A DNA stretch of 64,000 nt. It comes from Ignavibacteria bacterium (GTDB lineage: Bacteria > Bacteroidota > Ignavibacteria > Ch128b). Made by a program: the position numbers and the translations under genes. Positions 1 through 64,000 of the stretch are shown piece after piece. Under the pieces are notes generated by a model. That model had not been told where the DNA came from. It searched no databases and saw nothing but the letters and a program-made list of their open reading frames with translations. The first letter of the stretch is position 1. Every line of letters begins with the position of its first letter. The stretch covers positions 1 to 64,000 of the forward strand of contig VGVX01000001.1 of NCBI GenBank assembly GCA_016873845.1, given 5' to 3'.

Positions 1-1355
1 AATAGGGTGCTTATCCTTTTTAGATTTGGCTCCTAAAGAACTCATTTCTGATCGAACTAAATCAATATTTTTTTTGATTAACAGCTTGTGAGACTTGTTC
101 AGTCTTGAATAAAAAAATAAAATTAATATAAGTGAGAGAAGAACAATTAAGATAATGCCTATCAAAATACTTTGCTGAATTTCATAAGTTTTTAATTCCG
201 ATTTCGATTGTGACAATTCATCATCTGAAATTAATTTAAGTGCCTCAAAAGTCTTTCGGCGTTTTATGAGGGAGTCGTAGCTAATAATAACTTTATTGCC
301 AGCTGTCCAAGCATTCCTATAGTCACCAGTGGCAGCGTAATTGTCAGCTAAATATTTATAAATTGTTGTAGCAAGTTGAAATGAAAGTGGGTAGTGAAGT
401 ATTTCTTCTGCTTTTTTCAAGAAATAGATTGAAGAATCATACATCGACTTTGTGTAATAAAGCTTTCCTAATCGGACATAGATTTCTGTTATAGAGTCAG
501 GATATTTATAAATTGAATCAAATTTTTGTGCCTTTGAAATATATATCCATGAACTGTCATATTTTTTTTTGTAAAATAAAATTCTGAGAGAGTAGAATAT
601 AAATATACCATTCTTACAGAATCTGAAAAACCCATGATATTATTTTTATCGGCGAGCATATCATTTAATGCTTTAAGATAGTAGAATATTGCTTTATCGT
701 AATTTGAACGTTTACTTTCAATCAACCCAAAATTATTTGTTATAACAAATTTTCTCCATTCTTTCCAAGCTGCTAAGTCACCTCTCAATTTATATACTTC
801 CTTGAAGCAATATTCTGCCTTATCTAAAAGTCCTGCCACAAAATATATGTTTCCCAAATCGTGGAGCATATTAACTTCGTTTTTTTTATCGCCTAAAGTT
901 CTGAAAATATCTCTAGCTTTAAAAAGCAAAATGATCATAGAATCGTATTGAAGATTTTCTTTATAAATCTCACTTAAACGCCCATATGATTTTGCTTTCA
1001 ATAGCAAGTCATTCCGCTGCTCAGCTAAAAGAATTGAAGCTTTTGCATTGTTTTTCTGCTCCTCATATGAACCATATCTTGCATAAAACAGAAGCACATG
1101 GTTATAACAGTACAGGTCAGGGATTTTTTTTGTCAGATTTAATAATCTCTTTGCTTGTTTTTGAGCTATGACTGGATCAATGTCAGTGATTAAGAGGAGT
1201 ATGTTATCGAAAATTTCTTTTTGTTTATCCGGATCTTCGGTTTGGAGTTTTAAGATTAGTTCTTCCAAATCGGGTCGTGAGTGTATTGTGCCCGCTGATG
1301 TTAGAATAATCAGAACAATAATGATGCTGTATTTCAGACACGAAAACCGCAACAA
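1..1355 (-). pseudogene. TPR - membrane helix - AraC regulator, paralog 1; frameshifted and cut by the window edge
   Basis: The reading frame opens at 1355 with a hydrophobic signal segment and continues as TPR-like helical repeats matching the intact paralog at 8405-10228. It breaks at an A9 tract (T9 on the plus strand, 562-570) and, read on in that frame, stops at 489. One extra A restores a continuous frame to position 1 that matches the paralog without a gap: the rest of the TPR region, the junction TYEIQQSILIG, a membrane helix and the start of the cytoplasmic linker. The AraC DNA-binding domain would lie beyond the window. As read, the product is a truncated periplasmic TPR protein. 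A real mutation, a phase-variable tract, transcriptional slippage and a sequencing error all fit. A surface-sensor or regulatory role is inferred from the architecture of the family. Confidence 0.75.
562..570 (-). other. Poly-A9 tract at the frameshift in paralog 1
   Basis: Nine A residues on the minus strand follow a C inside a TPR helix. With nine the frame leaves the family alignment and stops 24 codons later. With ten, the residues TKKKYDSSW align to SKKAYYNTW of the intact paralog and the frame stays open to the window edge. Confidence 0.85.
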
Positions 1356-1678
1356 ATCTCTCCTGATGCTTATCGTAAATAATAGATTTACTCTATCAAT
1401 TTAGGTTAAAATGGAAACAATAGCAAAATGGCTCACTGAAAAATATTTGTTGATCTTTGCCCTGCGAAAGTATTATTAGGTTAAGGAAAGATTAGATCTT
1501 TAATACCGCAGAGAGCACGGTGTACACAGAGAAAATACTGAAGGGATTTAATGTAATAATTCGGCTAATCTTTTTGTGAAGTTTTTAATGAAGTTTGAAT
1601 GCCTTATGCCAGTATACTTCTTACCTTCAAAAATTCTCTTCTAAGATAGAATCAATTGTCGTTATGTCAATTTACTTC

Positions 1679-1702
1679 TGATAAAATTTATAAATTTTAT
1701 CA
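1679..1702. repeat. 24-bp perfect AT-rich palindrome
   Basis: The half-site TGATAAAATTTA is followed directly by its exact reverse complement, with no spacer. It lies between the divergent regulator and surface-protein genes. It could be an operator or a cruciform/terminator element. Being so AT-rich, chance is not excluded. Confidence 0.55.
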
Positions 1703-1735
1703 TTCACCAAACGAAAAATTATAAAAAAAACTTTG

Positions 1736-1752
1736 GAAATTTTAAAAATTTC
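1736..1752. repeat. 17-bp inverted repeat
   Basis: The arms GAAATTTT and AAAATTTC flank a single A. The site is 34 bases beyond the 24-bp palindrome, so the two may form one regulatory cluster. No function can be read from the sequence. Confidence 0.4.
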
Positions 1753-1789
1753 GAAACTTTTCGATTGATAATTAACAACTAAAAAAAAG

Positions 1790-2029
1790 TTGATAAGATT
1801 TATCATTCTTAACAACATCGTGACGTATTTTTACAAGGGCAAGATTATTTTCGCAGTAGAAAATGGTGAGAAAAAAACTGTGAGAAGCATCAATGTATTA
1901 AAAAAAACAATTCACAAATTTATCGAGGAAAAGCTCGGAAAACACTTCTCGTTGGAGAGCGTATTTATAATTCTATATATCATTCTTGCAATAATATTTA
2001 TTATCAACTTAATGGTGTCAATATTTTAA
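1790..2029 (+). CDS. Possible small membrane protein, unrecognised
   Basis: This 79-residue frame begins at a TTG with no clear ribosome-binding site. It has a charged middle rich in Lys and Glu and a hydrophobic C-terminal segment (about residues 56-77) that could be a tail-anchor helix. It resembles no family I know. It lies 36 bases upstream of the large surface-protein gene on the same strand and could be a short leader gene. The region is very AT-rich, which favours chance hydrophobic frames, so it may not be a gene. Confidence 0.25.
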   Translation: MIRFIILNNIVTYFYKGKIIFAVENGEKKTVRSINVLKKTIHKFIEEKLGKHFSLESVFIILYIILAIIFIINLMVSIF

Positions 2030-2065
2030 TTAACCAAATGTCTCATCAAAGATAGGAGAACAAAA

Positions 2066-5000
2066 ATGAAAAAATCTTTTGCGATATTCGTTATTCTCTG
2101 CATAACAATATTTGCTTTTACGGGTGAGTTGTATTCACAAGCAACACTTGAAACGGCTCAACCATTTTGTACTGCAGTCGGCGCTACGTACCCTGCAGGT
2201 GTAAATACCGGAACAGCACAACCGGGCCCGAACTATGGATGTTTGATTATGCGTCCAAATCCTGCATGGTATTATATGAAAATAGGTGTGGGAGGCTCTC
2301 TACAAATTACTGAAACAAATAGCGCTAACGTGGATATTGATTTTATTTTGTGGGGACCTTTTCCTAATCAAAGTCCAGCACCAACAGATTTAACAGCAGA
2401 AAAAATGATTGACTGTAGCTATCATCCTCAAGCAACCGAAATTATCGATTTGGGAAGCTCGAGTGTTGGAGAGTACTATATTTTACTTGTGACAAACTTT
2501 TCAAATTCGCCGACAAATATAACGCTTGCAAAAACAGGAGGGACTGGTGAAACAGACTGTTCAATTGTAAATCCTGCTCCACCAACTCCAGGATTAGCTT
2601 CACCAGGAAATGGTTCAACAAACCAACCACTGACTTTGAACCTATGCTGGGATGCATCAACCGGAGCAACAAGCTACGGTTTACAAGTTGCTACAGATGC
2701 AGGTTTTTCAAATTTGGTTTATAATCAAACAGGATTAGCTGGACTTTGTCAACAAGTCGGTCCGTTAAATACGAATACAACATTTTATTGGCGTGCAAAT
2801 GCAACAAATGCGAATGGTACAAGTGCATGGTCAGGCGGCTGGAGTTTTACTACGGTACCACCGGTACCTTCTGCACCAACCCTTGTTTCACCAGCTGATA
2901 ATGCAATTAATCAACCTCTCACGCTTACGTTGACATGGAATGCTTCTTCCGGTGCCACCAGTTATCGATTGCAAGTCGCCTCAGATGCCGGCTTTACTAA
3001 TTTAGTAGTTAATGAAGCAAATATAACAACTACAAGCAGGCAGGTCGGTCCACTAAATAATAGTATTCGATATTTCTGGCGAGTAAATGCAACCAATGCC
3101 GGAGGAACAAGTGCATATTCTTCGGTTCGGAGGTTCAGAGCACTTAATCCAGCTCCTGCAACATATCTGACAACTTCAGCCGGAGTGAGTACTTACTATG
3201 CAATGAACGGACCAAACATTACGGTCGATGGAGGTGTGACAGTCTCTGGCGGGAACTACGACGGTGCCATTGTATCAATAAATACTAACTTCACGAGCGC
3301 TGAGGATAGATTAATTTATCCAACCGTGCTTCATGAAATAACGGGAGATTATAATACTTCGACTGGTGTATTGACCTTCACTGGTAACGGTACTGGCGCA
3401 CAATATCAAGAAGTATTAAGATCTGTTCAGTATAAAAATATTAATGTACTGAATCCCAGTCAAGCAACCCGGCAAATAACTTTTCAAGTTGGAACTGCAA
3501 TATTTTATTCTGGCAGTGGACACTATTATAGGTATGTTCCTGCTTCTGCAATTCGTTGGGATGTGGCTAAGAATCAAGCAGATGTTTCTTACTTCTATGG
3601 CTTAGCAGGATATTTGACCACAATTACCTCAGCAGGAGAAAACAGTTTCATCCAACAAAAAATAAATGGTAACACTTGGATAGGAGGAACTTGCGATCCA
3701 GCTTTTGCACCTGGTGCATTTTGGCCACCACCTGGAATCACCACTGGTTCCATTTGGAAATGGGCTACCGGTCCAGAATATCTTGATAACTTAAGCTATA
3801 TTAATTGGGCACCGGGTGAACCAAATAATTCTGGGGGTGAAGCTCATTTACATTTATATTCGACCGGACTATGGAATGATTTTGCTATCGATAATCCCAA
3901 CATTTTAGGATATTTGATCGAGTATGGTGGACTTGCAGGAGATCCTACGGTAACTATTTCTGGGGATAAAAATTTAGCAGTATACATTATTCCTCCACCA
4001 ACACTACTTTCGCCAGCAAATAATTCCATTTATATGGAGGTTAATCAAAACCTAAGCTGGCAAGAAGTGCCAGGAGCGGAGTTGTATCAGATTCAACTTG
4101 CCGTTGATGAGAACTTTACGATAATTGTTCTTGACGATGCAACTGTTGGTGGTTTCTGCAAACAAGTTGGACCTTTAAATTTAGGAACAAAGTATTATTG
4201 GCGGGTACGTGCTCTGAGAGCGGGAGCTAGGAGTTTATGGTCAACAACATGGAACTTCACAACTCTTCCAACGGTACCACCGCAGCCGATATTAATTTTA
4301 CCTGAAAATAATTCGGTAGATAGACCAATAACACTGAATCTGAGCTGGAATCCCGCACCTAATGCACTTACATATAGATTACAAGTCGCAACAGATTCAA
4401 ACTTTAACAATCTAGTATTTAATGATTCTACTCTTACAGCAACAAACCATGACGTCGGACCTTTAAGTAATTTCACAAGATATTACTGGAGAGTTAACGC
4501 GAAGAGCTGCTGTGGAACAAGCGTTTGGTCACCAACTTGGACATACAGAACGATAGTTCCATTCCCAGTAGTTCCAACTGGGACTGTTACACCAACATCA
4601 GGTGCAATCAATCAACCAATCACACTGAACATAAGCTGGCAGCCAGTTCCATATGCAGAAACTTATCGGTTGCAAGTTTCGACAAGTAACACATTCGGTA
4701 CAACTGTATTCGATGATTCTACAATTACAACAACATCGAAACAAGTTGGGCCACTTGCAAATGATAAAACATATTATTGGCGTGTAAGAGCGAAAAACGT
4801 TGCTGGAACAGGTGCATATTCTACTATTAGTGTATTTACAACTATAGTTCCAATACCAGTGACCCCAAGCTTAGGTACACCGGCAAACAATGCAGTACGA
4901 CAGCCAATGACTATAACATTGACCTGGGCAGAAGTTCCTTATGCGGTGAAATATCGTTTGCAGGTTGCAACAGATTCATTATTCACAGTTGTTTCTGTGT

Positions 5001-5803
5001 TCTTGGATGATACAACTCTAACAACGAACTCACGTCAAGTAACACTACCAAGCTATGATACCAAGTACTTCTGGAGAGTAAATGCTAAAAACATCGCTGG
5101 TACAGGGACCTTTTCTTCTATTAGATCATTCAGAACTCTCGGACCAATTCCAACTGTATTTGACCTATCGAATCCACTTGAACACCATCGAATTGTAGTA
5201 CGTCAAGGTGATGGAACTCCGATTACATTCAAGTGGAGGAAATCCACATATGCTACAAAATACAGATGGAGATATGGTGTCCCGTACATTAATCCATGGT
5301 ATTTTGATATACTGTCGAATAGTAATGGCACCGATACACTCTTAACATTAACAGAAGGACAGTTGTATAATATTTGGGATTCGACCATGCTTCTTGGCTC
5401 GATTGATTCGTGTATTGGTCAGTGGGCAGTTTGGGCATTTAATGTGTATGGATTGGATTCAACACAATCGAATCAAACTTGGTACTTGAAGTTCGTATTG
5501 AGAAGAACAACCGGTTTTATTGATGGGTCAATCCCAACCGAATATAGCTTAGCTCAGAATTATCCGAATCCATTTAATCCATCTACTAAGCTCAGGTTTG
5601 GATTACCGCAAGAAAGTAATGTTACATTGACCATTTACAATATTCTTGGAGAGCAGGTCGATAAGTTGATTAATAATGATTTACTTAAGGCAGGATGGTA
5701 TGAATATGATTTCAATGCATCGAAACTGCCGAGTGGTAATTACATCTATCGAATAACTGCTGGTAATTTCACCCAAACGAAGAAGATGTCAATAATTAAA
5801 TAA
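2066..5803 (+). CDS. Large T9SS-exported surface protein with Fn3-like modules and a C-type-lectin-like domain
   Basis: This 1245-residue protein starts at an ATG preceded by GGAG. A signal peptide (about 1-25) is followed by an N-terminal domain of a kind found in Bacteroidota surface proteins (about 27-170). Two Fn3-like modules (about 176-362) and a spacer come next. A C-type-lectin-like domain (about 494-626) carries both calcium/sugar-site signatures, EPN at 585-587 and WND at 603-605. Four more Fn3-like modules (about 641-1028), each with the pattern YRLQV(A/S)..., follow. The last 90 residues, from YSLAQNYPNPFNP, are a type A T9SS sorting domain ending in Lys, so the protein should be exported and attached to the surface. 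The lectin-like domain suggests carbohydrate binding, probably mannose-type, by motif. It is flanked by the regulator paralogs, which may control it. Confidence 0.9.
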   Translation: MKKSFAIFVILCITIFAFTGELYSQATLETAQPFCTAVGATYPAGVNTGTAQPGPNYGCLIMRPNPAWYYMKIGVGGSLQITETNSANVDIDFILWGPFPNQSPAPTDLTAEKMIDCSYHPQATEIIDLGSSSVGEYYILLVTNFSNSPTNITLAKTGGTGETDCSIVNPAPPTPGLASPGNGSTNQPLTLNLCWDASTGATSYGLQVATDAGFSNLVYNQTGLAGLCQQVGPLNTNTTFYWRANATNANGTSAWSGGWSFTTVPPVPSAPTLVSPADNAINQPLTLTLTWNASSGATSYRLQVASDAGFTNLVVNEANITTTSRQVGPLNNSIRYFWRVNATNAGGTSAYSSVRRFRALNPAPATYLTTSAGVSTYYAMNGPNITVDGGVTVSGGNYDGAIVSINTNFTSAEDRLIYPTVLHEITGDYNTSTGVLTFTGNGTGAQYQEVLRSVQYKNINVLNPSQATRQITFQVGTAIFYSGSGHYYRYVPASAIRWDVAKNQADVSYFYGLAGYLTTITSAGENSFIQQKINGNTWIGGTCDPAFAPGAFWPPPGITTGSIWKWATGPEYLDNLSYINWAPGEPNNSGGEAHLHLYSTGLWNDFAIDNPNILGYLIEYGGLAGDPTVTISGDKNLAVYIIPPPTLLSPANNSIYMEVNQNLSWQEVPGAELYQIQLAVDENFTIIVLDDATVGGFCKQVGPLNLGTKYYWRVRALRAGARSLWSTTWNFTTLPTVPPQPILILPENNSVDRPITLNLSWNPAPNALTYRLQVATDSNFNNLVFNDSTLTATNHDVGPLSNFTRYYWRVNAKSCCGTSVWSPTWTYRTIVPFPVVPTGTVTPTSGAINQPITLNISWQPVPYAETYRLQVSTSNTFGTTVFDDSTITTTSKQVGPLANDKTYYWRVRAKNVAGTGAYSTISVFTTIVPIPVTPSLGTPANNAVRQPMTITLTWAEVPYAVKYRLQVATDSLFTVVSVFLDDTTLTTNSRQVTLPSYDTKYFWRVNAKNIAGTGTFSSIRSFRTLGPIPTVFDLSNPLEHHRIVVRQGDGTPITFKWRKSTYATKYRWRYGVPYINPWYFDILSNSNGTDTLLTLTEGQLYNIWDSTMLLGSIDSCIGQWAVWAFNVYGLDSTQSNQTWYLKFVLRRTTGFIDGSIPTEYSLAQNYPNPFNPSTKLRFGLPQESNVTLTIYNILGEQVDKLINNDLLKAGWYEYDFNASKLPSGNYIYRITAGNFTQTKKMSIIK

Positions 5804-5836
5804 GTTCTCACTTTTCACATTGCCATCTCGTAATGG

Positions 5837-5874
5837 AACCCAACTGGTGCCCACTAGTTGGGTTCTTCTTTTTA
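5837..5874 (+). terminator. Rho-independent terminator after the surface-protein gene
   Basis: A 13-bp stem (AACCCAACTGGTG pairing with CACTAGTTGGGTT, one G-T wobble) closes a two-base loop and is followed by CTTCTTTTT. It sits 33 bases after the stop codon, and may also serve the convergent minus-strand gene. Confidence 0.85.
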
Positions 5875-5909
5875 ATATCGAATCCAATTATTTAGTATAT
5901 AGATGATAA

Positions 5910-7712
5910 TTAAGTTTGTCTGTTAAGATTTTTTAAAAAAAAGGAAGGAGTCACGCCAGTATACTTTTTAAATGCGGAGATGAATGTTGTTCTATTGCTG
6001 AAGCCTACAGTATTCGCTATACCAGCAAGGTTGTAGATATCTACTTCGTGTTTTTGAGACAAAATCAACAGCGATTTTTTAATTCTTAGGTTATTAATAT
6101 AAGTATTAAAATGGACCCCATAGAATTGGTTTATTACTTTTGAAAGATAATTTCTATTTGTATTTAAAACTTTAGCGAGACCATCTAAGCTAAGATTTGG
6201 ATCCAAGAATAATTGCTTCTTCTGAATCACCTCTTCGAGGTGTGCAACTATTGCACTCATCTGCGCAGAGTCAGGTATTTCTTCATCTTGTATATATCGA
6301 TCCAGATGGAACTCTTCAAAGTTATATGGAATAGATTCAGCTGAGAATTCTTTAGCTTGATTTTTGATAAATGACTTTAGCTTGAATGTTTTGTTCTCAG
6401 AATGCATTAATTCAATATTTTTATTAATCAACAGCTTATAAGCATTCTTAAGTTTAAGATGTATTATTAAGATTAAAATCACCGACAAAATGACAATAGT
6501 AATTATACTTAGAAGAATGCTTTACCGAATTTCATAAGTTTTTATTTTCGATTCTGCACTTTCAAAGTAATCATCTGTAATTAATTGAATACCAGCAAAG
6601 ATGTTCTGCTGCTTATTTGTAGAATCAACTAGCAAAGAATATTTCTTATATGTCATTAGAGCATTTTTATAATCCCCTTTTGCAGTATACACTTGAGAAT
6701 AAAAGTCATATAAAATTCGTGCGATATTCAGGGGAATATTTTGGGAATTTAATCGCTCAGCTTTCCGCAGATAAGTCAATGATGAATCATATAATCCCTC
6801 ATTATAAAAAATCTTTCCCTTCAGAATGTAAAGATTTGTCATCATATCAACGCTCCCAACAGATAAGTTAGCAGAGATACCCTTATAATAATAGTACAGT
6901 GCTGTTTTGTAGTCTTTTTTTAAAATATACAAATCAGCAAGCTGAATATATGCATAAATAATCCGTGTAGTATCTATGATATACACTCCCGATTCCTGAT
7001 TTGATAATAATTCATTTATTGAAAAATTAAACCATGCAATTGATGAATCAAAACTATTTCTATGCTTATGTATAAAAGCCATATTATTAAGAATGACATA
7101 ATAACGCCAAGAATACCAGTCCGATAGATTACCCTTAATTCTAATTGCTTCTTTATAATATTTTTCTGCATTATCAAAGAGCCGTGCATGGAAATAAAGG
7201 TCACCAAGCATATGAAGCAGCGGAACTGTTTCAAACTCGAGGTTAATTTTTTTGAAAAGGTCTCTTGCCTTAAAAAGATAATGAACGGACGAATCGTATC
7301 GAAACTCTTGATGAAAAATTTCGCTTAAGACGAATAAAGATCGAGCCATAAGTAATTCATCTCGATCTTCGGAAGCAGTGGAATACAAACCATATACAAT
7401 TTTTTTTCTTTCTGTAAATGCACCAAATCGAGAGTAGAATAAAAGTACATTATTATAAAAATTCCGGCTACCAAATTTATTTGTTATTCTTAATAATCTT
7501 TCAGTTCGTTCCCTGCCAATTGAAGAATCCATTTTCGTAATAGAGATAAAAATTTTATCCAATAATTGAATTTGTTTTGAGGACTTTACTGTTTGAAACT
7601 CGCTTAATAAGCTATCGAACTCTGACTGAGCAATACTTAATGTACATAAGGAACATTGGAGAAAAAAAATAAAAATTACTTCATTAAATTTTCGACTCAA
7701 CGAAATCTCCAT
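5910..7712 (-). pseudogene. TPR - membrane helix - AraC regulator, paralog 2, interrupted by an in-frame stop
   Basis: The gene opens at 7712 with a signal peptide, then TPR-like repeats aligned to the intact paralog. It stops at TAA (6524-6522), where the other two copies have Gln (IQQS, IRQN; here IR-stop-S). The same frame then continues without a shift through the membrane helix (SILLSIITIVILSVILILII), a linker and a complete AraC-type HTH to the stop at 5910. Ignoring the stop gives about 600 residues, against 607 in the intact copy. A single C-to-T change explains it. As read, it would yield an unanchored periplasmic TPR protein. A TTG at 6488 lies inside the helix and is a poor restart. 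TAA excludes selenocysteine. Confidence 0.8.
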
Positions 7713-8404
7713 TACAAAAATAAATTAGACGATTCAGATTTTTCGTAAATTTATATCAGACTAATTTCAAAGTCAATTCTTGTATCTGAAATTCAAACAG
7801 TCGAATTTTATGTCCATTTTCTAAGAAAGTTCATTTCGTTCTGAAAATTTTAAGATACATTTTAACTCTACTAAGTTTACTAAACTTGTACTTCCCAAGT
7901 TAATATTTCAGATGCAGGCTATATTGAATTTAGTCGGAGTATAAAAACTAATCATGAATTTTTCATGAGCTGAAATTAAGAAAAACTTTTCGGTTATCAC
8001 TTCACAGTATAGCATTTATTGTATTTTCGACTATAACAGTAATAAAATCTTTACCCTAAAATTTACAGCTTTATATGCGGTAGATACTAAAAATAAATAT
8101 TCAGACTTCAGACCTTCTTAAGATTTTCAAACCTTAATAACTTTCTGAAATTCAAAAATATTACCCTATTCCAATCAGCTTTAACGACAGAATTAAATAA
8201 GGTTACTTTATTTGGAGATCGATGCTTGGTACTAAGATTCTGAAGTTACGCAAGCTTTGTCCAAAGGATCCTTCGGATTTTAAATTCCACAGACATTTTC
8301 CGTGAGAATTGAGTCAACTATCTCAATCAAACATAACTATCACAAAGTGTATTGAATATGAATTCATTTCAACATTACTCGTTTTTATATGTCTATTTTG
8401 GAAT
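7713..8404. other. Intergenic region between regulator paralogs 2 and 3
   Basis: About 690 AT-rich bases hold no convincing gene on either strand. A small hairpin (TCATGAA / TTCATGA, 7952-7968) is the only structure noticed. The promoter of paralog 2 should lie just beyond 7712. Confidence 0.5.
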
Positions 8405-10228
8405 TTATGCGTCGGGCAGGTTTTTAATAAAATATGATGGGGTAACACCAGTATATTTTTTAAATGCTGAGAGAAATGTTATTCTGTTTGTAAAGCCTAC
8501 TTCCCTTGCTATTCCTTCGAGGTTGAAGACTTCAGTATTTTGTCGGTTTGAAAGGATATGTATTGCTCTTCTGATCCTTAAATTATTCAGGTAAGTATTA
8601 AAGTGCACACCATGAACCTGATTTATTACTTTAGAAAGATAATTTCTGTTTGTTCCGAGTAATTGTGCAAGAGTGTCTAAATTTAGATTTGCATCCAAGA
8701 ATAATTGCTTTTTATACATGACTTCTTCCAAATGTGAGTCTATTTGCTGAAGCATCACAGGATCAAGCGGTTCCTGATTATATTCGCTGGTTAAGTGATT
8801 ATGATTCTTTGAACTATTAATCATAGTTTGATTTTTCGACTCTTTAACTTGTTTATCTAGCTGCGATTTTATTTTTAATGATTTATTCTCTGCCTGCAAT
8901 AATTCAAGGTTTTTTCTTATCAATAATTTATGAGCTCCGTTAAGTCTGAGATAGAGCAATAAAGTCAAAATCATAGAAAGCAAAACAAGCAAAATAATTC
9001 CTAAATAAACATTCTGTCTGATTTCAAAAGATTTTATTTTCGATTCCGATTGTGCAATTTGATCTTCGGTGATTAATTTTATTGCCTCAAATGTTTTTCG
9101 CCGCTTCAATATTGAATCATAGTTGACCATTACTTTATCGCTCGCAATCCAAGCACTTTTATAATCTTTCAGTGCGGCGTAATTATCAGCTAAATATTTA
9201 TTGATTGTTGTCGAGAGTTGAAATACGCTTGGGCTTTCAATCAAACTCTCAGCTTTTTTCAAAAAATAAATCGAAGAATCGTGTATCGATTTATGAAAGT
9301 AAAACATACCTTTGATTAAAAATATTTGCACTAGAGATGACGGATCGTTGTAATTTGATTCTAATTTGTGAGCCGTATTAATATGCACCCAAGTATTATA
9401 ATAAGCTTTTTTACTTAGGTAGAATCGAGCTAAGTTTGTGTGCGAATATATTAATCTCGATGTGTCTGAATAAGACATGATAAATTTTTTATCTGATAGC
9501 ATTTCGTCGAGTGCTTTTTTAAAGTAATAAATTGCTTTATCGTAGTTTTTTCTTTCTCTTTCAATCAGCCCGAAATTATTCGTGATTACAAATTTTCGCC
9601 ATAAAAACCACTGACTTGGATCGCCCTTTAATTTTAGAACTTCATTATAATAATATTCCGCCTTGTCAAACAAACTTGCTACGAAATAGATATCTCCCAA
9701 TTTTTGTAGCAGAGTTACTTCCTCATCTAGATTTTTTGTATTCCTAAAAATATCTCGAGCTTTTAAAATCATGACGATAACCGAATCATATCTCACCTCT
9801 TCTTGGTATATCTCGCTCAAGCTGATAAATGCTTTTGCTTTAAGATTTAAATCATCTCGATCATCGGCAAGATTTATTGAAGCACGTAATTTATTCTTTC
9901 TTTCATCAATAGTACCAAATCTTGTTGAAAATAAGAGTACAATGTTATAACAATATAGGTCACTAAACTTTACGGTTAATTTTAGCAATCTTTCAGTTTG
10001 TTTTTCAGCAATAGATGGTTCTAAGTCAGATAATATCGTAAGTAGTTTATCTACTATTTCTTTTTGATTTGTCGAACTTTCAAACGTGAGAGTATCAAAT
10101 AAAAATTCATATTCGGATTGCCCAAGAACCGAAGAAGTAAACAATAACGCAGTCATGAGTAAAACAACTGTACTCTTAAAATATTTTCTCCTCAAGTTCG
10201 CTTCTCTTGATGGACAATTAAAATACAT
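8405..10228 (-). CDS. Membrane-spanning TPR - AraC family transcriptional regulator, intact paralog 3
   Basis: This 607-residue protein has an N-terminal signal/anchor segment (about 18-36) and a TPR-like repeat region (about 45-395). A single membrane helix (about 402-424) follows, then a basic linker and a C-terminal AraC-type HTH (about 510-605) with motifs NRNYLSKVINQ and GFTNRITFLSAFKKYTGVTPSYF. The layout implies a periplasmic sensor joined to a cytoplasmic DNA-binding output, a one-component design common in Bacteroidota. It is the only undamaged member of the local trio. Likely targets are the neighbouring surface-protein gene or its own promoter. On the minus strand a TATTTTTG box (10262-10255) fits the Bacteroidota -7 element, but the -33 element is weak. 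Confidence 0.88.
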   Translation of the reverse strand: MYFNCPSREANLRRKYFKSTVVLLMTALLFTSSVLGQSEYEFLFDTLTFESSTNQKEIVDKLLTILSDLEPSIAEKQTERLLKLTVKFSDLYCYNIVLLFSTRFGTIDERKNKLRASINLADDRDDLNLKAKAFISLSEIYQEEVRYDSVIVMILKARDIFRNTKNLDEEVTLLQKLGDIYFVASLFDKAEYYYNEVLKLKGDPSQWFLWRKFVITNNFGLIERERKNYDKAIYYFKKALDEMLSDKKFIMSYSDTSRLIYSHTNLARFYLSKKAYYNTWVHINTAHKLESNYNDPSSLVQIFLIKGMFYFHKSIHDSSIYFLKKAESLIESPSVFQLSTTINKYLADNYAALKDYKSAWIASDKVMVNYDSILKRRKTFEAIKLITEDQIAQSESKIKSFEIRQNVYLGIILLVLLSMILTLLLYLRLNGAHKLLIRKNLELLQAENKSLKIKSQLDKQVKESKNQTMINSSKNHNHLTSEYNQEPLDPVMLQQIDSHLEEVMYKKQLFLDANLNLDTLAQLLGTNRNYLSKVINQVHGVHFNTYLNNLRIRRAIHILSNRQNTEVFNLEGIAREVGFTNRITFLSAFKKYTGVTPSYFIKNLPDA

Positions 10229-10677
10229 AATACACCATCCTCAACTGCTTTAGACAAAAATAACAATTAATTAATAATTTAACCATCTGTTTTAGATGAC
10301 AGTCAGGATTAATTTGATTATTCTTTAGCGGTAACATATCAGGAAGTGTAAAAGTTTCATAGTTCTGTGTAGCGTCAGCTTCTGCTACTACTCTATAAAA
10401 TGAAATTCAAATTGTGAAGCGGAGTTTTGTATTTCGATATTGCGATTACTAAACGTTAGAATATAAACAACTCCTAAATGCTTGCTTTCATACACATCGA
10501 ATATCACTACTGTCCAAGATACGATCAAATAAAAACCTGTAACTATATAGTAAATAAAGTGTTATAAGGAAAAATAATCGTAATCGATTTGAACTTGAAA
10601 ATTAACTCTCATAACATAACCTTCCCTCGCAGGCGATTGCAAATTCCGGTTTTCTTGATGTATCCATCCGTTGACGG

Positions 10678-10806
10678 ATATTTTCTCGACCTTAGTAACC
10701 ACAATTACCATAGTGACTACGACCTTATTACCTTATGTTGGAACAATAAGCTAATAAGGGTGAAAATGATTTCTCTTTGTTTGTGTCACTAAGGTAAGAG
10801 AGATAT
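10678..10806. repeat. Nested inverted-repeat element (MITE-like or structured RNA candidate)
   Basis: The outer arms (10678-10704 and 10781-10806) are imperfect inverted repeats of about 26 bases centred on CCTTAGT / ACTAAGG. Inside lies a strong hairpin at 10723-10759: CCTTATTA pairs with TAATAAGG, then CTTAT with ATAAG, then a short loop. The element could be a remnant of a small mobile element or a structured transcript. No target-site duplication was recognised. Confidence 0.45.
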
Positions 10807-10988
10807 TTATTATGCAGCATTTTTCTACAGATTTTATGTATATCAATTTTATAAAAAGCTCTATTTTACAGCTTATGAATGATGTTGACTGCGAATCCAA
10901 AATCTAATATTGTTCTACCGATTGAATTTATTTGACTTATATTTGGACAGTAATGATCAAATATTTATGTTAAAAAAATTACTTGTTG

Positions 10989-11020
10989 CTTGAACTCCAG
11001 TCTTTTGATTTATATATTTG
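10989..11020 (+). promoter_or_regulatory. Candidate Bacteroidota-type promoter for the OPT transporter gene
   Basis: CTTG (10989-10992), a 20-base spacer and TATATTTG (11013-11020) match the TTTG / TAnnTTTG pattern of Bacteroidota sigma factors. A start near 11027 would leave a leader of about 120 bases. The assignment rests on the motif alone. Confidence 0.3.
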
Positions 11021-11149
11021 GCAAAATTTATTAAATAATTCGGAGAAGATAAAAGTCTTTGTTATTAAATCCTTTAATTTTCATCTCAAATAGATTTGTC
11101 AATCAATCATTTCAATTAATAACTAAATCAACGAATCAAAGGAGAGAAT

Positions 11150-13156
11150 ATGTCTGAACAAAAGAAATTTGTTCCATTCGTCTCGCCAGAAACAAGCATG
11201 GCTGAATTTACTGTGCGTGCACTTATCATTGGTTTGATAATGTGTGTGGTTCTCGGTGCAGCCAATGCCTATCTTGGCTTAAAAGCAGGTATGACAATCG
11301 CCGCAACTTATCCGGCTGCGGTCATCGGAATGGCGCTCTTAAAAATCATGAAGGGAAGCATCCTCGAAGAGAATTTTGCCAGAACAGTAGGTTCAATAGG
11401 GGAATCAGTAGCTGCTGGTGCAATCTTCACGCTTCCTGCATTTTTCATTGCTGGTATATGGCCAGAGTTTGCAACTACCGGACATTATCTTGAATCATCT
11501 GCCATCATGATCGCTGGCGGTGTACTCGGCATTATGTTCGTTGCATTACTTAGAAGAGTAATGGTCGAAGATATCGAATTGCCATTTCCAGAATCTGTTG
11601 CGGCTGGTGAAATTCATAAAGCAGGTCGTGCAGGTGGAACAGGAGCAAAATTCTTGTTCGGAGCTATGGGAATTGGTGCTTTAATTCAAACTCTTGGACA
11701 ATTAAAATTCTTTGCTACAAGCTGGGAAAAATTCGTTTCATTTTCTAAAGCGACAATTAGTTTGAAAGCTACCGGTACAGTTAATGCTCAAAGTGGTATG
11801 TTATTAAGCTCGCCAGGGGTTAGCCCTGCATACATCGGAGTCGGTTATATTATTGGACCGAAATTAGCATCACTAAACTTTAGCGGTGGACTTTTAGCTT
11901 GGGGATTATTCGTACCAATAATTACTTATTTTCTTGGACCGAGCTTGTTCCCGGAATCATCCGGTGCAACTGAAGAGAGTTGGATAGGAATGGCAAACAA
12001 CGTTTGGAGATTTATTGTCCGTCCAATAGCCATCGGCGGGATGTTAACTGGTGCAGGTTTTACACTTTTCAGAATGCGTAAAAGCTTAATAACAGGAATT
12101 AAAAGATCAATCGGTGACGTAAAGAAAGCTGCAACCGGCGAACATGTTGCCATCAGAACTGAACAAGATATTAGTTTCAAATGGGTGACGATCGGAATTC
12201 TTGGTGCTTCAGTTGCAACGTTTTTCATTTACAACTATTTCGCTCAAGATGTAGTGGCAGCTTTGGTTGCTACACTCGTAATGGTGATTGCAGGATTTTT
12301 CTTTGCGGCAGTTTCGGGTTATTTAGTGGGAATTATTGGTTCGAGTAACAATCCAATTAGCGGTTTGACTTTATCTACTCTTTTAGTTGCTGCATTGTTA
12401 ATGGTTGCGCTTGGAATGACCGGTTCTACTGGTGTTGCGGCTGTTCTTGGAGTTGCGGCGGTTGTTTGCGTAGCTGCGGCGGTTGCAGGTGAAATGCTGC
12501 AGGACTTAAAAGTCGGGCACATTCTTGGCGGCACTCCATGGAAGATGCAGGTTGGCGATATTATCGGTGTGGTGCTTGCTGCGGTAGTTATGTTCCTTCC
12601 ATTAGTAATTTTGCACGAAGGTGATATTAAATCTGGCGGAACTGGATTCGGAGGCAAAGCTCTTCCAGCACCCCAAGCAAGTCTTATGGCGCTGCTTTCG
12701 CAAGGTATTGTCGGCGGTGAAATGGCTTGGCCATTGATTATCGTTGGTATGATTATGGGATTTGGATTTGTGTTAATGCAAGTTAAAAGTCCAATGCTGG
12801 TTTCTGTTGGTATGTATTTACCCCTTGAAACAACCTTTGCTATTTTTATAGGTGGATTAATAAAAGGTACAGTCGAGAAATTCAATGAAAAGCGAAAACA
12901 CAACGAGGCACAAAAAGCACGAGTAGAAAATACAGGTGTTTTACTTGCGGCTGGTTTAATCGCCGGTGAAGCCTTGATAGGCCTTGTATTTGCAGGATTT
13001 GCTTTCTTTGAAGTGGGATTATTCTCTATATTCGATACACCATCATTCATTGTCAGTCTGTTTGTATTCGCATTCATTGCTTGGATATTGATTAGAATTC
13101 CGATAAAGAATGCAGGCAGAGCAGATGAACCTGCGCCGCCCTCTGCGGTTATGTAA
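11150..13156 (+). CDS. OPT family oligopeptide transporter
   Basis: This 668-residue polytopic inner-membrane protein has roughly 14-16 hydrophobic segments. The N-terminus is family-typical, with NAYLGLKAGMTIAATYPAAV near residues 39-58. The OPT family imports oligopeptides, or in some members metal chelates, driven by protons. The ATG follows a strong AAAGGAGAG site. Downstream genes encode two peptidases and an MFS carrier, which favours peptide uptake for nutrition here. The gene has its own long upstream region and is followed by a hairpin, so it may be transcribed alone. The long opposite-strand frame (12319-13077) is a shadow. Confidence 0.9.
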   Translation: MSEQKKFVPFVSPETSMAEFTVRALIIGLIMCVVLGAANAYLGLKAGMTIAATYPAAVIGMALLKIMKGSILEENFARTVGSIGESVAAGAIFTLPAFFIAGIWPEFATTGHYLESSAIMIAGGVLGIMFVALLRRVMVEDIELPFPESVAAGEIHKAGRAGGTGAKFLFGAMGIGALIQTLGQLKFFATSWEKFVSFSKATISLKATGTVNAQSGMLLSSPGVSPAYIGVGYIIGPKLASLNFSGGLLAWGLFVPIITYFLGPSLFPESSGATEESWIGMANNVWRFIVRPIAIGGMLTGAGFTLFRMRKSLITGIKRSIGDVKKAATGEHVAIRTEQDISFKWVTIGILGASVATFFIYNYFAQDVVAALVATLVMVIAGFFFAAVSGYLVGIIGSSNNPISGLTLSTLLVAALLMVALGMTGSTGVAAVLGVAAVVCVAAAVAGEMLQDLKVGHILGGTPWKMQVGDIIGVVLAAVVMFLPLVILHEGDIKSGGTGFGGKALPAPQASLMALLSQGIVGGEMAWPLIIVGMIMGFGFVLMQVKSPMLVSVGMYLPLETTFAIFIGGLIKGTVEKFNEKRKHNEAQKARVENTGVLLAAGLIAGEALIGLVFAGFAFFEVGLFSIFDTPSFIVSLFVFAFIAWILIRIPIKNAGRADEPAPPSAVM

Positions 13157-13169
13157 AACTATTAGTTCT

Positions 13170-13197
13170 GAAGACGGAAGCGAGAATTTCCGTCTTC
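13170..13197 (+). terminator. Hairpin after the OPT gene
   Basis: A perfect 10-bp stem (GAAGACGGAA / TTCCGTCTTC) closes an 8-base loop, 14 bases after the stop codon. It is followed by AAATTTATTT rather than a clean T-run, so it may be a weak terminator or a transcript-stabilising hairpin. Confidence 0.6.
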
Positions 13198-13230
13198 AAA
13201 TTTATTTCTCGAAAATTTTATAGCAGTAAG

Positions 13231-13584
13231 ATGAATTTATTCTGGAAAAAAAATAAAGAATATGTGAATTTCTTAGATTTAACTCCCATCAAAGAGTACG
13301 AACATGAATTTCTTGATGGTGGATTTATAAATATTCTAATACCTAAATTCAAAAGTAGATTCATGGTTGAAAACATCATGCCGCGATTAAAATCGCCATA
13401 CATTAAAGCAAAACTGGATGAATTTGGTTCAGCAGTGTGGTTATTAATTGATGGCTATAGAAATGTTGACGAAATCAGTCAAAAACTGATTGAAAAGTTT
13501 GGCGATAGAATTCAGCCAGTTCATGAAAGAACCACTAGATTTCTATCGCTGCTTCACTCACATAAAATGATAAAATTTAAATAA
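13231..13584 (+). CDS. PqqD-family small protein
   Basis: The 117-residue protein has a PqqD-like C-terminal half (about 65-115): a winged-helix pattern with VWLLIDGYRNVDEIS and a C-terminal VHERTTRFLSLL. PqqD proteins are peptide chaperones (RiPP recognition elements) that present precursor peptides to modifying enzymes. No radical-SAM enzyme or precursor peptide is visible nearby, so a RiPP role is not supported here. It sits 12 bases upstream of pepD and is probably co-transcribed. It may bind peptides, or be a stand-alone member of the type often left unannotated in Bacteroidota. The start is an ATG with a weak ribosome-binding site. Confidence 0.7.
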   Translation: MNLFWKKNKEYVNFLDLTPIKEYEHEFLDGGFINILIPKFKSRFMVENIMPRLKSPYIKAKLDEFGSAVWLLIDGYRNVDEISQKLIEKFGDRIQPVHERTTRFLSLLHSHKMIKFK

Positions 13585-13596
13585 AGGAGAAGTTAG

Positions 13597-15057
13597 ATGA
13601 GAAATGTACTTGGCTCACTAAAACCGGAATTGGTATGGAAACATTTTGAAGAATTATGTAATTGCCCCCGCCCTTCAAAAAAAGAAGAGAAAGCCGTTGA
13701 GTATGTAGTTAATTTCGCTAAATCAAAAAATTTGGAAGTGATTAAAGATAAATTTGGAAATGTGATCATTAAAAAAACAGCAACAGTTGGAAAAGAAAAT
13801 TTGAAACCAGTGATTTTGCAAGGGCATCTCGATATGGTCTGTGAAAAAAATAGAGACATCGAGCATGACTTTGACAATGAAGGAATAAAACCTTATGTAG
13901 ATGGCGATTGGGTAAAAGCAAAAGGGACTACACTCGGTGCAGATAATGGAATCGGTGTAGCCGCAGCATTGGCAGTATTGGAAGATTCTTCACTTAAACA
14001 TGGTCCAATTGAATGTTTGTTCACTCTCGATGAGGAAACTGGACTGACAGGTGCTTCTAATCTTGAACCTGGAATTTTGAAGGGCGAAATTCTGATCAAC
14101 ATGGATTCAGAAGAACTCGGTGCTTTCTTCATCGGATGTTCCGGCGGTAAAAATACTCAACCGAAATTCACTTTCAAAAAAGAAAGCGTACCCGCTGATT
14201 CTTCAAGCTTCGAAGTTAAAGTTGCTGGATTGCAAGGCGGGCATTCCGGTCTGGAAATTCACACTGGCAGGGGGAATGCAATAAAAATTATTACTCGTTT
14301 GCTTAGACAAGCGTCGAAGAAATTCAATTTAAGACTTAGCAAAATCGAAGGTGGAAATAAGCACAATGCAATTCCGCGTGAAGCTTTTGCAATTGTTACA
14401 ATCGAAAATAAAAATAAAGATCAATTTCTAAAATACGTTGATGAATTTAATTCAATTGTTAAATCAGAAAATGCGACAGTTGAGCCAAATTTAAGTGTCT
14501 CGGCTGATTCCGTAACGAATCCTGAATATGTCATGGATACAAAAACGCAGACGAATCTCCTGAATTCACTCCACGCTGTCCCGCACGGTGTGATTAAAAT
14601 GAGTCCCGATATTCCAGGTTTAGTAGAGACTTCTACAAATCTTGCAGTTGTTCAGACTGAAAACAATGAAGTTAAAATCGTTACAAGTCAGCGAAGTTCA
14701 GTTCAAACTGAGATTGAAGACATTGCAGATGTCGTTTCCGCAGTTTTTGACTTAGCAGGTGCAGAAGTTAAAATGGGAGATGGATATCCGGGCTGGAAGC
14801 CGAATGTCGATTCAGAAATCTTGAAAGTATTTAAGAGTTCATACAAAGATCTTTACGGAACAGATGCCGAGATCAAGGCAATTCATGCGGGATTAGAGTG
14901 CGGAATACTTGGTGAGAAATATCCAGGATTGGATATGATATCTTTCGGGCCGACGATGAATGATGTTCATTCACCGGATGAGAAATTAAAAATCTCAACA
15001 GTCGAACCATTTTATAATTTGCTGTCGAAGGTTCTTCAAAATATTCCGTCTAAATAA
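13597..15057 (+). CDS. pepD: Aminoacyl-histidine dipeptidase (peptidase family M20C)
   Basis: This 486-residue cytosolic zinc dipeptidase cleaves Xaa-His and other dipeptides. Family signatures are clear: QGHLDMV with the metal ligand H77 and D79, TLGADNGIG with bridging D116, and DEETGL with general base E146 and ligand E147. Near the end come HAGLECGIL and MNDVHSPDE with the last ligand. The length is typical for PepD (about 485). An AAAGGAGAAG ribosome-binding site precedes the ATG. It would finish peptides brought in by the OPT carrier upstream and is followed by a hairpin. Confidence 0.93.
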   Translation: MRNVLGSLKPELVWKHFEELCNCPRPSKKEEKAVEYVVNFAKSKNLEVIKDKFGNVIIKKTATVGKENLKPVILQGHLDMVCEKNRDIEHDFDNEGIKPYVDGDWVKAKGTTLGADNGIGVAAALAVLEDSSLKHGPIECLFTLDEETGLTGASNLEPGILKGEILINMDSEELGAFFIGCSGGKNTQPKFTFKKESVPADSSSFEVKVAGLQGGHSGLEIHTGRGNAIKIITRLLRQASKKFNLRLSKIEGGNKHNAIPREAFAIVTIENKNKDQFLKYVDEFNSIVKSENATVEPNLSVSADSVTNPEYVMDTKTQTNLLNSLHAVPHGVIKMSPDIPGLVETSTNLAVVQTENNEVKIVTSQRSSVQTEIEDIADVVSAVFDLAGAEVKMGDGYPGWKPNVDSEILKVFKSSYKDLYGTDAEIKAIHAGLECGILGEKYPGLDMISFGPTMNDVHSPDEKLKISTVEPFYNLLSKVLQNIPSK

Positions 15058-15067
15058 ATTTAGTTAA

Positions 15068-15094
15068 TACTGCTGCATGAAAAGTGCAGCAGTA
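15068..15094 (+). terminator. Hairpin after pepD
   Basis: TACTGCTGCA pairs perfectly with TGCAGCAGTA around a 7-base loop. It is followed by AATATTTCC, a poor T-run, so readthrough into the MFS gene is plausible. Confidence 0.5.
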
Positions 15095-15126
15095 AATATT
15101 TCCTAGTTCTGAAAGGTACGAATTAA

Positions 15127-16392
15127 ATGGAACTAAAAACCTCACCTCCAGCATTTTATCGATGGACAGTACTTGTATTCATCAGTTTAGCAATGTTCGG
15201 CAATTATTATATTTATGACAGCATAGCACCGATTGCTGATTTACTAAAATCGCAATTAAGTTTTTCTGACGAGAATATCGGGCTTCTTTATACAAGCTAC
15301 AGTATTGCTGCGATAGTCGTACTTTTAATAGGCGGTTATTTAATCGATAGATTTGGGACAAAACTTTCAACTCTTGTTTTTGGAATTCTCTGTTTCGTTG
15401 CTGCTGTGATTACTGCAGTTTCATCAGACTTTAATGTTATGATTGTTGGTAGACTGATTCTTGGATTAGGTGCCGAACCATTAATTGTTGCAGTTACAAC
15501 TGCACTAGCAAAATGGTTCAAAGGCAAGGAATTGAGTTTTGCGTTTGGATTGAATTTAACGATTGCACGACTTGGTTCGTTTGCTGCTGATAATTCTCCG
15601 ACTTGGGCGTCTGGTTCATATTTTAATTGGCAGGATCCTTTATTTCTTGCGATAATCATTTCGATCACTTGCGTTATTGGAGCGGTTGGATATTTCTTAC
15701 TGGAACGGACTGCAGAAAAAAAATATATTCTTGGTGAGAAGGGTGAAGTCGATAAGCTCGATTTCAAAAACATGTTCAAGTTCAACAAATCGTTCTGGTA
15801 CATTGTTGCACTTTGTATAACATTTTATTCTGCAATTTTTCCTTTCAGAAGTTTTGCAATTAAATTTTTCATTGAAGCACATGGAACAACTCGTGAGATG
15901 GGCGGCTTTTTGAATTCTGTTCTTCCATTTTCTGCAATGATAGCCACACCGCTTTTCGGATTGCTCGCTGATAAAATCGGAAAACGAGCTTTACTCATGA
16001 CATTTGGTTCAATAATGCTTCTTCCAGTTTATTTGATGATGGCATATACTGATATCACGCTATACATTCCAATTGCGATGATGGGAATCGCTTTCTCACT
16101 CATTCCAGCAGTGATGTGGCCCTCTGTCGCATACATCGTTAAAGAAAATCGTTTGGGGACTGCTTATGCATTGATGACACTCATTCAGCAAATTGGTCTT
16201 GCAGGAATGAATTGGCTGATTGGTTCAGCAAATGATTTTGCTGGTGCGAGTGCTTCAAATCCTGATGGTTACAACCTTGGATTGTGGATCTTCTCAACGC
16301 TTGGATTCTTCGGATTGTTCTTTGCTTATATGTTGAGAAGAACTGAACTTGGTCCGCAAGGTCACGGACTTGAAAATAAAAAAATGAAATAA
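15127..16392 (+). CDS. Major facilitator superfamily transporter
   Basis: This 421-residue inner-membrane carrier has about 12 hydrophobic helices. The family loop motif GGYLIDRFGTK occurs after helix 2 (about residues 72-82), and its second-half counterpart GLLADKIGKR near residue 280. The sequence cannot fix the substrate. Its place between two peptidases suggests a dipeptide or amino-acid carrier, and it recalls MFSD1-like members, but that is inference. AAAGG precedes the ATG. The M29-like aminopeptidase gene follows after 15 bases, so the pair should be co-transcribed. Confidence 0.85.
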   Translation: MELKTSPPAFYRWTVLVFISLAMFGNYYIYDSIAPIADLLKSQLSFSDENIGLLYTSYSIAAIVVLLIGGYLIDRFGTKLSTLVFGILCFVAAVITAVSSDFNVMIVGRLILGLGAEPLIVAVTTALAKWFKGKELSFAFGLNLTIARLGSFAADNSPTWASGSYFNWQDPLFLAIIISITCVIGAVGYFLLERTAEKKYILGEKGEVDKLDFKNMFKFNKSFWYIVALCITFYSAIFPFRSFAIKFFIEAHGTTREMGGFLNSVLPFSAMIATPLFGLLADKIGKRALLMTFGSIMLLPVYLMMAYTDITLYIPIAMMGIAFSLIPAVMWPSVAYIVKENRLGTAYALMTLIQQIGLAGMNWLIGSANDFAGASASNPDGYNLGLWIFSTLGFFGLFFAYMLRRTELGPQGHGLENKKMK

Positions 16393-16407
16393 ACCAGCGA
16401 GGATAAT

Positions 16408-17367
16408 ATGGATAAGAAATTATTAAACTCTTCCAAAATTGCGCTTGCAGATTGCATGGGACTTAAGAAAGATGAATCTCTTCTTATAATTTCTGATGAA
16501 GTGAAGAAAGAAATTGGTACAGCACTTTTCGAAGTTGGAAAAAAATTATGCAAGGAAGCTGTATACGTTGAAATGAAATCCCGTGAAATAAATGGCCAAG
16601 AACCGCCACCACCGATTGCAGAAATGATGAAGCAGTTTGATGTTGTGATTTGTCCAACTGCAAAATCTCTCACCCATACAAATGCACGGCGCGAGGCAGT
16701 GAAACTTGGTGTGAGAGTGGGAACTATGCCGGGAATTTCAAAACAAACAATGGTCAGATGCCTAAGTGCTGATTATGATCGAATTGTAAAAATGACAAAT
16801 CTGCTGACAGAGATTTTGAGAGATGCTTCAGAGATACGGGTTACAAGCAAACTTGGAACAGACATCATCATGCCGATGAAAGGGAGAAAAGTTATTCCAA
16901 GTACCGGTGTACTGAAGAATAAAGGAGATAGCGGCAATCTTCCTTCTGGAGAAGTATATCTCGCACCATGGGAAGATAAAAGTAATGGAAAGGTTATTAT
17001 CGATGGATCGATGGCTGGAATCGGTTTATTGAAGAAGCCAATTATAATTGAAGTCATCAATGGTTATGCGGAAAAAATTACCGGCGGAACCGAAGCAAAG
17101 AAACTAGTGAAAATGCTGGATAAAGCTGGGCGTGATGCTCGTGCTGTAGCTGAGTTTGGCATTGGGACAAACTATAAAGCAAAGATAATTGGACAAATTC
17201 TTGAAGATGAAAAAGTAATGGGAACAATTCACATCGCTTTCGGAAATAATGTTTCGATGGGGGGTAATATCACTGTGTCAAGTCATCTTGACGGTTTAGT
17301 GAAAAAGCCGAATGTTTTTGTTGATGGTGCTGCAATTATGGACCAAGGGAAGCTGCTGATTGATTAG
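16408..17367 (+). CDS. M29-like metallo-aminopeptidase
   Basis: The 319-residue protein matches the leucyl-aminopeptidase / NicX-like group related to peptidase family M29. Acidic and histidine ligand regions are visible in order: SGEVYLAPWE (about 172-181), AEFGIGTN (about 248-255), GTIHIAFGNN (about 271-280) and SSHLDG (about 290-295). These correspond to the two-cobalt/zinc site of the family. It is shorter than classic M29 enzymes (about 400), as is usual for this subgroup. Some members are ring-opening dioxygenases, but the peptidase neighbourhood favours peptide hydrolysis. GAGGAT precedes the ATG. Confidence 0.8.
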   Translation: MDKKLLNSSKIALADCMGLKKDESLLIISDEVKKEIGTALFEVGKKLCKEAVYVEMKSREINGQEPPPPIAEMMKQFDVVICPTAKSLTHTNARREAVKLGVRVGTMPGISKQTMVRCLSADYDRIVKMTNLLTEILRDASEIRVTSKLGTDIIMPMKGRKVIPSTGVLKNKGDSGNLPSGEVYLAPWEDKSNGKVIIDGSMAGIGLLKKPIIIEVINGYAEKITGGTEAKKLVKMLDKAGRDARAVAEFGIGTNYKAKIIGQILEDEKVMGTIHIAFGNNVSMGGNITVSSHLDGLVKKPNVFVDGAAIMDQGKLLID

Positions 17368-17423
17368 CTAATTCACCAAAGAGTTCGCAGAGAAAAATTC
17401 AGATAAGAATCTTTTTTAGATAG

Positions 17424-17783
17424 TTGATTGCCGTTACCAACCGTTCGGTGACATCAGCAGTATATTCAGCATGGAGATATAGATTGGGGATTAAAATATC
17501 TGCAACAGATATTTTAGATTTGCACCTTGGTACCGAATACACTACAGAGCAAGAAGATAAAGTTAAAGATTCCGGAAGATTAGCTTTTAATTTAGGGAGT
17601 TCCAGAACCTTCAATCTCACAGCAGGTTTTAATGCAAGAATAAGTGACATTTTATTTGCATACACATTTATTTACAGAAATGAATTTTACGACTATCAGT
17701 CAATGAATTATTATGCAACAATAAGTCATTTAGTGAAATCTAATCCAATCGAACATAGGTTAATGTTAAGGCATGATTTGTAG
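17424..17783 (+). pseudogene. Fragment of an outer-membrane beta-barrel protein
   Basis: A 119-codon frame opens at a TTG directly after an in-frame TAG, with no ribosome-binding site or signal peptide. Alternating hydrophobic/polar strands (for example LGIKISATDILDLHLGTEY, and FAYTFIYRNEF) resemble the C-terminal part of a PorV/PorQ-like barrel. The missing N-terminus suggests a decayed remnant. A degenerate GTTACC...GGTGAC repeat lies just inside its start and a strong palindrome follows at 17827. It could also be a small gene of unknown function. Confidence 0.35.
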
Positions 17784-17826
17784 TCAGAGAAGCTGAAATC
17801 CCTATCGGGAAATAACTCAAATTATT

Positions 17827-17884
17827 TGTTGTCACCGACCGGCCTGCCACGACATATAATTGTAGTGGCGGGTCGGTGACAACA
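17827..17884. repeat. GC-rich REP-like palindrome
   Basis: A perfect 14-bp pair (TGTTGTCACCGACC / GGTCGGTGACAACA) encloses a second imperfect pair with GCCAC / GTGGC and an AT-rich tip. Its base composition stands out from the AT-rich surroundings. No T-run follows on either side, which argues against a simple terminator. Confidence 0.7.
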
Positions 17885-17967
17885 TCTAAGTAATCTTGAC
17901 TAAACTAACAGCGAATCTAATTCCAATTCACTCCAAAAAAATCCTTTTCGAATCTTCATATTTTTTT

Positions 17968-17975
17968 TAATTTTG
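17968..17975 (+). promoter_or_regulatory. Candidate -7 promoter element of the 12-gene operon
   Basis: TAATTTTG fits the Bacteroidota TAnnTTTG box and lies 33 bases before the first start codon of the operon. The matching TTTG at -33 is not clear (TTTTCG at 17945-17950), so the call is weak. Confidence 0.22.
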
Positions 17976-18008
17976 TACAATTATTTTAATTAACACTAAA
18001 GCATTCGA

Positions 18009-19736
18009 GTGAAACTGATTATGAGAGCTTCAAAAATACTTTTCCTTCTTTTTCTACTTCCGATTCAAATTGCTTTTGCTCAATTCACACTTACGGACAC
18101 TACATTCGTAAATGATAATCTTGTAGATTCATCTCTGACAACAAGTGCAGACTGGAAATCTGAACCCGGAAAATTACTTCTGCAAACTGGCGAAAATGAG
18201 AATCTTGCAAGAAATAAATCTGCATATATTGTTTTTAGAAGCAGAAATTTACCGGTTGATACAGCCTCCAGAAATGCAAACAGGTTATTAGATGGATCAT
18301 TCTTCTCGCCATCTTTTGTTCAGATTCTATCATTGAATGCCGGACCAGGCGGCGAAGGAACATACATTATGATCGATTTGCAGGCGATTCGGTCTGTTAA
18401 TCGTGTAAAAATGTGGCAATTAGGATTTTATCCAAACGGACCGACAAATCTTCCAACCCACTTACGGGTAAGAGCATACACTATTTACGGTGGACTTGAC
18501 ACTCTTGCGATGGAAAAATTGGTACAGGTTCCGGAAAATACATTTGGAATAACAGATGATTTCTTCGAAAAAGTTGTTGATATTAGATTTCTGAAAATAA
18601 CTGTTGATGTTCTTGATCAAGTACAAAGCACAGTCATTTCAGAAATTCAGGTTTTCGGGAAAGGGTATTTGCCTGAGGGATTTTATACCTCAACAGTGCG
18701 CGATCTTGGGCAGCCTGTAAATTTTTCGAAAGTAACATGGAACGCTGAAAAACCGGAAGACACACAAATATCTGTTAGACTCCGGACAGGACATACCGCA
18801 AAAGTAGATACTAATTGGAGTGATTGGAGAGAAGATTCAGCAACTGTGTCTGGGACTCTACTCCCGGTCTTTGAGCCAAGAAGGTATGTACAATACCAAA
18901 TCAGATTGGGAACTCAAACCTTGTTCACTCCAAAAGTTGAAGACATATCTATTCACTACGATACAAAACTTGTTGCTCAATCGACTGATGCGAGCATTAC
19001 TCCGCAGTATTCAACAATTCTGACTGAGAATATTTTTACATACAAAATTGTAATCAATAAGGGGTCAACAGATTATTCGATTGACACAATTGTCATCGGA
19101 ACTCCAACGCCGAGTATATTGAATGACGTAACGATTAATGGAGTTAAAGTTTCTTACTCTGTGAATACTTTTTCAGATAGAATTATCATTGCATTGTCTA
19201 GTCCGATAACATCAACATCGACACTTGAAGCTAAAATTAAATGCACTCCATTCTTGGGAGTGAATAGATTTAGCTCGACATTGATTAGCAAAGATGCACC
19301 AGGCAATCCTCAGCGAGTCGATACAAAAAAATCCAGCGGAATTGAAGCTTGGAGTGTTCTAACAACAGATGTTCCAAAAAAATTATTAATTGATTATCGA
19401 ATTGCTCCTAATCCCTTCACTCCCAACGGTGATGGAATAAATGATAAAACACAGTTGACATTTTTCCTTGCAAACATTGCTGAGCCAAGAGTTTTGATCG
19501 GCAATCAACTAAGAAAGTTGAATATTAAAATATTTGATTTGACGGGAAGATTAATTAAAAATTTGTATGACAGCGATGCTCGTGCTGCTGCATTTGTGGC
19601 TCAAAATGCAATCGATTGGGATGGCAAGGACGATAATGGAAAAGTAGTTCGTCCAGGAGTTTACATTGCTCAAATTGTAATTGATTCAGATAATGGCGGA
19701 GAGCAATCTGCCAAAACAATCACAGTAGTTTATTAG
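18009..19736 (+). CDS. Secreted protein with discoidin-like domain and FlgD/gliding-type C-terminal domain
   Basis: The 575-residue frame opens at GTG. The ATG four codons later (18021) is an equally good start and leaves a clean signal peptide ending near IAFAQ. A region of about residues 60-220 has the look of a galactose-binding-like (F5/8, discoidin) fold with LRVRAYTIYGG and ISEIQVFGKG. Beta-rich segments follow. The C-terminal 110 residues begin NPFTPNGDGIND and end with GVYIAQIVI, a FlgD/gliding-motility-type domain used for export or anchoring in T9SS-bearing bacteria. It is the first gene of the run ending at 36668, with only 15 bases to the PorV-like gene. Its ligand is unknown. Confidence 0.8.
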   Translation: MKLIMRASKILFLLFLLPIQIAFAQFTLTDTTFVNDNLVDSSLTTSADWKSEPGKLLLQTGENENLARNKSAYIVFRSRNLPVDTASRNANRLLDGSFFSPSFVQILSLNAGPGGEGTYIMIDLQAIRSVNRVKMWQLGFYPNGPTNLPTHLRVRAYTIYGGLDTLAMEKLVQVPENTFGITDDFFEKVVDIRFLKITVDVLDQVQSTVISEIQVFGKGYLPEGFYTSTVRDLGQPVNFSKVTWNAEKPEDTQISVRLRTGHTAKVDTNWSDWREDSATVSGTLLPVFEPRRYVQYQIRLGTQTLFTPKVEDISIHYDTKLVAQSTDASITPQYSTILTENIFTYKIVINKGSTDYSIDTIVIGTPTPSILNDVTINGVKVSYSVNTFSDRIIIALSSPITSTSTLEAKIKCTPFLGVNRFSSTLISKDAPGNPQRVDTKKSSGIEAWSVLTTDVPKKLLIDYRIAPNPFTPNGDGINDKTQLTFFLANIAEPRVLIGNQLRKLNIKIFDLTGRLIKNLYDSDARAAAFVAQNAIDWDGKDDNGKVVRPGVYIAQIVIDSDNGGEQSAKTITVVY

Positions 19737-19751
19737 AAGGCAGAGGTAACT

Positions 19752-20666
19752 GTGAAGAAAATTTTAGTTTGTTTAATTTTTAGTTGTTTCAGTCTTGTCC
19801 AAGCCGGTGGTTTTGATAATCTTGGTGTGCACAGCAGGGTGATCGGTATTGGCGGAGTGTACTACGGTATTGGTGATGCACCATATTCGGTCTTTTATAA
19901 TCCCGCCGGTTTGGCTCATTTAAAAAGAATCGAAATAAATTCCACTTACACGAATTTATTTCCCGGTCTTGAAGATGAAAGTATTTATTATCTAACTGCT
20001 TCAGGCGTTCTTCCTTTCGAACCGATTGGAAATTTTGGTGCGGGAATTACGTTTTTAAAAACGAATCACTGGCAGGAGAATACATTAATCTTGAGTTACG
20101 CACGAAATATGGTTGGCTCATTTGGAATTGGCGGAAGTGTAAAATTATTGAGATGGAGTGCAGCCGCAGCGCCCGGAGAGGCACCCCTTTCGTTTTTCGG
20201 ATTAAGCTTTGATGCTGGTGCATATTATACCTTGGAGAATTTTCTTGGACAAGGGAATCTCAGATTTGGTGCTGCTGTTCAAGATATCACTCAACCAAGC
20301 ATAGCAAAAAACGGTTCAAAAGATGCTGCTCTCCCAATGAAACTCGCTGCAGGTATTTCGTATTTTTCTCCTGGTTACGACTATTTAATAGGTATAGATG
20401 GAATAAAAGAAGGTGACGCTTATTATTTAAGATTAGGTGCAGAATTTCTTGCAATGAAAGTTCGTGTGCTTGGGGTTGAATCTGGTTTTTATGTTCGCGG
20501 GGGATTGAATGGTGTAGTTAATAAGATTGACTCAAAACAGAGTTCGTTGAACGGTGGATTCGGTCTCTTCGTAGAGAAATTTAAATTTGATTATGCTTAT
20601 GATCATCAATTAGAAATTAAATCGATTGGCGGAAGTCATAAATTATCTATCGGATATCAATTTTAG
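19752..20666 (+). CDS. PorV/PorQ-like outer-membrane protein
   Basis: The 304-residue protein starts at GTG with a signal peptide ending near LVQAGG. The N-terminal motif SRVIGIGGVYYGIGDAPYS followed by FYNPAGLA is characteristic of the PorV/PorQ family of FadL-like outer-membrane barrels, and the C-terminus ends in an aromatic residue (IGYQF). In T9SS, PorV shuttles cargo between the translocon and the sortase-like attachment complex. Its place between a secreted protein and a large outer-membrane protein fits an export or attachment role, but many Ignavibacteria carry several such paralogs, so this one may be dedicated to this operon. Confidence 0.75.
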   Translation: MKKILVCLIFSCFSLVQAGGFDNLGVHSRVIGIGGVYYGIGDAPYSVFYNPAGLAHLKRIEINSTYTNLFPGLEDESIYYLTASGVLPFEPIGNFGAGITFLKTNHWQENTLILSYARNMVGSFGIGGSVKLLRWSAAAAPGEAPLSFFGLSFDAGAYYTLENFLGQGNLRFGAAVQDITQPSIAKNGSKDAALPMKLAAGISYFSPGYDYLIGIDGIKEGDAYYLRLGAEFLAMKVRVLGVESGFYVRGGLNGVVNKIDSKQSSLNGGFGLFVEKFKFDYAYDHQLEIKSIGGSHKLSIGYQF

Positions 20667-20760
20667 GATGAAAGATTCCCCAAAAAAAATATCTCACTCA
20701 AAGAAAAATTTAATTTTTAAAACATCTGATTCAACTCAGAAATCCATTTCGGAGGTTAAG

Positions 20761-23727
20761 TTGAAAATTTTATTCAGCATATTATTTTTATCGGCAATTT
20801 CAGTACAGATATCTTTAGGACAATTCGTTTCGAATCTTGGCAAGTCCGAAGATAAATACATAAATCTTTCGGGCAGGAACTACGAGAACTACAGCTCAAA
20901 AATTGAAAAGAAAAAATTCTTTGACAATTTTGGAAATTTTCTCATAGAAGGTTACACTGTGATCGAGTTCAATGAATCGCAGAAACAGGCAGTAGATTTC
21001 GCATTGCCAGGCGGTCAGAGCAACTTCCTAAAATCCAGATACTATGAAAACTATTTTAGCAATATTGTTATCGGCAATGATAGTTATGGCGGATTCAATA
21101 CGCGTCTTATGGTAGGTGATGCGATTCGAACAAAGTTTACAAATCTCACATTGAATAAAGCACGATTCAATGGTATAAGATGGGATGGTTCTTCTGCAAA
21201 GCACCGTGGAACTTTACTTGTTTCAAGAATTTCTGATCCAATCAGGTTCAGATTCGATCAAGGATTTTATGCCGATGGTGTGAGAAGAATTCGTGATTGG
21301 ACTCAATATCTCATCGGCGGACACTTTGAAACCGACATAGGCGACGTTCTAACGGTTGGATTAACTTACTTGAATCAGCATCAAAGACGGGCAAGCTTGG
21401 ATAGTGAAGAATCAAGTTTGAAAGGTGTGGTATCAAATGCAATTCCGAGAGTAATTTTTGTTCGCGTAAGTGATGACAGCCCTGGTGATAACTCTGGACC
21501 AATTGTTTATCAAGCTCCAGTAATTCTCATTAATGGAATTGTAAGACCAGCAGTAAATATCCATGGTTCGGTTCCACGTCAAGGTGCAACTACAATAAAC
21601 GATCCAATTCAATATTGGACCTTTACAGATTTTTGGATAAATAATAAAGACTTCTTTGCTGGTGCTGATACTACAAGTTTCACGAGATATATCAATTATC
21701 GAGATCGATATTCTAGAGTTTCTCCTTCATACCCAACGCAGATCTCAAGTGTTGATGGAAGAAACATAACATATGCTTATGTAATCCCTGAAGGTGCAAC
21801 AAGCGTTTCTTTCCAGATGATTCTGGCAAATGATTATCGAATAGACATTGCTCATGATTGGATAAATCGTTTAGATGAATATACCGGCGACGCACGTTTT
21901 ATTTCACACTCCGATCCTGATATTTATGCGACTCCGGTTCCATTCAGAACAATCCGAAGAGCAGATGGAAATGTAAAGGATGCCTCGAACAAACAAATTG
22001 TTAGTTTCTCATATGGTTTAGCCACCGGAATGGAAGTTTATGGGATTAATTTTTCATTCAACTGGGAGGGATTTGAAATTGAAGGTGAATTCAATCAGAG
22101 CAGCGAGCATTTCAAATATCCAATTATTCGTGATCAAAGATTTACAAAAAAATCTGGTGAGGAATTTACTAAAACCGGCCAAGCATGGTATCTTCGTGCA
22201 AAGAAAAAGATAGGCAGATTAACTTTAGGCGGTGAACGATATAGAATAGACGGTAATTATATAACTGCATTAAACATTTACACGATGGAGAATAGTTTCT
22301 TCAGCAGCCCATCGGACAACTTAATTCCAAATCCAATTTTTCCGGATTATTTAGGTTATGACGGTTCGACTTCAGGTGCACTGATCCCGGGTGGAGCTTA
22401 TTTTGCATTGGTGGACGACAATGATGATAATGACAGATGGGAAGATGGATTTTATCATTACAATGTTTTTACAACTGATGCGCGACAGAAAAATAGAGAT
22501 GTCCTCAACAGAGTCGGTGACTTTTTCTTACTCGGTTACAGACAAAACACAAATGAGTTGGTAAGTCTTGCTACAATTCTCCGAAGACCAGATACAGGAA
22601 TTTTCCCGGGAAAAGACAGAGATAACGACGGAATTCCTGATGATGATAGAAATGCAGATGGTATTCCGGATTTTGCTCAGGATTTTTTAACTTTTTATAC
22701 AGATCCGCCTTCACTTGATTATGGAGACGATTGGAACAATAACGATGTAATTGATGAACAGGAAAATGATATTTTGCCGGATTATCCATATAATCCTGAT
22801 GTCGATGGTTATCATGTATTTTCGAATCTTGAACTGCTCAGCTCATTGAATGTCGGATTTGGAATTTTGAGAGAAAGAGGATTACTGAGAGGTGGATTTA
22901 ACAATGTTGATTACTTTAAGCTTACATATTTCACGTCTACCCCAAGATTCGGTTCGCTGAGGATTTTCTATGTTTTGAAACGTGTACGCGATAATATTTC
23001 AAACGACAGCTATCAATTCCCGGGAGTAATTACAACTGCTGATCCTTTTCCGGATTATGTTTTAGATCCGTTGAATTACAAAAACAGCTTGGTGAATTCA
23101 CTCTATATTGGAACAACGTTCACTCAAATTCCGAATTTAAGAATTGAAAATAATATTAAGATCCAATTCAACAAACAGTTTGCACAAGGTCAAAGATTGC
23201 GAGCATTTCTTCCAGAATCTCGTCTGTTAGATGATCAAGTAGATGGACGCATCTCTTTCTTCGGAATGGTAAACAAGATCGAATATGAAATTTCATTTTT
23301 CAATAATGCCTTGAAAGTGATTCCGCAGTTTAAGATTCGGACGGAAAAATCAGCTAAGTTTACAGAAAATAAAGAAGGACAGTCTATTACTCAAATCACT
23401 AAACATCTTCAAGAAACAATTCCTATCATACGGGTTGATTATAAGTTGACTGATAATACAACACTCCATTTCGGTATGCAAGGTATAACATTTCTGAAGG
23501 GAATTGAGGTTACTGCTTATAGAATAAGAAATTTAAAAGATGATTTCGAAACAGAGAATAGAAGGACTGTTGCTTTCTCTCTTAGCAATAAATCGCAGTA
23601 TGCTGGTTATAATATTGTGATCGATTTTGGATATAAATTCACTACAAGAGATTTTAAACGATTTGAAGATAGAGTAAAAGGAAAAGAGGAGTCGACCTTG
23701 TACTTCTCTATCTTTACTGGATTTTAA
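20761..23727 (+). CDS. Large outer-membrane/surface protein with Asp-rich calcium-type loops, unrecognised family
   Basis: I place the start at TTG 20761, because GGAGG lies five bases before it (20751-20755) and it gives an immediate signal peptide (KILFSILFLSAISVQISLG). An ATG at 20668 in the same frame would add a charged extension. The resulting 988 residues are beta-rich with many aromatic strand ends, and end in SIFTGF, typical of an outer-membrane barrel. An Asp-rich stretch at about residues 620-690 (DRDNDGIPDDD, DYGDDWNNNDVID, NPDVDGYHVF) looks like thrombospondin-type-3 calcium loops. No named domain is certain. The style recalls the big translocon-type barrels of T9SS, but the length is well short of SprA. 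It follows the PorV-like gene and leads into the TPR/ExbBD genes. Confidence 0.65.
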   Translation: MKILFSILFLSAISVQISLGQFVSNLGKSEDKYINLSGRNYENYSSKIEKKKFFDNFGNFLIEGYTVIEFNESQKQAVDFALPGGQSNFLKSRYYENYFSNIVIGNDSYGGFNTRLMVGDAIRTKFTNLTLNKARFNGIRWDGSSAKHRGTLLVSRISDPIRFRFDQGFYADGVRRIRDWTQYLIGGHFETDIGDVLTVGLTYLNQHQRRASLDSEESSLKGVVSNAIPRVIFVRVSDDSPGDNSGPIVYQAPVILINGIVRPAVNIHGSVPRQGATTINDPIQYWTFTDFWINNKDFFAGADTTSFTRYINYRDRYSRVSPSYPTQISSVDGRNITYAYVIPEGATSVSFQMILANDYRIDIAHDWINRLDEYTGDARFISHSDPDIYATPVPFRTIRRADGNVKDASNKQIVSFSYGLATGMEVYGINFSFNWEGFEIEGEFNQSSEHFKYPIIRDQRFTKKSGEEFTKTGQAWYLRAKKKIGRLTLGGERYRIDGNYITALNIYTMENSFFSSPSDNLIPNPIFPDYLGYDGSTSGALIPGGAYFALVDDNDDNDRWEDGFYHYNVFTTDARQKNRDVLNRVGDFFLLGYRQNTNELVSLATILRRPDTGIFPGKDRDNDGIPDDDRNADGIPDFAQDFLTFYTDPPSLDYGDDWNNNDVIDEQENDILPDYPYNPDVDGYHVFSNLELLSSLNVGFGILRERGLLRGGFNNVDYFKLTYFTSTPRFGSLRIFYVLKRVRDNISNDSYQFPGVITTADPFPDYVLDPLNYKNSLVNSLYIGTTFTQIPNLRIENNIKIQFNKQFAQGQRLRAFLPESRLLDDQVDGRISFFGMVNKIEYEISFFNNALKVIPQFKIRTEKSAKFTENKEGQSITQITKHLQETIPIIRVDYKLTDNTTLHFGMQGITFLKGIEVTAYRIRNLKDDFETENRRTVAFSLSNKSQYAGYNIVIDFGYKFTTRDFKRFEDRVKGKEESTLYFSIFTGF

Positions 23728-23729
23728 TT

Positions 23730-26700
23730 ATGTGGCAGGCAATAGTAGTCATAGTTGCGGCTGTCTTAAGTGTGTTCATTCCGACACCTCAAGAGATGCG
23801 AAATGCATTCACTGCAGGCCAGAATTATTTCGTTTCGCGCGACTATGTAAATGCCATCAGACAATACGATAAAATTCTTTACACTGAGAGTCCATTTCTC
23901 AAAGAAGACAGTGTTAAGGTCTCTATCTTAAATGATGAGTTCCGTGTCAGCGTTCGAATTGCCGCTGCATATCAAAAAGCTAATACATTTAAACAACTAA
24001 GTAAGGGCGATTCAGCAATTCACTACTTCCGCCAAGTAGCAAATCAGAAAGAAGAGAACAAATTAGCAGCACTTGCACAATTTCAGATATATGACATTTT
24101 ATATAAACTTGAAAAATTTGATCCTTGTATCCAGGAAGCATCATTATTAGTAAGGCGTTTTCCGAAAGAAAAGAAATCTGAGCAAGCACTCTATGATATC
24201 GGTTGGGCTTATCGAGAACTCGAAAACCTAGACAGCTCGAGTATAGCATTTGAAAGACTCTTGTCTCAGTATCCTACAACAGAATACTACGCACGTGCAT
24301 TATATCAGGTTGCCCAAAATTATTTTGAAAGTGCAAGTTACGATTCAGCACTGGTTCATTGGAGCGAACTTGTTGTTAAGTTTCGACCCTCCATCTTCAC
24401 AGAAAAAGATTGGGAAAAGGTTGAACTTAAAGCTGAAAAAGAGAGAAGAATTTTCGAAGCAACGCAAGGAAGAGAAGTCGAGAGCACTGATCTTGAGCTC
24501 GTTGCAAAAGCTAATATTAAAATCGGCGATGCTTATAGAAAGAAGGGCGATTTTTCTCGGTCAATCGACGCTTATAGATCGATAATAACGACCTATACAC
24601 TCTTGCCGTCTCTTCAAGAAATTGCTTGGATAAAAATTGCAGATTATTCACTCGCGGAAAAAGGAATAGATGAAGCTATTGACGCCTATCGGGATGCAAT
24701 CGATGCTAATTTTTCTAATAAAAAGCTGCAAGCTAAGATGCAATATAAAATTGCCGAGACTTACCAAATCGCAAAGATGTTTACCAAAGCTGCAGGAGAA
24801 TTCGATTTCTACATTAACAGTTTTGGACAGGTAGCTGATGCAATTGATTTCAGTGTCGATAAGGCAAAGTTCAGCGTGCTTCTGAATTATTACAACGCAA
24901 AAGATTTTCAAAGGGCTGTAGCTCATTCCGATTCATTCACTCAGAAATATGCTTACAGCGATTTAACGCCCGGTGTTCTCTCGATGCAAGCCTCATCTTT
25001 GAATTTTTTAGGTGAATATTCTAAAGCACAGAGGACTCTTGAGATTTTGATCAAACAATTTCCTAAGAGCAATGAAATAGTAAATGCAAAAGTTCAACTT
25101 GGTTTTACATTATATAAAATCGGAGAAATCGAATCTGCCCTAAATCTTTATAAGTCAACTCTTGAAGAACATCCGGAGAAAATTGATTCGAGTGAAGTTT
25201 CTTATTATATACTGATGGCAGTAGCCGATTTGAAAAGATATGATGAGGCACTTGCACATTTCGACAAGGTTAAATTTAATTCTCCCTATTTTCCTGCAGC
25301 AGTAAATCGTGTTACTAAAATCTATGTTGCCCGCTCCGAGTTTGATGACGGTGAGAAATTCTTAAAAGATGTTTTAGAAAAGGCGGTCGCGAATAAGGAT
25401 TCGGTCAATTATTTGAATGATATTTATTTCAGTACGGCGGATTTATACATAGGAAAAAGCGATTACCAATCTGCGTTGAATCAGCTGAATATTATATTAG
25501 ATGATTCTAAAGTTGCCGTCGAAAGAGAAAGTTTTGCTGTTCAAGTTAAGTATGTCCGAGGGATAATAAATTTTCAATTAGAGAATTATGAAGCTGCTAT
25601 CGAAGATTTAGAAGAAAGCCTTGCCTCCAAGACTTTTACCTCAATTATGAATGCGAACGTCTCCAATGCCAACGAGAAATTAGCTTTATCTTATGCAAAA
25701 AGCGGTAAAACTGAAAAAGGAGTTAGCATCTTTCTTGATTTAGTTTCAAGAACAGAAAATGAAATTGATAAGGGAAAATATTATTCCGTTTTATCATCGA
25801 TTTATTATGAAAGTGGTAATTATAAAGAGGGCATCAGTTATTCTGAAAAATCACTTCAAGTGAACGGATTAGACACTGCGACAATAATTTCATCATACAT
25901 TACTTTGTCAAACTGTTACAAAGGATTAAATCAGCTTCCAAAAAGTGTTTCATTACTTCTCGAAGCATCTGAGAAATTCCCAAATGCCGCTGAGATTGAA
26001 AATGTTCTTTTCCAATTGGCTGCTATTAATTATGATAATTCTGACTATGAAAAGGCGATTGACATTTTTAATAAGTTTTTAGCTCAATATCCAGAAAGTG
26101 AAAACAAACGTGATGCCTTGCTATTTAAAGGATACTCTCACTATGAAATTGGAGAGTGGGATAACGCGTATAACACTATGAAAAGGTTTATCGCAGCATA
26201 TCCTCAAGATCCGAAATCGCCTGATATGCAATACTATGCTTCAGAGTCAATGTTCAATTTGAAAAAATTCGAATCAGCAATTCGAGAGTATCAGAATTTA
26301 TATAAAAGATATCCAAAGTCTGAGTTAGCGCCAGTGGCATTGTACAATGAAGCATGGTGCTATTATGAGCTAAAACAACCAGAAAGAATGATAGAAACAT
26401 TTAAATCGCTTGTTCAAAAATTTCCAAAGAGTGAAAACGCTCCTCATGGTTTGTTTACAATCGGTGACTACTATTACAATATTAAAGATTATCCAAATGC
26501 ATCGCTTTATTATACCGAGTTGAAAAATAAATATCCCTCTTATGAAAAAATTGCTGAAGTAGAAAATTTGATATACGATCTTAGTCAGATTAATTCTTAC
26601 CTTGAATATGAAAAAGCAATGAAGTTCTTTGACGATAGGAAATATGAAAAAGCAATTGAGGAATTAAAAAAAGTTTTAACAAAATATTCCACTGAGAGTA

Positions 26701-26876
26701 TTGCGGTTGGCTGTCATGTGAATATTGCTTCGGCTTACGAAATGCTTGATTTGAAAAGAGAAGCAATCGAATGGTATAATAAAGTTATTCAGCTTTATTC
26801 CGAAAGCCGCGATGAAAACGAACGCGCTGCAGTATTTTTCGCTCGAGAACATAAAGAATGGTTAGAAAGTCAATAA
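23730..26876 (+). CDS. Large tetratricopeptide-repeat envelope protein
   Basis: The 1048-residue protein opens with a short hydrophobic signal (WQAIVVIVAAVLSVFIPTP) two bases after the preceding stop. The rest is an almost unbroken series of TPR/BamD-YbgF-like helical repeats, for example FPKSENAPHGLFTIGDYYY and YPQDPKSPDMQYYASE. It should be a periplasmic scaffold. Comparable TPR proteins (YbgF/CpoB) accompany Tol and Ton machines, and here ExbB and ExbD follow directly. The partner is not known. Translational coupling with the outer-membrane protein upstream suggests fixed stoichiometry. Confidence 0.82.
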   Translation: MWQAIVVIVAAVLSVFIPTPQEMRNAFTAGQNYFVSRDYVNAIRQYDKILYTESPFLKEDSVKVSILNDEFRVSVRIAAAYQKANTFKQLSKGDSAIHYFRQVANQKEENKLAALAQFQIYDILYKLEKFDPCIQEASLLVRRFPKEKKSEQALYDIGWAYRELENLDSSSIAFERLLSQYPTTEYYARALYQVAQNYFESASYDSALVHWSELVVKFRPSIFTEKDWEKVELKAEKERRIFEATQGREVESTDLELVAKANIKIGDAYRKKGDFSRSIDAYRSIITTYTLLPSLQEIAWIKIADYSLAEKGIDEAIDAYRDAIDANFSNKKLQAKMQYKIAETYQIAKMFTKAAGEFDFYINSFGQVADAIDFSVDKAKFSVLLNYYNAKDFQRAVAHSDSFTQKYAYSDLTPGVLSMQASSLNFLGEYSKAQRTLEILIKQFPKSNEIVNAKVQLGFTLYKIGEIESALNLYKSTLEEHPEKIDSSEVSYYILMAVADLKRYDEALAHFDKVKFNSPYFPAAVNRVTKIYVARSEFDDGEKFLKDVLEKAVANKDSVNYLNDIYFSTADLYIGKSDYQSALNQLNIILDDSKVAVERESFAVQVKYVRGIINFQLENYEAAIEDLEESLASKTFTSIMNANVSNANEKLALSYAKSGKTEKGVSIFLDLVSRTENEIDKGKYYSVLSSIYYESGNYKEGISYSEKSLQVNGLDTATIISSYITLSNCYKGLNQLPKSVSLLLEASEKFPNAAEIENVLFQLAAINYDNSDYEKAIDIFNKFLAQYPESENKRDALLFKGYSHYEIGEWDNAYNTMKRFIAAYPQDPKSPDMQYYASESMFNLKKFESAIREYQNLYKRYPKSELAPVALYNEAWCYYELKQPERMIETFKSLVQKFPKSENAPHGLFTIGDYYYNIKDYPNASLYYTELKNKYPSYEKIAEVENLIYDLSQINSYLEYEKAMKFFDDRKYEKAIEELKKVLTKYSTESIAVGCHVNIASAYEMLDLKREAIEWYNKVIQLYSESRDENERAAVFFAREHKEWLESQ

Positions 26877-26895
26877 ATTTTTACGGAGGACAAAT

Positions 26896-27765
26896 TTGAA
26901 CTTACAATTAATATTGCTCCAAGTCGAAACTGAAACTACAAGCTGGTTAACAGATAATTGGCTTGTTGATATTTTAAGCAAAGGTGGGTGGTACATAATG
27001 TATCCGCTTTTATTTTTCTCTATAATCTCTCTCGGAATTATTATCGAAAGGTTATATAGATATTATTCCGTTCCAAATGAGAAAAAAGCTAATTCAATCT
27101 TAGATCAATTACAGAATTTATTACATCAGCATGGAACGGTGGAACCATTGATCGAATGGTGTGACAAGAATAAGGGAATATTTGCGTATGTCTTTTTGCA
27201 AGTACTCAAAAGATTTAATTTTCTTGTTGTCGAAAAACGTCCAATTCACGACATGAGAAATGAGCTACTTGATACTGGAGATGAATCTGCTGAAGAATAC
27301 TTCGAAGAATTTTTACCGATTGTGAACACAATCGCAAGTGTCGCAACACTTATTGGATTGCTCGGAACAATTCTCGGAATGATCATGTCTTTTGATGAAA
27401 TTGCAAAAGGAGGAAAAGGAGATCCAGCCATTGTAGCCGGTGGAATTTCCGTTGCATTAATTACTACAGCAGGTGGTTTAATTGTTGCAATACCATCTGT
27501 GATTGGTTATAGTTTTTTAAAAAGGAGAACAGTAAAACTCATAAAATTTGTTGAACCGTTCACAAATCATTTTGTTAATTTGATATTAAAAGATCTGGCT
27601 CGTTTTGCTACGTATCGAGAAATGTTAAAGACGGCTTACCGTGATGGCGTATTAAACAAGGATGAAGAAGCATTCTTAAAAGAAAAAAGAATTGATTTGA
27701 ACATTTCTGATACCGAAGGGAAAAAACTTGAAGATGAAATTCTTAAATCTTTAGGGTATAAATAA
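26896..27765 (+). CDS. exbB: MotA/TolQ/ExbB proton channel family protein
   Basis: This 289-residue inner-membrane protein starts at TTG 26896 with a good GGAGG eight bases upstream. Hydrophobic segments lie at about 34-57, 145-165 and 185-208. The family signature is in the last two (IGLLGTILGMIMSFDEI, then GGISVALITTAGGLIVAIP). With ExbD it forms the proton-driven stator that energises a TonB-like partner. The periplasmic end carries a short N-terminal extension. The next gene, exbD, begins one base after its stop. Whether it is ExbB or TolQ in function cannot be told from sequence; the TonB-like gene downstream favours the Ton type. Confidence 0.9.
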   Translation: MNLQLILLQVETETTSWLTDNWLVDILSKGGWYIMYPLLFFSIISLGIIIERLYRYYSVPNEKKANSILDQLQNLLHQHGTVEPLIEWCDKNKGIFAYVFLQVLKRFNFLVVEKRPIHDMRNELLDTGDESAEEYFEEFLPIVNTIASVATLIGLLGTILGMIMSFDEIAKGGKGDPAIVAGGISVALITTAGGLIVAIPSVIGYSFLKRRTVKLIKFVEPFTNHFVNLILKDLARFATYREMLKTAYRDGVLNKDEEAFLKEKRIDLNISDTEGKKLEDEILKSLGYK

Positions 27766-27766
27766 T

Positions 27767-28183
27767 ATGGCTCGGAAAAGAAAAGAATGGGAAGAACGGG
27801 GTATTGATATGACCCCTATGATCGATTGCGTATTTCAGCTATTGATCTTCTTCATGGTTACGACTGTATTTGCAGTGCAAAGTGGATTAAAGGTCGATCT
27901 GCCGCAAGCAGCAACTTCCGATGCGCCGCCTGAGAAAGATTTGAGTATCACTATTTCCGATAAGGGTGAGATGGATTTGAATGGTACTCGTGTAACTCTG
28001 GATAATCTTGAGGAACAGCTTAGGATCCAAAAAGATATTTTCGGAAGCAAAGTTTTAATTATCAAAGCAGATAAAAAAACATTTCATGGTATCGTCGTTG
28101 ACGTAATGGATGCTGCAAAAGTTGTTGGTATCGATCAGCTTGCAATTGCTACTGAAGAGGAAGAGAAAGATAAAAACAAATAA
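27767..28183 (+). CDS. exbD: Biopolymer transport protein ExbD/TolR family
   Basis: The 138-residue protein has a short basic cytoplasmic N-terminus, one membrane helix (about 17-37) and a periplasmic domain. The essential proton-carrying Asp is present in MTPMIDCVFQLLIFF (D20). The length matches ExbD/TolR (about 140). It works with ExbB in one complex and should bind the helix of the TonB-like protein encoded next. Only 13 bases separate the genes. Confidence 0.92.
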   Translation: MARKRKEWEERGIDMTPMIDCVFQLLIFFMVTTVFAVQSGLKVDLPQAATSDAPPEKDLSITISDKGEMDLNGTRVTLDNLEEQLRIQKDIFGSKVLIIKADKKTFHGIVVDVMDAAKVVGIDQLAIATEEEEKDKNK

Positions 28184-28196
28184 CTTATAGAAACGA

Positions 28197-29507
28197 ATGC
28201 AGGTCATAAACATATCTGGATTTGAAGTAAACCAAAAGTTAAAGAGTTTTCTTTCATACTATAGAAAACATCTTTTAATTTTTTTAGCAATTTCTGCATT
28301 CATACATTTCCTTCCGATTATTTTGCAAATTGATATTACTGAAAGTATTAAAGAAACAAAGCGCCCACCAACAACTGTTAAATTCATTCAACGTGCACCA
28401 AAACTGCAAAAGCAGCTTGAACTTCAAAAAGCTCCGAAGATTGTTGAACGTACATTACAAAGAATGTTACCGCAGCAAGTTAGAATGGCAACAATGCCCC
28501 GAACTATGACAACAGCAGCCCGTCATGGCGGAACTGCTCTTTCATCACTCGGTCGACCAGGTGATTATGTGGATAGGACTTGGTCACCCCAGCAAGCCCA
28601 GTTTTACGGACCGAACATTCAAATGGAAGTTGAGAATACTCGTGCTTCATCAAAGCGAGGCACTGCTGGACTGAGAGACAATCTTATTGATTGGATGAAT
28701 TTTCAAGATCGATTTTCTGGTATGATTGACCAGGGAGCAAATAAAAAAGATATTTCCGGTTTCTTGGAATTCTATCAACTGCAGTATCGCGGAAGTAAAG
28801 TTGAAGACAACAATCAACCTGGATGGAATGCAATACCACAGGCTTTGTTGAATTTATCTGATTTCATTAATAATGGTACAAAAGTGAAAGTCTCGCTGAA
28901 GGGGACCATTCGTCTTGACAGTAAAGAAATTATGAATATTCCGGTAATATTTATGATTGGTTACAGAGCCGAACCATTATACACAAAGGAAGAAGCCCAG
29001 AACTTAGGTCGATACTTGCGTGAAGGAGGTTTCTTATTTATTGATGATGCATTTGCATATGAATCTGGGTCATTCAGCCGGAAAGCAAGACAGCTAGTTA
29101 CTGATGCATTAGGTTTCGATGCTATTTTTGAGCGTGTTCCAAACAATCATCCACTTTTCCATGCATGGGAAGATTTTGATGCAGTTCCAGCTGGGGACGA
29201 TAATATCCGTCCGAATGGTATGTCTCTCGCAAATCCCAATCCTGCACAAAGATTAAAACCTGTACCAGAAAGATACAAGTACATTGAAGGAGTATTCCTC
29301 GGAGGTCGACTTGCAGTGGTAATTTCAAACAAAGGCTACAGTCGTGCATGGGGAGATTGGTTAAAAAATCCTTCCAGTTTTGGCGGGCCACAAGACAATA
29401 CAAGACAGTTACAATTTGGACTTAATATAATAGTCTACGCCTGTACACAAAAGGGCGGAATAATTGATAAGAATAAACAAAAAGTTGCAGCAGAGATTAA
29501 TCAATGA
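28197..29507 (+). CDS. TonB-like N-terminus fused to a DUF4159 domain
   Basis: The 436-residue protein has one membrane helix (about 25-44) containing S33 and H37 with the S-x-x-x-H spacing of TonB family helices that engage ExbD. A Pro/Lys/Gln-rich periplasmic stretch (residues about 55-110) follows, as in TonB. The C-terminal half (about 215-430) is not a TonB domain but DUF4159, with VIFMIGYRAEPLYTKEEAQ, REGGFLFIDDAF and GVFLGGRLAVVISNKGYSRAWGDW. DUF4159 is, from memory, a GATase/ThuA-like fold of unknown role. Together with exbBD this looks like an energised periplasmic DUF4159 effector. Its stop overlaps the next start by four bases. Confidence 0.82.
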   Translation: MQVINISGFEVNQKLKSFLSYYRKHLLIFLAISAFIHFLPIILQIDITESIKETKRPPTTVKFIQRAPKLQKQLELQKAPKIVERTLQRMLPQQVRMATMPRTMTTAARHGGTALSSLGRPGDYVDRTWSPQQAQFYGPNIQMEVENTRASSKRGTAGLRDNLIDWMNFQDRFSGMIDQGANKKDISGFLEFYQLQYRGSKVEDNNQPGWNAIPQALLNLSDFINNGTKVKVSLKGTIRLDSKEIMNIPVIFMIGYRAEPLYTKEEAQNLGRYLREGGFLFIDDAFAYESGSFSRKARQLVTDALGFDAIFERVPNNHPLFHAWEDFDAVPAGDDNIRPNGMSLANPNPAQRLKPVPERYKYIEGVFLGGRLAVVISNKGYSRAWGDWLKNPSSFGGPQDNTRQLQFGLNIIVYACTQKGGIIDKNKQKVAAEINQ

Positions 29508-30979
29508 AAAAATTTCTTTTGATAGTTTTAATATTATTTACTTCAATTCAATTCGGATGTGACTCCGTTTATAAATATGTTTTCATGCCTCCGGAACGAG
29601 TCGCATATATGTACATGCCTGATGCAGAGAACATGAAATACATGAATGATACAACTTATAGACTTTCCAAAGATAGTCTGACGATAATCATGGATCGAAA
29701 AGATTTTAAAATTGAATTAAAGTACATGACCGATTTTCAGCTAAACACGTTCGAATTCCCAGATGACTCCAAAGCAGGTTGGTTCTCAAAAAATCCATTT
29801 ACATATGGAGATTGGATTGATCCTTCAAAAGGATATTCTCCGAATAGATTCTCAGTATTTAAGATAACTATTTACAATTACTCCGGTTCTAAAATAAATT
29901 TCGACCCGGAAGAATCTCTTCTTGAAACAGATAGAGGAGATAAGTTGAATGCTTATGCTCGAGAGAAAAAAGCTGCAAAATATCAGAGTATGGAAGAGTA
30001 TTATTTGAAGCGTAAAGGCGCCAGCGGAATTGATGATGAAGTTTTTGAATCAAGAATGGGAATTGTCAGAAGAACAATGGTTTATTTAGGTAAGCCGGTT
30101 TATGCAGGCGACTCCAGAGAAGGATTTATTGTGTTCGATCCAATGGATGAATCAGTTGAAAAAGTGAAATTCTCACTGAGGAATTTTATTCTTAGCTACA
30201 GTGAAACAAATGAACCTGATGAATTTGGAAATTATGTTTTTTACTTTAGCAAAGTAAAATTCGACCGAGCAAAGATTACAGGCAGAACATCTCTTGATAC
30301 AACTTTTATTTCAATTCCAACTTCAAAAGATAGTTTGCTTTTGGATCGAGAAATTAATTTTACTCAGCTTCAATATACTTCCACAGAAACCCGTGAAGGT
30401 GGAAATATTGAAGCATGGAATCCAATGCCTGAAGCAATTCCAGAATTTATAAAGCATCTGCAAGCTCAGACAAAAATAAAATCTAAATTTGTGCGAATTA
30501 CAGCCGATGCACCGAATTTGCTGGTTTCGGATTTTGTCGTTTTACTGGGCGGATTCGGGAAGCCAAATATTAGTTCAGTCATGGTGAATAATTTAGCTGA
30601 ACTTTTATCGAAGGGCGGATTCTTATACATAGAAAATTCTCATGTTACAAAAAGTTGGCCATATTATTCATCCATGCTGGAATTTTTAAATCAACTCGCA
30701 AACAGAATCAGCGGGAAAACTGAAATAAAGAGAATTGCTCTGGACCATCAAATATATAACATGAGATTCAAATTTACTGATTTACCCAAAGGATTAGATG
30801 ATTTCAACACACAGCTGCTTCGGAATGATTACATCGATGGACTATTCATTAATGGAAAGTTAACTGCTGTCCTATCGAACAAAGGTTATATTCCTCAATG
30901 GGTGGCGTTAGAAAACAAAACGGAAGCGTTGAATTTCGGAGTTAACCTTGTGCTTTATGCTCTCGAAAGGAAAAAATGA
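29504..30979 (+). CDS. Lipoprotein with C-terminal DUF4159 domain
   Basis: The 491-residue protein has a lipoprotein-type signal with Cys19 in SIQFGCDS. A beta-rich N-terminal region (about 30-290) is unrecognised. The C-terminal part (about 310-490) parallels DUF4159 of the upstream protein: FVVLLGGFGKPNI, SKGGFLYIEN, GLFINGKLTAVLSNKGY and LNFGVNLVLYALER. The two genes share a four-base ATGA overlap, as does the next pair, so they are translationally coupled. A lipoprotein and a TonB-like protein carrying the same domain suggest that the two DUF4159 units meet in the periplasm. This is inference. Confidence 0.78.
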   Translation: MKKFLLIVLILFTSIQFGCDSVYKYVFMPPERVAYMYMPDAENMKYMNDTTYRLSKDSLTIIMDRKDFKIELKYMTDFQLNTFEFPDDSKAGWFSKNPFTYGDWIDPSKGYSPNRFSVFKITIYNYSGSKINFDPEESLLETDRGDKLNAYAREKKAAKYQSMEEYYLKRKGASGIDDEVFESRMGIVRRTMVYLGKPVYAGDSREGFIVFDPMDESVEKVKFSLRNFILSYSETNEPDEFGNYVFYFSKVKFDRAKITGRTSLDTTFISIPTSKDSLLLDREINFTQLQYTSTETREGGNIEAWNPMPEAIPEFIKHLQAQTKIKSKFVRITADAPNLLVSDFVVLLGGFGKPNISSVMVNNLAELLSKGGFLYIENSHVTKSWPYYSSMLEFLNQLANRISGKTEIKRIALDHQIYNMRFKFTDLPKGLDDFNTQLLRNDYIDGLFINGKLTAVLSNKGYIPQWVALENKTEALNFGVNLVLYALERKK

Positions 30980-32841
30980 AATACATTTCATTTCTTACAC
31001 TAATACTGCTTGGCAGCATTTTATTTGCCCAGCCGCGTAAAGAAGTTAGAGCTGTCTGGGTAACCACTGCAGGTAGAGCTGATTTTCCATTTTCTGTTGG
31101 CGCTTCAGCGCAGAGAGCTGAGATCGATGGAATAGTAAATGTTTGTAAGAATGCAAATCTCAATACAATTGTATTTCAAGTAAGTGCGCGCGGCGATGCG
31201 TATTATAGCTCTTCGTTCCTCCCTTGGGCTTCAAATCTTACATGCTTTACTCCATGTCAGGATCCATCAAATTTAGGATTTAATCCAGGATATAATCCAC
31301 TCGCTGAAATGATCTTGAAAGCAAGACAACAAAATATTGAAGTTCATGCGTGGATCAATGCTTATTACGTAATTAGTGATACACTCTCGAAATATCTTTC
31401 AGTTATAACATTTCCACCGCATCCAGCGATTATTGACAGCTCCAACGGTCAACGTTACTGGAAAACACGCTGGTTTGCTAAGACTTCTACAGGTCAGATG
31501 AAAAGTGACGGCGGATTTTTCTTAGATCCAGGCAATCCGGATGTCAGACATCACTTAGTAAACATTGCAACTGAAATCGTAAAGAATTATAATATTGATG
31601 GAATCCATTTTGATTTTATTAGATATACAGACCTTGGAGCCGAAGCTCTTCTATTTGGAGATGCTTCTAACTATTGGTTCACAAATCGAACAGATTCTTT
31701 AAATGGCAATCCTTGGAATTTGCCGCGTAATGATTTCGCACGATTGAACATTGAGCGAATGGTTAAAATGACGATGGATTCTGTGAAACATTATAAACCG
31801 TGGGTGAAGGTCGGAGCTACAACTCCAGGTGTTTATACTGCGGCGGCAATGGGATTATCCTGCGGTGTATGGGAGTTATATAATCAATTACGTTCAGATC
31901 CAAAAGCATGGGCTGCAAAAGGATATATTGATTATCACAATCCGCAAGTTTATTGGAATATCGCGACGTGCCCCGAATTCACAAAAATTTCTAATTGGTG
32001 GAAGAATAATTTAAGTGGTAAACAAACTTGGTTGGGACTTGCTTCATATAGAATAGGTGAACCAAACTTTGGCGATATAAATGAAATTAAGAATCAGATA
32101 AATTATTCACGTACTATTGGTGCATCTGGTGTGAATTTCTTCAGATTCCGGAGTATGGCAAGTTCGATAAACTATTTTGACTCGCTCACAAATTCACTGT
32201 ATAAATATCCTGCAAATCAACCGCCAATGATTTGGAAAGATCCTGTTCCGCCAAATAAACCAAATTATATTACGATTCAGAAAATCACCTCAGATAGGTT
32301 TAGAATTGCGTGGACAAGACCTCAAACCGCTACAGATGGAGAGATTGCAGAGTATTACAATATTTTCAGAGCAACATCTCCAATAGATCCAAATAAAGCA
32401 GAACATTTGTATAAAATTACATCTAATCCTGATACTTTTTATTTTGATATTATTCCAGATACAAACTCGGTTTACTACTATGCTGTTTCTGCTTTTGATA
32501 AAGTTGATAATGAAAGCGAAATCTCAAATACAATCGCTACAAATATCGAAATTGATTATGAAAATTATCCGACAACAATTAATTTAAGCCAGAATTATCC
32601 AAATCCATTTAATCCGCTGACTAAGATAGATTTCGAAATTTATTTACCAGGGCTTACAACTTTGAAAGTTTATGACATGCTAGGAAGAGAGATCGCGGCT
32701 TTAGTAAATGAAAATTTATCAGCGGGAAAATATTCCGTAGAATTTAATTCAAATATTTATAATTTACCTAGCGGAATCTATTATTATCGATTAACTAATT
32801 CTGGTTCATCAATCACAAAAAGTTTTGTTTTATTAAAGTAG
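30976..32841 (+). CDS. GHL10-type glycoside hydrolase-like protein with T9SS sorting domain
   Basis: The 621-residue protein has a signal peptide ending near LFAQP and a TIM-barrel domain of the GHL10/DUF187 family (about 20-400) starting KEVRAVWVTTAGRADF. Family motifs IHFDFIRYTD and WINAYYV are present. An Fn3-like module (about 425-525) and a type A sorting domain follow, from LSQNYPNPFNP to the end. Relatives (YngK-like) are predicted to act on cell-wall or exopolysaccharide glycans. The sorting domain predicts export by T9SS and surface attachment. Its presence inside the ExbBD/DUF4159 operon suggests glycan handling is part of that system. Confidence 0.87.
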   Translation: MKYISFLTLILLGSILFAQPRKEVRAVWVTTAGRADFPFSVGASAQRAEIDGIVNVCKNANLNTIVFQVSARGDAYYSSSFLPWASNLTCFTPCQDPSNLGFNPGYNPLAEMILKARQQNIEVHAWINAYYVISDTLSKYLSVITFPPHPAIIDSSNGQRYWKTRWFAKTSTGQMKSDGGFFLDPGNPDVRHHLVNIATEIVKNYNIDGIHFDFIRYTDLGAEALLFGDASNYWFTNRTDSLNGNPWNLPRNDFARLNIERMVKMTMDSVKHYKPWVKVGATTPGVYTAAAMGLSCGVWELYNQLRSDPKAWAAKGYIDYHNPQVYWNIATCPEFTKISNWWKNNLSGKQTWLGLASYRIGEPNFGDINEIKNQINYSRTIGASGVNFFRFRSMASSINYFDSLTNSLYKYPANQPPMIWKDPVPPNKPNYITIQKITSDRFRIAWTRPQTATDGEIAEYYNIFRATSPIDPNKAEHLYKITSNPDTFYFDIIPDTNSVYYYAVSAFDKVDNESEISNTIATNIEIDYENYPTTINLSQNYPNPFNPLTKIDFEIYLPGLTTLKVYDMLGREIAALVNENLSAGKYSVEFNSNIYNLPSGIYYYRLTNSGSSITKSFVLLK

Positions 32842-32849
32842 AGTAAAAA

Positions 32850-33440
32850 ATGAAAATTGTTCAATTAGTTTTTATCTTATTATTGATGGCACAAATAGGT
32901 GCTTCGCAGACTAGATACACTAGTTTGGAAAATTCACCTACACTAACTATCAAAGAAATGTCAAGCGATCCTGTACCAATTATGCCTGAGTGGAATGTTC
33001 GCAAAATTACTGGATTAGCATATAGTACGTTTGTACCTGGCTCTGGTCAGTTTTATCTTGGACATAAATTAAAAGGTTCTTTAATTACGGTCGGTTTCCT
33101 TGCATCCTTTGTAACGGCGATAGTATCTCACAATAACTTCATTTCGAACCGTGAGAGGCTCGATAATTTGAAATATGAGTATTACAGCGCCGACCGTTAC
33201 GCCCTTGCAGAAGAACTGTGGAAACAAATTAAAGAAGTTCACGATGAGCAAAAAGTAAACGAGAGGAAAAGGACGATCTCATCCTTCATAAGCGCTGGCA
33301 TCTGGGCATTGAACATAATCGATTATTTATTTTTTACTGATGATCTGGGTGTTGCTGATTTTTCAAATACTCTGAAAATAAACGATAATCTCATATCAAC
33401 TGATCTCCAGACCATCTTTTCAATTAGAGTTCCTTTATAA
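32850..33440 (+). CDS. DUF5683-like membrane protein
   Basis: The 196-residue protein has a signal sequence (1-20) and a central motif TFVPGSGQFYLGHKLKGSL that matches the PG.GQ.Y.G...KG signature of DUF5683 and related TM2-like families. Two hydrophobic segments follow (about 78-95 and 145-165), separated by a charged coiled segment. The function of the family is unknown; members are common next to envelope genes in Bacteroidota. It lies 8 bases after the glycosidase gene and one base before the next. Confidence 0.7.
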   Translation: MKIVQLVFILLLMAQIGASQTRYTSLENSPTLTIKEMSSDPVPIMPEWNVRKITGLAYSTFVPGSGQFYLGHKLKGSLITVGFLASFVTAIVSHNNFISNRERLDNLKYEYYSADRYALAEELWKQIKEVHDEQKVNERKRTISSFISAGIWALNIIDYLFFTDDLGVADFSNTLKINDNLISTDLQTIFSIRVPL

Positions 33441-33441
33441 C

Positions 33442-33891
33442 ATGAGAATACAAATGAATATATTTTTTGCAATTAGTTTAGTTTTTTTCTTATTTTGTTC
33501 CAACGGATGTGAGAAATCTGAAGAACTTATATCGCCTTATCACTATTCGATTTTGCCAAAGCCCTCAGGTTTTAAAATCATCAAAGCTGATACAACTACA
33601 ACCGGTAAATGGAGAGTTACAATGAGTTGGACGATATCCGACACTTCAAATTTAAAACATTTTGAGGTTTTCAGGTCTATTAAATATTCGGATATCTTTA
33701 AAATCATTCAATCGAATTACACAAGTTACACTTTTATTGATTCGAGTCTCCCATCATTTACAGACAGTGTAAAGCTCTTCTATAAAGTATTCCCAATCGG
33801 ACAAAAAACAGATATCAGAACAGGCGCGAAAGTGACTTTTACCGGGCCTGAAGCTGATATAGACTCAATAACTATTAAAAAGCCAAAATAA
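33442..33891 (+). CDS. Fn3-like lipoprotein
   Basis: The 149-residue protein has a hydrophobic N-terminus and Cys23 in CSNGCEKSEE, a fair lipoprotein signal. ATG 33454 is an alternative start. The remainder (about 45-125) looks like one Fn3-like domain with W..SDTSNLKHFEVFRS and a C-terminal YKVFPIG strand. It probably sits on the inner face of the outer membrane or on the surface. No family name is certain. Confidence 0.6.
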   Translation: MRIQMNIFFAISLVFFLFCSNGCEKSEELISPYHYSILPKPSGFKIIKADTTTTGKWRVTMSWTISDTSNLKHFEVFRSIKYSDIFKIIQSNYTSYTFIDSSLPSFTDSVKLFYKVFPIGQKTDIRTGAKVTFTGPEADIDSITIKKPK

Positions 33892-33926
33892 ATTAATGTC
33901 TATTTTATTAACAAACGGAGGTACGC

Positions 33927-36668
33927 ATGAATAAAAAACTTTCAGCCTTACTTATGGTGTTTGCTTTAGTAGTGCTAACATCACAAGTATCCGCACAGCA
34001 AATACTTGATCCTGCAAACTACATCACTGTTGCAAATTTGAATGATAACAACACTGGAACAGGCGCAGGTACTAATTTGTGCGACACTACTTATTGTGAA
34101 ATCCCACCCGTTGCTAATTCACCTACCCAAACAGATGGCTGGTGGTCAAATACGGGAAGTGCCTGGTTCAATAGCAGCCATCGAAGAACTCCTAGAACTG
34201 CAGGTAGTCCAAATGGTGCTTCTGCAACATACTTTTTTGATGTTGCGGTTTCAGATTATTACTTAGTTTATCACTACATGGGCTTTACTGGAAACGCAAC
34301 AAGTAATGCTTATGTTACTTTTAAACGTTTCGGAGAAGGAGTTATTGCTGACAGTTTCCGCTATGATATCCAAAGTAATAACGTAACAACAGGAGCAACT
34401 GGAAGTTGGAAGCCGTTGGGAATTTTAAATGTCCCAGCAGCAGCAAAGGGACTTGAAGTAAGAATTGGTGCCGATACATTGACACCAGCGTTTATGCGCG
34501 TTGATGAAGTGAGGATTTTGAGGAGTCCTGCAGCCGGTGCTGATCTTGAATTCGGAAGGAGGCACATGACTGGCTTCGATACTACAAGGATGATTGAAGA
34601 TTTCCCGCAAACAACTTTCAAGTGGGGAATTTACGAGGATCGTGAGTTCACTATGTACAACTTAGGTGGTGCAGATTTGATCATATCGAACGTAACAACT
34701 TCAACGAATCGTTTTTATAGCATTTCTACATTACCTATGACAATCCAGCCAGGCAAGAAAGCGAATATAAAAATAAGATTTTCACCTAAAGGTGAAGAAG
34801 CGACTTTTGATACAGTCGTGATTCACAGCAATGATGCTGCTGAGCCTCAAGCATTCTTTCCAGTGAGAGGTGAAGGAATTAATTATAATTTCATTATGAA
34901 TGCGAGCAGTGGATTTGAACCACATTGGAATGCACCAGGGACAACGTCATATGTGGAAACTGGCCTCTCTTCATTTTCAAATTCAGCAAAGTCAAACTTC
35001 ATTTATCCTATTCCTAATGGAAATTCAAGTAGTAGAGTATATATTCCAGCTACAGACCTTCCAACTGCTACATATGGTTTCCAAATACCAGATACGATTC
35101 CAGGCAAATATATTCTAGAATATTCTGGGCCTTCTGGATCGCCGAATGCAGCACGTAATGCCACTATTTCTGTAACCACTCCATTTATGGCCGATACACA
35201 AAGGGTACTCAATTTTAACGAAAGAGGTGTAACAGGGGCAATTCTTTGGTTACAAATTTCTGACAATAATACTCGAATCTTTCAATTGAATGGAGGCGGT
35301 CCAACAAAGGTTATGTTTGAAAATCCATTACAAATGGCCGGTGTGGGAGACCTTTTACGCGTTGACTTATTGCGTTGTAGATTATTGCCGATAGCTCCTA
35401 CAGCATCAACATCAGCCGATGCAGTTGGCAGATTATTAAGCTTTGGTTCTGTATCTATTTACGATTCAATCAGAAATGCGGAATTCAATTATCAGAGAGG
35501 TCTGCAAATCAGAAGCAATGGCGAAACACCGTTAAAAGTTGATTCAATCATGATTTTCGGTGCAGATAGTTCAAAATTCAGTATCGCAAATCTACCACCA
35601 TTACCATTAACACTACCCGCAATTGATGGGATTTACAATCTGACAGTAGAGTTCAGACCTGATTCGATTCGACTTCATTCAGCTACATTAAGAATGTGGA
35701 CAAATGATACAACCAACAATCGATACATCAATATCGCACTCTCTGGTCAGGGTGTAGGAACAAACATTCTGGTTGATAACTCAGATCCAACTACTTTTGT
35801 AAGCACACCTGTTGTTGATTGGAATCAACCTTCGCCAATGAATATGAATTACTGGCAGAGAATTGCCGGCAGCGGAACTAATAACGAGAGAATCTTCACC
35901 TATATTTATGGTAAGTTCTATAATGGAACTCCGAGTGAGCCATTAAATTATGTTCATTGGTTCCCAAGATTTCCACAGCGACCAGGTGGACCAGCAGTTG
36001 AACCAGATAGTTTCGATGTTTGGGCGATTGTTCCAGCTGGATCAAGTACGGGAAATCCAAAAGCAGTATATGAAATCAATCACGTTGGCGGATTAACAAA
36101 ATTAATTCGAAATCAAAATTCAACTGCCTTTGGTGGTAATGTTACTTCAGATGGAAGATTATATCTCGGAAGATATACGTTCTTGCGCGGCGGACAAGAT
36201 ATTCATGGCGGCGGAACGATATATGGGAACGTTAAAATCATTAATGATCATGAGGAAGTATCAGAGTTTTATCGTGATAGTGTAATAAATCGTGCTGTTA
36301 CAGACAGCCACGTCACTCGAGCTGATGCTATCATGCTTCAACAGGCAGCTGGCCCAGTGACTGGTGTTGGAGATGAAGGATCAATACCGACAGCTTATTC
36401 ACTAAGCCAAAACTATCCAAATCCATTCAATCCTACAACTCAGATTAGATTTGGTATTCCACAAGATGCCCGGGTTTCATTAAAGATATATGATATTCTT
36501 GGTAGAGAAGTTAGAACTTTAATGAATGATGATCTCAGAGCAGGTTATCATGCAGTCGAGTGGGATGGAAAAAACAATTTTGGCGGAAAAGTATCGAGCG
36601 GAATATATATTTATCGAATGGTGGCCGGCAAATTTGTTAAAACTATGAAAATGATGATGCTTAAATAA
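33927..36668 (+). CDS. T9SS-exported surface protein with golvesin-like and choice-of-anchor-type domains
   Basis: The 913-residue protein starts at an ATG with GGAGG and has a signal peptide ending near VSAQQ. An N-terminal domain (about 60-200) resembles golvesin/xanthan-lyase C-terminal modules (ATYFFDVAVSDYYLVYHY, RVDEVRIL). Two ASPM-SPD-2-Hydin-like domains follow (about 215-320 and 510-610), each ending in a GQG/GEG strand. Its last 90 residues from YSLSQNYPNPFNP form a type A sorting domain ending in Lys. It is the last gene before a strong terminator, so it is the probable main secreted product or substrate of this operon. Its ligand is unknown. Confidence 0.85.
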   Translation: MNKKLSALLMVFALVVLTSQVSAQQILDPANYITVANLNDNNTGTGAGTNLCDTTYCEIPPVANSPTQTDGWWSNTGSAWFNSSHRRTPRTAGSPNGASATYFFDVAVSDYYLVYHYMGFTGNATSNAYVTFKRFGEGVIADSFRYDIQSNNVTTGATGSWKPLGILNVPAAAKGLEVRIGADTLTPAFMRVDEVRILRSPAAGADLEFGRRHMTGFDTTRMIEDFPQTTFKWGIYEDREFTMYNLGGADLIISNVTTSTNRFYSISTLPMTIQPGKKANIKIRFSPKGEEATFDTVVIHSNDAAEPQAFFPVRGEGINYNFIMNASSGFEPHWNAPGTTSYVETGLSSFSNSAKSNFIYPIPNGNSSSRVYIPATDLPTATYGFQIPDTIPGKYILEYSGPSGSPNAARNATISVTTPFMADTQRVLNFNERGVTGAILWLQISDNNTRIFQLNGGGPTKVMFENPLQMAGVGDLLRVDLLRCRLLPIAPTASTSADAVGRLLSFGSVSIYDSIRNAEFNYQRGLQIRSNGETPLKVDSIMIFGADSSKFSIANLPPLPLTLPAIDGIYNLTVEFRPDSIRLHSATLRMWTNDTTNNRYINIALSGQGVGTNILVDNSDPTTFVSTPVVDWNQPSPMNMNYWQRIAGSGTNNERIFTYIYGKFYNGTPSEPLNYVHWFPRFPQRPGGPAVEPDSFDVWAIVPAGSSTGNPKAVYEINHVGGLTKLIRNQNSTAFGGNVTSDGRLYLGRYTFLRGGQDIHGGGTIYGNVKIINDHEEVSEFYRDSVINRAVTDSHVTRADAIMLQQAAGPVTGVGDEGSIPTAYSLSQNYPNPFNPTTQIRFGIPQDARVSLKIYDILGREVRTLMNDDLRAGYHAVEWDGKNNFGGKVSSGIYIYRMVAGKFVKTMKMMMLK

Positions 36669-36686
36669 AGTTTCATCAATCTTTTG

Positions 36687-36725
36687 GAAAAAGGTAATCC
36701 TGGTAACCGGGATTACCTTTTTTTT
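36687..36725 (+). terminator. Rho-independent terminator closing the 12-gene operon
   Basis: AAAAAGGTAATCC pairs perfectly with GGATTACCTTTTT around a 9-base loop and runs into an uninterrupted T-tract. It is one of the strongest terminators in the window. Confidence 0.92.
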
Positions 36726-36751
36726 ATTTATTTATCGATAATTATACTGTT

Positions 36752-38941
36752 ATGAATCTATCTACTCTCAACTCTTCTCAAAAAAATGCAGTCACCGAAA
36801 CTGAAGGTCCAGTTCTTGTAGTCGCAGGCGCTGGAAGCGGGAAAACAATGGTGCTAACCTATCGTATTGCGTATTTAATTTCGAAAGGAGTGAATCCGTC
36901 TAATATTTTAGCGCTTACATTTACAAATAAAGCTGCTGATGAGATGAAAGAAAGGATTCGTCATCTGATTGGAGCTCAAGCGGAAAAACTTAGTATGGGT
37001 ACATTCCATTCCATTTTTGCCAGGATGCTAAGGTTCGAATCTGCATCTCTTAATTATTCGAGCAGCTACTCAATATATGATACTGATGATAGTCTGAGTC
37101 TAATTAAGAGAATTATGAATGAATTAGACATATCTGACAACTTTCTAAATCCAAGATTTGTGCAATCACGAATTTCGAAAGCTAAAAATAAATTAATCAG
37201 GCCTGAAGCATATGAAAATAACTTTTTTGGAATTCATGAAAATAAGATTAAAGCTATCTATGAAGTCTATCAACAGCGTCTTGCATCAAGTAATGCGATG
37301 GACTTTGACGATCTATTAATCAAACCAATTGAACTCATTGAAAAGGATGCGAAGATTCTGCAAAAGTACCAAAAAAGATTTCAATACATTTTAGTTGATG
37401 AGTATCAGGATACCAATCACGCACAATACAAAATGTTGAAGCTCCTTTCCGGTGGGACAAATAATATTTGTGTTGTCGGAGATGATGCACAAAGTATCTA
37501 CAAATGGCGCGGTGCAGATATTAGAAATATCCTGGATTTCACAAGAGACTATTCAGAAGCTAGGATTATCAGATTGGAACAAAACTACCGATCAACTAGA
37601 TCTATTTTAAGTGTTGCTGATTCAGTGATAAAAAGAAATCTCAACCAAATTGAAAAGAATCTTTGGACTGAAAACGAAGAAGGAAACAAAGTCTCTGTTT
37701 ACGAATGTCTTGACGATAAGGATGAAGCGAATTATATCTGCAAAACTATCACTGTCAAGATGATGTCAAAAGAGTTTAATATAAACGACTTTGCTATTTT
37801 ATATCGCACAAATGCACAATCACGCAGTTTTGAAGAGGCACTAATTAAAAGCACTATTCCTTATGTAGTGGTTGCGGGAACTGAATTCTACAGAAGAAAA
37901 GAAATAAAAGATGTAATTGCATATTTACGACTATTGATAAATCCAGATGATGATGAAAGCTTTTTAAGAGTTGTCAATTTTCCTTCAAGGGGAATCGGTC
38001 AAGTTTCACTTGATTCACTGATGAAGATCTCAATAGATAATCATTGCTCACTCTTTAAGAGCACTGGAATTTTAAATGAGTCATCTGTATTAAGTGAAAG
38101 AGCTAAAAAGAATTTTATGAGCTTTCATGATCTAATCACAAAATATGCTCAACTAACTGAAAGATTGAACATCAACGAATTAACTAGATCACTTATTGAC
38201 GAAACAGGAATTTTGAAAATGTACAAGGAAGAGGGGAGTGAGGATTCGCTGAACCGTTATGAAAACATTCTGCAGCTGCTGAATGGAATACAAGATTTCA
38301 CAATCTCTAATCAAGGGAAATCGTTAGTAGATTTTCTAAATGACATTGCTCTTATTTCCGAAATTGACAAATGGGAAGATAAAAGTAATGCAGTAGCGTT
38401 AATGACTCTACATTCAGCAAAAGGTCTCGAATTTAAAAATGTTTTCATTGTTGGCTGTGAAGATGGTTTATTACCGCTTTCTCGTGATTCGAATGTTGAT
38501 GATTTAGAAGAGGAGAGAAGACTATTTTACGTTGGATGCACAAGAGCAAAGAAAAACCTTCACTTATCTTTTGCGAGGAATAGAAATCGATTTGGGAGTT
38601 TATATCCACAAACGAGATCAAGATTCCTGGATGAGATTGATGAAAGATTTGTTCAATTTGAAAACACTGGAGTCAGTTATTCATACGCTCATAGAAGGAA
38701 TACATATTCTGTTAAAAGGACAGCTCAGCAAAAGCAAAAAAGTGTAATGCCAAATTATGAAGACTTTTCGCAGGAAGAAAAGATACTAACTATTGGAAGC
38801 AAGGTAAGTCACGATGTATTTGGAGAAGGCACCATCCGGCAAATGAGTGGATTTGGAGACAATCTTAAGGCTGTGGTCGAATTCGATTCCGGCGTCCGAA
38901 AACACTTAATGCTTAAATTCGCAAAGCTGAAAGTGTTATAA
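36752..38941 (+). CDS. uvrD: ATP-dependent DNA helicase UvrD/PcrA
   Basis: This 729-residue superfamily 1A 3'-5' helicase acts in nucleotide-excision and mismatch repair. Motifs are in order: Walker A AGAGSGKT (25-32), motif Ia LALTFTNKAA, motif II VDEYQDTN, motif III GDDAQSIYKWRGAD, motif IV LEQNYRS, motif V TLHSAKGLEF and motif VI YVGCTRAKK. The C-terminus (about 685-729) is the Tudor-like domain of PcrA (GSKVSHDVFGEGTI) that contacts RNA polymerase. The gene begins just after the operon terminator and stands alone. Confidence 0.95.
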   Translation: MNLSTLNSSQKNAVTETEGPVLVVAGAGSGKTMVLTYRIAYLISKGVNPSNILALTFTNKAADEMKERIRHLIGAQAEKLSMGTFHSIFARMLRFESASLNYSSSYSIYDTDDSLSLIKRIMNELDISDNFLNPRFVQSRISKAKNKLIRPEAYENNFFGIHENKIKAIYEVYQQRLASSNAMDFDDLLIKPIELIEKDAKILQKYQKRFQYILVDEYQDTNHAQYKMLKLLSGGTNNICVVGDDAQSIYKWRGADIRNILDFTRDYSEARIIRLEQNYRSTRSILSVADSVIKRNLNQIEKNLWTENEEGNKVSVYECLDDKDEANYICKTITVKMMSKEFNINDFAILYRTNAQSRSFEEALIKSTIPYVVVAGTEFYRRKEIKDVIAYLRLLINPDDDESFLRVVNFPSRGIGQVSLDSLMKISIDNHCSLFKSTGILNESSVLSERAKKNFMSFHDLITKYAQLTERLNINELTRSLIDETGILKMYKEEGSEDSLNRYENILQLLNGIQDFTISNQGKSLVDFLNDIALISEIDKWEDKSNAVALMTLHSAKGLEFKNVFIVGCEDGLLPLSRDSNVDDLEEERRLFYVGCTRAKKNLHLSFARNRNRFGSLYPQTRSRFLDEIDERFVQFENTGVSYSYAHRRNTYSVKRTAQQKQKSVMPNYEDFSQEEKILTIGSKVSHDVFGEGTIRQMSGFGDNLKAVVEFDSGVRKHLMLKFAKLKVL

Positions 38942-39089
38942 AACTTTATTTGTTTAAGTAAACTCTCAGATCATTCATTCTCTTGAATTGTCCGTAGTCA
39001 TTACTTTATAAAAGCAAAAAGAGACTAGGCTAAAAATCAATGTCCAGCAAAAAATTAAAAATATTAGTCCTTCAGTTGTTAATCCCATC

Positions 39090-40655
39090 TTACACATTCG
39101 CCTTTCTGAGTTGGTTATTTTTCCAGGCAATCCGAACCATTAATAATATTCCGATTAAAAGCAGAATCATTAAAATACGTGCTGCCCATATATAAGGGAC
39201 GTTTTCCGGGTTAGCATTATGTAATAAGAGAATTGGAATGGCATCATTAATTAACCACCAACCCATAATAGTAAGTAATATTAGCGGTGTGACATATTTC
39301 ATAATGTAGAAAAAGAATCTTGGAATTTTGATGTCGCCGCCAGAGTTTATTTCTTCCCATGCTTTTTCTGCTCCGAATATCCACATAAAAATCACAGTTT
39401 CCATTAAGGCAAAAACAACTAATCCAAATGTTCCTGCCCAATAATCCATCTCGTCTAAGAAACCGAATTTCAGGAAAAAGACCACAAACTGAACGGAGAC
39501 TAAAACAATTACTGCTAATATTGCAGTGGCTTTTTTCCGAGTAAATCCGAACTCATCTTCCATAAAAGCTATAACTGGTTGTCCCATTGCAACCGATGAC
39601 GTGATACCGGCGAAGAATAAAAGGAGAAACCACAAAAATCCGAAGACTTCACCCATTGGAAACTTTTGAAATATAATTGGCATTGAAACAAAACCAAGAT
39701 TGAAAGATCCACCTTGGGCGATTTCTTGAGTTGTCGCAATACCAAAGAAAGCTACTGCGACTGGAATTGCAATACTTCCACCCAAAACAACTTCGGCAAA
39801 TTCATTTGTTGCAGCAGTAGTTAGCCCAGAGAGTGCGATATCATCTTTTGGTTTTAAATAACTCGCATAGGCATGAATCGTCCCCATTCCAACTGATAGG
39901 GTAAAAAATATTTGTCCAGCTGCAGCCATCCAAATTTTAGGATCGTCAAGTTTCGAAAAATCTGGATTCCAAATAAATGCTAGTCCATTCCAAATGCTAT
40001 TTTGAGGTTGGGATTGATCAGGAGTTCCAAGAGTAAAAACTCGCACAACAAGAATCACAGCAAAGAAAAAAAGCAGTGGCATCGCAATTTTTGCCAGTTT
40101 CTCGATCCCTTTAGAAATCCCTTTGTAGAGAATAAAAAAGTTAACACTGAATGTAAATAACATGAAAAGGTAAGCTGTCCAATAAGTTGAAAAATGATCT
40201 CCGCCTTCTACACCTTGATAAGATCGTAAGAAATTTCCCATCGATTCGAAAGTTAATTCACCAAAGTAAAGCTTAATTATTGAAAAAAAACTAAAAGCTA
40301 ATGTCCAGGATTCGATATAAGTGTAATAAATTAATATCGTTAGTGAAATAAATAGTCCAAGGGCACCCATATATTTAGCAATTTTACTTTTCCATAAGAC
40401 ATCAAACATTCCAGGTGCACTACCGTGTCTGTATTTTCCGCCATTTCTACCGATACCCCATTCAATCCACATTAGAGGAATACCCAGTAAAAGAAATGCA
40501 ATGAAATATGGAATCATGAAAGCACCACCGCCATTTTGGGCGGCTTGAACAGGAAATCTCAAAAAATTACCGAGTCCAATTGCATTTCCTGCTACTGCGA
40601 GAATTAAACCGATTCTGCTTCCCCATTGCTCGCGTTCTGAATTATTTGCAGACAT
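39090..40655 (-). CDS. Sodium-dependent neurotransmitter-symporter family (NSS) transporter
   Basis: The 521-residue inner-membrane protein has about 12 helices. It opens with the NSS signature GLILAVAGNAIGLGNFLRFP (about 16-35), which lines the Na+ and amino-acid site, and GIGRNGGKYRHGSAPG follows helix 2. Prokaryotic members (LeuT, TnaT) import amino acids with sodium. The specific substrate cannot be read. It is transcribed towards uvrD and diverges from the NlpC/P60 gene, with about 200 bases between them for both promoters. Confidence 0.92.
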   Translation of the reverse strand: MSANNSEREQWGSRIGLILAVAGNAIGLGNFLRFPVQAAQNGGGAFMIPYFIAFLLLGIPLMWIEWGIGRNGGKYRHGSAPGMFDVLWKSKIAKYMGALGLFISLTILIYYTYIESWTLAFSFFSIIKLYFGELTFESMGNFLRSYQGVEGGDHFSTYWTAYLFMLFTFSVNFFILYKGISKGIEKLAKIAMPLLFFFAVILVVRVFTLGTPDQSQPQNSIWNGLAFIWNPDFSKLDDPKIWMAAAGQIFFTLSVGMGTIHAYASYLKPKDDIALSGLTTAATNEFAEVVLGGSIAIPVAVAFFGIATTQEIAQGGSFNLGFVSMPIIFQKFPMGEVFGFLWFLLLFFAGITSSVAMGQPVIAFMEDEFGFTRKKATAILAVIVLVSVQFVVFFLKFGFLDEMDYWAGTFGLVVFALMETVIFMWIFGAEKAWEEINSGGDIKIPRFFFYIMKYVTPLILLTIMGWWLINDAIPILLLHNANPENVPYIWAARILMILLLIGILLMVRIAWKNNQLRKANV

Positions 40656-40863
40656 GTAGTCTCCTTTAAGATTGCTGTGTTAAGAAAATTTCAGATGTTA
40701 ATTAAACAACTTTGCGAAATTAAGATAATTTCATGAAAAAATCTGATTTATTTATGTATTAATGAGCTTGCTGATTTTCAATATTTATGTGCATCTACTT
40801 TTGGCTGAATATTTTCATTTTGTTCAATTGCTATTCAAATTGTAAATAACTATTTTCAAATCC

Positions 40864-42033
40864 ATGAAATGCTTACTTATTTTCTTTTTTTTGACAATAA
40901 ATTTATCTCCAATTATGACAAGTGATGAGATATCACAACTAATAAATAGGGTGAAGAATGATCTAGCCCCTGATAAAAGAACAGCTGTTTTCAATATTGA
41001 GTTTAAATTAGAGGGTAACAATCTGAATTTGTTCGGAGAAGTCTCAGACGTTAACTTTAAAAGTGTTTTGTTCGAAAACTTAAAATCTAGTTTTAACTAT
41101 CACATTAATGATGAAATTACCTTATTACCCGATAGCAAATTAGGCAAGAATCATTTCGGAGTAGTAAAAATTAGTGTAGCAAATATACGTTCAAAACCTG
41201 AGCACCCTGCCGAACTATCAACCCAGGCAATTTTAGGAACGCCAGTCAATGTATTAAAATCCCAAGGAGGATGGTATTATATCCAAACTCCAGATTCGTA
41301 TCTCGGTTGGGTTGACCACGATGGAATAGAATTAATGAATTCAGATGAGGTGAATGCATGGAAAAAGAAAGAAAAGCTAATCTATACTGAGGTATACGGA
41401 CTAATTGAAGAATTAAACAAACCTTCAATTGTCAGTGATGTCGTCTGCGGTGCAATTCTTGTGTATTCAGGTGAAGTAGAAAATTATTTTATTGTTGAAT
41501 TCCCTGATGGACGAAAAGGAAAAATTGAAAAACGATTCGTATCAAAGTTCGAGAATTGGTCTGCGAATCATAATTTTTCCTCTGAAAAGGTAATAAACAG
41601 TGCAAAAAAAATGATAGGCTTTCCTTATTTGTGGGGAGGTACATCTATAAAAGGGCTTGATTGTTCGGGCTTTACTAAAACTGCATTCTTTCTTAATGGA
41701 ATAGTCTTGCCGCGAGATGCTAATCAGCAAGCAATGATTGGCGAAGATGTTCCTTACGATGAAGAGTTCTCGAAGCTGATTCCCGGTGATTTGATTTTCT
41801 TCGGTAGGAGAAACAGTGCGACGCAATTTGAAAGAATTACTCATGTCGGAATCTATCTTGGTGAAAAATTATTTATTCATTCATCTGGTAGAGTCCGGAT
41901 TGATAGTTTTGATAAATCCGATCCAAATTATAATGAATATCGACGGAGTACTATACTACGGGTGAAAAGAATATTAACACCTGATCAAATTGAAAAACTC
42001 AAAATTATGAACAACAAATTTTATGCTGACTAA
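40864..42033 (+). CDS. Secreted NlpC/P60 murein peptidase with SH3-like domains
   Basis: The 389-residue protein has a signal peptide (about 1-20), then SH3b-like regions (about 95-165 with VANIRSKPEHPAELSTQ, and about 175-225). The C-terminal NlpC/P60 domain (about 240-375) has catalytic C267 in GLDCSGF and H327 in ITHVGIYLG. The layout is that of YkfC-type gamma-D-glutamyl-L-diamino-acid endopeptidases, which release L-Ala-D-Glu from wall peptides. The next gene, a dipeptide epimerase acting on exactly that product, overlaps it by 11 bases, the classic ykfC-ykfB pairing. Confidence 0.9.
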   Translation: MKCLLIFFFLTINLSPIMTSDEISQLINRVKNDLAPDKRTAVFNIEFKLEGNNLNLFGEVSDVNFKSVLFENLKSSFNYHINDEITLLPDSKLGKNHFGVVKISVANIRSKPEHPAELSTQAILGTPVNVLKSQGGWYYIQTPDSYLGWVDHDGIELMNSDEVNAWKKKEKLIYTEVYGLIEELNKPSIVSDVVCGAILVYSGEVENYFIVEFPDGRKGKIEKRFVSKFENWSANHNFSSEKVINSAKKMIGFPYLWGGTSIKGLDCSGFTKTAFFLNGIVLPRDANQQAMIGEDVPYDEEFSKLIPGDLIFFGRRNSATQFERITHVGIYLGEKLFIHSSGRVRIDSFDKSDPNYNEYRRSTILRVKRILTPDQIEKLKIMNNKFYAD

Positions 42034-43174
42034 TAAATTAGATAGAAGAAAATTTTTAAAAACATCAACACTAGCTGGGGCTGGATTATTAGCCATACCT
42101 CATCTCGCCACGTCTACTTCACATCAATCGAATAAAAAAATCTCAAAAAGCAGTAAAATGAAATTACGATTTTACCCTTATACTCTCGAATTAAAACATG
42201 TATTTACAGTCGCTGTCTCCTCACGAAAAACAACTCCTGTCATGATGGTTGAAATCGAAAAAGATGGAATAGTTGGATACGGTGAAGCTTCTATGCCGCC
42301 ATATCTTGGAGAATCTCATCAAACCGCGGCTGAGTTCTTATCAAAAGTAGACTTATCAAAATTCAATGATGAATTCATGCTTGAAGAGATTCTAAATTAT
42401 ATAGATTCAATTGCACCAAACAATTGCGCTGCAAAAGCTGCAGTAGATATTGCTTTACATGACTTAATCGGTAAAAAATTGGGTAAGCCATGGTATTCAA
42501 TTTGGGGGCTTGATCCAAAAAATACTCCATACACTTCTTTTACAATTGGCATTGATACTCCTGATGTAGTCAAGCAAAAAGTTAAAGAAGCAGATATTTA
42601 CAAAATATTGAAAGTAAAACTTGGCCGAGAAAACGATAAAGAGATGATTGAAACGATAAGATCTGTAACTGATAAACCTATCCGAACAGATGTAAATCAA
42701 GGTTGGACAGATAAGAGTTACGCACTTAAAATGATCGAATGGCTTGAAAAATTCCAAATTGAATTGGTTGAACAGCCAATGCCTAAAGAACAAATTGATG
42801 ATTTGGTCTGGCTAAAAGAGAGAAGCCCAATTCCGATTGTTGGCGATGAAAGTGTTCAAAGACTTAGTGATGTGAAGAAGGCATTTGGTGTGTATGATGG
42901 AATAAATGTAAAGTTGATGAAAAGTACTGGAATGAGAGAAGCTTATAAAATGATCTCACTTGCAAAAGCACTCGATATGAAAGTAATGATTGGCTGCATG
43001 ACTGAAACTAGTTGTGCGATATCAGCTGCTGCGCAAATGTCACCACTAGCAGATTGGGCTGATTTAGATGGTGCAGATTTAATTAGCAATGACATTTTCG
43101 ACGGAACAAGAATTTTGGAGGGTAAAGTTACATTAACAGATTTGCCAGGGATTGGGGTAAAAAAAAGAAATTAA
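42023..43174 (+). CDS. Tat-exported L-Ala-D/L-Glu dipeptide epimerase (enolase superfamily)
   Basis: The 383-residue protein has a twin-arginine signal (D-R8-R9-K-F-L-K followed by a hydrophobic stretch to about residue 33). The rest is a muconate-lactonising-type enolase fold. Catalytic K197 and K199 in KVK, metal ligands D223, E250 and D275, and K297 on the opposite side are all present. These features fit dipeptide epimerases (YcjG/YkfB), which convert L-Ala-D-Glu from murein to the L,L form. Export is unusual, since characterised family members are cytoplasmic. Substrate assignment rests on the neighbour and on motif resemblance. Confidence 0.85.
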   Translation: MLTNKLDRRKFLKTSTLAGAGLLAIPHLATSTSHQSNKKISKSSKMKLRFYPYTLELKHVFTVAVSSRKTTPVMMVEIEKDGIVGYGEASMPPYLGESHQTAAEFLSKVDLSKFNDEFMLEEILNYIDSIAPNNCAAKAAVDIALHDLIGKKLGKPWYSIWGLDPKNTPYTSFTIGIDTPDVVKQKVKEADIYKILKVKLGRENDKEMIETIRSVTDKPIRTDVNQGWTDKSYALKMIEWLEKFQIELVEQPMPKEQIDDLVWLKERSPIPIVGDESVQRLSDVKKAFGVYDGINVKLMKSTGMREAYKMISLAKALDMKVMIGCMTETSCAISAAAQMSPLADWADLDGADLISNDIFDGTRILEGKVTLTDLPGIGVKKRN

Positions 43175-43226
43175 TGATTCCATTTACTTTACTTTAGAAT
43201 TAACCTCGTAATTCATAAAATACTGT

Positions 43227-44216
43227 ATGCTTACTTCTGAATACAATAAACGTACTGAAAATTACAAAAAAATGATCAATGAACGTATTTTTGTACTTTT
43301 AAAAGGGAAAAAACCAAAAGCTTTGTATGACCCAATTAGATATTTTTTAAGCTCCGGTGGTAAAAGAATTAGACCATTATTGCTAATTGCTTCAGCCGGA
43401 GCAGTAAATAGGAAACGTGTAAATCAGGTCATTAATCAAGCTGTCGCAGTCGAATTACTTCATAATTTTACCTTAATTCACGATGATATCATGGATAATT
43501 CTAGTCTTAGACATGGAAAAAAAACACTTCATGAAATGTATGATGTTAATACGGCTATCTTATCTGGTGATAATCTCTTAGCGCTTGCATTTAATTTATT
43601 GAATTCGAATTTACATTATAATGAGAACAAGATTCTTCACGAATTTAGTAATGCCGTTGTTGTTGTATGTGAGGGACAAAGTTTAGATAAAGAGTTTGAA
43701 AGTCTGGGAAATGTAACTTTACAAGATTATTTAGAGATGATCTATAAAAAAACTGCTTCGATGTTATCTGTCAGTTGCAAGATCGGAGCATTATGTGGCG
43801 ATGCACCTGACAGCATTGTTAGTTCGCTGTCAAATTATGGAAAAAATTTAGGATTGGCCTTCCAAATTCAAGATGATTTGCTTGATATGAAAGGAGATAA
43901 TCGTAAATTTGGTAAGACTTTAGGAAGTGATTTGACGGAGGGGAAAAAAACATTTTTGCTTTTATCTGCGCTCCAACGAGCTAAAGGAAAAGATTCAGAT
44001 AAATTGACACAATTAATTAAAAATAAAGGAATTAGAGCAGAATTGGTGGATACATACTTTGAAATCTATAAAAAGTATAAAATCGATATATTAGCCAAAG
44101 AATTTATTCAGAAATATGTTGAGAAAGCTGTTAATTCGCTCAATTCAATAACAGACTCAGTTCATAAGGATTTCCTGAACCGATTTGCTAATCAACTATT
44201 GTATAGAACACACTGA
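43227..44216 (+). CDS. Polyprenyl (isoprenyl) diphosphate synthase
   Basis: The 329-residue trans-prenyltransferase has both Asp-rich motifs, D86-D87-x-x-D90 (HDDIMDNS) and D216-D217-x-x-D220 (QDDLLDMKGD), plus GGKRIRP for diphosphate binding. It condenses isopentenyl diphosphate units, probably to make the chain of menaquinone or a shorter prenyl precursor. The chain length is not deducible with confidence. Its stop at 44216 is one base before the HPr start, so the genes are coupled, although they have no obvious metabolic link. Confidence 0.92.
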   Translation: MLTSEYNKRTENYKKMINERIFVLLKGKKPKALYDPIRYFLSSGGKRIRPLLLIASAGAVNRKRVNQVINQAVAVELLHNFTLIHDDIMDNSSLRHGKKTLHEMYDVNTAILSGDNLLALAFNLLNSNLHYNENKILHEFSNAVVVVCEGQSLDKEFESLGNVTLQDYLEMIYKKTASMLSVSCKIGALCGDAPDSIVSSLSNYGKNLGLAFQIQDDLLDMKGDNRKFGKTLGSDLTEGKKTFLLLSALQRAKGKDSDKLTQLIKNKGIRAELVDTYFEIYKKYKIDILAKEFIQKYVEKAVNSLNSITDSVHKDFLNRFANQLLYRTH

Positions 44217-44217
44217 A

Positions 44218-44484
44218 TTGATAAATAAAAAAGTTGAAATAGTGAATCGAGCAGGATTGCATACGAGACCTGCAGCAACATTAGTGAAACTTGCATCCAA
44301 ATTTAAATCGGATTTTTATATTTATCAGGATGACATGTCGATTAATGGGAAAAGTATTATTGGAGTTATGACGTTGTGCGCTGAACAGGGGAGCAAGCTG
44401 ACACTTCAATTTGAGGGTGAGGATGAGTCAGAAGCCGCAGCTGAAATAGAAGACTACTTCAAAAGGGGTTTTGATGAACTTTAA
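44218..44484 (+). CDS. ptsH: Phosphocarrier protein HPr
   Basis: I place the start at TTG 44218, directly after the upstream stop. This gives 88 residues, the usual HPr size, with the phosphorylated histidine at exactly H15 (AGLHTRPAA) and the regulatory serine at exactly S46 (NGKSIIGVM). A longer frame from TTG 44185 would lie inside the upstream gene. HPr takes phosphate from enzyme I, encoded by the overlapping next gene. S46 suggests control by HPr kinase, which is not in the window. No PTS sugar permease is seen here. Confidence 0.93.
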   Translation: MINKKVEIVNRAGLHTRPAATLVKLASKFKSDFYIYQDDMSINGKSIIGVMTLCAEQGSKLTLQFEGEDESEAAAEIEDYFKRGFDEL

Positions 44485-46234
44485 TCAAATCGAAACTTAC
44501 AACAAAAATGGTGTGATTGTACTTAAAGGGCTTCCTGCTGCACCAGGTTATGCGATTGGACCAGCACACATTTATCACCGTGATAAAATTGAAACATTTC
44601 CTTCAGTTGTTTTAGATCCATCTGAAGAGCTTCTCAATCTTGAATCAGCAATCGAAAAATCAAAAAAAGAACTTTCGAAAATTATCTCAATCTCAAGGGA
44701 AAAAATCGGCGAACGAACTGCCGGAATTTTCGAGGCACATGCCTTAATACTCGATGATCAACTTCTATTTGGTCCTATTTTGGAGAATATTAAAAATAAC
44801 AGATTTTCGGCAGAATATTCTGTTGATAAAGAGTTCTCAAAATACATCTCCGTGATGAAGCAGTCTGATGATCAAATCTTGCTTGAGAGAGCAGCGGATA
44901 TCGAAGATCTCAAATCTCGATTAATACGCAACCTAAGAAAGAAAAGATGGGAATCGCGACTTAAGCATTCGGTGATAATTGTTGCTCATAGTCTAACACC
45001 TGCTGATACTTTGCTTTTTTCTCGAAACGAGGTTTTAGCATATGTATCTGAATTCGGCGGGATTACTTCACATGCTGCAATAATATCTCGCGCATTAAAC
45101 ATACCAGCCGTAGTTGGTTTGCATGGGGCGATGAGTAAGATATCCGATGAAGTTCAACTAATCATCGATGGATTTAATGGTTTTGTAATTATTAATCCAG
45201 ATGAAGTTCTATTAAACTTTTACAGCAAAAAAATTAAATCCTTCAGTAGAAATCATGAGAAACTTAAAGAGATCAAAAACTTACCTGCAGAAACTTTTGA
45301 TGGCCATAGGATTAGATTAAATTCAAATATCGAATTAGTTGATGAAGTTGATTTCGCAATTGCAAACGGTGCAGAGGGAATCGGATTATTTCGCACTGAA
45401 GAATTATTTTTTCTCAGAGGCAATTTTCCAACTGAAGCAGAGCAGATAGAGACTTATTCAACATTAGCAGAGAAAATGTATCCTGAAACGGTGGTCATTC
45501 GCACCTTTGACTTGGGGGGTGACAAGCTGTTACTTGAAGATTATCATGAGAAAAATCCATTTTTAGGCTGGCGAGGCATTCGGATGATGCTCGATAAATC
45601 TCATATATTCGAAGAACAACTTCAGGCCATTTTGATCTCAAGCGTTCATAAAAATGTTAAGATCATGTTGCCAATGATTAGCACAATCGAAGAAATCAGG
45701 CAATCAAAAGTTATTCTCGAAAAGGTTAAATTTAAATTACAATCTGCAAGCATTCCTTTCGATAAGAATATTGAGGTAGGCATTATGGCGGAAGTTCCAT
45801 CAATTGCATTTTGTATTTCAGATTTTGCCAAGGAAGTAGATTTTATCAGCGTAGGGACGAATGATTTAACTCAATATATCTTAGCTGTTGATCGTGGGAA
45901 TGAAGTTGTCTCAGATAAATTTCAAGAATTTCATCCTGCTGTGCTAAGAGCGTTAAAAATGATAATTGACGGCGCTCACAATGAAAATCTAAAAGTCAGC
46001 ATTTGCGGAGAGTTAGCATCAAACTATTTGGCTGTCCCATTATTGGTTGGTCTTGGATTTGACGAATTGAGTGTTAATGAACATTATCTTCCAGAGATAA
46101 AAAAGTTAATTAGAAGTTCGAATATCTCTGAGCTAAAGGAATTAACTCAAGAATGTTTACTTTATAAATCTCACATAGAAATTATAAAACTTTGTAATAA
46201 ATATTTAAAGAAAATTAAATGGGAGTACGACTAA
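44474..46234 (+). CDS. ptsI: Phosphoenolpyruvate-protein phosphotransferase (PTS enzyme I)
   Basis: This 586-residue cytosolic enzyme transfers phosphate from phosphoenolpyruvate to HPr. The N-terminal phosphohistidine domain has H200 in GGITSHAAIISRA. The PEP-binding TIM-barrel domain shows GIGLFRTEELF, FDLGGDK, SVGTNDLTQYILAVDR and SICGELAS. Length and order are standard. The ATG lies inside the last codons of ptsH (11-base overlap) and follows AGGGG. Without an EII nearby, a regulatory or shared role is possible, as in many Bacteroidota-related genomes. Confidence 0.95.
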   Translation: MNFNQIETYNKNGVIVLKGLPAAPGYAIGPAHIYHRDKIETFPSVVLDPSEELLNLESAIEKSKKELSKIISISREKIGERTAGIFEAHALILDDQLLFGPILENIKNNRFSAEYSVDKEFSKYISVMKQSDDQILLERAADIEDLKSRLIRNLRKKRWESRLKHSVIIVAHSLTPADTLLFSRNEVLAYVSEFGGITSHAAIISRALNIPAVVGLHGAMSKISDEVQLIIDGFNGFVIINPDEVLLNFYSKKIKSFSRNHEKLKEIKNLPAETFDGHRIRLNSNIELVDEVDFAIANGAEGIGLFRTEELFFLRGNFPTEAEQIETYSTLAEKMYPETVVIRTFDLGGDKLLLEDYHEKNPFLGWRGIRMMLDKSHIFEEQLQAILISSVHKNVKIMLPMISTIEEIRQSKVILEKVKFKLQSASIPFDKNIEVGIMAEVPSIAFCISDFAKEVDFISVGTNDLTQYILAVDRGNEVVSDKFQEFHPAVLRALKMIIDGAHNENLKVSICGELASNYLAVPLLVGLGFDELSVNEHYLPEIKKLIRSSNISELKELTQECLLYKSHIEIIKLCNKYLKKIKWEYD

Positions 46235-47262
46235 TGAATCCATATAAGCAACATGATTCCGGTGATATGTATGACGTCCTTGTAAATTTTCCTGAACAAA
46301 TTAAAACCGCATGGAATAATCTAATCGAACTGGATAAAGCTGCATACATCAATATTAAAAATATTGTTCTAACCGGGTTGGGTGGTTCAGCAATTTCAGG
46401 GGATGTTGCGCTTACTTTTTTGCATAAGCAAATTCAATTGCCATTTCAAGTTAATAGGAATTATAACCTTCCGACTTTTGCCAATGATAGTACTTTGGTT
46501 CTTGCTTGCAGCTATTCTGGGAACACGGAGGAGACTATTTCTGCTTATAAGGAAGCATTAGCTCGAAAATGTAAAATTGTATCTATCGGTTCTGGCAGCA
46601 TAATTGAAAAACTTTCAACTGAAAATAGGAATCTGCATATTAAAGTTCCCAGCGGTTACCAGCCCAGATGTGCTTTGGGATTAATGTTTTTTAATCTATT
46701 AAACTTCCTGGACAAATCCGGCTTAGCTGAAATTAAGAAAGAGACTATAGACAAGATTTATAGTTCAGTACTCAAGAATTCCGAACTTTATTCAAAAAGT
46801 AACAGCAGTCCGTATCAAGTTGCAGAGAAACTCATTGGATATTTTCCTGTTATTCACTCAAGCGATTTATTGCAATCAATTAATGTAAGATTTCGATGTC
46901 AATTGGCAGAAAACTCTAAAGTGCTTAGTTACAGCGGAATTATCCCGGAATTAAACCATAACGAAATCATTGGATGGGAAAAGTTCAATCCATCAAACTT
47001 TAATGCAAAATTGCTGCAAATTATAGATGAAGAAGATCATCCAAGAAACTTATTAAGATTTGAAATTACTGAGAAAATACTTCGTGAATCAGGATTTGAA
47101 ATAATTGAAATAAAGAGCAACGAAAAAACTTTTGAGGAACGAATTATTGATTTGATTTATTATTTAGATTGGATTAGTTTTTATTTAGCGGTGTTAAGGA
47201 GAGTTGATCCTACACCAATAAAGAACATTAATACACTAAAAAACTCGCTTGCTGAAATTTAG
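46234..47262 (+). CDS. Bifunctional phosphoglucose/phosphomannose isomerase (SIS domain)
   Basis: The start is set at ATG 46234, which overlaps the ptsI stop as TAATG and follows GGGAG. An ATG five codons earlier is less likely. The 342-residue protein has two sugar-isomerase (SIS) domains, with GLGGSAISGDVA (about 47-58) and CSYSGNTEETISAYKEA (about 84-100). The conserved Glu and His near PELNHNEIIGWE (about 228-239) act in ring opening and isomerisation. The archaeal/bacterial PGI/PMI family interconverts glucose-6-P or mannose-6-P with fructose-6-P. The next gene starts within its last codons. Confidence 0.88.
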   Translation: MNPYKQHDSGDMYDVLVNFPEQIKTAWNNLIELDKAAYINIKNIVLTGLGGSAISGDVALTFLHKQIQLPFQVNRNYNLPTFANDSTLVLACSYSGNTEETISAYKEALARKCKIVSIGSGSIIEKLSTENRNLHIKVPSGYQPRCALGLMFFNLLNFLDKSGLAEIKKETIDKIYSSVLKNSELYSKSNSSPYQVAEKLIGYFPVIHSSDLLQSINVRFRCQLAENSKVLSYSGIIPELNHNEIIGWEKFNPSNFNAKLLQIIDEEDHPRNLLRFEITEKILRESGFEIIEIKSNEKTFEERIIDLIYYLDWISFYLAVLRRVDPTPIKNINTLKNSLAEI

Positions 47263-50086
47263 ATTAAAATATCTCTACATTTTATTTTTTTTATTTCTAA
47301 ACCTAAATGAGGGTTCCGCTCAATTCAGTTATTTCGGCAGGAACAAAGTCCAGTATACAAATTTCGATTGGCATGTAATCAAGACCGAACATTTCGATAT
47401 TTACTATTATCCGGAATTCACAGAAATAGCAGAAATTGGTGCAAAGTATGCCGAGGATGCCTATTTAGATCTTCAAGTTAAATTTAATCATTATGTGCAG
47501 CAGCGAATTCCATTAATATTCTATAACACTCATTTACATTTTCAACAGACAAATACAATTCCTGGTTTGCTTCCAGAAGGTGTCGGAGGTTTTTTTGAAT
47601 TTGTAAAAGGGCGAGTAGTAATTCCAAGCGACGGCTCGCTTTCGCAATTTAGGCATGTTATCAAACATGAATTAGTGCATGTTTTCATGACTAACAAGAT
47701 TTACAGAATCCTAAAAGATAGGAGAATGATCACCGATCAACTTCCACCTCTTTGGTTTGTTGAAGGATTAGCAGAATATTGGTCAACTGAGTGGGACAGT
47801 CAAGCAGAAATGGTTATGCGTGATGCAGTTTTGAACGATTACATAGTCGGACTTTCTGATATGGATAAAATATTTGGATCTTTTTTAATGTATAAAGCTG
47901 GACAGAAAGTATTGCAATTCGTCGCAAAAAACTACGGTGAACACGCTATTTTTCTTTTACTTGAAAATTTTTGGAAATCAACTAACTTCGAAGAGGTTTG
48001 GGAGCTCACACTCGGAAAAGACTATAAAGAATTTGACAAGGAATGGTTATATGCGCTTAAAAAAGAATATTTTCCGTATTTAACTCATAAAGATCCGCCA
48101 AGTGTTAAGGGAGAAAGACTAACTATCGAAGGATTTAATTTTAGTCCTAATTATTTCGAAATTGGTGATCAGAAGTGGATTTATTTTTTGGCAAACCGCG
48201 ATGGCTATGCTTCAATTTATAGAATGAGATATGATACTACAGAGGCAGAAAAAACAGTCCAACTTGTTTTACGCGGAGAAAAATCGGACGAACTTGAATC
48301 TTTTCATCTTTTTGGAACGAACTTTAAGATTTCTAAACAAGGTTCATTAGCTCTAAGTACTAAATATGGTTCAACAGATGTGATTCAAGTTTTTGATGTT
48401 TACAAATGGATACTGTTGCGAACCTACCGCTTTGAGGAAATTGTAAGTATTAGCTCTCCCTCTTGGTCTGACGACAGCAGAAAAATAACTTTCAGCGGTG
48501 TGGACCGCAAAGGTTATGCTGATATTTATTATTACAATCTCGATAGTAAAGAGCTTATCAGATTAACCAACGATTACTATGATGACCGTCAACCGATTTT
48601 TAGTAAGACAGGTAACGAGATTGTTTTCTCTTCTGATCGGACAGCAGGGAATGGACCTGGAAATTATAATTTGTTTTCTATAAACGTTAATTCCTTTTTA
48701 ATAGATTATATTACATTTACACCTTATAACAGTACAAATCCAATCTTTACTAATAATGGAGAAAACTTGATTTTCTCGAATGAGATTGATGGTGTAAAAA
48801 ATCTTTGGACGTTAAAAGTCAATTATGATGATGGAAAGGTTTCGTTTGCAAATGGAATGCATCGAGTAACAAAATTTACAACCTCGGCATTCGATGCAAA
48901 TGTAGCAGAGGATAATGCAATTTTATTCGGCGCATTTGAAAATTTCAGTTTTCAAATTTACAAGTTTACGGACTATAATTTATCTGTCGATTCTCTGAAT
49001 GAGGTTTATGAATTTAAATTCGATCCACTTAAAGAAAATTGGACTGTACAGAAGATTGAGGCTGTTGGAATAAAAGAGCGCTACAAATATGAAAGAAATT
49101 ATAATGTTGATATTGCCCAGAGTCAAATTGCAACTAATCCTGTATACGGAACTGCCGGCGGAGCAGTACTCACACTGAGTGATCTGCTTGGCGACGATCA
49201 ATATTATTTTCTTGTTTATAATAACGCATATACTACAGAGGATTTCCTTGAAAGTTTCAATGTAGCTTTTACACGTTTATCTTTAGGACAGAAAACAAAT
49301 TACGCCTACGGTATTTATCATTTTTCCGGAAGACGTTATGATATTCGAGATTCGGATGAATATTTCTACGAACGAAGTTATGGAGCTTATTTTGGATTGA
49401 GTTATCCTCTTTCATTTTTTAGGAGGTTGGAAGCCTCGGTCAGTTTAGCGAACTCAAGCAAAGAAGTTTTTGGAGTCTTAAAGCATAGAAAAGCTCTCTT
49501 ACTTACTAATTCAATCTCTTACATTTTTGATAATAGTATATGGGTTTCGTCCGGTCCGATTGACGGTCATCGATTTTTATTCTTACTCGCTCAGACCAAT
49601 GACATAAAATTCTCCAATGTGAATTATTATACAGTGATGACTGATTATAGGAATTATTTTAGATTGGGACTGAAAAGTGCCTTTGCATCAAGGTTCCAAT
49701 TATTTTATAATCATGGCAGAGAGGCAAGAAGATTTTTTATGGGAGGCAATTGGGATTTACGAGGTTGGCCGCGCTGGTCGATTCGAGGTGAAAAACTTTG
49801 GCTTACTTCGTTTGAATTCAGATTCCCACTTATTGATGTTTTAACAATTGGTTTTCCATTTGGGAAATTAAATCTCTATGAATTTAGAGGAGCACTCTTT
49901 AGTGATTTTGGTTCTGCCTGGGACGAACAATATAAACAAACCCTTGGCAGTGTTGGTTTTGGACTTAGACTAAATTTGTTCGGTGCAATCGTATTGCGAT
50001 ATGATATTGGAAAAAAAATAGAGAATAATTTAAAAACTTTTCAGAAAGGACTCTTTTATCAATTCTTCTTTGGTTGGGATTTTTAG
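47249..50086 (+). CDS. HExxH metalloprotease - beta-propeller - Omp85-like barrel fusion
   Basis: The 945-residue protein starts at a TTG inside the upstream gene and has a signal peptide ending near GSAQF. Residues about 40-270 form a peptidase-MA-like gluzincin domain with H140-E-L-V-H144 and downstream acidic residues in WFVEGLAEYW (E172, E176). Residues about 280-590 are a TolB-like propeller (SSPSWSDDSRKITFSG, QPIFSKTGNEIVFSSDR). The C-terminal ~320 residues are a beta-barrel of the Omp85/surface-antigen type, with the loop-6-like motif GGNWDLRGW and a final Phe. All three layers in one chain suggest a periplasmic protease tethered under its own pore or anchor. No POTRA domain is evident, so it is not the canonical BamA. 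Confidence 0.8.
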   Translation: MLKFRLKYLYILFFLFLNLNEGSAQFSYFGRNKVQYTNFDWHVIKTEHFDIYYYPEFTEIAEIGAKYAEDAYLDLQVKFNHYVQQRIPLIFYNTHLHFQQTNTIPGLLPEGVGGFFEFVKGRVVIPSDGSLSQFRHVIKHELVHVFMTNKIYRILKDRRMITDQLPPLWFVEGLAEYWSTEWDSQAEMVMRDAVLNDYIVGLSDMDKIFGSFLMYKAGQKVLQFVAKNYGEHAIFLLLENFWKSTNFEEVWELTLGKDYKEFDKEWLYALKKEYFPYLTHKDPPSVKGERLTIEGFNFSPNYFEIGDQKWIYFLANRDGYASIYRMRYDTTEAEKTVQLVLRGEKSDELESFHLFGTNFKISKQGSLALSTKYGSTDVIQVFDVYKWILLRTYRFEEIVSISSPSWSDDSRKITFSGVDRKGYADIYYYNLDSKELIRLTNDYYDDRQPIFSKTGNEIVFSSDRTAGNGPGNYNLFSINVNSFLIDYITFTPYNSTNPIFTNNGENLIFSNEIDGVKNLWTLKVNYDDGKVSFANGMHRVTKFTTSAFDANVAEDNAILFGAFENFSFQIYKFTDYNLSVDSLNEVYEFKFDPLKENWTVQKIEAVGIKERYKYERNYNVDIAQSQIATNPVYGTAGGAVLTLSDLLGDDQYYFLVYNNAYTTEDFLESFNVAFTRLSLGQKTNYAYGIYHFSGRRYDIRDSDEYFYERSYGAYFGLSYPLSFFRRLEASVSLANSSKEVFGVLKHRKALLLTNSISYIFDNSIWVSSGPIDGHRFLFLLAQTNDIKFSNVNYYTVMTDYRNYFRLGLKSAFASRFQLFYNHGREARRFFMGGNWDLRGWPRWSIRGEKLWLTSFEFRFPLIDVLTIGFPFGKLNLYEFRGALFSDFGSAWDEQYKQTLGSVGFGLRLNLFGAIVLRYDIGKKIENNLKTFQKGLFYQFFFGWDF

Positions 50087-51212
50087 AACTTCAGTCACCT
50101 TATTAGTGGCTATGACTTTTAATTCTTGCAGCAGTAAAATCCAATTAGGCCATAATTTGGAAAATGTACTTGAATGGACTTCCTTTGGTAAAATACCATC
50201 AAGAAGTTTTTATGTAGACGAGAATTTAGGAAATGACTTTTCTAAACTCTGGGAGTATTCAACATCAGCGGGGACTTCTCTGACATCAGTAACTGTCAAA
50301 GACAGTATTATTTTTGTCGGAAATTTAAGAGGCAGAGTACATGCAATCGAATTAAATTCAGGCAATAAGATTGGAGAATTGGATGTTAAGGCACCGATTT
50401 ATTCTTCTATTCAAATTCGTGAAAACGAAATTGTAATTGCTACTTCGGCAAAAATATCTAAATCTAGAAATATCATCTGGTATGACTTCGTAAATGGTAA
50501 AGAAAATCGAAATTATGAGCTGCACTCATCGGTTGAGAGTGAAATAGTTTCAATAGGTGATTATGTTTTTCTTGCATCTACCGATGGCTCAGTAATTTTA
50601 TTAAATCGCGATAAATCAATTATTTGGAAAAAGAATTTTCCAACAAAATTCTACTCAAAACCTTCATCAAATGGGAACGTGATTTTAATTGGAGGAATTG
50701 ATGGGAGTATATACTGTCTCGAGTTTAATTCAGGAAAATTGCAATGGAAGTTCGATTCAAAATATTCAATATTTTCTGGAACAACAATCGATGGAGAATT
50801 TGCATATTTCGGTAATGAAAATGGAGATTTTTATAAAATCGATTTACGTACAGGGCAGAAAATTTGGAAGCTCGAATGCAGATCGAGCATCTCTGCACTA
50901 CCTTCAATTGATTTTAAACATACTTTTATTGGGACTCGCAAAGGAGATATTTTTGCGATTGACAAGAATGATGGAACAGTTCACTGGCAAATAAGTGCTG
51001 GAGGATTAGTAAATAATTCTATACTAACTTTTAAAAACAAATTGATTGTTCCAGTTCTCAATAAGAATGTAATTGTGCTGGATAAACAAGATGGCTCGAT
51101 TCTGAAGAAAATTGAATTTCCAGGCAGAATTAAATTATCTCCAGTTTACATTGATAATAAACTGATCTTCGGCTGTGACGATGATTTGATTATTGCATAT
51201 GCAGTGAAGTAG
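50070..51212 (+). CDS. BamB-like PQQ-propeller lipoprotein
   Basis: The 380-residue protein begins at a TTG overlapping the previous stop. Its N-terminus carries a lipobox-like VAMTFNSC with Cys20. The rest is an eight-bladed-type propeller of PQQ/WD40 repeats; blade signatures include GRVHAIELNSGNKIGEL, GSIYCLEFNSGKLQWKF, GDFYKIDLRTGQKIWKL and GDIFAIDKNDGTVHWQI. BamB uses this fold to assist outer-membrane protein assembly. The overlap with the barrel-bearing gene upstream suggests it serves that protein. True BamB identity is not established. Confidence 0.8.
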   Translation: MVGIFRTSVTLLVAMTFNSCSSKIQLGHNLENVLEWTSFGKIPSRSFYVDENLGNDFSKLWEYSTSAGTSLTSVTVKDSIIFVGNLRGRVHAIELNSGNKIGELDVKAPIYSSIQIRENEIVIATSAKISKSRNIIWYDFVNGKENRNYELHSSVESEIVSIGDYVFLASTDGSVILLNRDKSIIWKKNFPTKFYSKPSSNGNVILIGGIDGSIYCLEFNSGKLQWKFDSKYSIFSGTTIDGEFAYFGNENGDFYKIDLRTGQKIWKLECRSSISALPSIDFKHTFIGTRKGDIFAIDKNDGTVHWQISAGGLVNNSILTFKNKLIVPVLNKNVIVLDKQDGSILKKIEFPGRIKLSPVYIDNKLIFGCDDDLIIAYAVK

Positions 51213-51214
51213 GT

Positions 51215-51988
51215 ATGGTTAAAGCTGAGAAATTTTTAGGATTTAGAATTTCAAGAATGATAGAAAGAATAAATCATAATATTTCAATTATTATTGTGAT
51301 TCTATTTTGCATGAGCTGCATCGGATTTGCTGAGGAGGTGAAAAATGTTAGAATTAATTTAGAATCAAAAGCGGTTTTGTATCTTGATTCGTGCATAATA
51401 GGTGAAGATTCTGTTTTTGAATTAAGGTTGGCACCAAATAAATATAAAATCGATTTAATTTTTTCAGCCAATAATTCCTGGAATAGGATCTCAATTGATA
51501 CGACTGTAGGCATTGTTTCAGATACTGTATTGGTATTTCCTACCCCTACGATGACTTTGATTTATTCTAAACCTTCTGATGCGAGTGTGTATTTGAATTC
51601 TCAATTATTTGGATTAACTCCATACTATTTAAATATGAATCTGTTGAATGATCGAGATTCATTGTTCATAAAAAAGGAAAACTACTTGACAAAGTATATT
51701 TCACCGAATGAACTGCAAACAAATTTAATTTATGATTTGGAGCTCGATAAATCTTTAAATAATAATTTCATAAACAAAAACATTAAATATATACTTCTTG
51801 GATCTGCGGTTGTCTTTGGAAGTCTCTCAGCATATTTCAAGCAGGAAGCTAATAAATATTTTTATTCAGAAGAACCATCTGAGCATGATTCAAGATTAGT
51901 AAAGAAGTATGACAATTATTCAGCAATATTTTCAGGTATGCTGCAAGTTAATTTTGGAGTTTTGGTCTATCTTTTATTATCAGAATAA
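51215..51988 (+). CDS. PEGA-domain membrane protein
   Basis: The 257-residue protein follows two bases after the lipoprotein gene. ATG 51257 is an alternative start that would leave a cleaner signal segment (ISIIIVILFCMSCIGFAEE). A PEGA domain (about 108-170) is recognised by IYSKPSDASVYLNSQLFG followed by TPYYLNM. Two hydrophobic segments near 190-210 and 240-255 suggest inner-membrane anchoring. PEGA domains are thought to bind surface or wall components. The function here is unknown. Confidence 0.65.
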   Translation: MVKAEKFLGFRISRMIERINHNISIIIVILFCMSCIGFAEEVKNVRINLESKAVLYLDSCIIGEDSVFELRLAPNKYKIDLIFSANNSWNRISIDTTVGIVSDTVLVFPTPTMTLIYSKPSDASVYLNSQLFGLTPYYLNMNLLNDRDSLFIKKENYLTKYISPNELQTNLIYDLELDKSLNNNFINKNIKYILLGSAVVFGSLSAYFKQEANKYFYSEEPSEHDSRLVKKYDNYSAIFSGMLQVNFGVLVYLLLSE

Positions 51989-52060
51989 ATTATAATTATA
52001 CCTAATTGCTTGTCTATCTTAGGGTAAAAAATTAAATTTGAAAAAAATAATGGAGTAAAA

Positions 52061-52585
52061 ATGATAAAAAAAGTCATCTGGTTATCTGTTTTATCTGTCC
52101 TAGTCATATCATGTTCTAAAACATCAGATGAAGATTTATATAAACTTGGAATTGAAGAGTTTAGAAATAATAATGTCGAACAAGCATATAAATATTTTGA
52201 GCAGCTTGTAGACGAACATCCGCAATCTGAATTGGCAGCCGAATCTTTATTTTTAATGGCTGATATTTTGCAGAACAAGCAAGCCGACAAAGAGATGCAG
52301 ATTGAGAATTACAAAAAATCTGTTGAATTATATTTGAAAGTTCAATATGATTTTCCGAATTCTGAAAAGGCTCCGCATGCATTATTCATGGCTGGATTTG
52401 TCTCATCTGAATTGCTGAAAGATTATGACGCAGCAGCAATACATTACAAACGATTCATTAAAATATATCATGATCATGAACTTGCTGCCTCTGTTCGAGA
52501 GGAAATAAATAATTTGGGAAAAACACCCGAAGAAATACTCTCCTCAAAAGGATTGATGGAGCCGAACAAAGTCTCATCTAAATGA
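52061..52585 (+). CDS. BamD/YbgF-like TPR lipoprotein
   Basis: The 174-residue protein has a lipobox LVISC (Cys18) and an ATG preceded by GGAG. About three TPR-like helical pairs follow, with FEQLVDEHPQSELAAESLFLMADIL and QYDFPNSEKAPHALFMAGFV read as successive repeats. The pattern is that of BamD or CpoB/YbgF outer-membrane lipoproteins but shorter than BamD (about 245). It lies three genes after the Omp85-like fusion protein and may belong to the same assembly set. The next gene overlaps it by four bases. Confidence 0.75.
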   Translation: MIKKVIWLSVLSVLVISCSKTSDEDLYKLGIEEFRNNNVEQAYKYFEQLVDEHPQSELAAESLFLMADILQNKQADKEMQIENYKKSVELYLKVQYDFPNSEKAPHALFMAGFVSSELLKDYDAAAIHYKRFIKIYHDHELAASVREEINNLGKTPEEILSSKGLMEPNKVSSK

Positions 52586-53484
52586 AATTTCAGCAGGATT
52601 ATAGAAAACTATTAGATCCGCATTTTATTTCGAAAATCGATGGGCTTGATTTAAAAGCACGTCTCGTTGTGGAAGGATTTATGATTGGACTACACAGAAG
52701 CCCATATCACGGCTTCAGTGTAGAATTTTCTCAGCACAGGCAATATATGCCGGGTGATGAAATTTCTCGAATCGATTGGAAAGTATTCGCAAAAACTGAT
52801 AAATATTTTATCAAACAGTATGAAGAAGAAACGAATCTTAAAGCATATGTTATTCTCGACTCAAGCCGATCAATGGCATTTAGCAGCGGAACAATAACAA
52901 AGTATCAATACGGTTCTATTCTCGCTGCAGCATTAGCTTACTTAATGATCAATCAAAGCGATTCAGTTGGTTTAGTACAGTATTCGACAAAACTGGATAA
53001 CATAATTCCACCACGCGCATCGCGAAATAACTTGATAGATATTCTCAAAAGTCTTTCAGCTTTACAGCCGAACAATGCTACATATTCTGCGGAATGTTTA
53101 AATCAGATATCTGAGAAAATAAAAAATCGCGGATTGGTAATTATCATATCAGATTTTTTTGATGATTTACAAAAAGTGCTTTCAGCGATTAAAAGATTCA
53201 AGTCTAAAAAGAATGAGATAATTGTTTTTCAAATTCTCGATCGTCAGGAACTTGATTTTAATTTTGGCAGGGACTCGATTTTTAAAGACCTAGAAACTGA
53301 AGAAGAACTTCTGACGCAGCCATTCCATATTCAAAAAAGCTACAAAGCATTATTTCAGACGTTCATAAAAGAATTCTCCACAGAATGCGGCAATAATCAG
53401 ATTGAATATAACCTTATTACGACTGATCAACCCTATGACAAAGCACTTTTAGCATTTTTGAAAAAGAGACAGAAATTATTTTAA
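52582..53484 (+). CDS. DUF58 domain protein (vWA-like)
   Basis: The 300-residue protein matches DUF58, with the family signature FSQHRQYMPGDEISRIDWK (about 50-68). A vWA-like MIDAS DxSxS is read as LDSSRSM near residue 95. DUF58 proteins normally accompany a MoxR ATPase and BatA-type proteins in stress or envelope-chaperone clusters. None of those genes is in the window, so this is an orphan copy. Its end overlaps the end of the convergent phosphohexomutase gene by nine bases. Confidence 0.9.
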   Translation: MKFQQDYRKLLDPHFISKIDGLDLKARLVVEGFMIGLHRSPYHGFSVEFSQHRQYMPGDEISRIDWKVFAKTDKYFIKQYEEETNLKAYVILDSSRSMAFSSGTITKYQYGSILAAALAYLMINQSDSVGLVQYSTKLDNIIPPRASRNNLIDILKSLSALQPNNATYSAECLNQISEKIKNRGLVIIISDFFDDLQKVLSAIKRFKSKKNEIIVFQILDRQELDFNFGRDSIFKDLETEEELLTQPFHIQKSYKALFQTFIKEFSTECGNNQIEYNLITTDQPYDKALLAFLKKRQKLF

Positions 53485-54828
53485 ATCAGAAATTAATCTC
53501 TTGTATCGACTCATGTAATTCTTTGCTTCATTTTCTGTTTTTGCTTCAACAATTAATCTAACTATCGGTTCAGTATTAGATTTTCTTATGTGAATCCAAT
53601 GGTCTTCAAAGTCTATTCTAACTCCATCACTTGTGTTCATTTTTTCATTTGAAAATGTTTGTATGAAATGTGCCAAAACATCATTAGGATTTATTGAACT
53701 AACTTTGAATTTATCCTTAACAATATTGTATTGAGGCATCTCATTTTTTATTGTACTTAACTTTTTATTTGACTCACTTAAACTTTGAAGAACTAATGCA
53801 ATCCCAACTAAAGCATCTCTTCCAAATAAGAGCGGGGGATAAATCACTCCACCGCTTCCCTCTCCACCGATAACCGCGGAGACTTCCTTCATCTTAGTTG
53901 ATACATTTATTTCACCAACAGGTGTACGATGAACCTTCACTTTATACTGTTTTGCTATATCTTCAACTGATCTAGTCGTTGAAAGATTTATCACTACATC
54001 ACCAAGAGATTTTGAAAGAACATAATCTGCGACTAGTGCGATAGTATTCTCTTCCCCAAATGGTTCCCCTTGATCGGTTAATAATACAAGTCTATCGACA
54101 TCTGGATCAACTATTACTGTAAAATCAAAATTTCCTTCTTTGGCAATACTAATCGTGGAAGTTAAATTCTCTGGAATGGGTTCAGGATTTCTAGGGAATA
54201 CTCCGCTTGAATCACAATTGTATTTTGTGACAGAACATCCTAAATCAGTTAAAAGTTTAGGAACTACATCAATACCCGCACCATTGACGCAGTCCACAAG
54301 TACATTAAATTTTTTACTCCGAATCAAATCTACATCAATAATTGGAAGAGCGTAAATATTTTCTAAATGCAGTGTCCATGAATTATGAACTATTTTCGTT
54401 TTACCAATAGAGTCCCACGAGTTACATTTTAGCTCATAAGAATCAACTAATTGAAAATATTTTTTTGCTTCAGAGGGAGATAAAAACATTCCGGTTGAAT
54501 TCAGAAGTTTAAGTGCATTATATTCAATGGGATTATGACTTGCGGTGATAATTATCCCTCCATTTGCTTTTTCGTGGTTGACGTAAATTTCAACTGTTGG
54601 AGTGGGACAAATTCCTAGATCAATTACATCGCATCCGAGTGAATTGAGTGTACCAATTACTATGTTTCTGATAAAGTCGCCTGTGATTCTCGAATCTCTC
54701 CCTACGATAATTTTTCCAAAATTACAGAATTCAGCATACGCACCTGTGAACTTAATTAAATTTTCCGGAGATAGACCATCACCGACAATGCCGCGAATAC
54801 CTGAAATGCTTTTAATTAGGGTTGCCAT
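53476..54828 (-). CDS. glmM: Phosphohexomutase (phosphoglucosamine mutase / phosphomannomutase family)
   Basis: The 450-residue alpha-D-phosphohexomutase has the phosphoserine loop TASHNPIEYN with S97, the Mg2+ loop DPDVDR (about 239-244), the sugar-binding loop GEGSGGV (about 316-322) and the phosphate-binding loop RKSNTEPIVR near the end. The opening SISGIRGIVGDGL is typical of GlmM. The TASHNP and DPD variants also occur in phosphomannomutases, so substrate preference between glucosamine-6-P and hexose-P is open. GlmM feeds UDP-GlcNAc for the cell wall. Confidence 0.85.
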   Translation of the reverse strand: MATLIKSISGIRGIVGDGLSPENLIKFTGAYAEFCNFGKIIVGRDSRITGDFIRNIVIGTLNSLGCDVIDLGICPTPTVEIYVNHEKANGGIIITASHNPIEYNALKLLNSTGMFLSPSEAKKYFQLVDSYELKCNSWDSIGKTKIVHNSWTLHLENIYALPIIDVDLIRSKKFNVLVDCVNGAGIDVVPKLLTDLGCSVTKYNCDSSGVFPRNPEPIPENLTSTISIAKEGNFDFTVIVDPDVDRLVLLTDQGEPFGEENTIALVADYVLSKSLGDVVINLSTTRSVEDIAKQYKVKVHRTPVGEINVSTKMKEVSAVIGGEGSGGVIYPPLLFGRDALVGIALVLQSLSESNKKLSTIKNEMPQYNIVKDKFKVSSINPNDVLAHFIQTFSNEKMNTSDGVRIDFEDHWIHIRKSNTEPIVRLIVEAKTENEAKNYMSRYKRLISDLK

Positions 54829-54919
54829 ACTATAAATTTTAGTTTGAAATTAGTTAATAAAATTCTGTCAATCAAACCTCAATTCACTGATTTGGAATCA
54901 TTTTTTAATCTTTGTAAAT

Positions 54920-55936
54920 TTGAATGACAATATGCGTTTCCCAGTTGTGTTTTTATTCAGTATAGCTTTTTTGGTAGGATTTATTCCAAAGGGGATAAAA
55001 CTAAAGCCAGAAAAAGGATTCCCGATTTGGTTAAAAGATGGTTCACAACGAACCGATCAAACCTCAGGAATAACATTTATTGGGTTTAAAGGTACAGAAA
55101 AATTCTTTCTAATTTGCGATGATATCGGTGACATTTATCACATGAAATTAAAAGAGAACAAAGTGAAACTTGAAAAAGTGAAGCTTGATGAAAAAGTAAA
55201 AAAAGTTCTCAAACATTATGATAAATGGGATTTTGAAGAGATTGTTTACGATACAAAACTGAACAAAGTCTATCTTTCTGTTGAAGGAAACGGGCCGAAT
55301 TTCATGGATGAAGCCGGATTGTTTGAGCTAATATTTAAAGACAACAACATTTTTCAAGACGAGATTAAAGAAATTAAAAAAATTGAATTTCCAGAATGGA
55401 AAATATTGAGTGAACATTTCAAACCAAATATTGCTTTTGAAGGTGTTGCAGTTTCTGAAAATAGATTGTTCCTTGGTTTAGAAGGTACTTCCGTTGGAGA
55501 ATTATTTCTTGATTCCACTTTCCTTTATGTCGTTGATAAAAAATCGTTGAAGATCATTCGTGAGATTCATACCAAGAATTTGAAAATCCATACGATATGT
55601 GGATTATATGCAAAAGATGATTTCAATTTGCTCGGAATTGATCGCAATAATAAAAATCTTTTTTTACTGAAATTTGATAAAGATTATTCGGTTCTCGAAT
55701 CAACTATCCATCCACTGAATTTACACGTTCCCGGTAACGCTAATTTACAATACGTAAGTGCAATTGAATCCATCACAATGGATAGCGAAAATTATTTCTA
55801 TGCGATTGATGATCCATGGAAGAAATTCTACATTCCACCTACAGAGATTTTACGGCAATTAAAACCTGTTGATGCTAAAAATTATAGGGATTTCATTCCA
55901 CTTTTGTTTAAGTTCAATTCAAATCTAATTAGGTAA
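54920..55936 (+). CDS. Secreted beta-propeller protein (SdiA-regulated/phytase-esterase-like)
   Basis: The frame begins at TTG 54920; ATG 54932 is an alternative. Both leave a short signal segment (FPVVFLFSIAFLVGF). The 338-residue protein looks like a propeller of the SdiA-regulated / esterase-like phytase group: TSGITFIG near the start, NIAFEGVAVSENRLFLGLEG in the middle, and ESITMDSENYFYAIDDPW near the end, with acidic metal-type residues. No enzymatic activity can be claimed. It is followed by an M20 peptidase gene three bases on. Confidence 0.6.
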   Translation: MNDNMRFPVVFLFSIAFLVGFIPKGIKLKPEKGFPIWLKDGSQRTDQTSGITFIGFKGTEKFFLICDDIGDIYHMKLKENKVKLEKVKLDEKVKKVLKHYDKWDFEEIVYDTKLNKVYLSVEGNGPNFMDEAGLFELIFKDNNIFQDEIKEIKKIEFPEWKILSEHFKPNIAFEGVAVSENRLFLGLEGTSVGELFLDSTFLYVVDKKSLKIIREIHTKNLKIHTICGLYAKDDFNLLGIDRNNKNLFLLKFDKDYSVLESTIHPLNLHVPGNANLQYVSAIESITMDSENYFYAIDDPWKKFYIPPTEILRQLKPVDAKNYRDFIPLLFKFNSNLIR

Positions 55937-55939
55937 AAT

Positions 55940-57307
55940 ATGCAGCCAGTATTAAATTACATTGATAGTAACAGCAGCAACTACATAAACGAATTACAAT
56001 CATTTCTAAGCATTGAGAGTATAAGTTCTGATCCAGAAAAAAAATCTGAAATGGAACGTTGTGCACAATTTATTAAAGATAAATTTTCTGCTATGGGATT
56101 GGACAATATTAAAGTCTTAAATGAAGAAGGATTTCCGATTGTATATGCAGATAAAATTGTTAGTCCTAAGAAACCAACAGTATTATTTTACGGACATTAT
56201 GATGTTCAACCTGTCGATCCGATCGACCTCTGGACTTCGCCTCCATTTTCAGGTGAAATAAGAGAAGGAAAAATTTGGGCGAGAGGTGCAACTGATGATA
56301 AAGGGCAATTACTTACTCATCTAAAAAGCGTTGAAGCATTTTTAGCAACTTCAACCGAACTTCCTGTCAATGTGAAATTTATCATCGAAGGAGAAGAAGA
56401 AATTGGCAGTCCATCTTTACCAAAGACCATTGCTTCAAATAAAGAACTTTTAGCATGTGATACTGTTGTGATATCCGATACTTCGATGTACGGCGAGAAG
56501 ACACCATCAATTACATATTCTTTACGCGGATTAGCTTATTTTCAAATTGAATTTACCGGACCCAATAGAGATCTTCATTCTGGAACATTTGGCGGTGCTG
56601 TGATGAATCCGCTTCAAGCAATGTGTGATTTACTATCCGGTATGAAAGATAAAAATGGAAAAATCACAATTCCCGGTTTTTATGACGACGTATTGAAATT
56701 AACAAAAGCCGAAAGAGATGGTTTCAAGAAATTGAAATTCAGTGAAAAAGCTTACATGAAAGAATTAGAAGTAGCTGAACTTTTTGGGGAGAAAGGTTTT
56801 TCAACTTTTGAACGAACCGGAGCGAGACCATCTCTTGAAATTAATGGAATTTGGGGTGGTTTTACCGGGCAGGGTGCAAAGACTGTTTTGCCCTCCAAAT
56901 CGTATGCAAAAATCAGTATGCGTCTTGTTCCTCATCAAACACCTAAAAAAATTGAAAAATTATTAAATGCATATTTGAAAAAAGTTGTGCCGAAATCTAT
57001 TAAATACACTTGTACTGCATTGCACGGCGGAGAACCAGCTTTAACTCCAATTGATGGTAAAGCAATTCAGTCTGCTGCTCGTGCAATGAAATCCGTATTT
57101 GGTAAGTCGCCTGTCTTTACTCGTGAAGGCGGATCGATCCCGATTGTAGTTGAATTCAGCAGATTACTATCAGCTCCAGTCGTGTTAATGGGCTTCGGAT
57201 TATCTACTGAAAATTTACATTCACCGAATGAGCACTTTGATCTTAATAATTTCCATAAGGGAATTATGTGTTCAGCAGTATTCATGGAAGATTTTACGAA
57301 ACAATAA
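55940..57307 (+). CDS. M20-family dipeptidase
   Basis: The 455-residue zinc peptidase resembles carnosine-type and Xaa-dipeptidases (M20A/F). Seen in order: GHYDVQPVDP with the first metal His, RGATDDKGQ with the bridging Asp, EGEEEIGSP with the general base and a ligand, SDTSMYG, and NLHSPNEHF with the last His. The lid-domain signature NRDLHSGTFGG is also present. It is cytosolic, with no signal peptide, and distinct from pepD at 13597. It probably releases amino acids from dipeptides. Confidence 0.92.
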   Translation: MQPVLNYIDSNSSNYINELQSFLSIESISSDPEKKSEMERCAQFIKDKFSAMGLDNIKVLNEEGFPIVYADKIVSPKKPTVLFYGHYDVQPVDPIDLWTSPPFSGEIREGKIWARGATDDKGQLLTHLKSVEAFLATSTELPVNVKFIIEGEEEIGSPSLPKTIASNKELLACDTVVISDTSMYGEKTPSITYSLRGLAYFQIEFTGPNRDLHSGTFGGAVMNPLQAMCDLLSGMKDKNGKITIPGFYDDVLKLTKAERDGFKKLKFSEKAYMKELEVAELFGEKGFSTFERTGARPSLEINGIWGGFTGQGAKTVLPSKSYAKISMRLVPHQTPKKIEKLLNAYLKKVVPKSIKYTCTALHGGEPALTPIDGKAIQSAARAMKSVFGKSPVFTREGGSIPIVVEFSRLLSAPVVLMGFGLSTENLHSPNEHFDLNNFHKGIMCSAVFMEDFTKQ

Positions 57308-57316
57308 TTGTCACGT

Positions 57317-57727
57317 ATGAAAAACGAATTAATTAAACTCAATGAAGAATTTTATTCAGCATTTGAGAATTTAGATATAAAGAAAATGGAAACCATTTGG
57401 TCTAATGATGATAATGCAGTTTGCATTCATCCGGGATGGGAAATTATTATTGGCTGGCAAAAGATTAAAGACAGCTGGCAGAAAATCTTTGCCAGTGACT
57501 CTCTATTAAAATTTACAATCCGAAATCCGCGTGTCAATGTTTTTGAAAATGGAGGAGTCGTGACATGTGTGGAAGAAATATTCGTTTCTACTCGCGATCG
57601 TATTTCGCAAACCTTTGTTGCTTCGACTAATATATTTAAAGAATATGATACAGGATTAAAATTAGTTTATCACCACTCCTCTCCAATTAATTCCAGCGAT
57701 CGAAATATTGAGTTGAATTATAATTAG
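57317..57727 (+). CDS. SnoaL/NTF2-like protein
   Basis: The ATG at 57317 is preferred to the TTG three codons earlier. The 136-residue protein has the pattern of the SnoaL-like/DUF4440 NTF2 fold (about 5-125): an opening helix LNEEFYSAFENLDIKKME, then CIHPGWEIIIGWQKIKDSWQ and closing strands. Such proteins bind small molecules or act as ketosteroid-isomerase-like enzymes. Its role is unknown. It lies between the M20 gene and the ygfZ-like gene with very small gaps. Confidence 0.75.
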   Translation: MKNELIKLNEEFYSAFENLDIKKMETIWSNDDNAVCIHPGWEIIIGWQKIKDSWQKIFASDSLLKFTIRNPRVNVFENGGVVTCVEEIFVSTRDRISQTFVASTNIFKEYDTGLKLVYHHSSPINSSDRNIELNYN

Positions 57728-57738
57728 AATTGTTGCAT

Positions 57739-58824
57739 ATGCTGAATCCTACGCTCGAAATATTTAAAAATTTATATCCTCAAATTAAAATTAGCGAAAA
57801 AGAATTAATCCAAGCATTCTATGACGAAAGAAGTGAAGCTTTATCTTTCTATGACTCCGCCAGTATTTACGATGCATCACATTATTCAATTTTTAAATTA
57901 ACAGGAAAAGATGTTCTTGAGTTTTTAAATAGAGTTTCAACGAATGAAACACTTTCGCTTCAAAACTATGCTGCTAAAACTACACTCCTTCTATCTGAGA
58001 AGGGAAGAGTGATTGATAGACTTAAAATAATTCGGCTGAAAGATGAAGTAATTCTTATAGGTAGTCCCGATAACGCAGAAAGAGTTTTTCGTTGGATTGA
58101 ACGCTACATAATTATGGATGATGTTCAAATCGAAAATATTTCAGGGAAGTACTGTTATTTCAAAATTATTGGCAGCAAGGTTGAATCTTTTTCGGCTTTG
58201 CTTTTCAATGACCAAATTCAGAATGCACAATTCGATAGAGTCTATCAATATTTCAGTCAAGATTTTACTTCATTCATTATAAAAACTAGTATCTTCAAGA
58301 ATAACACTGGATATGAAGTATTGACGCCGATAGAAAGTGCATTTGCACTTATAAGCTACATGAATTCAAATTTGGAAATGTTTGAGACAAAGTTCGTCGG
58401 TGAGGATGCATATAATATTATCCGAATTGAACAAGGACATCCAACATATCCAAATGAAATAAATGATTCTGTAAATCCTTATGAAATTGGTTTGATGAAT
58501 GCAGTTAACTCAACTAAAGGATGTTACATCGGACAAGAAGTAATAGCACGATTAGAAACGTATGATAAAGTGCAAAAGAATTTAATTGGCGTTGCCTTCG
58601 GCAGCGAGATTATCCCTAATGATTTAAAATTGTTTTATAACTCTGAAGAAGTTGGAGAAATTACTTCAATTGTAAATTCATACAGATTGAAAAGGCAGAT
58701 TGGGTTGGCACTTATCTCAAAAAAACTAAAACTAAACGGAAATGGTGACAAACTTCAGATTAAAGCAGTTGATGAAAGTTTTTGTACAGTTGATTTACAA
58801 GAATTACCCTACATAAGAATATGA
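57739..58824 (+). CDS. ygfZ: YgfZ/GcvT-domain folate-binding protein
   Basis: The 361-residue protein (ATG 57739; two TTGs upstream are alternatives) has the YgfZ signature KGCYIGQEVIARL (about 255-267), with its key Cys, in a GcvT-like folate-binding fold, and NRVSTNET near the start. YgfZ (IBA57 in mitochondria) supports the assembly or repair of certain iron-sulphur enzymes with tetrahydrofolate. It overlaps the adenosyltransferase start by four bases. Confidence 0.88.
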   Translation: MLNPTLEIFKNLYPQIKISEKELIQAFYDERSEALSFYDSASIYDASHYSIFKLTGKDVLEFLNRVSTNETLSLQNYAAKTTLLLSEKGRVIDRLKIIRLKDEVILIGSPDNAERVFRWIERYIIMDDVQIENISGKYCYFKIIGSKVESFSALLFNDQIQNAQFDRVYQYFSQDFTSFIIKTSIFKNNTGYEVLTPIESAFALISYMNSNLEMFETKFVGEDAYNIIRIEQGHPTYPNEINDSVNPYEIGLMNAVNSTKGCYIGQEVIARLETYDKVQKNLIGVAFGSEIIPNDLKLFYNSEEVGEITSIVNSYRLKRQIGLALISKKLKLNGNGDKLQIKAVDESFCTVDLQELPYIRI

Positions 58825-59372
58825 AAATTTATACAAAGACTGGTGATGATGGGACTTCGAGTCTATTCGGCGGTGAAAGGGTAAAAAAAAATGACCCAAG
58901 ACTCGAAGCTTACGGAACTGTTGATGAATTGAATTCTTTTCTTGGTTTAACTATTGTTCACATTAAATCTGATCAAATATTAAAAGTCGTTTCCAAAATT
59001 CAGAGTAACCTCTTCAGCATCGGAGCAAGACTTGCAACTCCACCAGCTCAATTAATAAAATTGAAAAACATTGAACAAATCTCTGATGCTGAGGTTAAAC
59101 AAATCGAAAATGAAATTGATGCACTCGAATCTCAGTTAGAGCCAATAAAGAATTTTATTATTCCTGGTGGATGTGTTGGAGCAAATCATTTGCATATTGC
59201 ACGAGCGATCTGCCGGAGATGTGAACGGAGAATTATTGCAATTGATTCGGAAGAAAATAATCTCGATATTTTGATTAGGTACATTAACCGTATTTCGGAT
59301 TACTTATTTGTAGCTGCGAGATTCGAAAATAAAATTAATAATGTTCCTGACAGCTTGTGGAAAAACAAATAG
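58821..59372 (+). CDS. Cob(I)alamin adenosyltransferase, PduO type
   Basis: The 183-residue enzyme transfers the adenosyl group of ATP to cob(I)alamin, giving coenzyme B12. Family landmarks are present: IYTKTGDDGTSSLFGG for ATP binding at the N-terminus, YGTVDELNSFLG (about 33-44), RAICRRCERR (about 130-139) and YINRISDYLFVAAR. The length is standard. It overlaps the ygfZ-like gene by four bases and precedes the tmRNA gene. No other B12 gene is visible, so salvage or late-step adenosylation is implied. Confidence 0.93.
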   Translation: MKIYTKTGDDGTSSLFGGERVKKNDPRLEAYGTVDELNSFLGLTIVHIKSDQILKVVSKIQSNLFSIGARLATPPAQLIKLKNIEQISDAEVKQIENEIDALESQLEPIKNFIIPGGCVGANHLHIARAICRRCERRIIAIDSEENNLDILIRYINRISDYLFVAARFENKINNVPDSLWKNK

Positions 59373-59432
59373 CTCTTTTACATTTTGATTTATGAAATTA
59401 TTCCTGGCTGATTTCATATCTCAAGTGGAATT

Positions 59433-59785
59433 GGGGGTGAAATTGGTTTCGACGGTGTCGAAGTGACAGTAAACTGCGTATCGTGCTTCCGAAGTGCACG
59501 TTAAAAAGTCGGGAAAAAATAGTAGACAACTATAATTACGCTTTAGCTGCCTAATTTTACGCAGCTACGTTTCATAATTTTCTCGTCTGTCAGAATTTTA
59601 TGAAACGACGTATACGGCAGACTCGTCTCGAACTTCATCTGTGAGGGAGAGATTAAATTTTAACAGATTAGTTTAAGAAAATCCTTTCTGTTGGAGCTTC
59701 TTAGGTGAATCAAAAAAGCAGAATACGTATGTAGACGTTTATTGGAGCTCTTCATCGGACCGGGGTTCGACTCCCCGCACCTCCA
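59433..59785 (+). ncRNA. ssrA: Transfer-messenger RNA (tmRNA)
   Basis: The 353-base RNA begins GGGGGTGAAATTGGTTTCGAC and ends in a T-arm (CGGGGTTCGACTCCCCG) and the strand CACCTCC. The latter pairs with GGGGGTG at the 5' end, with one G-U pair. The next bases are ACAA, so CCA is not encoded. The tag frame follows the TAGTA block. tmRNA rescues stalled ribosomes together with SmpB. Confidence 0.96.
59525..59554 (+). other. tmRNA tag-peptide reading frame (DNYNYALAA)
   Basis: GAC is taken as the resume codon because the five bases before it (TAGTA) align with the TAGTC that precedes the E. coli resume codon. Nine sense codons then give DNYNYALAA before TAA, after the Ala charged on the RNA. 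The ALAA end is the usual protease signal. Confidence 0.85.
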
Positions 59786-59819
59786 CAATCATTAATCTAT
59801 AATTAATTATAATCATTTA

Positions 59820-60263
59820 ATGAAAAACATACATACCACTTTAGCTGTTTCGGCAATATTGTTATTCATCGGCTGCGGAAAGAATGTTAACGATTTTCCT
59901 GGTTATTCGACAACAAATACTATAACCGAGCTTCCTTCAGGATTGAAGTACATAGACACTGAAGTTGGAACAGGCAGCACAGCGGCAAAAGGACACAAGT
60001 TATCAGTACATTATACTGGATATTTGATCTCTGGGAAGAAATTCGATAGTTCTTTGGATAGAAACGAAGCATTCGAATTCCAACTTGGAATGGGACAAGT
60101 AATAAAAGGGTGGGAGGAAGGTTTATCCGATATGAAAGTCGGGGGAAAGAGAAAATTAATTATTCCATCGAACCTTGCTTACGGTTCTCGTTCAATTGGA
60201 GATATAATTCCAGCAAATTCTACACTAGTGTTTGATGTGGAATTGATAAAAATCAGTGAATGA
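59820..60263 (+). CDS. FKBP-type peptidyl-prolyl isomerase lipoprotein
   Basis: The 147-residue protein has a lipoprotein signal with Cys19 (LLFIGC) and one FKBP domain (about 40-146): [54 protein letters not shown] and a final FDVELIKI strand. It catalyses proline isomerisation, probably in the periplasm attached to a membrane. The start ATG lies 35 bases after the tmRNA. Confidence 0.92.
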
Positions 60264-60427
60264 CACTTAATCATTATTTATCATAACAATTTATGGCTCT
60301 AAGAATCAGGCATTCTCAAATCAAAACTGACCATATCTTTGACTAGTGATCAATAATTTTTTCTTCACTTATTACGAATTCAATTTTTATAAAATCTAAA
60401 ATTTGGTTAATTTTGAATAAATATTAT

Positions 60428-60514
60428 GCCGAAGTGGCGGAATTGGCAGACGCGCTGGACTCAAAATCCAGTGGAGCTTAACACTCCGTGCCGGTTCGAC
60501 CCCGGCCTTCGGTA
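60428..60514 (+). tRNA. tRNA-Leu (anticodon CAA)
   Basis: An 87-base class II tRNA has the acceptor stem GCCGAAG / CTTCGGT, the anticodon stem-loop CTGGA-CTCAAAA-TCCAG giving anticodon CAA (reads UUG), a long variable arm (GTGGAGCTTAACACTCC) and the T-arm GCCGGTTCGACCCCGGC. The discriminator is A, and CCA is not encoded. Confidence 0.96.
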
Positions 60515-60521
60515 CAAAGAT

Positions 60522-60548
60522 AGGATTCATTTTGAATCCTTTTTTTTT
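60522..60548 (+). terminator. Rho-independent terminator after tRNA-Leu
   Basis: AGGATTCA pairs with TGAATCCT around a TTT loop and is followed by eight T, 8 bases downstream of the tRNA. Confidence 0.9.
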
Positions 60549-60617
60549 ATTAAACTTGAGCAGCTGAAATTAAATTATTAAGTTAGTTAAAATATTTTAT
60601 AGATTTATTGGACAATT

Positions 60618-62288
60618 ATGATTGATAATACTTCATCAAACAAATCCAAAAACTTCATCTATGAAATTATCGATGAAGATTTAAAAACCAACAAATGGAA
60701 AGGAAGAGTTCATACACGTTTTCCTCCTGAACCGAATGGTTATCTTCATATTGGGCATGCAAAATCAATCTGCTTGAATTATGGGATTGCGCGTGATTAC
60801 AATGGAAAATTCAATCTCAGATTTGACGATACAAATCCAGAAAAAGAAGAAACAGAATATGTAGAATCAATAATTGAAGATGTTAAATGGCTTGGAGCAG
60901 ATTTTGAAGATAGAATCTTGTATGCATCCGATTATTTCCAGCAGATGTATGACTGGGCAATTGTCTTAATAAAAAAAGGGAAGTCTTACGTTTGCGAGTT
61001 GTCCTCTGATGAAATTAGAGAAACCCGCGGAACACTGACTGAACCTGGAAAGGAATCTCCGTTCAGAAATAGGTCAACTGAAGAAAATCTAAAACTCTTC
61101 GAACAAATGAAAAATGGAGAGTTCCCTAATGGCTCAAAAACCTTGCGTGCAAAAATTGATATGGCTTCTCCAAACTTAAATTTAAGAGATCCAATTATGT
61201 ACCGAATAGTTCATGCAGAACATCATCGAACTGGAAATAAATGGTGCATCTATCCAACTTATGATTGGGCACATGGAAATGAAGATTCAATTGAACGAAT
61301 AACTCACTCCATCTGTACGCTCGAGTTTGAAAATCATCGTCCGCTTTACGATTGGTATTTAGAGCAGCTTGAAGTTCATCATCCGCAGCAAATTGAATTT
61401 GCAAGATTGAACTTAAGCTTCACCGTTATGAGCAAACGACGCTTACTTCAGCTTGTTAAAGAAGGTTATGTTGATGGTTGGGACGATCCGCGAATGCCAA
61501 CAATTTCAGGTTATAAACGCAGAGGATATACACCGGATTCAATTAGAAATTTTGCAGAGAAGATCGGTGTTGCCAAACGTGATGCTCTAACTGATATTGC
61601 ATTACTTGAGTTTGCGATTCGGGATGATTTGAACAAGAATGCTCAAAGAGTTATGGCAGTTCTCAAACCAATTAAAGTTGTATTGATGAATTATGATGGT
61701 GAAGAAGAACTTGAGGCCGTGAACAATCCGGAAAAGCCGGAAATGGGCACACGAAAAATCCCTTTCTCAAATGAATTTTACATTGATCGCGATGACTTTA
61801 TGGAAAATCCTCCTAAAGGTTTTCATCGTTTAATTCCAGGCGGAGAAGTTCGTTTACGGTATGCATACATAATCAAATGTGAAGAGGTTATAAAGAACGA
61901 AAAAGGGGAAGTTGTTGAGCTTAAATGCATATACGATCCTGATACGAAGAGTGGCAGCGGAACAAGTACAAAAAAAGTGAAAGGAGTTATCCATTGGGTC
62001 TCTGCAAAACATGCGCTTGAAACCGAAGTTCGACTTTATGATAGATTGTTTACATTAGAAAATCCCGGCGTTTCGGAAGATTGGCTGAATAAAATAAATC
62101 CAAATTCTTTGGAGATAATTTCAAACGCAAAAGTGGAACCATTTCTTAAAAATGCAAAACCACTTGATAAATTTCAGTTTGAACGGCTCGGTTATTTTTG
62201 TGTGGATACTAAATACACAACGCCAGAAAAATTATCTTTTAATAGGACTGTAACACTGAAAGACAGCTGGGGAAAAACGAAAAAATAG
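60618..62288 (+). CDS. glnS: Glutaminyl-tRNA synthetase
   Basis: The 556-residue class Ic synthetase has [15 protein letters not shown] with HIGH at 44-47 and the second signature VMSKRR (about 272-277), followed by the beta-barrel anticodon-binding domains ([20 protein letters not shown] onward). GlnRS charges tRNA-Gln directly. Its size is typical (about 550). The ATG follows a weak site. It converges with gltX, a relative in the same subclass, with only 33 bases between the two stops. Confidence 0.95.
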
Positions 62289-62321
62289 CCTACTGATTAT
62301 TATGATTGGCACAGATTAAAA

Positions 62322-63779
62322 TCAAACTAAAAGATCTATTGCTCTTATAATTCGATTCACAACCTCATTTTTTCCTAATATAATTAGTAAATCAAACATT
62401 CCCGGTCCGGTGCTTTGTCCGCTGACTGCAAGTCGGAGTGGATGAATAAGTTTTCCTTTCCCAACTCCAAGTTCTTCAGCGACAATTGTTAATGCTTTTT
62501 CATAGTCTTCTTTACTTGGATTGTTTAACTTTTCGAATGTTTCAAGAAGTTTTTTCATTTGATGGGAAGTTTCCGGTTTCCAATTTTTCTCGACAGCTTT
62601 TTGTTCATATTCAGCTGGCGCTTTATAAAAATATTTACAGTTATCTATAAAATCGCGAACAAATGAAACTCTCTCTTTCATTGCTTCTATAATCTTCAGT
62701 AAGTAATCGTCTGATAAATTGAAAGTGACAAATTGAGAATTGAGAAATTCCTTTTTTAGAAGTAGAAGGATTTCTGCATTATTTAGTTTTCTCAAATGTT
62801 CTGCATTTAATGAATTCAATTTTACAACATCAAATACAGCACCGGCTTTATTCACCCTTTCAAGTGAGAATGCATCGACAAGTTCAGCCAAGTAATAAAA
62901 TTCGCGGTCATCACCGGCATTCCAGCCGAGAAGTGCAACAAAATTTATAAGTGCTTCTTTCAAGTAACCTTTATCACGGTAATCTTCAACTGCTACATCA
63001 CCTTGACGTTTGCTTAATTTTGATTTATCTGGATTTAATAGAAGCGGAAGATGCGCGAATACAGGTCGTTCCCATCCGAAAGAATCATAGAGCAAAACAT
63101 GTTTTGGTGTGGATGATAACCATTCTTCACCACGGATTACATGACTGATCTCCATCAGATGATCATCAACAACATTAGCCAAATGATAAGTGGGGAAGCC
63201 GTCACTTTTAATTAATACTTGGTCATCAATATTATTGCTGTCAAATTCAACTCGCTCACGAATTACATCGTTAAAAACAATTTTATGATCGGGTTTAACA
63301 TTTAATCTGATCACATATTGAATTTTTCGTTCAAGTTTTTCTTCAAGCTCACTTTTTGAAAAAGAAAGACAATGCTTGTCATATTTAGCTTGAGGGAGTT
63401 TTTGTTTTTCTTGTTCTTCGCGCAGGGCTTTTAATCTTTCGGGAGTGCAGAAACAGTAATAAGCATCACCTTCTCGAATTAGTTCTTCCGCATGTTGCTT
63501 GTAAATCTCTAACCTTTGAGACTGCATGTATGGACCAAAATTTCCACCGACATCAGGACCTTCATCAAAGTCGAGTCCAGCCCATCTCAAAGCTGATACT
63601 AAATTTTCAACAGCACCTTCAACGTAACGCGATTGGTCGGTATCTTCAATTCTTAAAATAAATTTTCCGTTATTCTTTTTTGCAAATAAATAATTATATA
63701 AAGCGGTTCTCAAACCGCCGACGTGCAAATAACCGGTGGGAGAGGGAGCAAATCTTACTCGTGGTTTAAATTCAGACAA
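62322..63779 (-). CDS. gltX: Glutamyl-tRNA synthetase
   Basis: The 485-residue class Ic synthetase has the signature RFAPSPTGYLHVGGLRTALY (9-28) and KLSKRQGD near residue 250, followed by the helical anticodon-binding domain (about 320-485). It charges tRNA-Glu. Because a separate GlnRS is encoded beside it, a discriminating GltX is likely, though this is inference. The start ATG is followed at once by the catalytic domain, and its promoter should lie between 63780 and 63860. Confidence 0.95.
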   Translation of the reverse strand: MSEFKPRVRFAPSPTGYLHVGGLRTALYNYLFAKKNNGKFILRIEDTDQSRYVEGAVENLVSALRWAGLDFDEGPDVGGNFGPYMQSQRLEIYKQHAEELIREGDAYYCFCTPERLKALREEQEKQKLPQAKYDKHCLSFSKSELEEKLERKIQYVIRLNVKPDHKIVFNDVIRERVEFDSNNIDDQVLIKSDGFPTYHLANVVDDHLMEISHVIRGEEWLSSTPKHVLLYDSFGWERPVFAHLPLLLNPDKSKLSKRQGDVAVEDYRDKGYLKEALINFVALLGWNAGDDREFYYLAELVDAFSLERVNKAGAVFDVVKLNSLNAEHLRKLNNAEILLLLKKEFLNSQFVTFNLSDDYLLKIIEAMKERVSFVRDFIDNCKYFYKAPAEYEQKAVEKNWKPETSHQMKKLLETFEKLNNPSKEDYEKALTIVAEELGVGKGKLIHPLRLAVSGQSTGPGMFDLLIILGKNEVVNRIIRAIDLLV

Positions 63780-63869
63780 ATTTATCTCCGTATTCTAAAT
63801 AAAATCGATACAAAGATAAGAAATTGATTTGATTTATTAAGATACAGATATTTGGGTGGAGAATTTAAA

Positions 63870-63914
63870 AAGCCCAACTGCAGAGTTGTTTTTATTTAAA
63901 AAAAAGTTGGGCTT
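63870..63914 (-). terminator. Terminator of the gene entering from the right edge
   Basis: A perfect 10-bp stem (AAGCCCAACT / AGTTGGGCTT) with a long AT-rich loop is followed, on the minus strand, by TTT and then AAATTC. It lies 37 bases beyond the stop of the partial gene at 63951. Confidence 0.7.
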
Positions 63915-63950
63915 CTAAATTTCAAATGGAATGGTATTTAAGCATTGGTT

Positions 63951-64000
63951 TTATTTTAATGCTTCGAAGTATTTCTCAGTCACAGCATCCCAATTTACAA
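63951..64000 (-). CDS. C-terminal end of a probable Fe/Mn superoxide dismutase
   Basis: On the minus strand the last 16 codons read VNWDAVTEKYFEALK and stop. The V-x-N/W-D-x-V pattern near the end is characteristic of iron/manganese superoxide dismutases, in which the residues just before this helix bind metal. The rest lies outside the window, so the name rests on this short end only. A matching terminator follows. Confidence 0.6.
   Translation of the reverse strand, partial: VNWDAVTEKYFEALK

Follow-up and report, generated by a model that had tools for sequence, protein, structure and literature searches.

The left end of the window (the whole analysed stretch of 64,000 nucleotides) lies within an island of about 11.5 kb that we read, at a probability of roughly 0.68, as a dedicated module of regulator, operator and surface protein, in which redundant regulator copies would decay while one intact copy, copy 3, would serve the operator in trans. 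The linkage of operator, regulator and target appears to be undescribed, the decay itself being ordinary, and the literature search returned nothing on TPR-AraC regulators or on their control of T9SS proteins. The features discussed below are collected in the table.

The first-pass annotation had described three minus-strand genes in the window, each combining a TPR region, a transmembrane helix and an AraC HTH, and the analyses based on Pfam, hydrophobicity and alignment agreed with it, giving these genes the order signal/anchor segment, TPR region, single hydrophobic helix and AraC HTH. In copy 3, for which Pfam matches to TPR and HTH_18 were obtained, the membrane helix comprises residues 403–425 approximately and the HTH residues 520–602, the latter above the Pfam cut-offs. 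This copy carries the double HTH of the AraC/XylS type (PF12833 and PF00165, 54.6 and 36.7 bits), and TPR region, membrane helix and AraC domain are joined in one chain that has no kinase. The same two families were recognised above the cut-off in the part of copy 2 lying 3′ of its stop (54.5 and 38.7 bits), and the HTH of copy 1, which is encoded on contig C99, scored 40.2 bits. In the AlphaFold model of copy 3 (mean pLDDT 72.6, built from a two-sequence alignment), the TPR superhelix matches solved TPR folds in the PDB.

Copy 3 is 42% identical to copy 2 over about 600 aa and 50–67% identical to copy 1, depending on the segment. The matches of the paralogues to copy 3 had E values from 1e-43 to 1e-138, and similarity by chance is not an issue. 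The earlier view that only copy 3 is intact holds within the window; elsewhere in the genome there is a fourth paralogue, copy 4, which is dispersed (contig C36), could be aligned along its full length and is likewise intact.

The source assembly is a draft of 162 contigs (2.98 Mb), and copy 1 is cut short in the window because the first base of the latter is also the first base of a contig. Its linker and HTH sit outside the window, on C99, the start of which overlaps the window start in reverse complement by exactly 127 bp. Such an overlap suggests de Bruijn assembly of short reads, and the adjacency of the two contigs is backed by the pdxJ–OPT synteny in three relatives. The frameshift noticed previously in copy 1 was found again, in a homopolymer run, and since two more frameshifts are present on C99, this copy, with several independent disabling lesions, is classified as a pseudogene. 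Two of its three frameshifts lie in A/T runs. The in-frame TAA of copy 2 was also confirmed; it is a nonsense transition (CAA>TAA) in the last codon ahead of the membrane helix, well inside the contig, and the 203 codons past it remain open. Translation ending there would yield a TPR protein that is soluble in the periplasm, with the AraC part no longer linked to it. Both lesions had been thought to part the TPR region from the DNA-binding domain, which is true of the stop in copy 2. The window frameshift of copy 1 falls inside the TPR region, so only the stop of copy 2 stands at the TPR/membrane boundary.

Table. Positions of the regulator copies, their lesions, the predicted operator sites and neighbouring features (window coordinates unless a contig or locus is named).
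Feature	Position	Strand	Description
Island part in window	1..10989	.	Left edge ~C99:628, just past pdxJ
Copy 1	1..1370, continuing on contig C99 (L032:128-~560)	-	Regulator pseudogene; window holds TPR part and membrane helix
First copy 1 frameshift	562..570	-	T9 run (A9 in mRNA), inside TPR region
Second copy 1 frameshift	L032 ~230-245 (C99)		Linker, outside any homopolymer
Third copy 1 frameshift	L032 ~536-545 (C99)		Near C-terminus
Predicted operator site 1	1680..1701	.	Palindrome GATAAAATTTATAAATTTTATC; 24-bp perfect inverted repeat 1679-1702
Predicted operator site 2	1792..1813	.	GATAAGATTTATCATTCTTAAC
Candidate small single-TM protein	1880..2029	+	49 aa from GTG 1880; at most 79 aa from TTG 1790
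Surface-protein gene	2066..5803	+	1245 aa, Ig/fn3 repeats, T9SS C-terminal sorting domain
Intrinsic-terminator-like hairpin	5835..5866	+	3′ of surface gene; consensus match only
Copy 2	5910..7712	-	TPR-TM-AraC regulator, single in-frame stop
Copy 2 stop	6522..6524	-	TAA replacing CAA; Gln in copies 1, 3 and 4
Copy 3	8405..10228	-	Intact, 607 aa; signal/anchor, periplasmic TPR superhelix, TM ~406-425, AraC HTH
OPT promoter-like TTG-N20-TATATTTG	10990..11020	+	Aligned with G001, island right edge
OPT-family oligopeptide transporter	11150..13156	+	Right island flank; 94% identical in G001

The phylogenetic tree showed copies 1 and 3 as sisters (100/99) and copies 1–3 as one group (92/91), on long branches, with copy 2 placed next to copies 1 and 3 and copy 4 forming a clade with a homologue from another genome, G156. 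Pairwise dN/dS values among copies 1–3 were 0.1–0.4 where dS was finite, and dS was near saturation, which indicates that the reading frames were retained long after the duplication. For the AraC domains downstream of the lesions, on which an estimate of selection had been proposed earlier, the amount of change in both damaged copies was compared with that in copy 3. The HTH of copy 2 showed no excess change relative to that of copy 3 (two outgroups, 6:8 and 4:9), which means that its stop arose recently or that the part below it still has a use. For the HTH of copy 1 the corresponding counts were 14:6 and 9:3 (binomial p = 0.12 and 0.15, not significant), and a faster change than in copy 3 is suggestive only.

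Decay after duplication, one of the two readings put forward by the first-pass annotation, is supported for copy 1, whose three frameshifts are separate and include one that does not lie in a homopolymer, and is also what most probably befell copy 2, which carries one nonsense transition. The relatives do not carry the same lesions; no homologue shares those of copy 1 or copy 2. The broken copies most likely represent the ordinary decay of redundant regulators, and an assembly error is the less likely cause. The latter reading, according to which copies 1 and 2 are intact and a short-read draft shows lesions in them only through errors of assembly or consensus, we consider unlikely. False pseudogenes can arise from assembly errors (PMC11017572), and the end of a contig divides copy 1 at a k = 127 overlap, a place at which the sequence may be corrupted by coverage or by a mixture of strains; two of its frameshifts are in A/T runs, the bin contains a 16.4-kb stretch twice at 99.89% identity, and a local error at the contig end may have affected this copy. 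However, three frameshifts in 587 codons of copy 1 compare with none in the alignment of neighbouring genes with G001, a genome of the same genus, over approximately 6,776 codons, and the probability that three random lesions all land in copy 1 is 5e-4. Moreover, the frameshift outside homopolymers, the lean of the copy 1 HTH towards faster change and the nature of the copy 2 TAA, a substitution well within the contig, all speak against such errors.

That copy 2 is a working split gene, giving a secreted TPR sensor and a separately translated functional AraC protein, seems very unlikely. Its stop is placed precisely at the TPR/membrane border, the downstream codons are under normal constraint (an unaccelerated HTH scoring practically as that of copy 3), and a TTG start occurs 34 bp past the stop, but this start would halve the membrane helix, no RNA structure was found at the stop (z = −0.18), and there is no split homologue among the intact ones. 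Programmed readthrough or frameshifting was rejected on the same lack of RNA structure and on the two additional lesions of copy 1. The other reading of the first-pass annotation, a switchable array in which reversible lesions toggle the copies and vary the control of the surface protein, did not find support and is highly improbable. Several alternative regulators do lie near one target with two operator sites, and the A9 run is able to slip; however, this is the only one of the four lesions located in a long homopolymer, the gene concerned has two more, and copy 2 was changed by a point nonsense mutation, not by slippage, so that neither copy has the properties of a phase-variable (contingency) gene. 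Among about 20 homologues, an internal stop was seen in only one contig-edge fragment. Recurrent internal stops in homologues were rejected, as the stops in L088, L094 and L103 fall upstream of the start. The reading preferred here remains decay of redundant copies.

Comparison of the locus with related genomes, which had been recommended, showed that the cluster is missing from three relatives of the same family, so that it constitutes an island between pdxJ and the OPT transporter gene. In G001, about 220 bp stand in place of the island, and pdxJ and the OPT gene adjoin, 408 bp apart; similarity to this genome stops about 12 bp past pdxJ and returns at window position ~10989, just before the OPT promoter. 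In G002 and G003, the two genes are separated by about 0.9–1.1 kb, an interval which we take to be a DUF2400-like gene. Given the closeness of pdxJ and OPT in these relatives, the cluster was most simply gained in this genome. Likewise, no regulator homologues were detected at the profile threshold in five genomes of the same genus or family, and no close relatives were found in the search of genome contigs. Short repeats of the CACAGAG/CTGAGAGCAC type, read by eye, flank copy 1 (window ~1505–1540 and L032 ~595–635) and are possibly small mobile repeats at the island edge.

The surface-protein gene is divergent from copy 1 and is likely the target of the regulator. The homologue profile, made from copies 3 and 4 and from copy 2 with its stop read through, revealed full-length regulator homologues in several families of the class, across which such modules are patchy. 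A T9SS-tailed gene lies divergently upstream of 10 of 25 regulator genes, compared with 0 of 20 control AraC genes that the same search had supplied (Fisher p = 0.001). Of the 21 regulators that have a neighbour upstream, about 16 face a gene for a secreted protein (signal-peptide-like starts, assessed by eye). None of ten more remote homologues, from the wider phylum, had a T9SS-tailed divergent neighbour. The top matches of the spacers around copies 2 and 3 were self-matches and included no remnants of lost target genes. The genome itself encodes at least 120 T9SS-tailed genes as well as SprA.

Several further observations concern the genes for exported proteins. The ORF of the candidate small single-TM protein ends 36 bp 5′ of the surface gene, and a comparable 47-aa ORF is present at the copy 4 module on C36 (L056:14912–15055, minus strand), also just upstream of a T9SS gene. 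The two small ORFs are alike at p of about 5e-4 in segment shuffles (0.06 for the N-terminal half alone), and no convincing third copy was found in this genome or in 40 relatives. The stretch present twice in the bin, shared by contigs C18 (L163) and C51 (L164), is rich in T9SS-tailed genes, and its near-identity suggests that the bin contains mixed, redundant strains or that the stretch was duplicated recently. A contig-edge regulator homologue with an internal TGA (L107:1–612, G279:C15) is located beside a tandem secreted-protein family.

A 22-bp palindrome, GATAARATTNNNNAATYTTATC, was found in the spacers of such regulators, and two predicted operator sites of this type sit between copy 1 and the surface gene. 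The length of the 24-bp perfect palindrome in this spacer was matched in 0 of 1000 shuffles, and a similar sequence is present in the corresponding spacer of a second genome. A search of 919 kb of loci for GATAARATTTATAAATYTTATC, allowing four mismatches or fewer, gave 11 sites, compared with about 0.7 expected under a Markov model, and all 11 are beside TPR-TM-AraC regulators; the 13 best-scoring sites of a symmetric PWM in the same loci also all adjoin such regulators. When the PWM was built leaving one locus out, the window sites at 1680 and 1792 ranked 1 and 2 of 63,973 positions. The scan of the own genome, which took in 1.26 Mb of 2.98 Mb, gave no other strong site, the next best lying inside a coding gene. 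The sites are kept across eight genomes, and in L109, which has a tandem gene order, the site precedes a gene for an outer-membrane-type exported protein. The earlier proposal that the set acts on the neighbouring surface gene is much strengthened by the conserved divergent linkage together with this conserved predicted operator. Paired sites 41 bp apart, about four helical turns, occur in two genomes (L103:9194–9256 and L089:6894–6956).

The recognition helices are nearly identical in copies 1–3 and different in copy 4, the spacer of which has no operator site. No strong site was found in the spacer of copy 3 itself, which faces the OPT gene and not the surface gene. No ten-mers were common to the four spacers of this genome, and the motif emerged only from comparing spacers across genomes; a sigma-70 promoter scan gave no excess over shuffles. 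AraC proteins often bind direct repeats, whereas the predicted operator is a palindrome. A recognisable site is absent from about half of the homologous spacers, which means that the motif is confined to a subset or has diverged elsewhere. This absence, together with the island nature of the cluster and the patchiness of the modules in the class, would also fit a palindrome belonging to another factor that acts at the same promoters, with the regulator and surface gene linked by shared island transfer and not by regulation. We find that reading distinctly unlikely, as no strong site lies away from the regulators in either of the scans, and the sites recur in eight genomes, 5′ of an exported-protein gene even where the gene order is tandem.

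Under the dedicated-module reading, each regulator would be an inner-membrane one-component transcription factor, the periplasmic TPR superhelix of which would sense a ligand, perhaps a peptide or an exported protein, and the single membrane helix of which would relay the signal to the cytoplasmic AraC domain. This domain would bind the palindrome in the spacer, probably as a dimer, and would switch the surface gene, probably as an activator. Local duplication would have produced copies 1–3, and their function would have been kept for long before copy 1 was lost and copy 2 recently stopped. With copy 1 a pseudogene and copy 2 interrupted, the strongest candidate for serving both operator sites is copy 3; this intact copy, the closest to copy 1, most likely does so in trans. 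More tentatively, the palindrome and the regulators may constitute a family of membrane-bound switches specific to the class, each of them dedicated to a single exported surface protein, in which the TPR domain would sense its own cargo or the export of that cargo, thereby coupling surface-protein transcription to T9SS export; the small membrane protein may take part in this genome. The conserved predicted operator and its linkage to surface genes are the valuable part of these results and are directly testable, and the predicted operator, the membrane-bound regulator and the target together offer a testable handle on one dedicated circuit by which a T9SS bacterium would choose among its some 130 exported surface proteins.

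Among known systems, the nearest working analogue is FimS/FimR of Porphyromonas gingivalis, where FimS, an inner-membrane sensor with a periplasmic TPR domain, controls surface fimbriae (PMC11053733); a periplasmic TPR sensor is tied to a surface structure there, as proposed here, and the TPR part of copy 2 matched the FimS model weakly (15.2 bits). However, FimS is a histidine kinase acting via FimR, whereas the regulators described here have no kinase and carry sensor and DNA-binding domain in one fused protein. The Bacteroides hybrid two-component systems likewise combine, within a single inner-membrane protein, a sensor with a part that regulates transcription (PMC11253607). Unlike them, copy 3 has a TPR sensor and gave no histidine kinase or receiver Pfam match, and its module adjoins a T9SS surface-protein gene in place of polysaccharide-utilisation genes. 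The output domain of the hybrid systems is of the AraC type. The YSIRK-adjacent surface antigen regulators (TIGR04094) are also of AraC type and are named for the adjoining surface antigen, but the score against this family was 39.4 bits, over the HTH region only, compared with a cut-off of 200 bits. The HTH of copy 3 places it with the AraC/XylS family (PF12833, PF00165), from which the regulators described here differ in that this domain is fused via a membrane helix to a periplasmic TPR domain.
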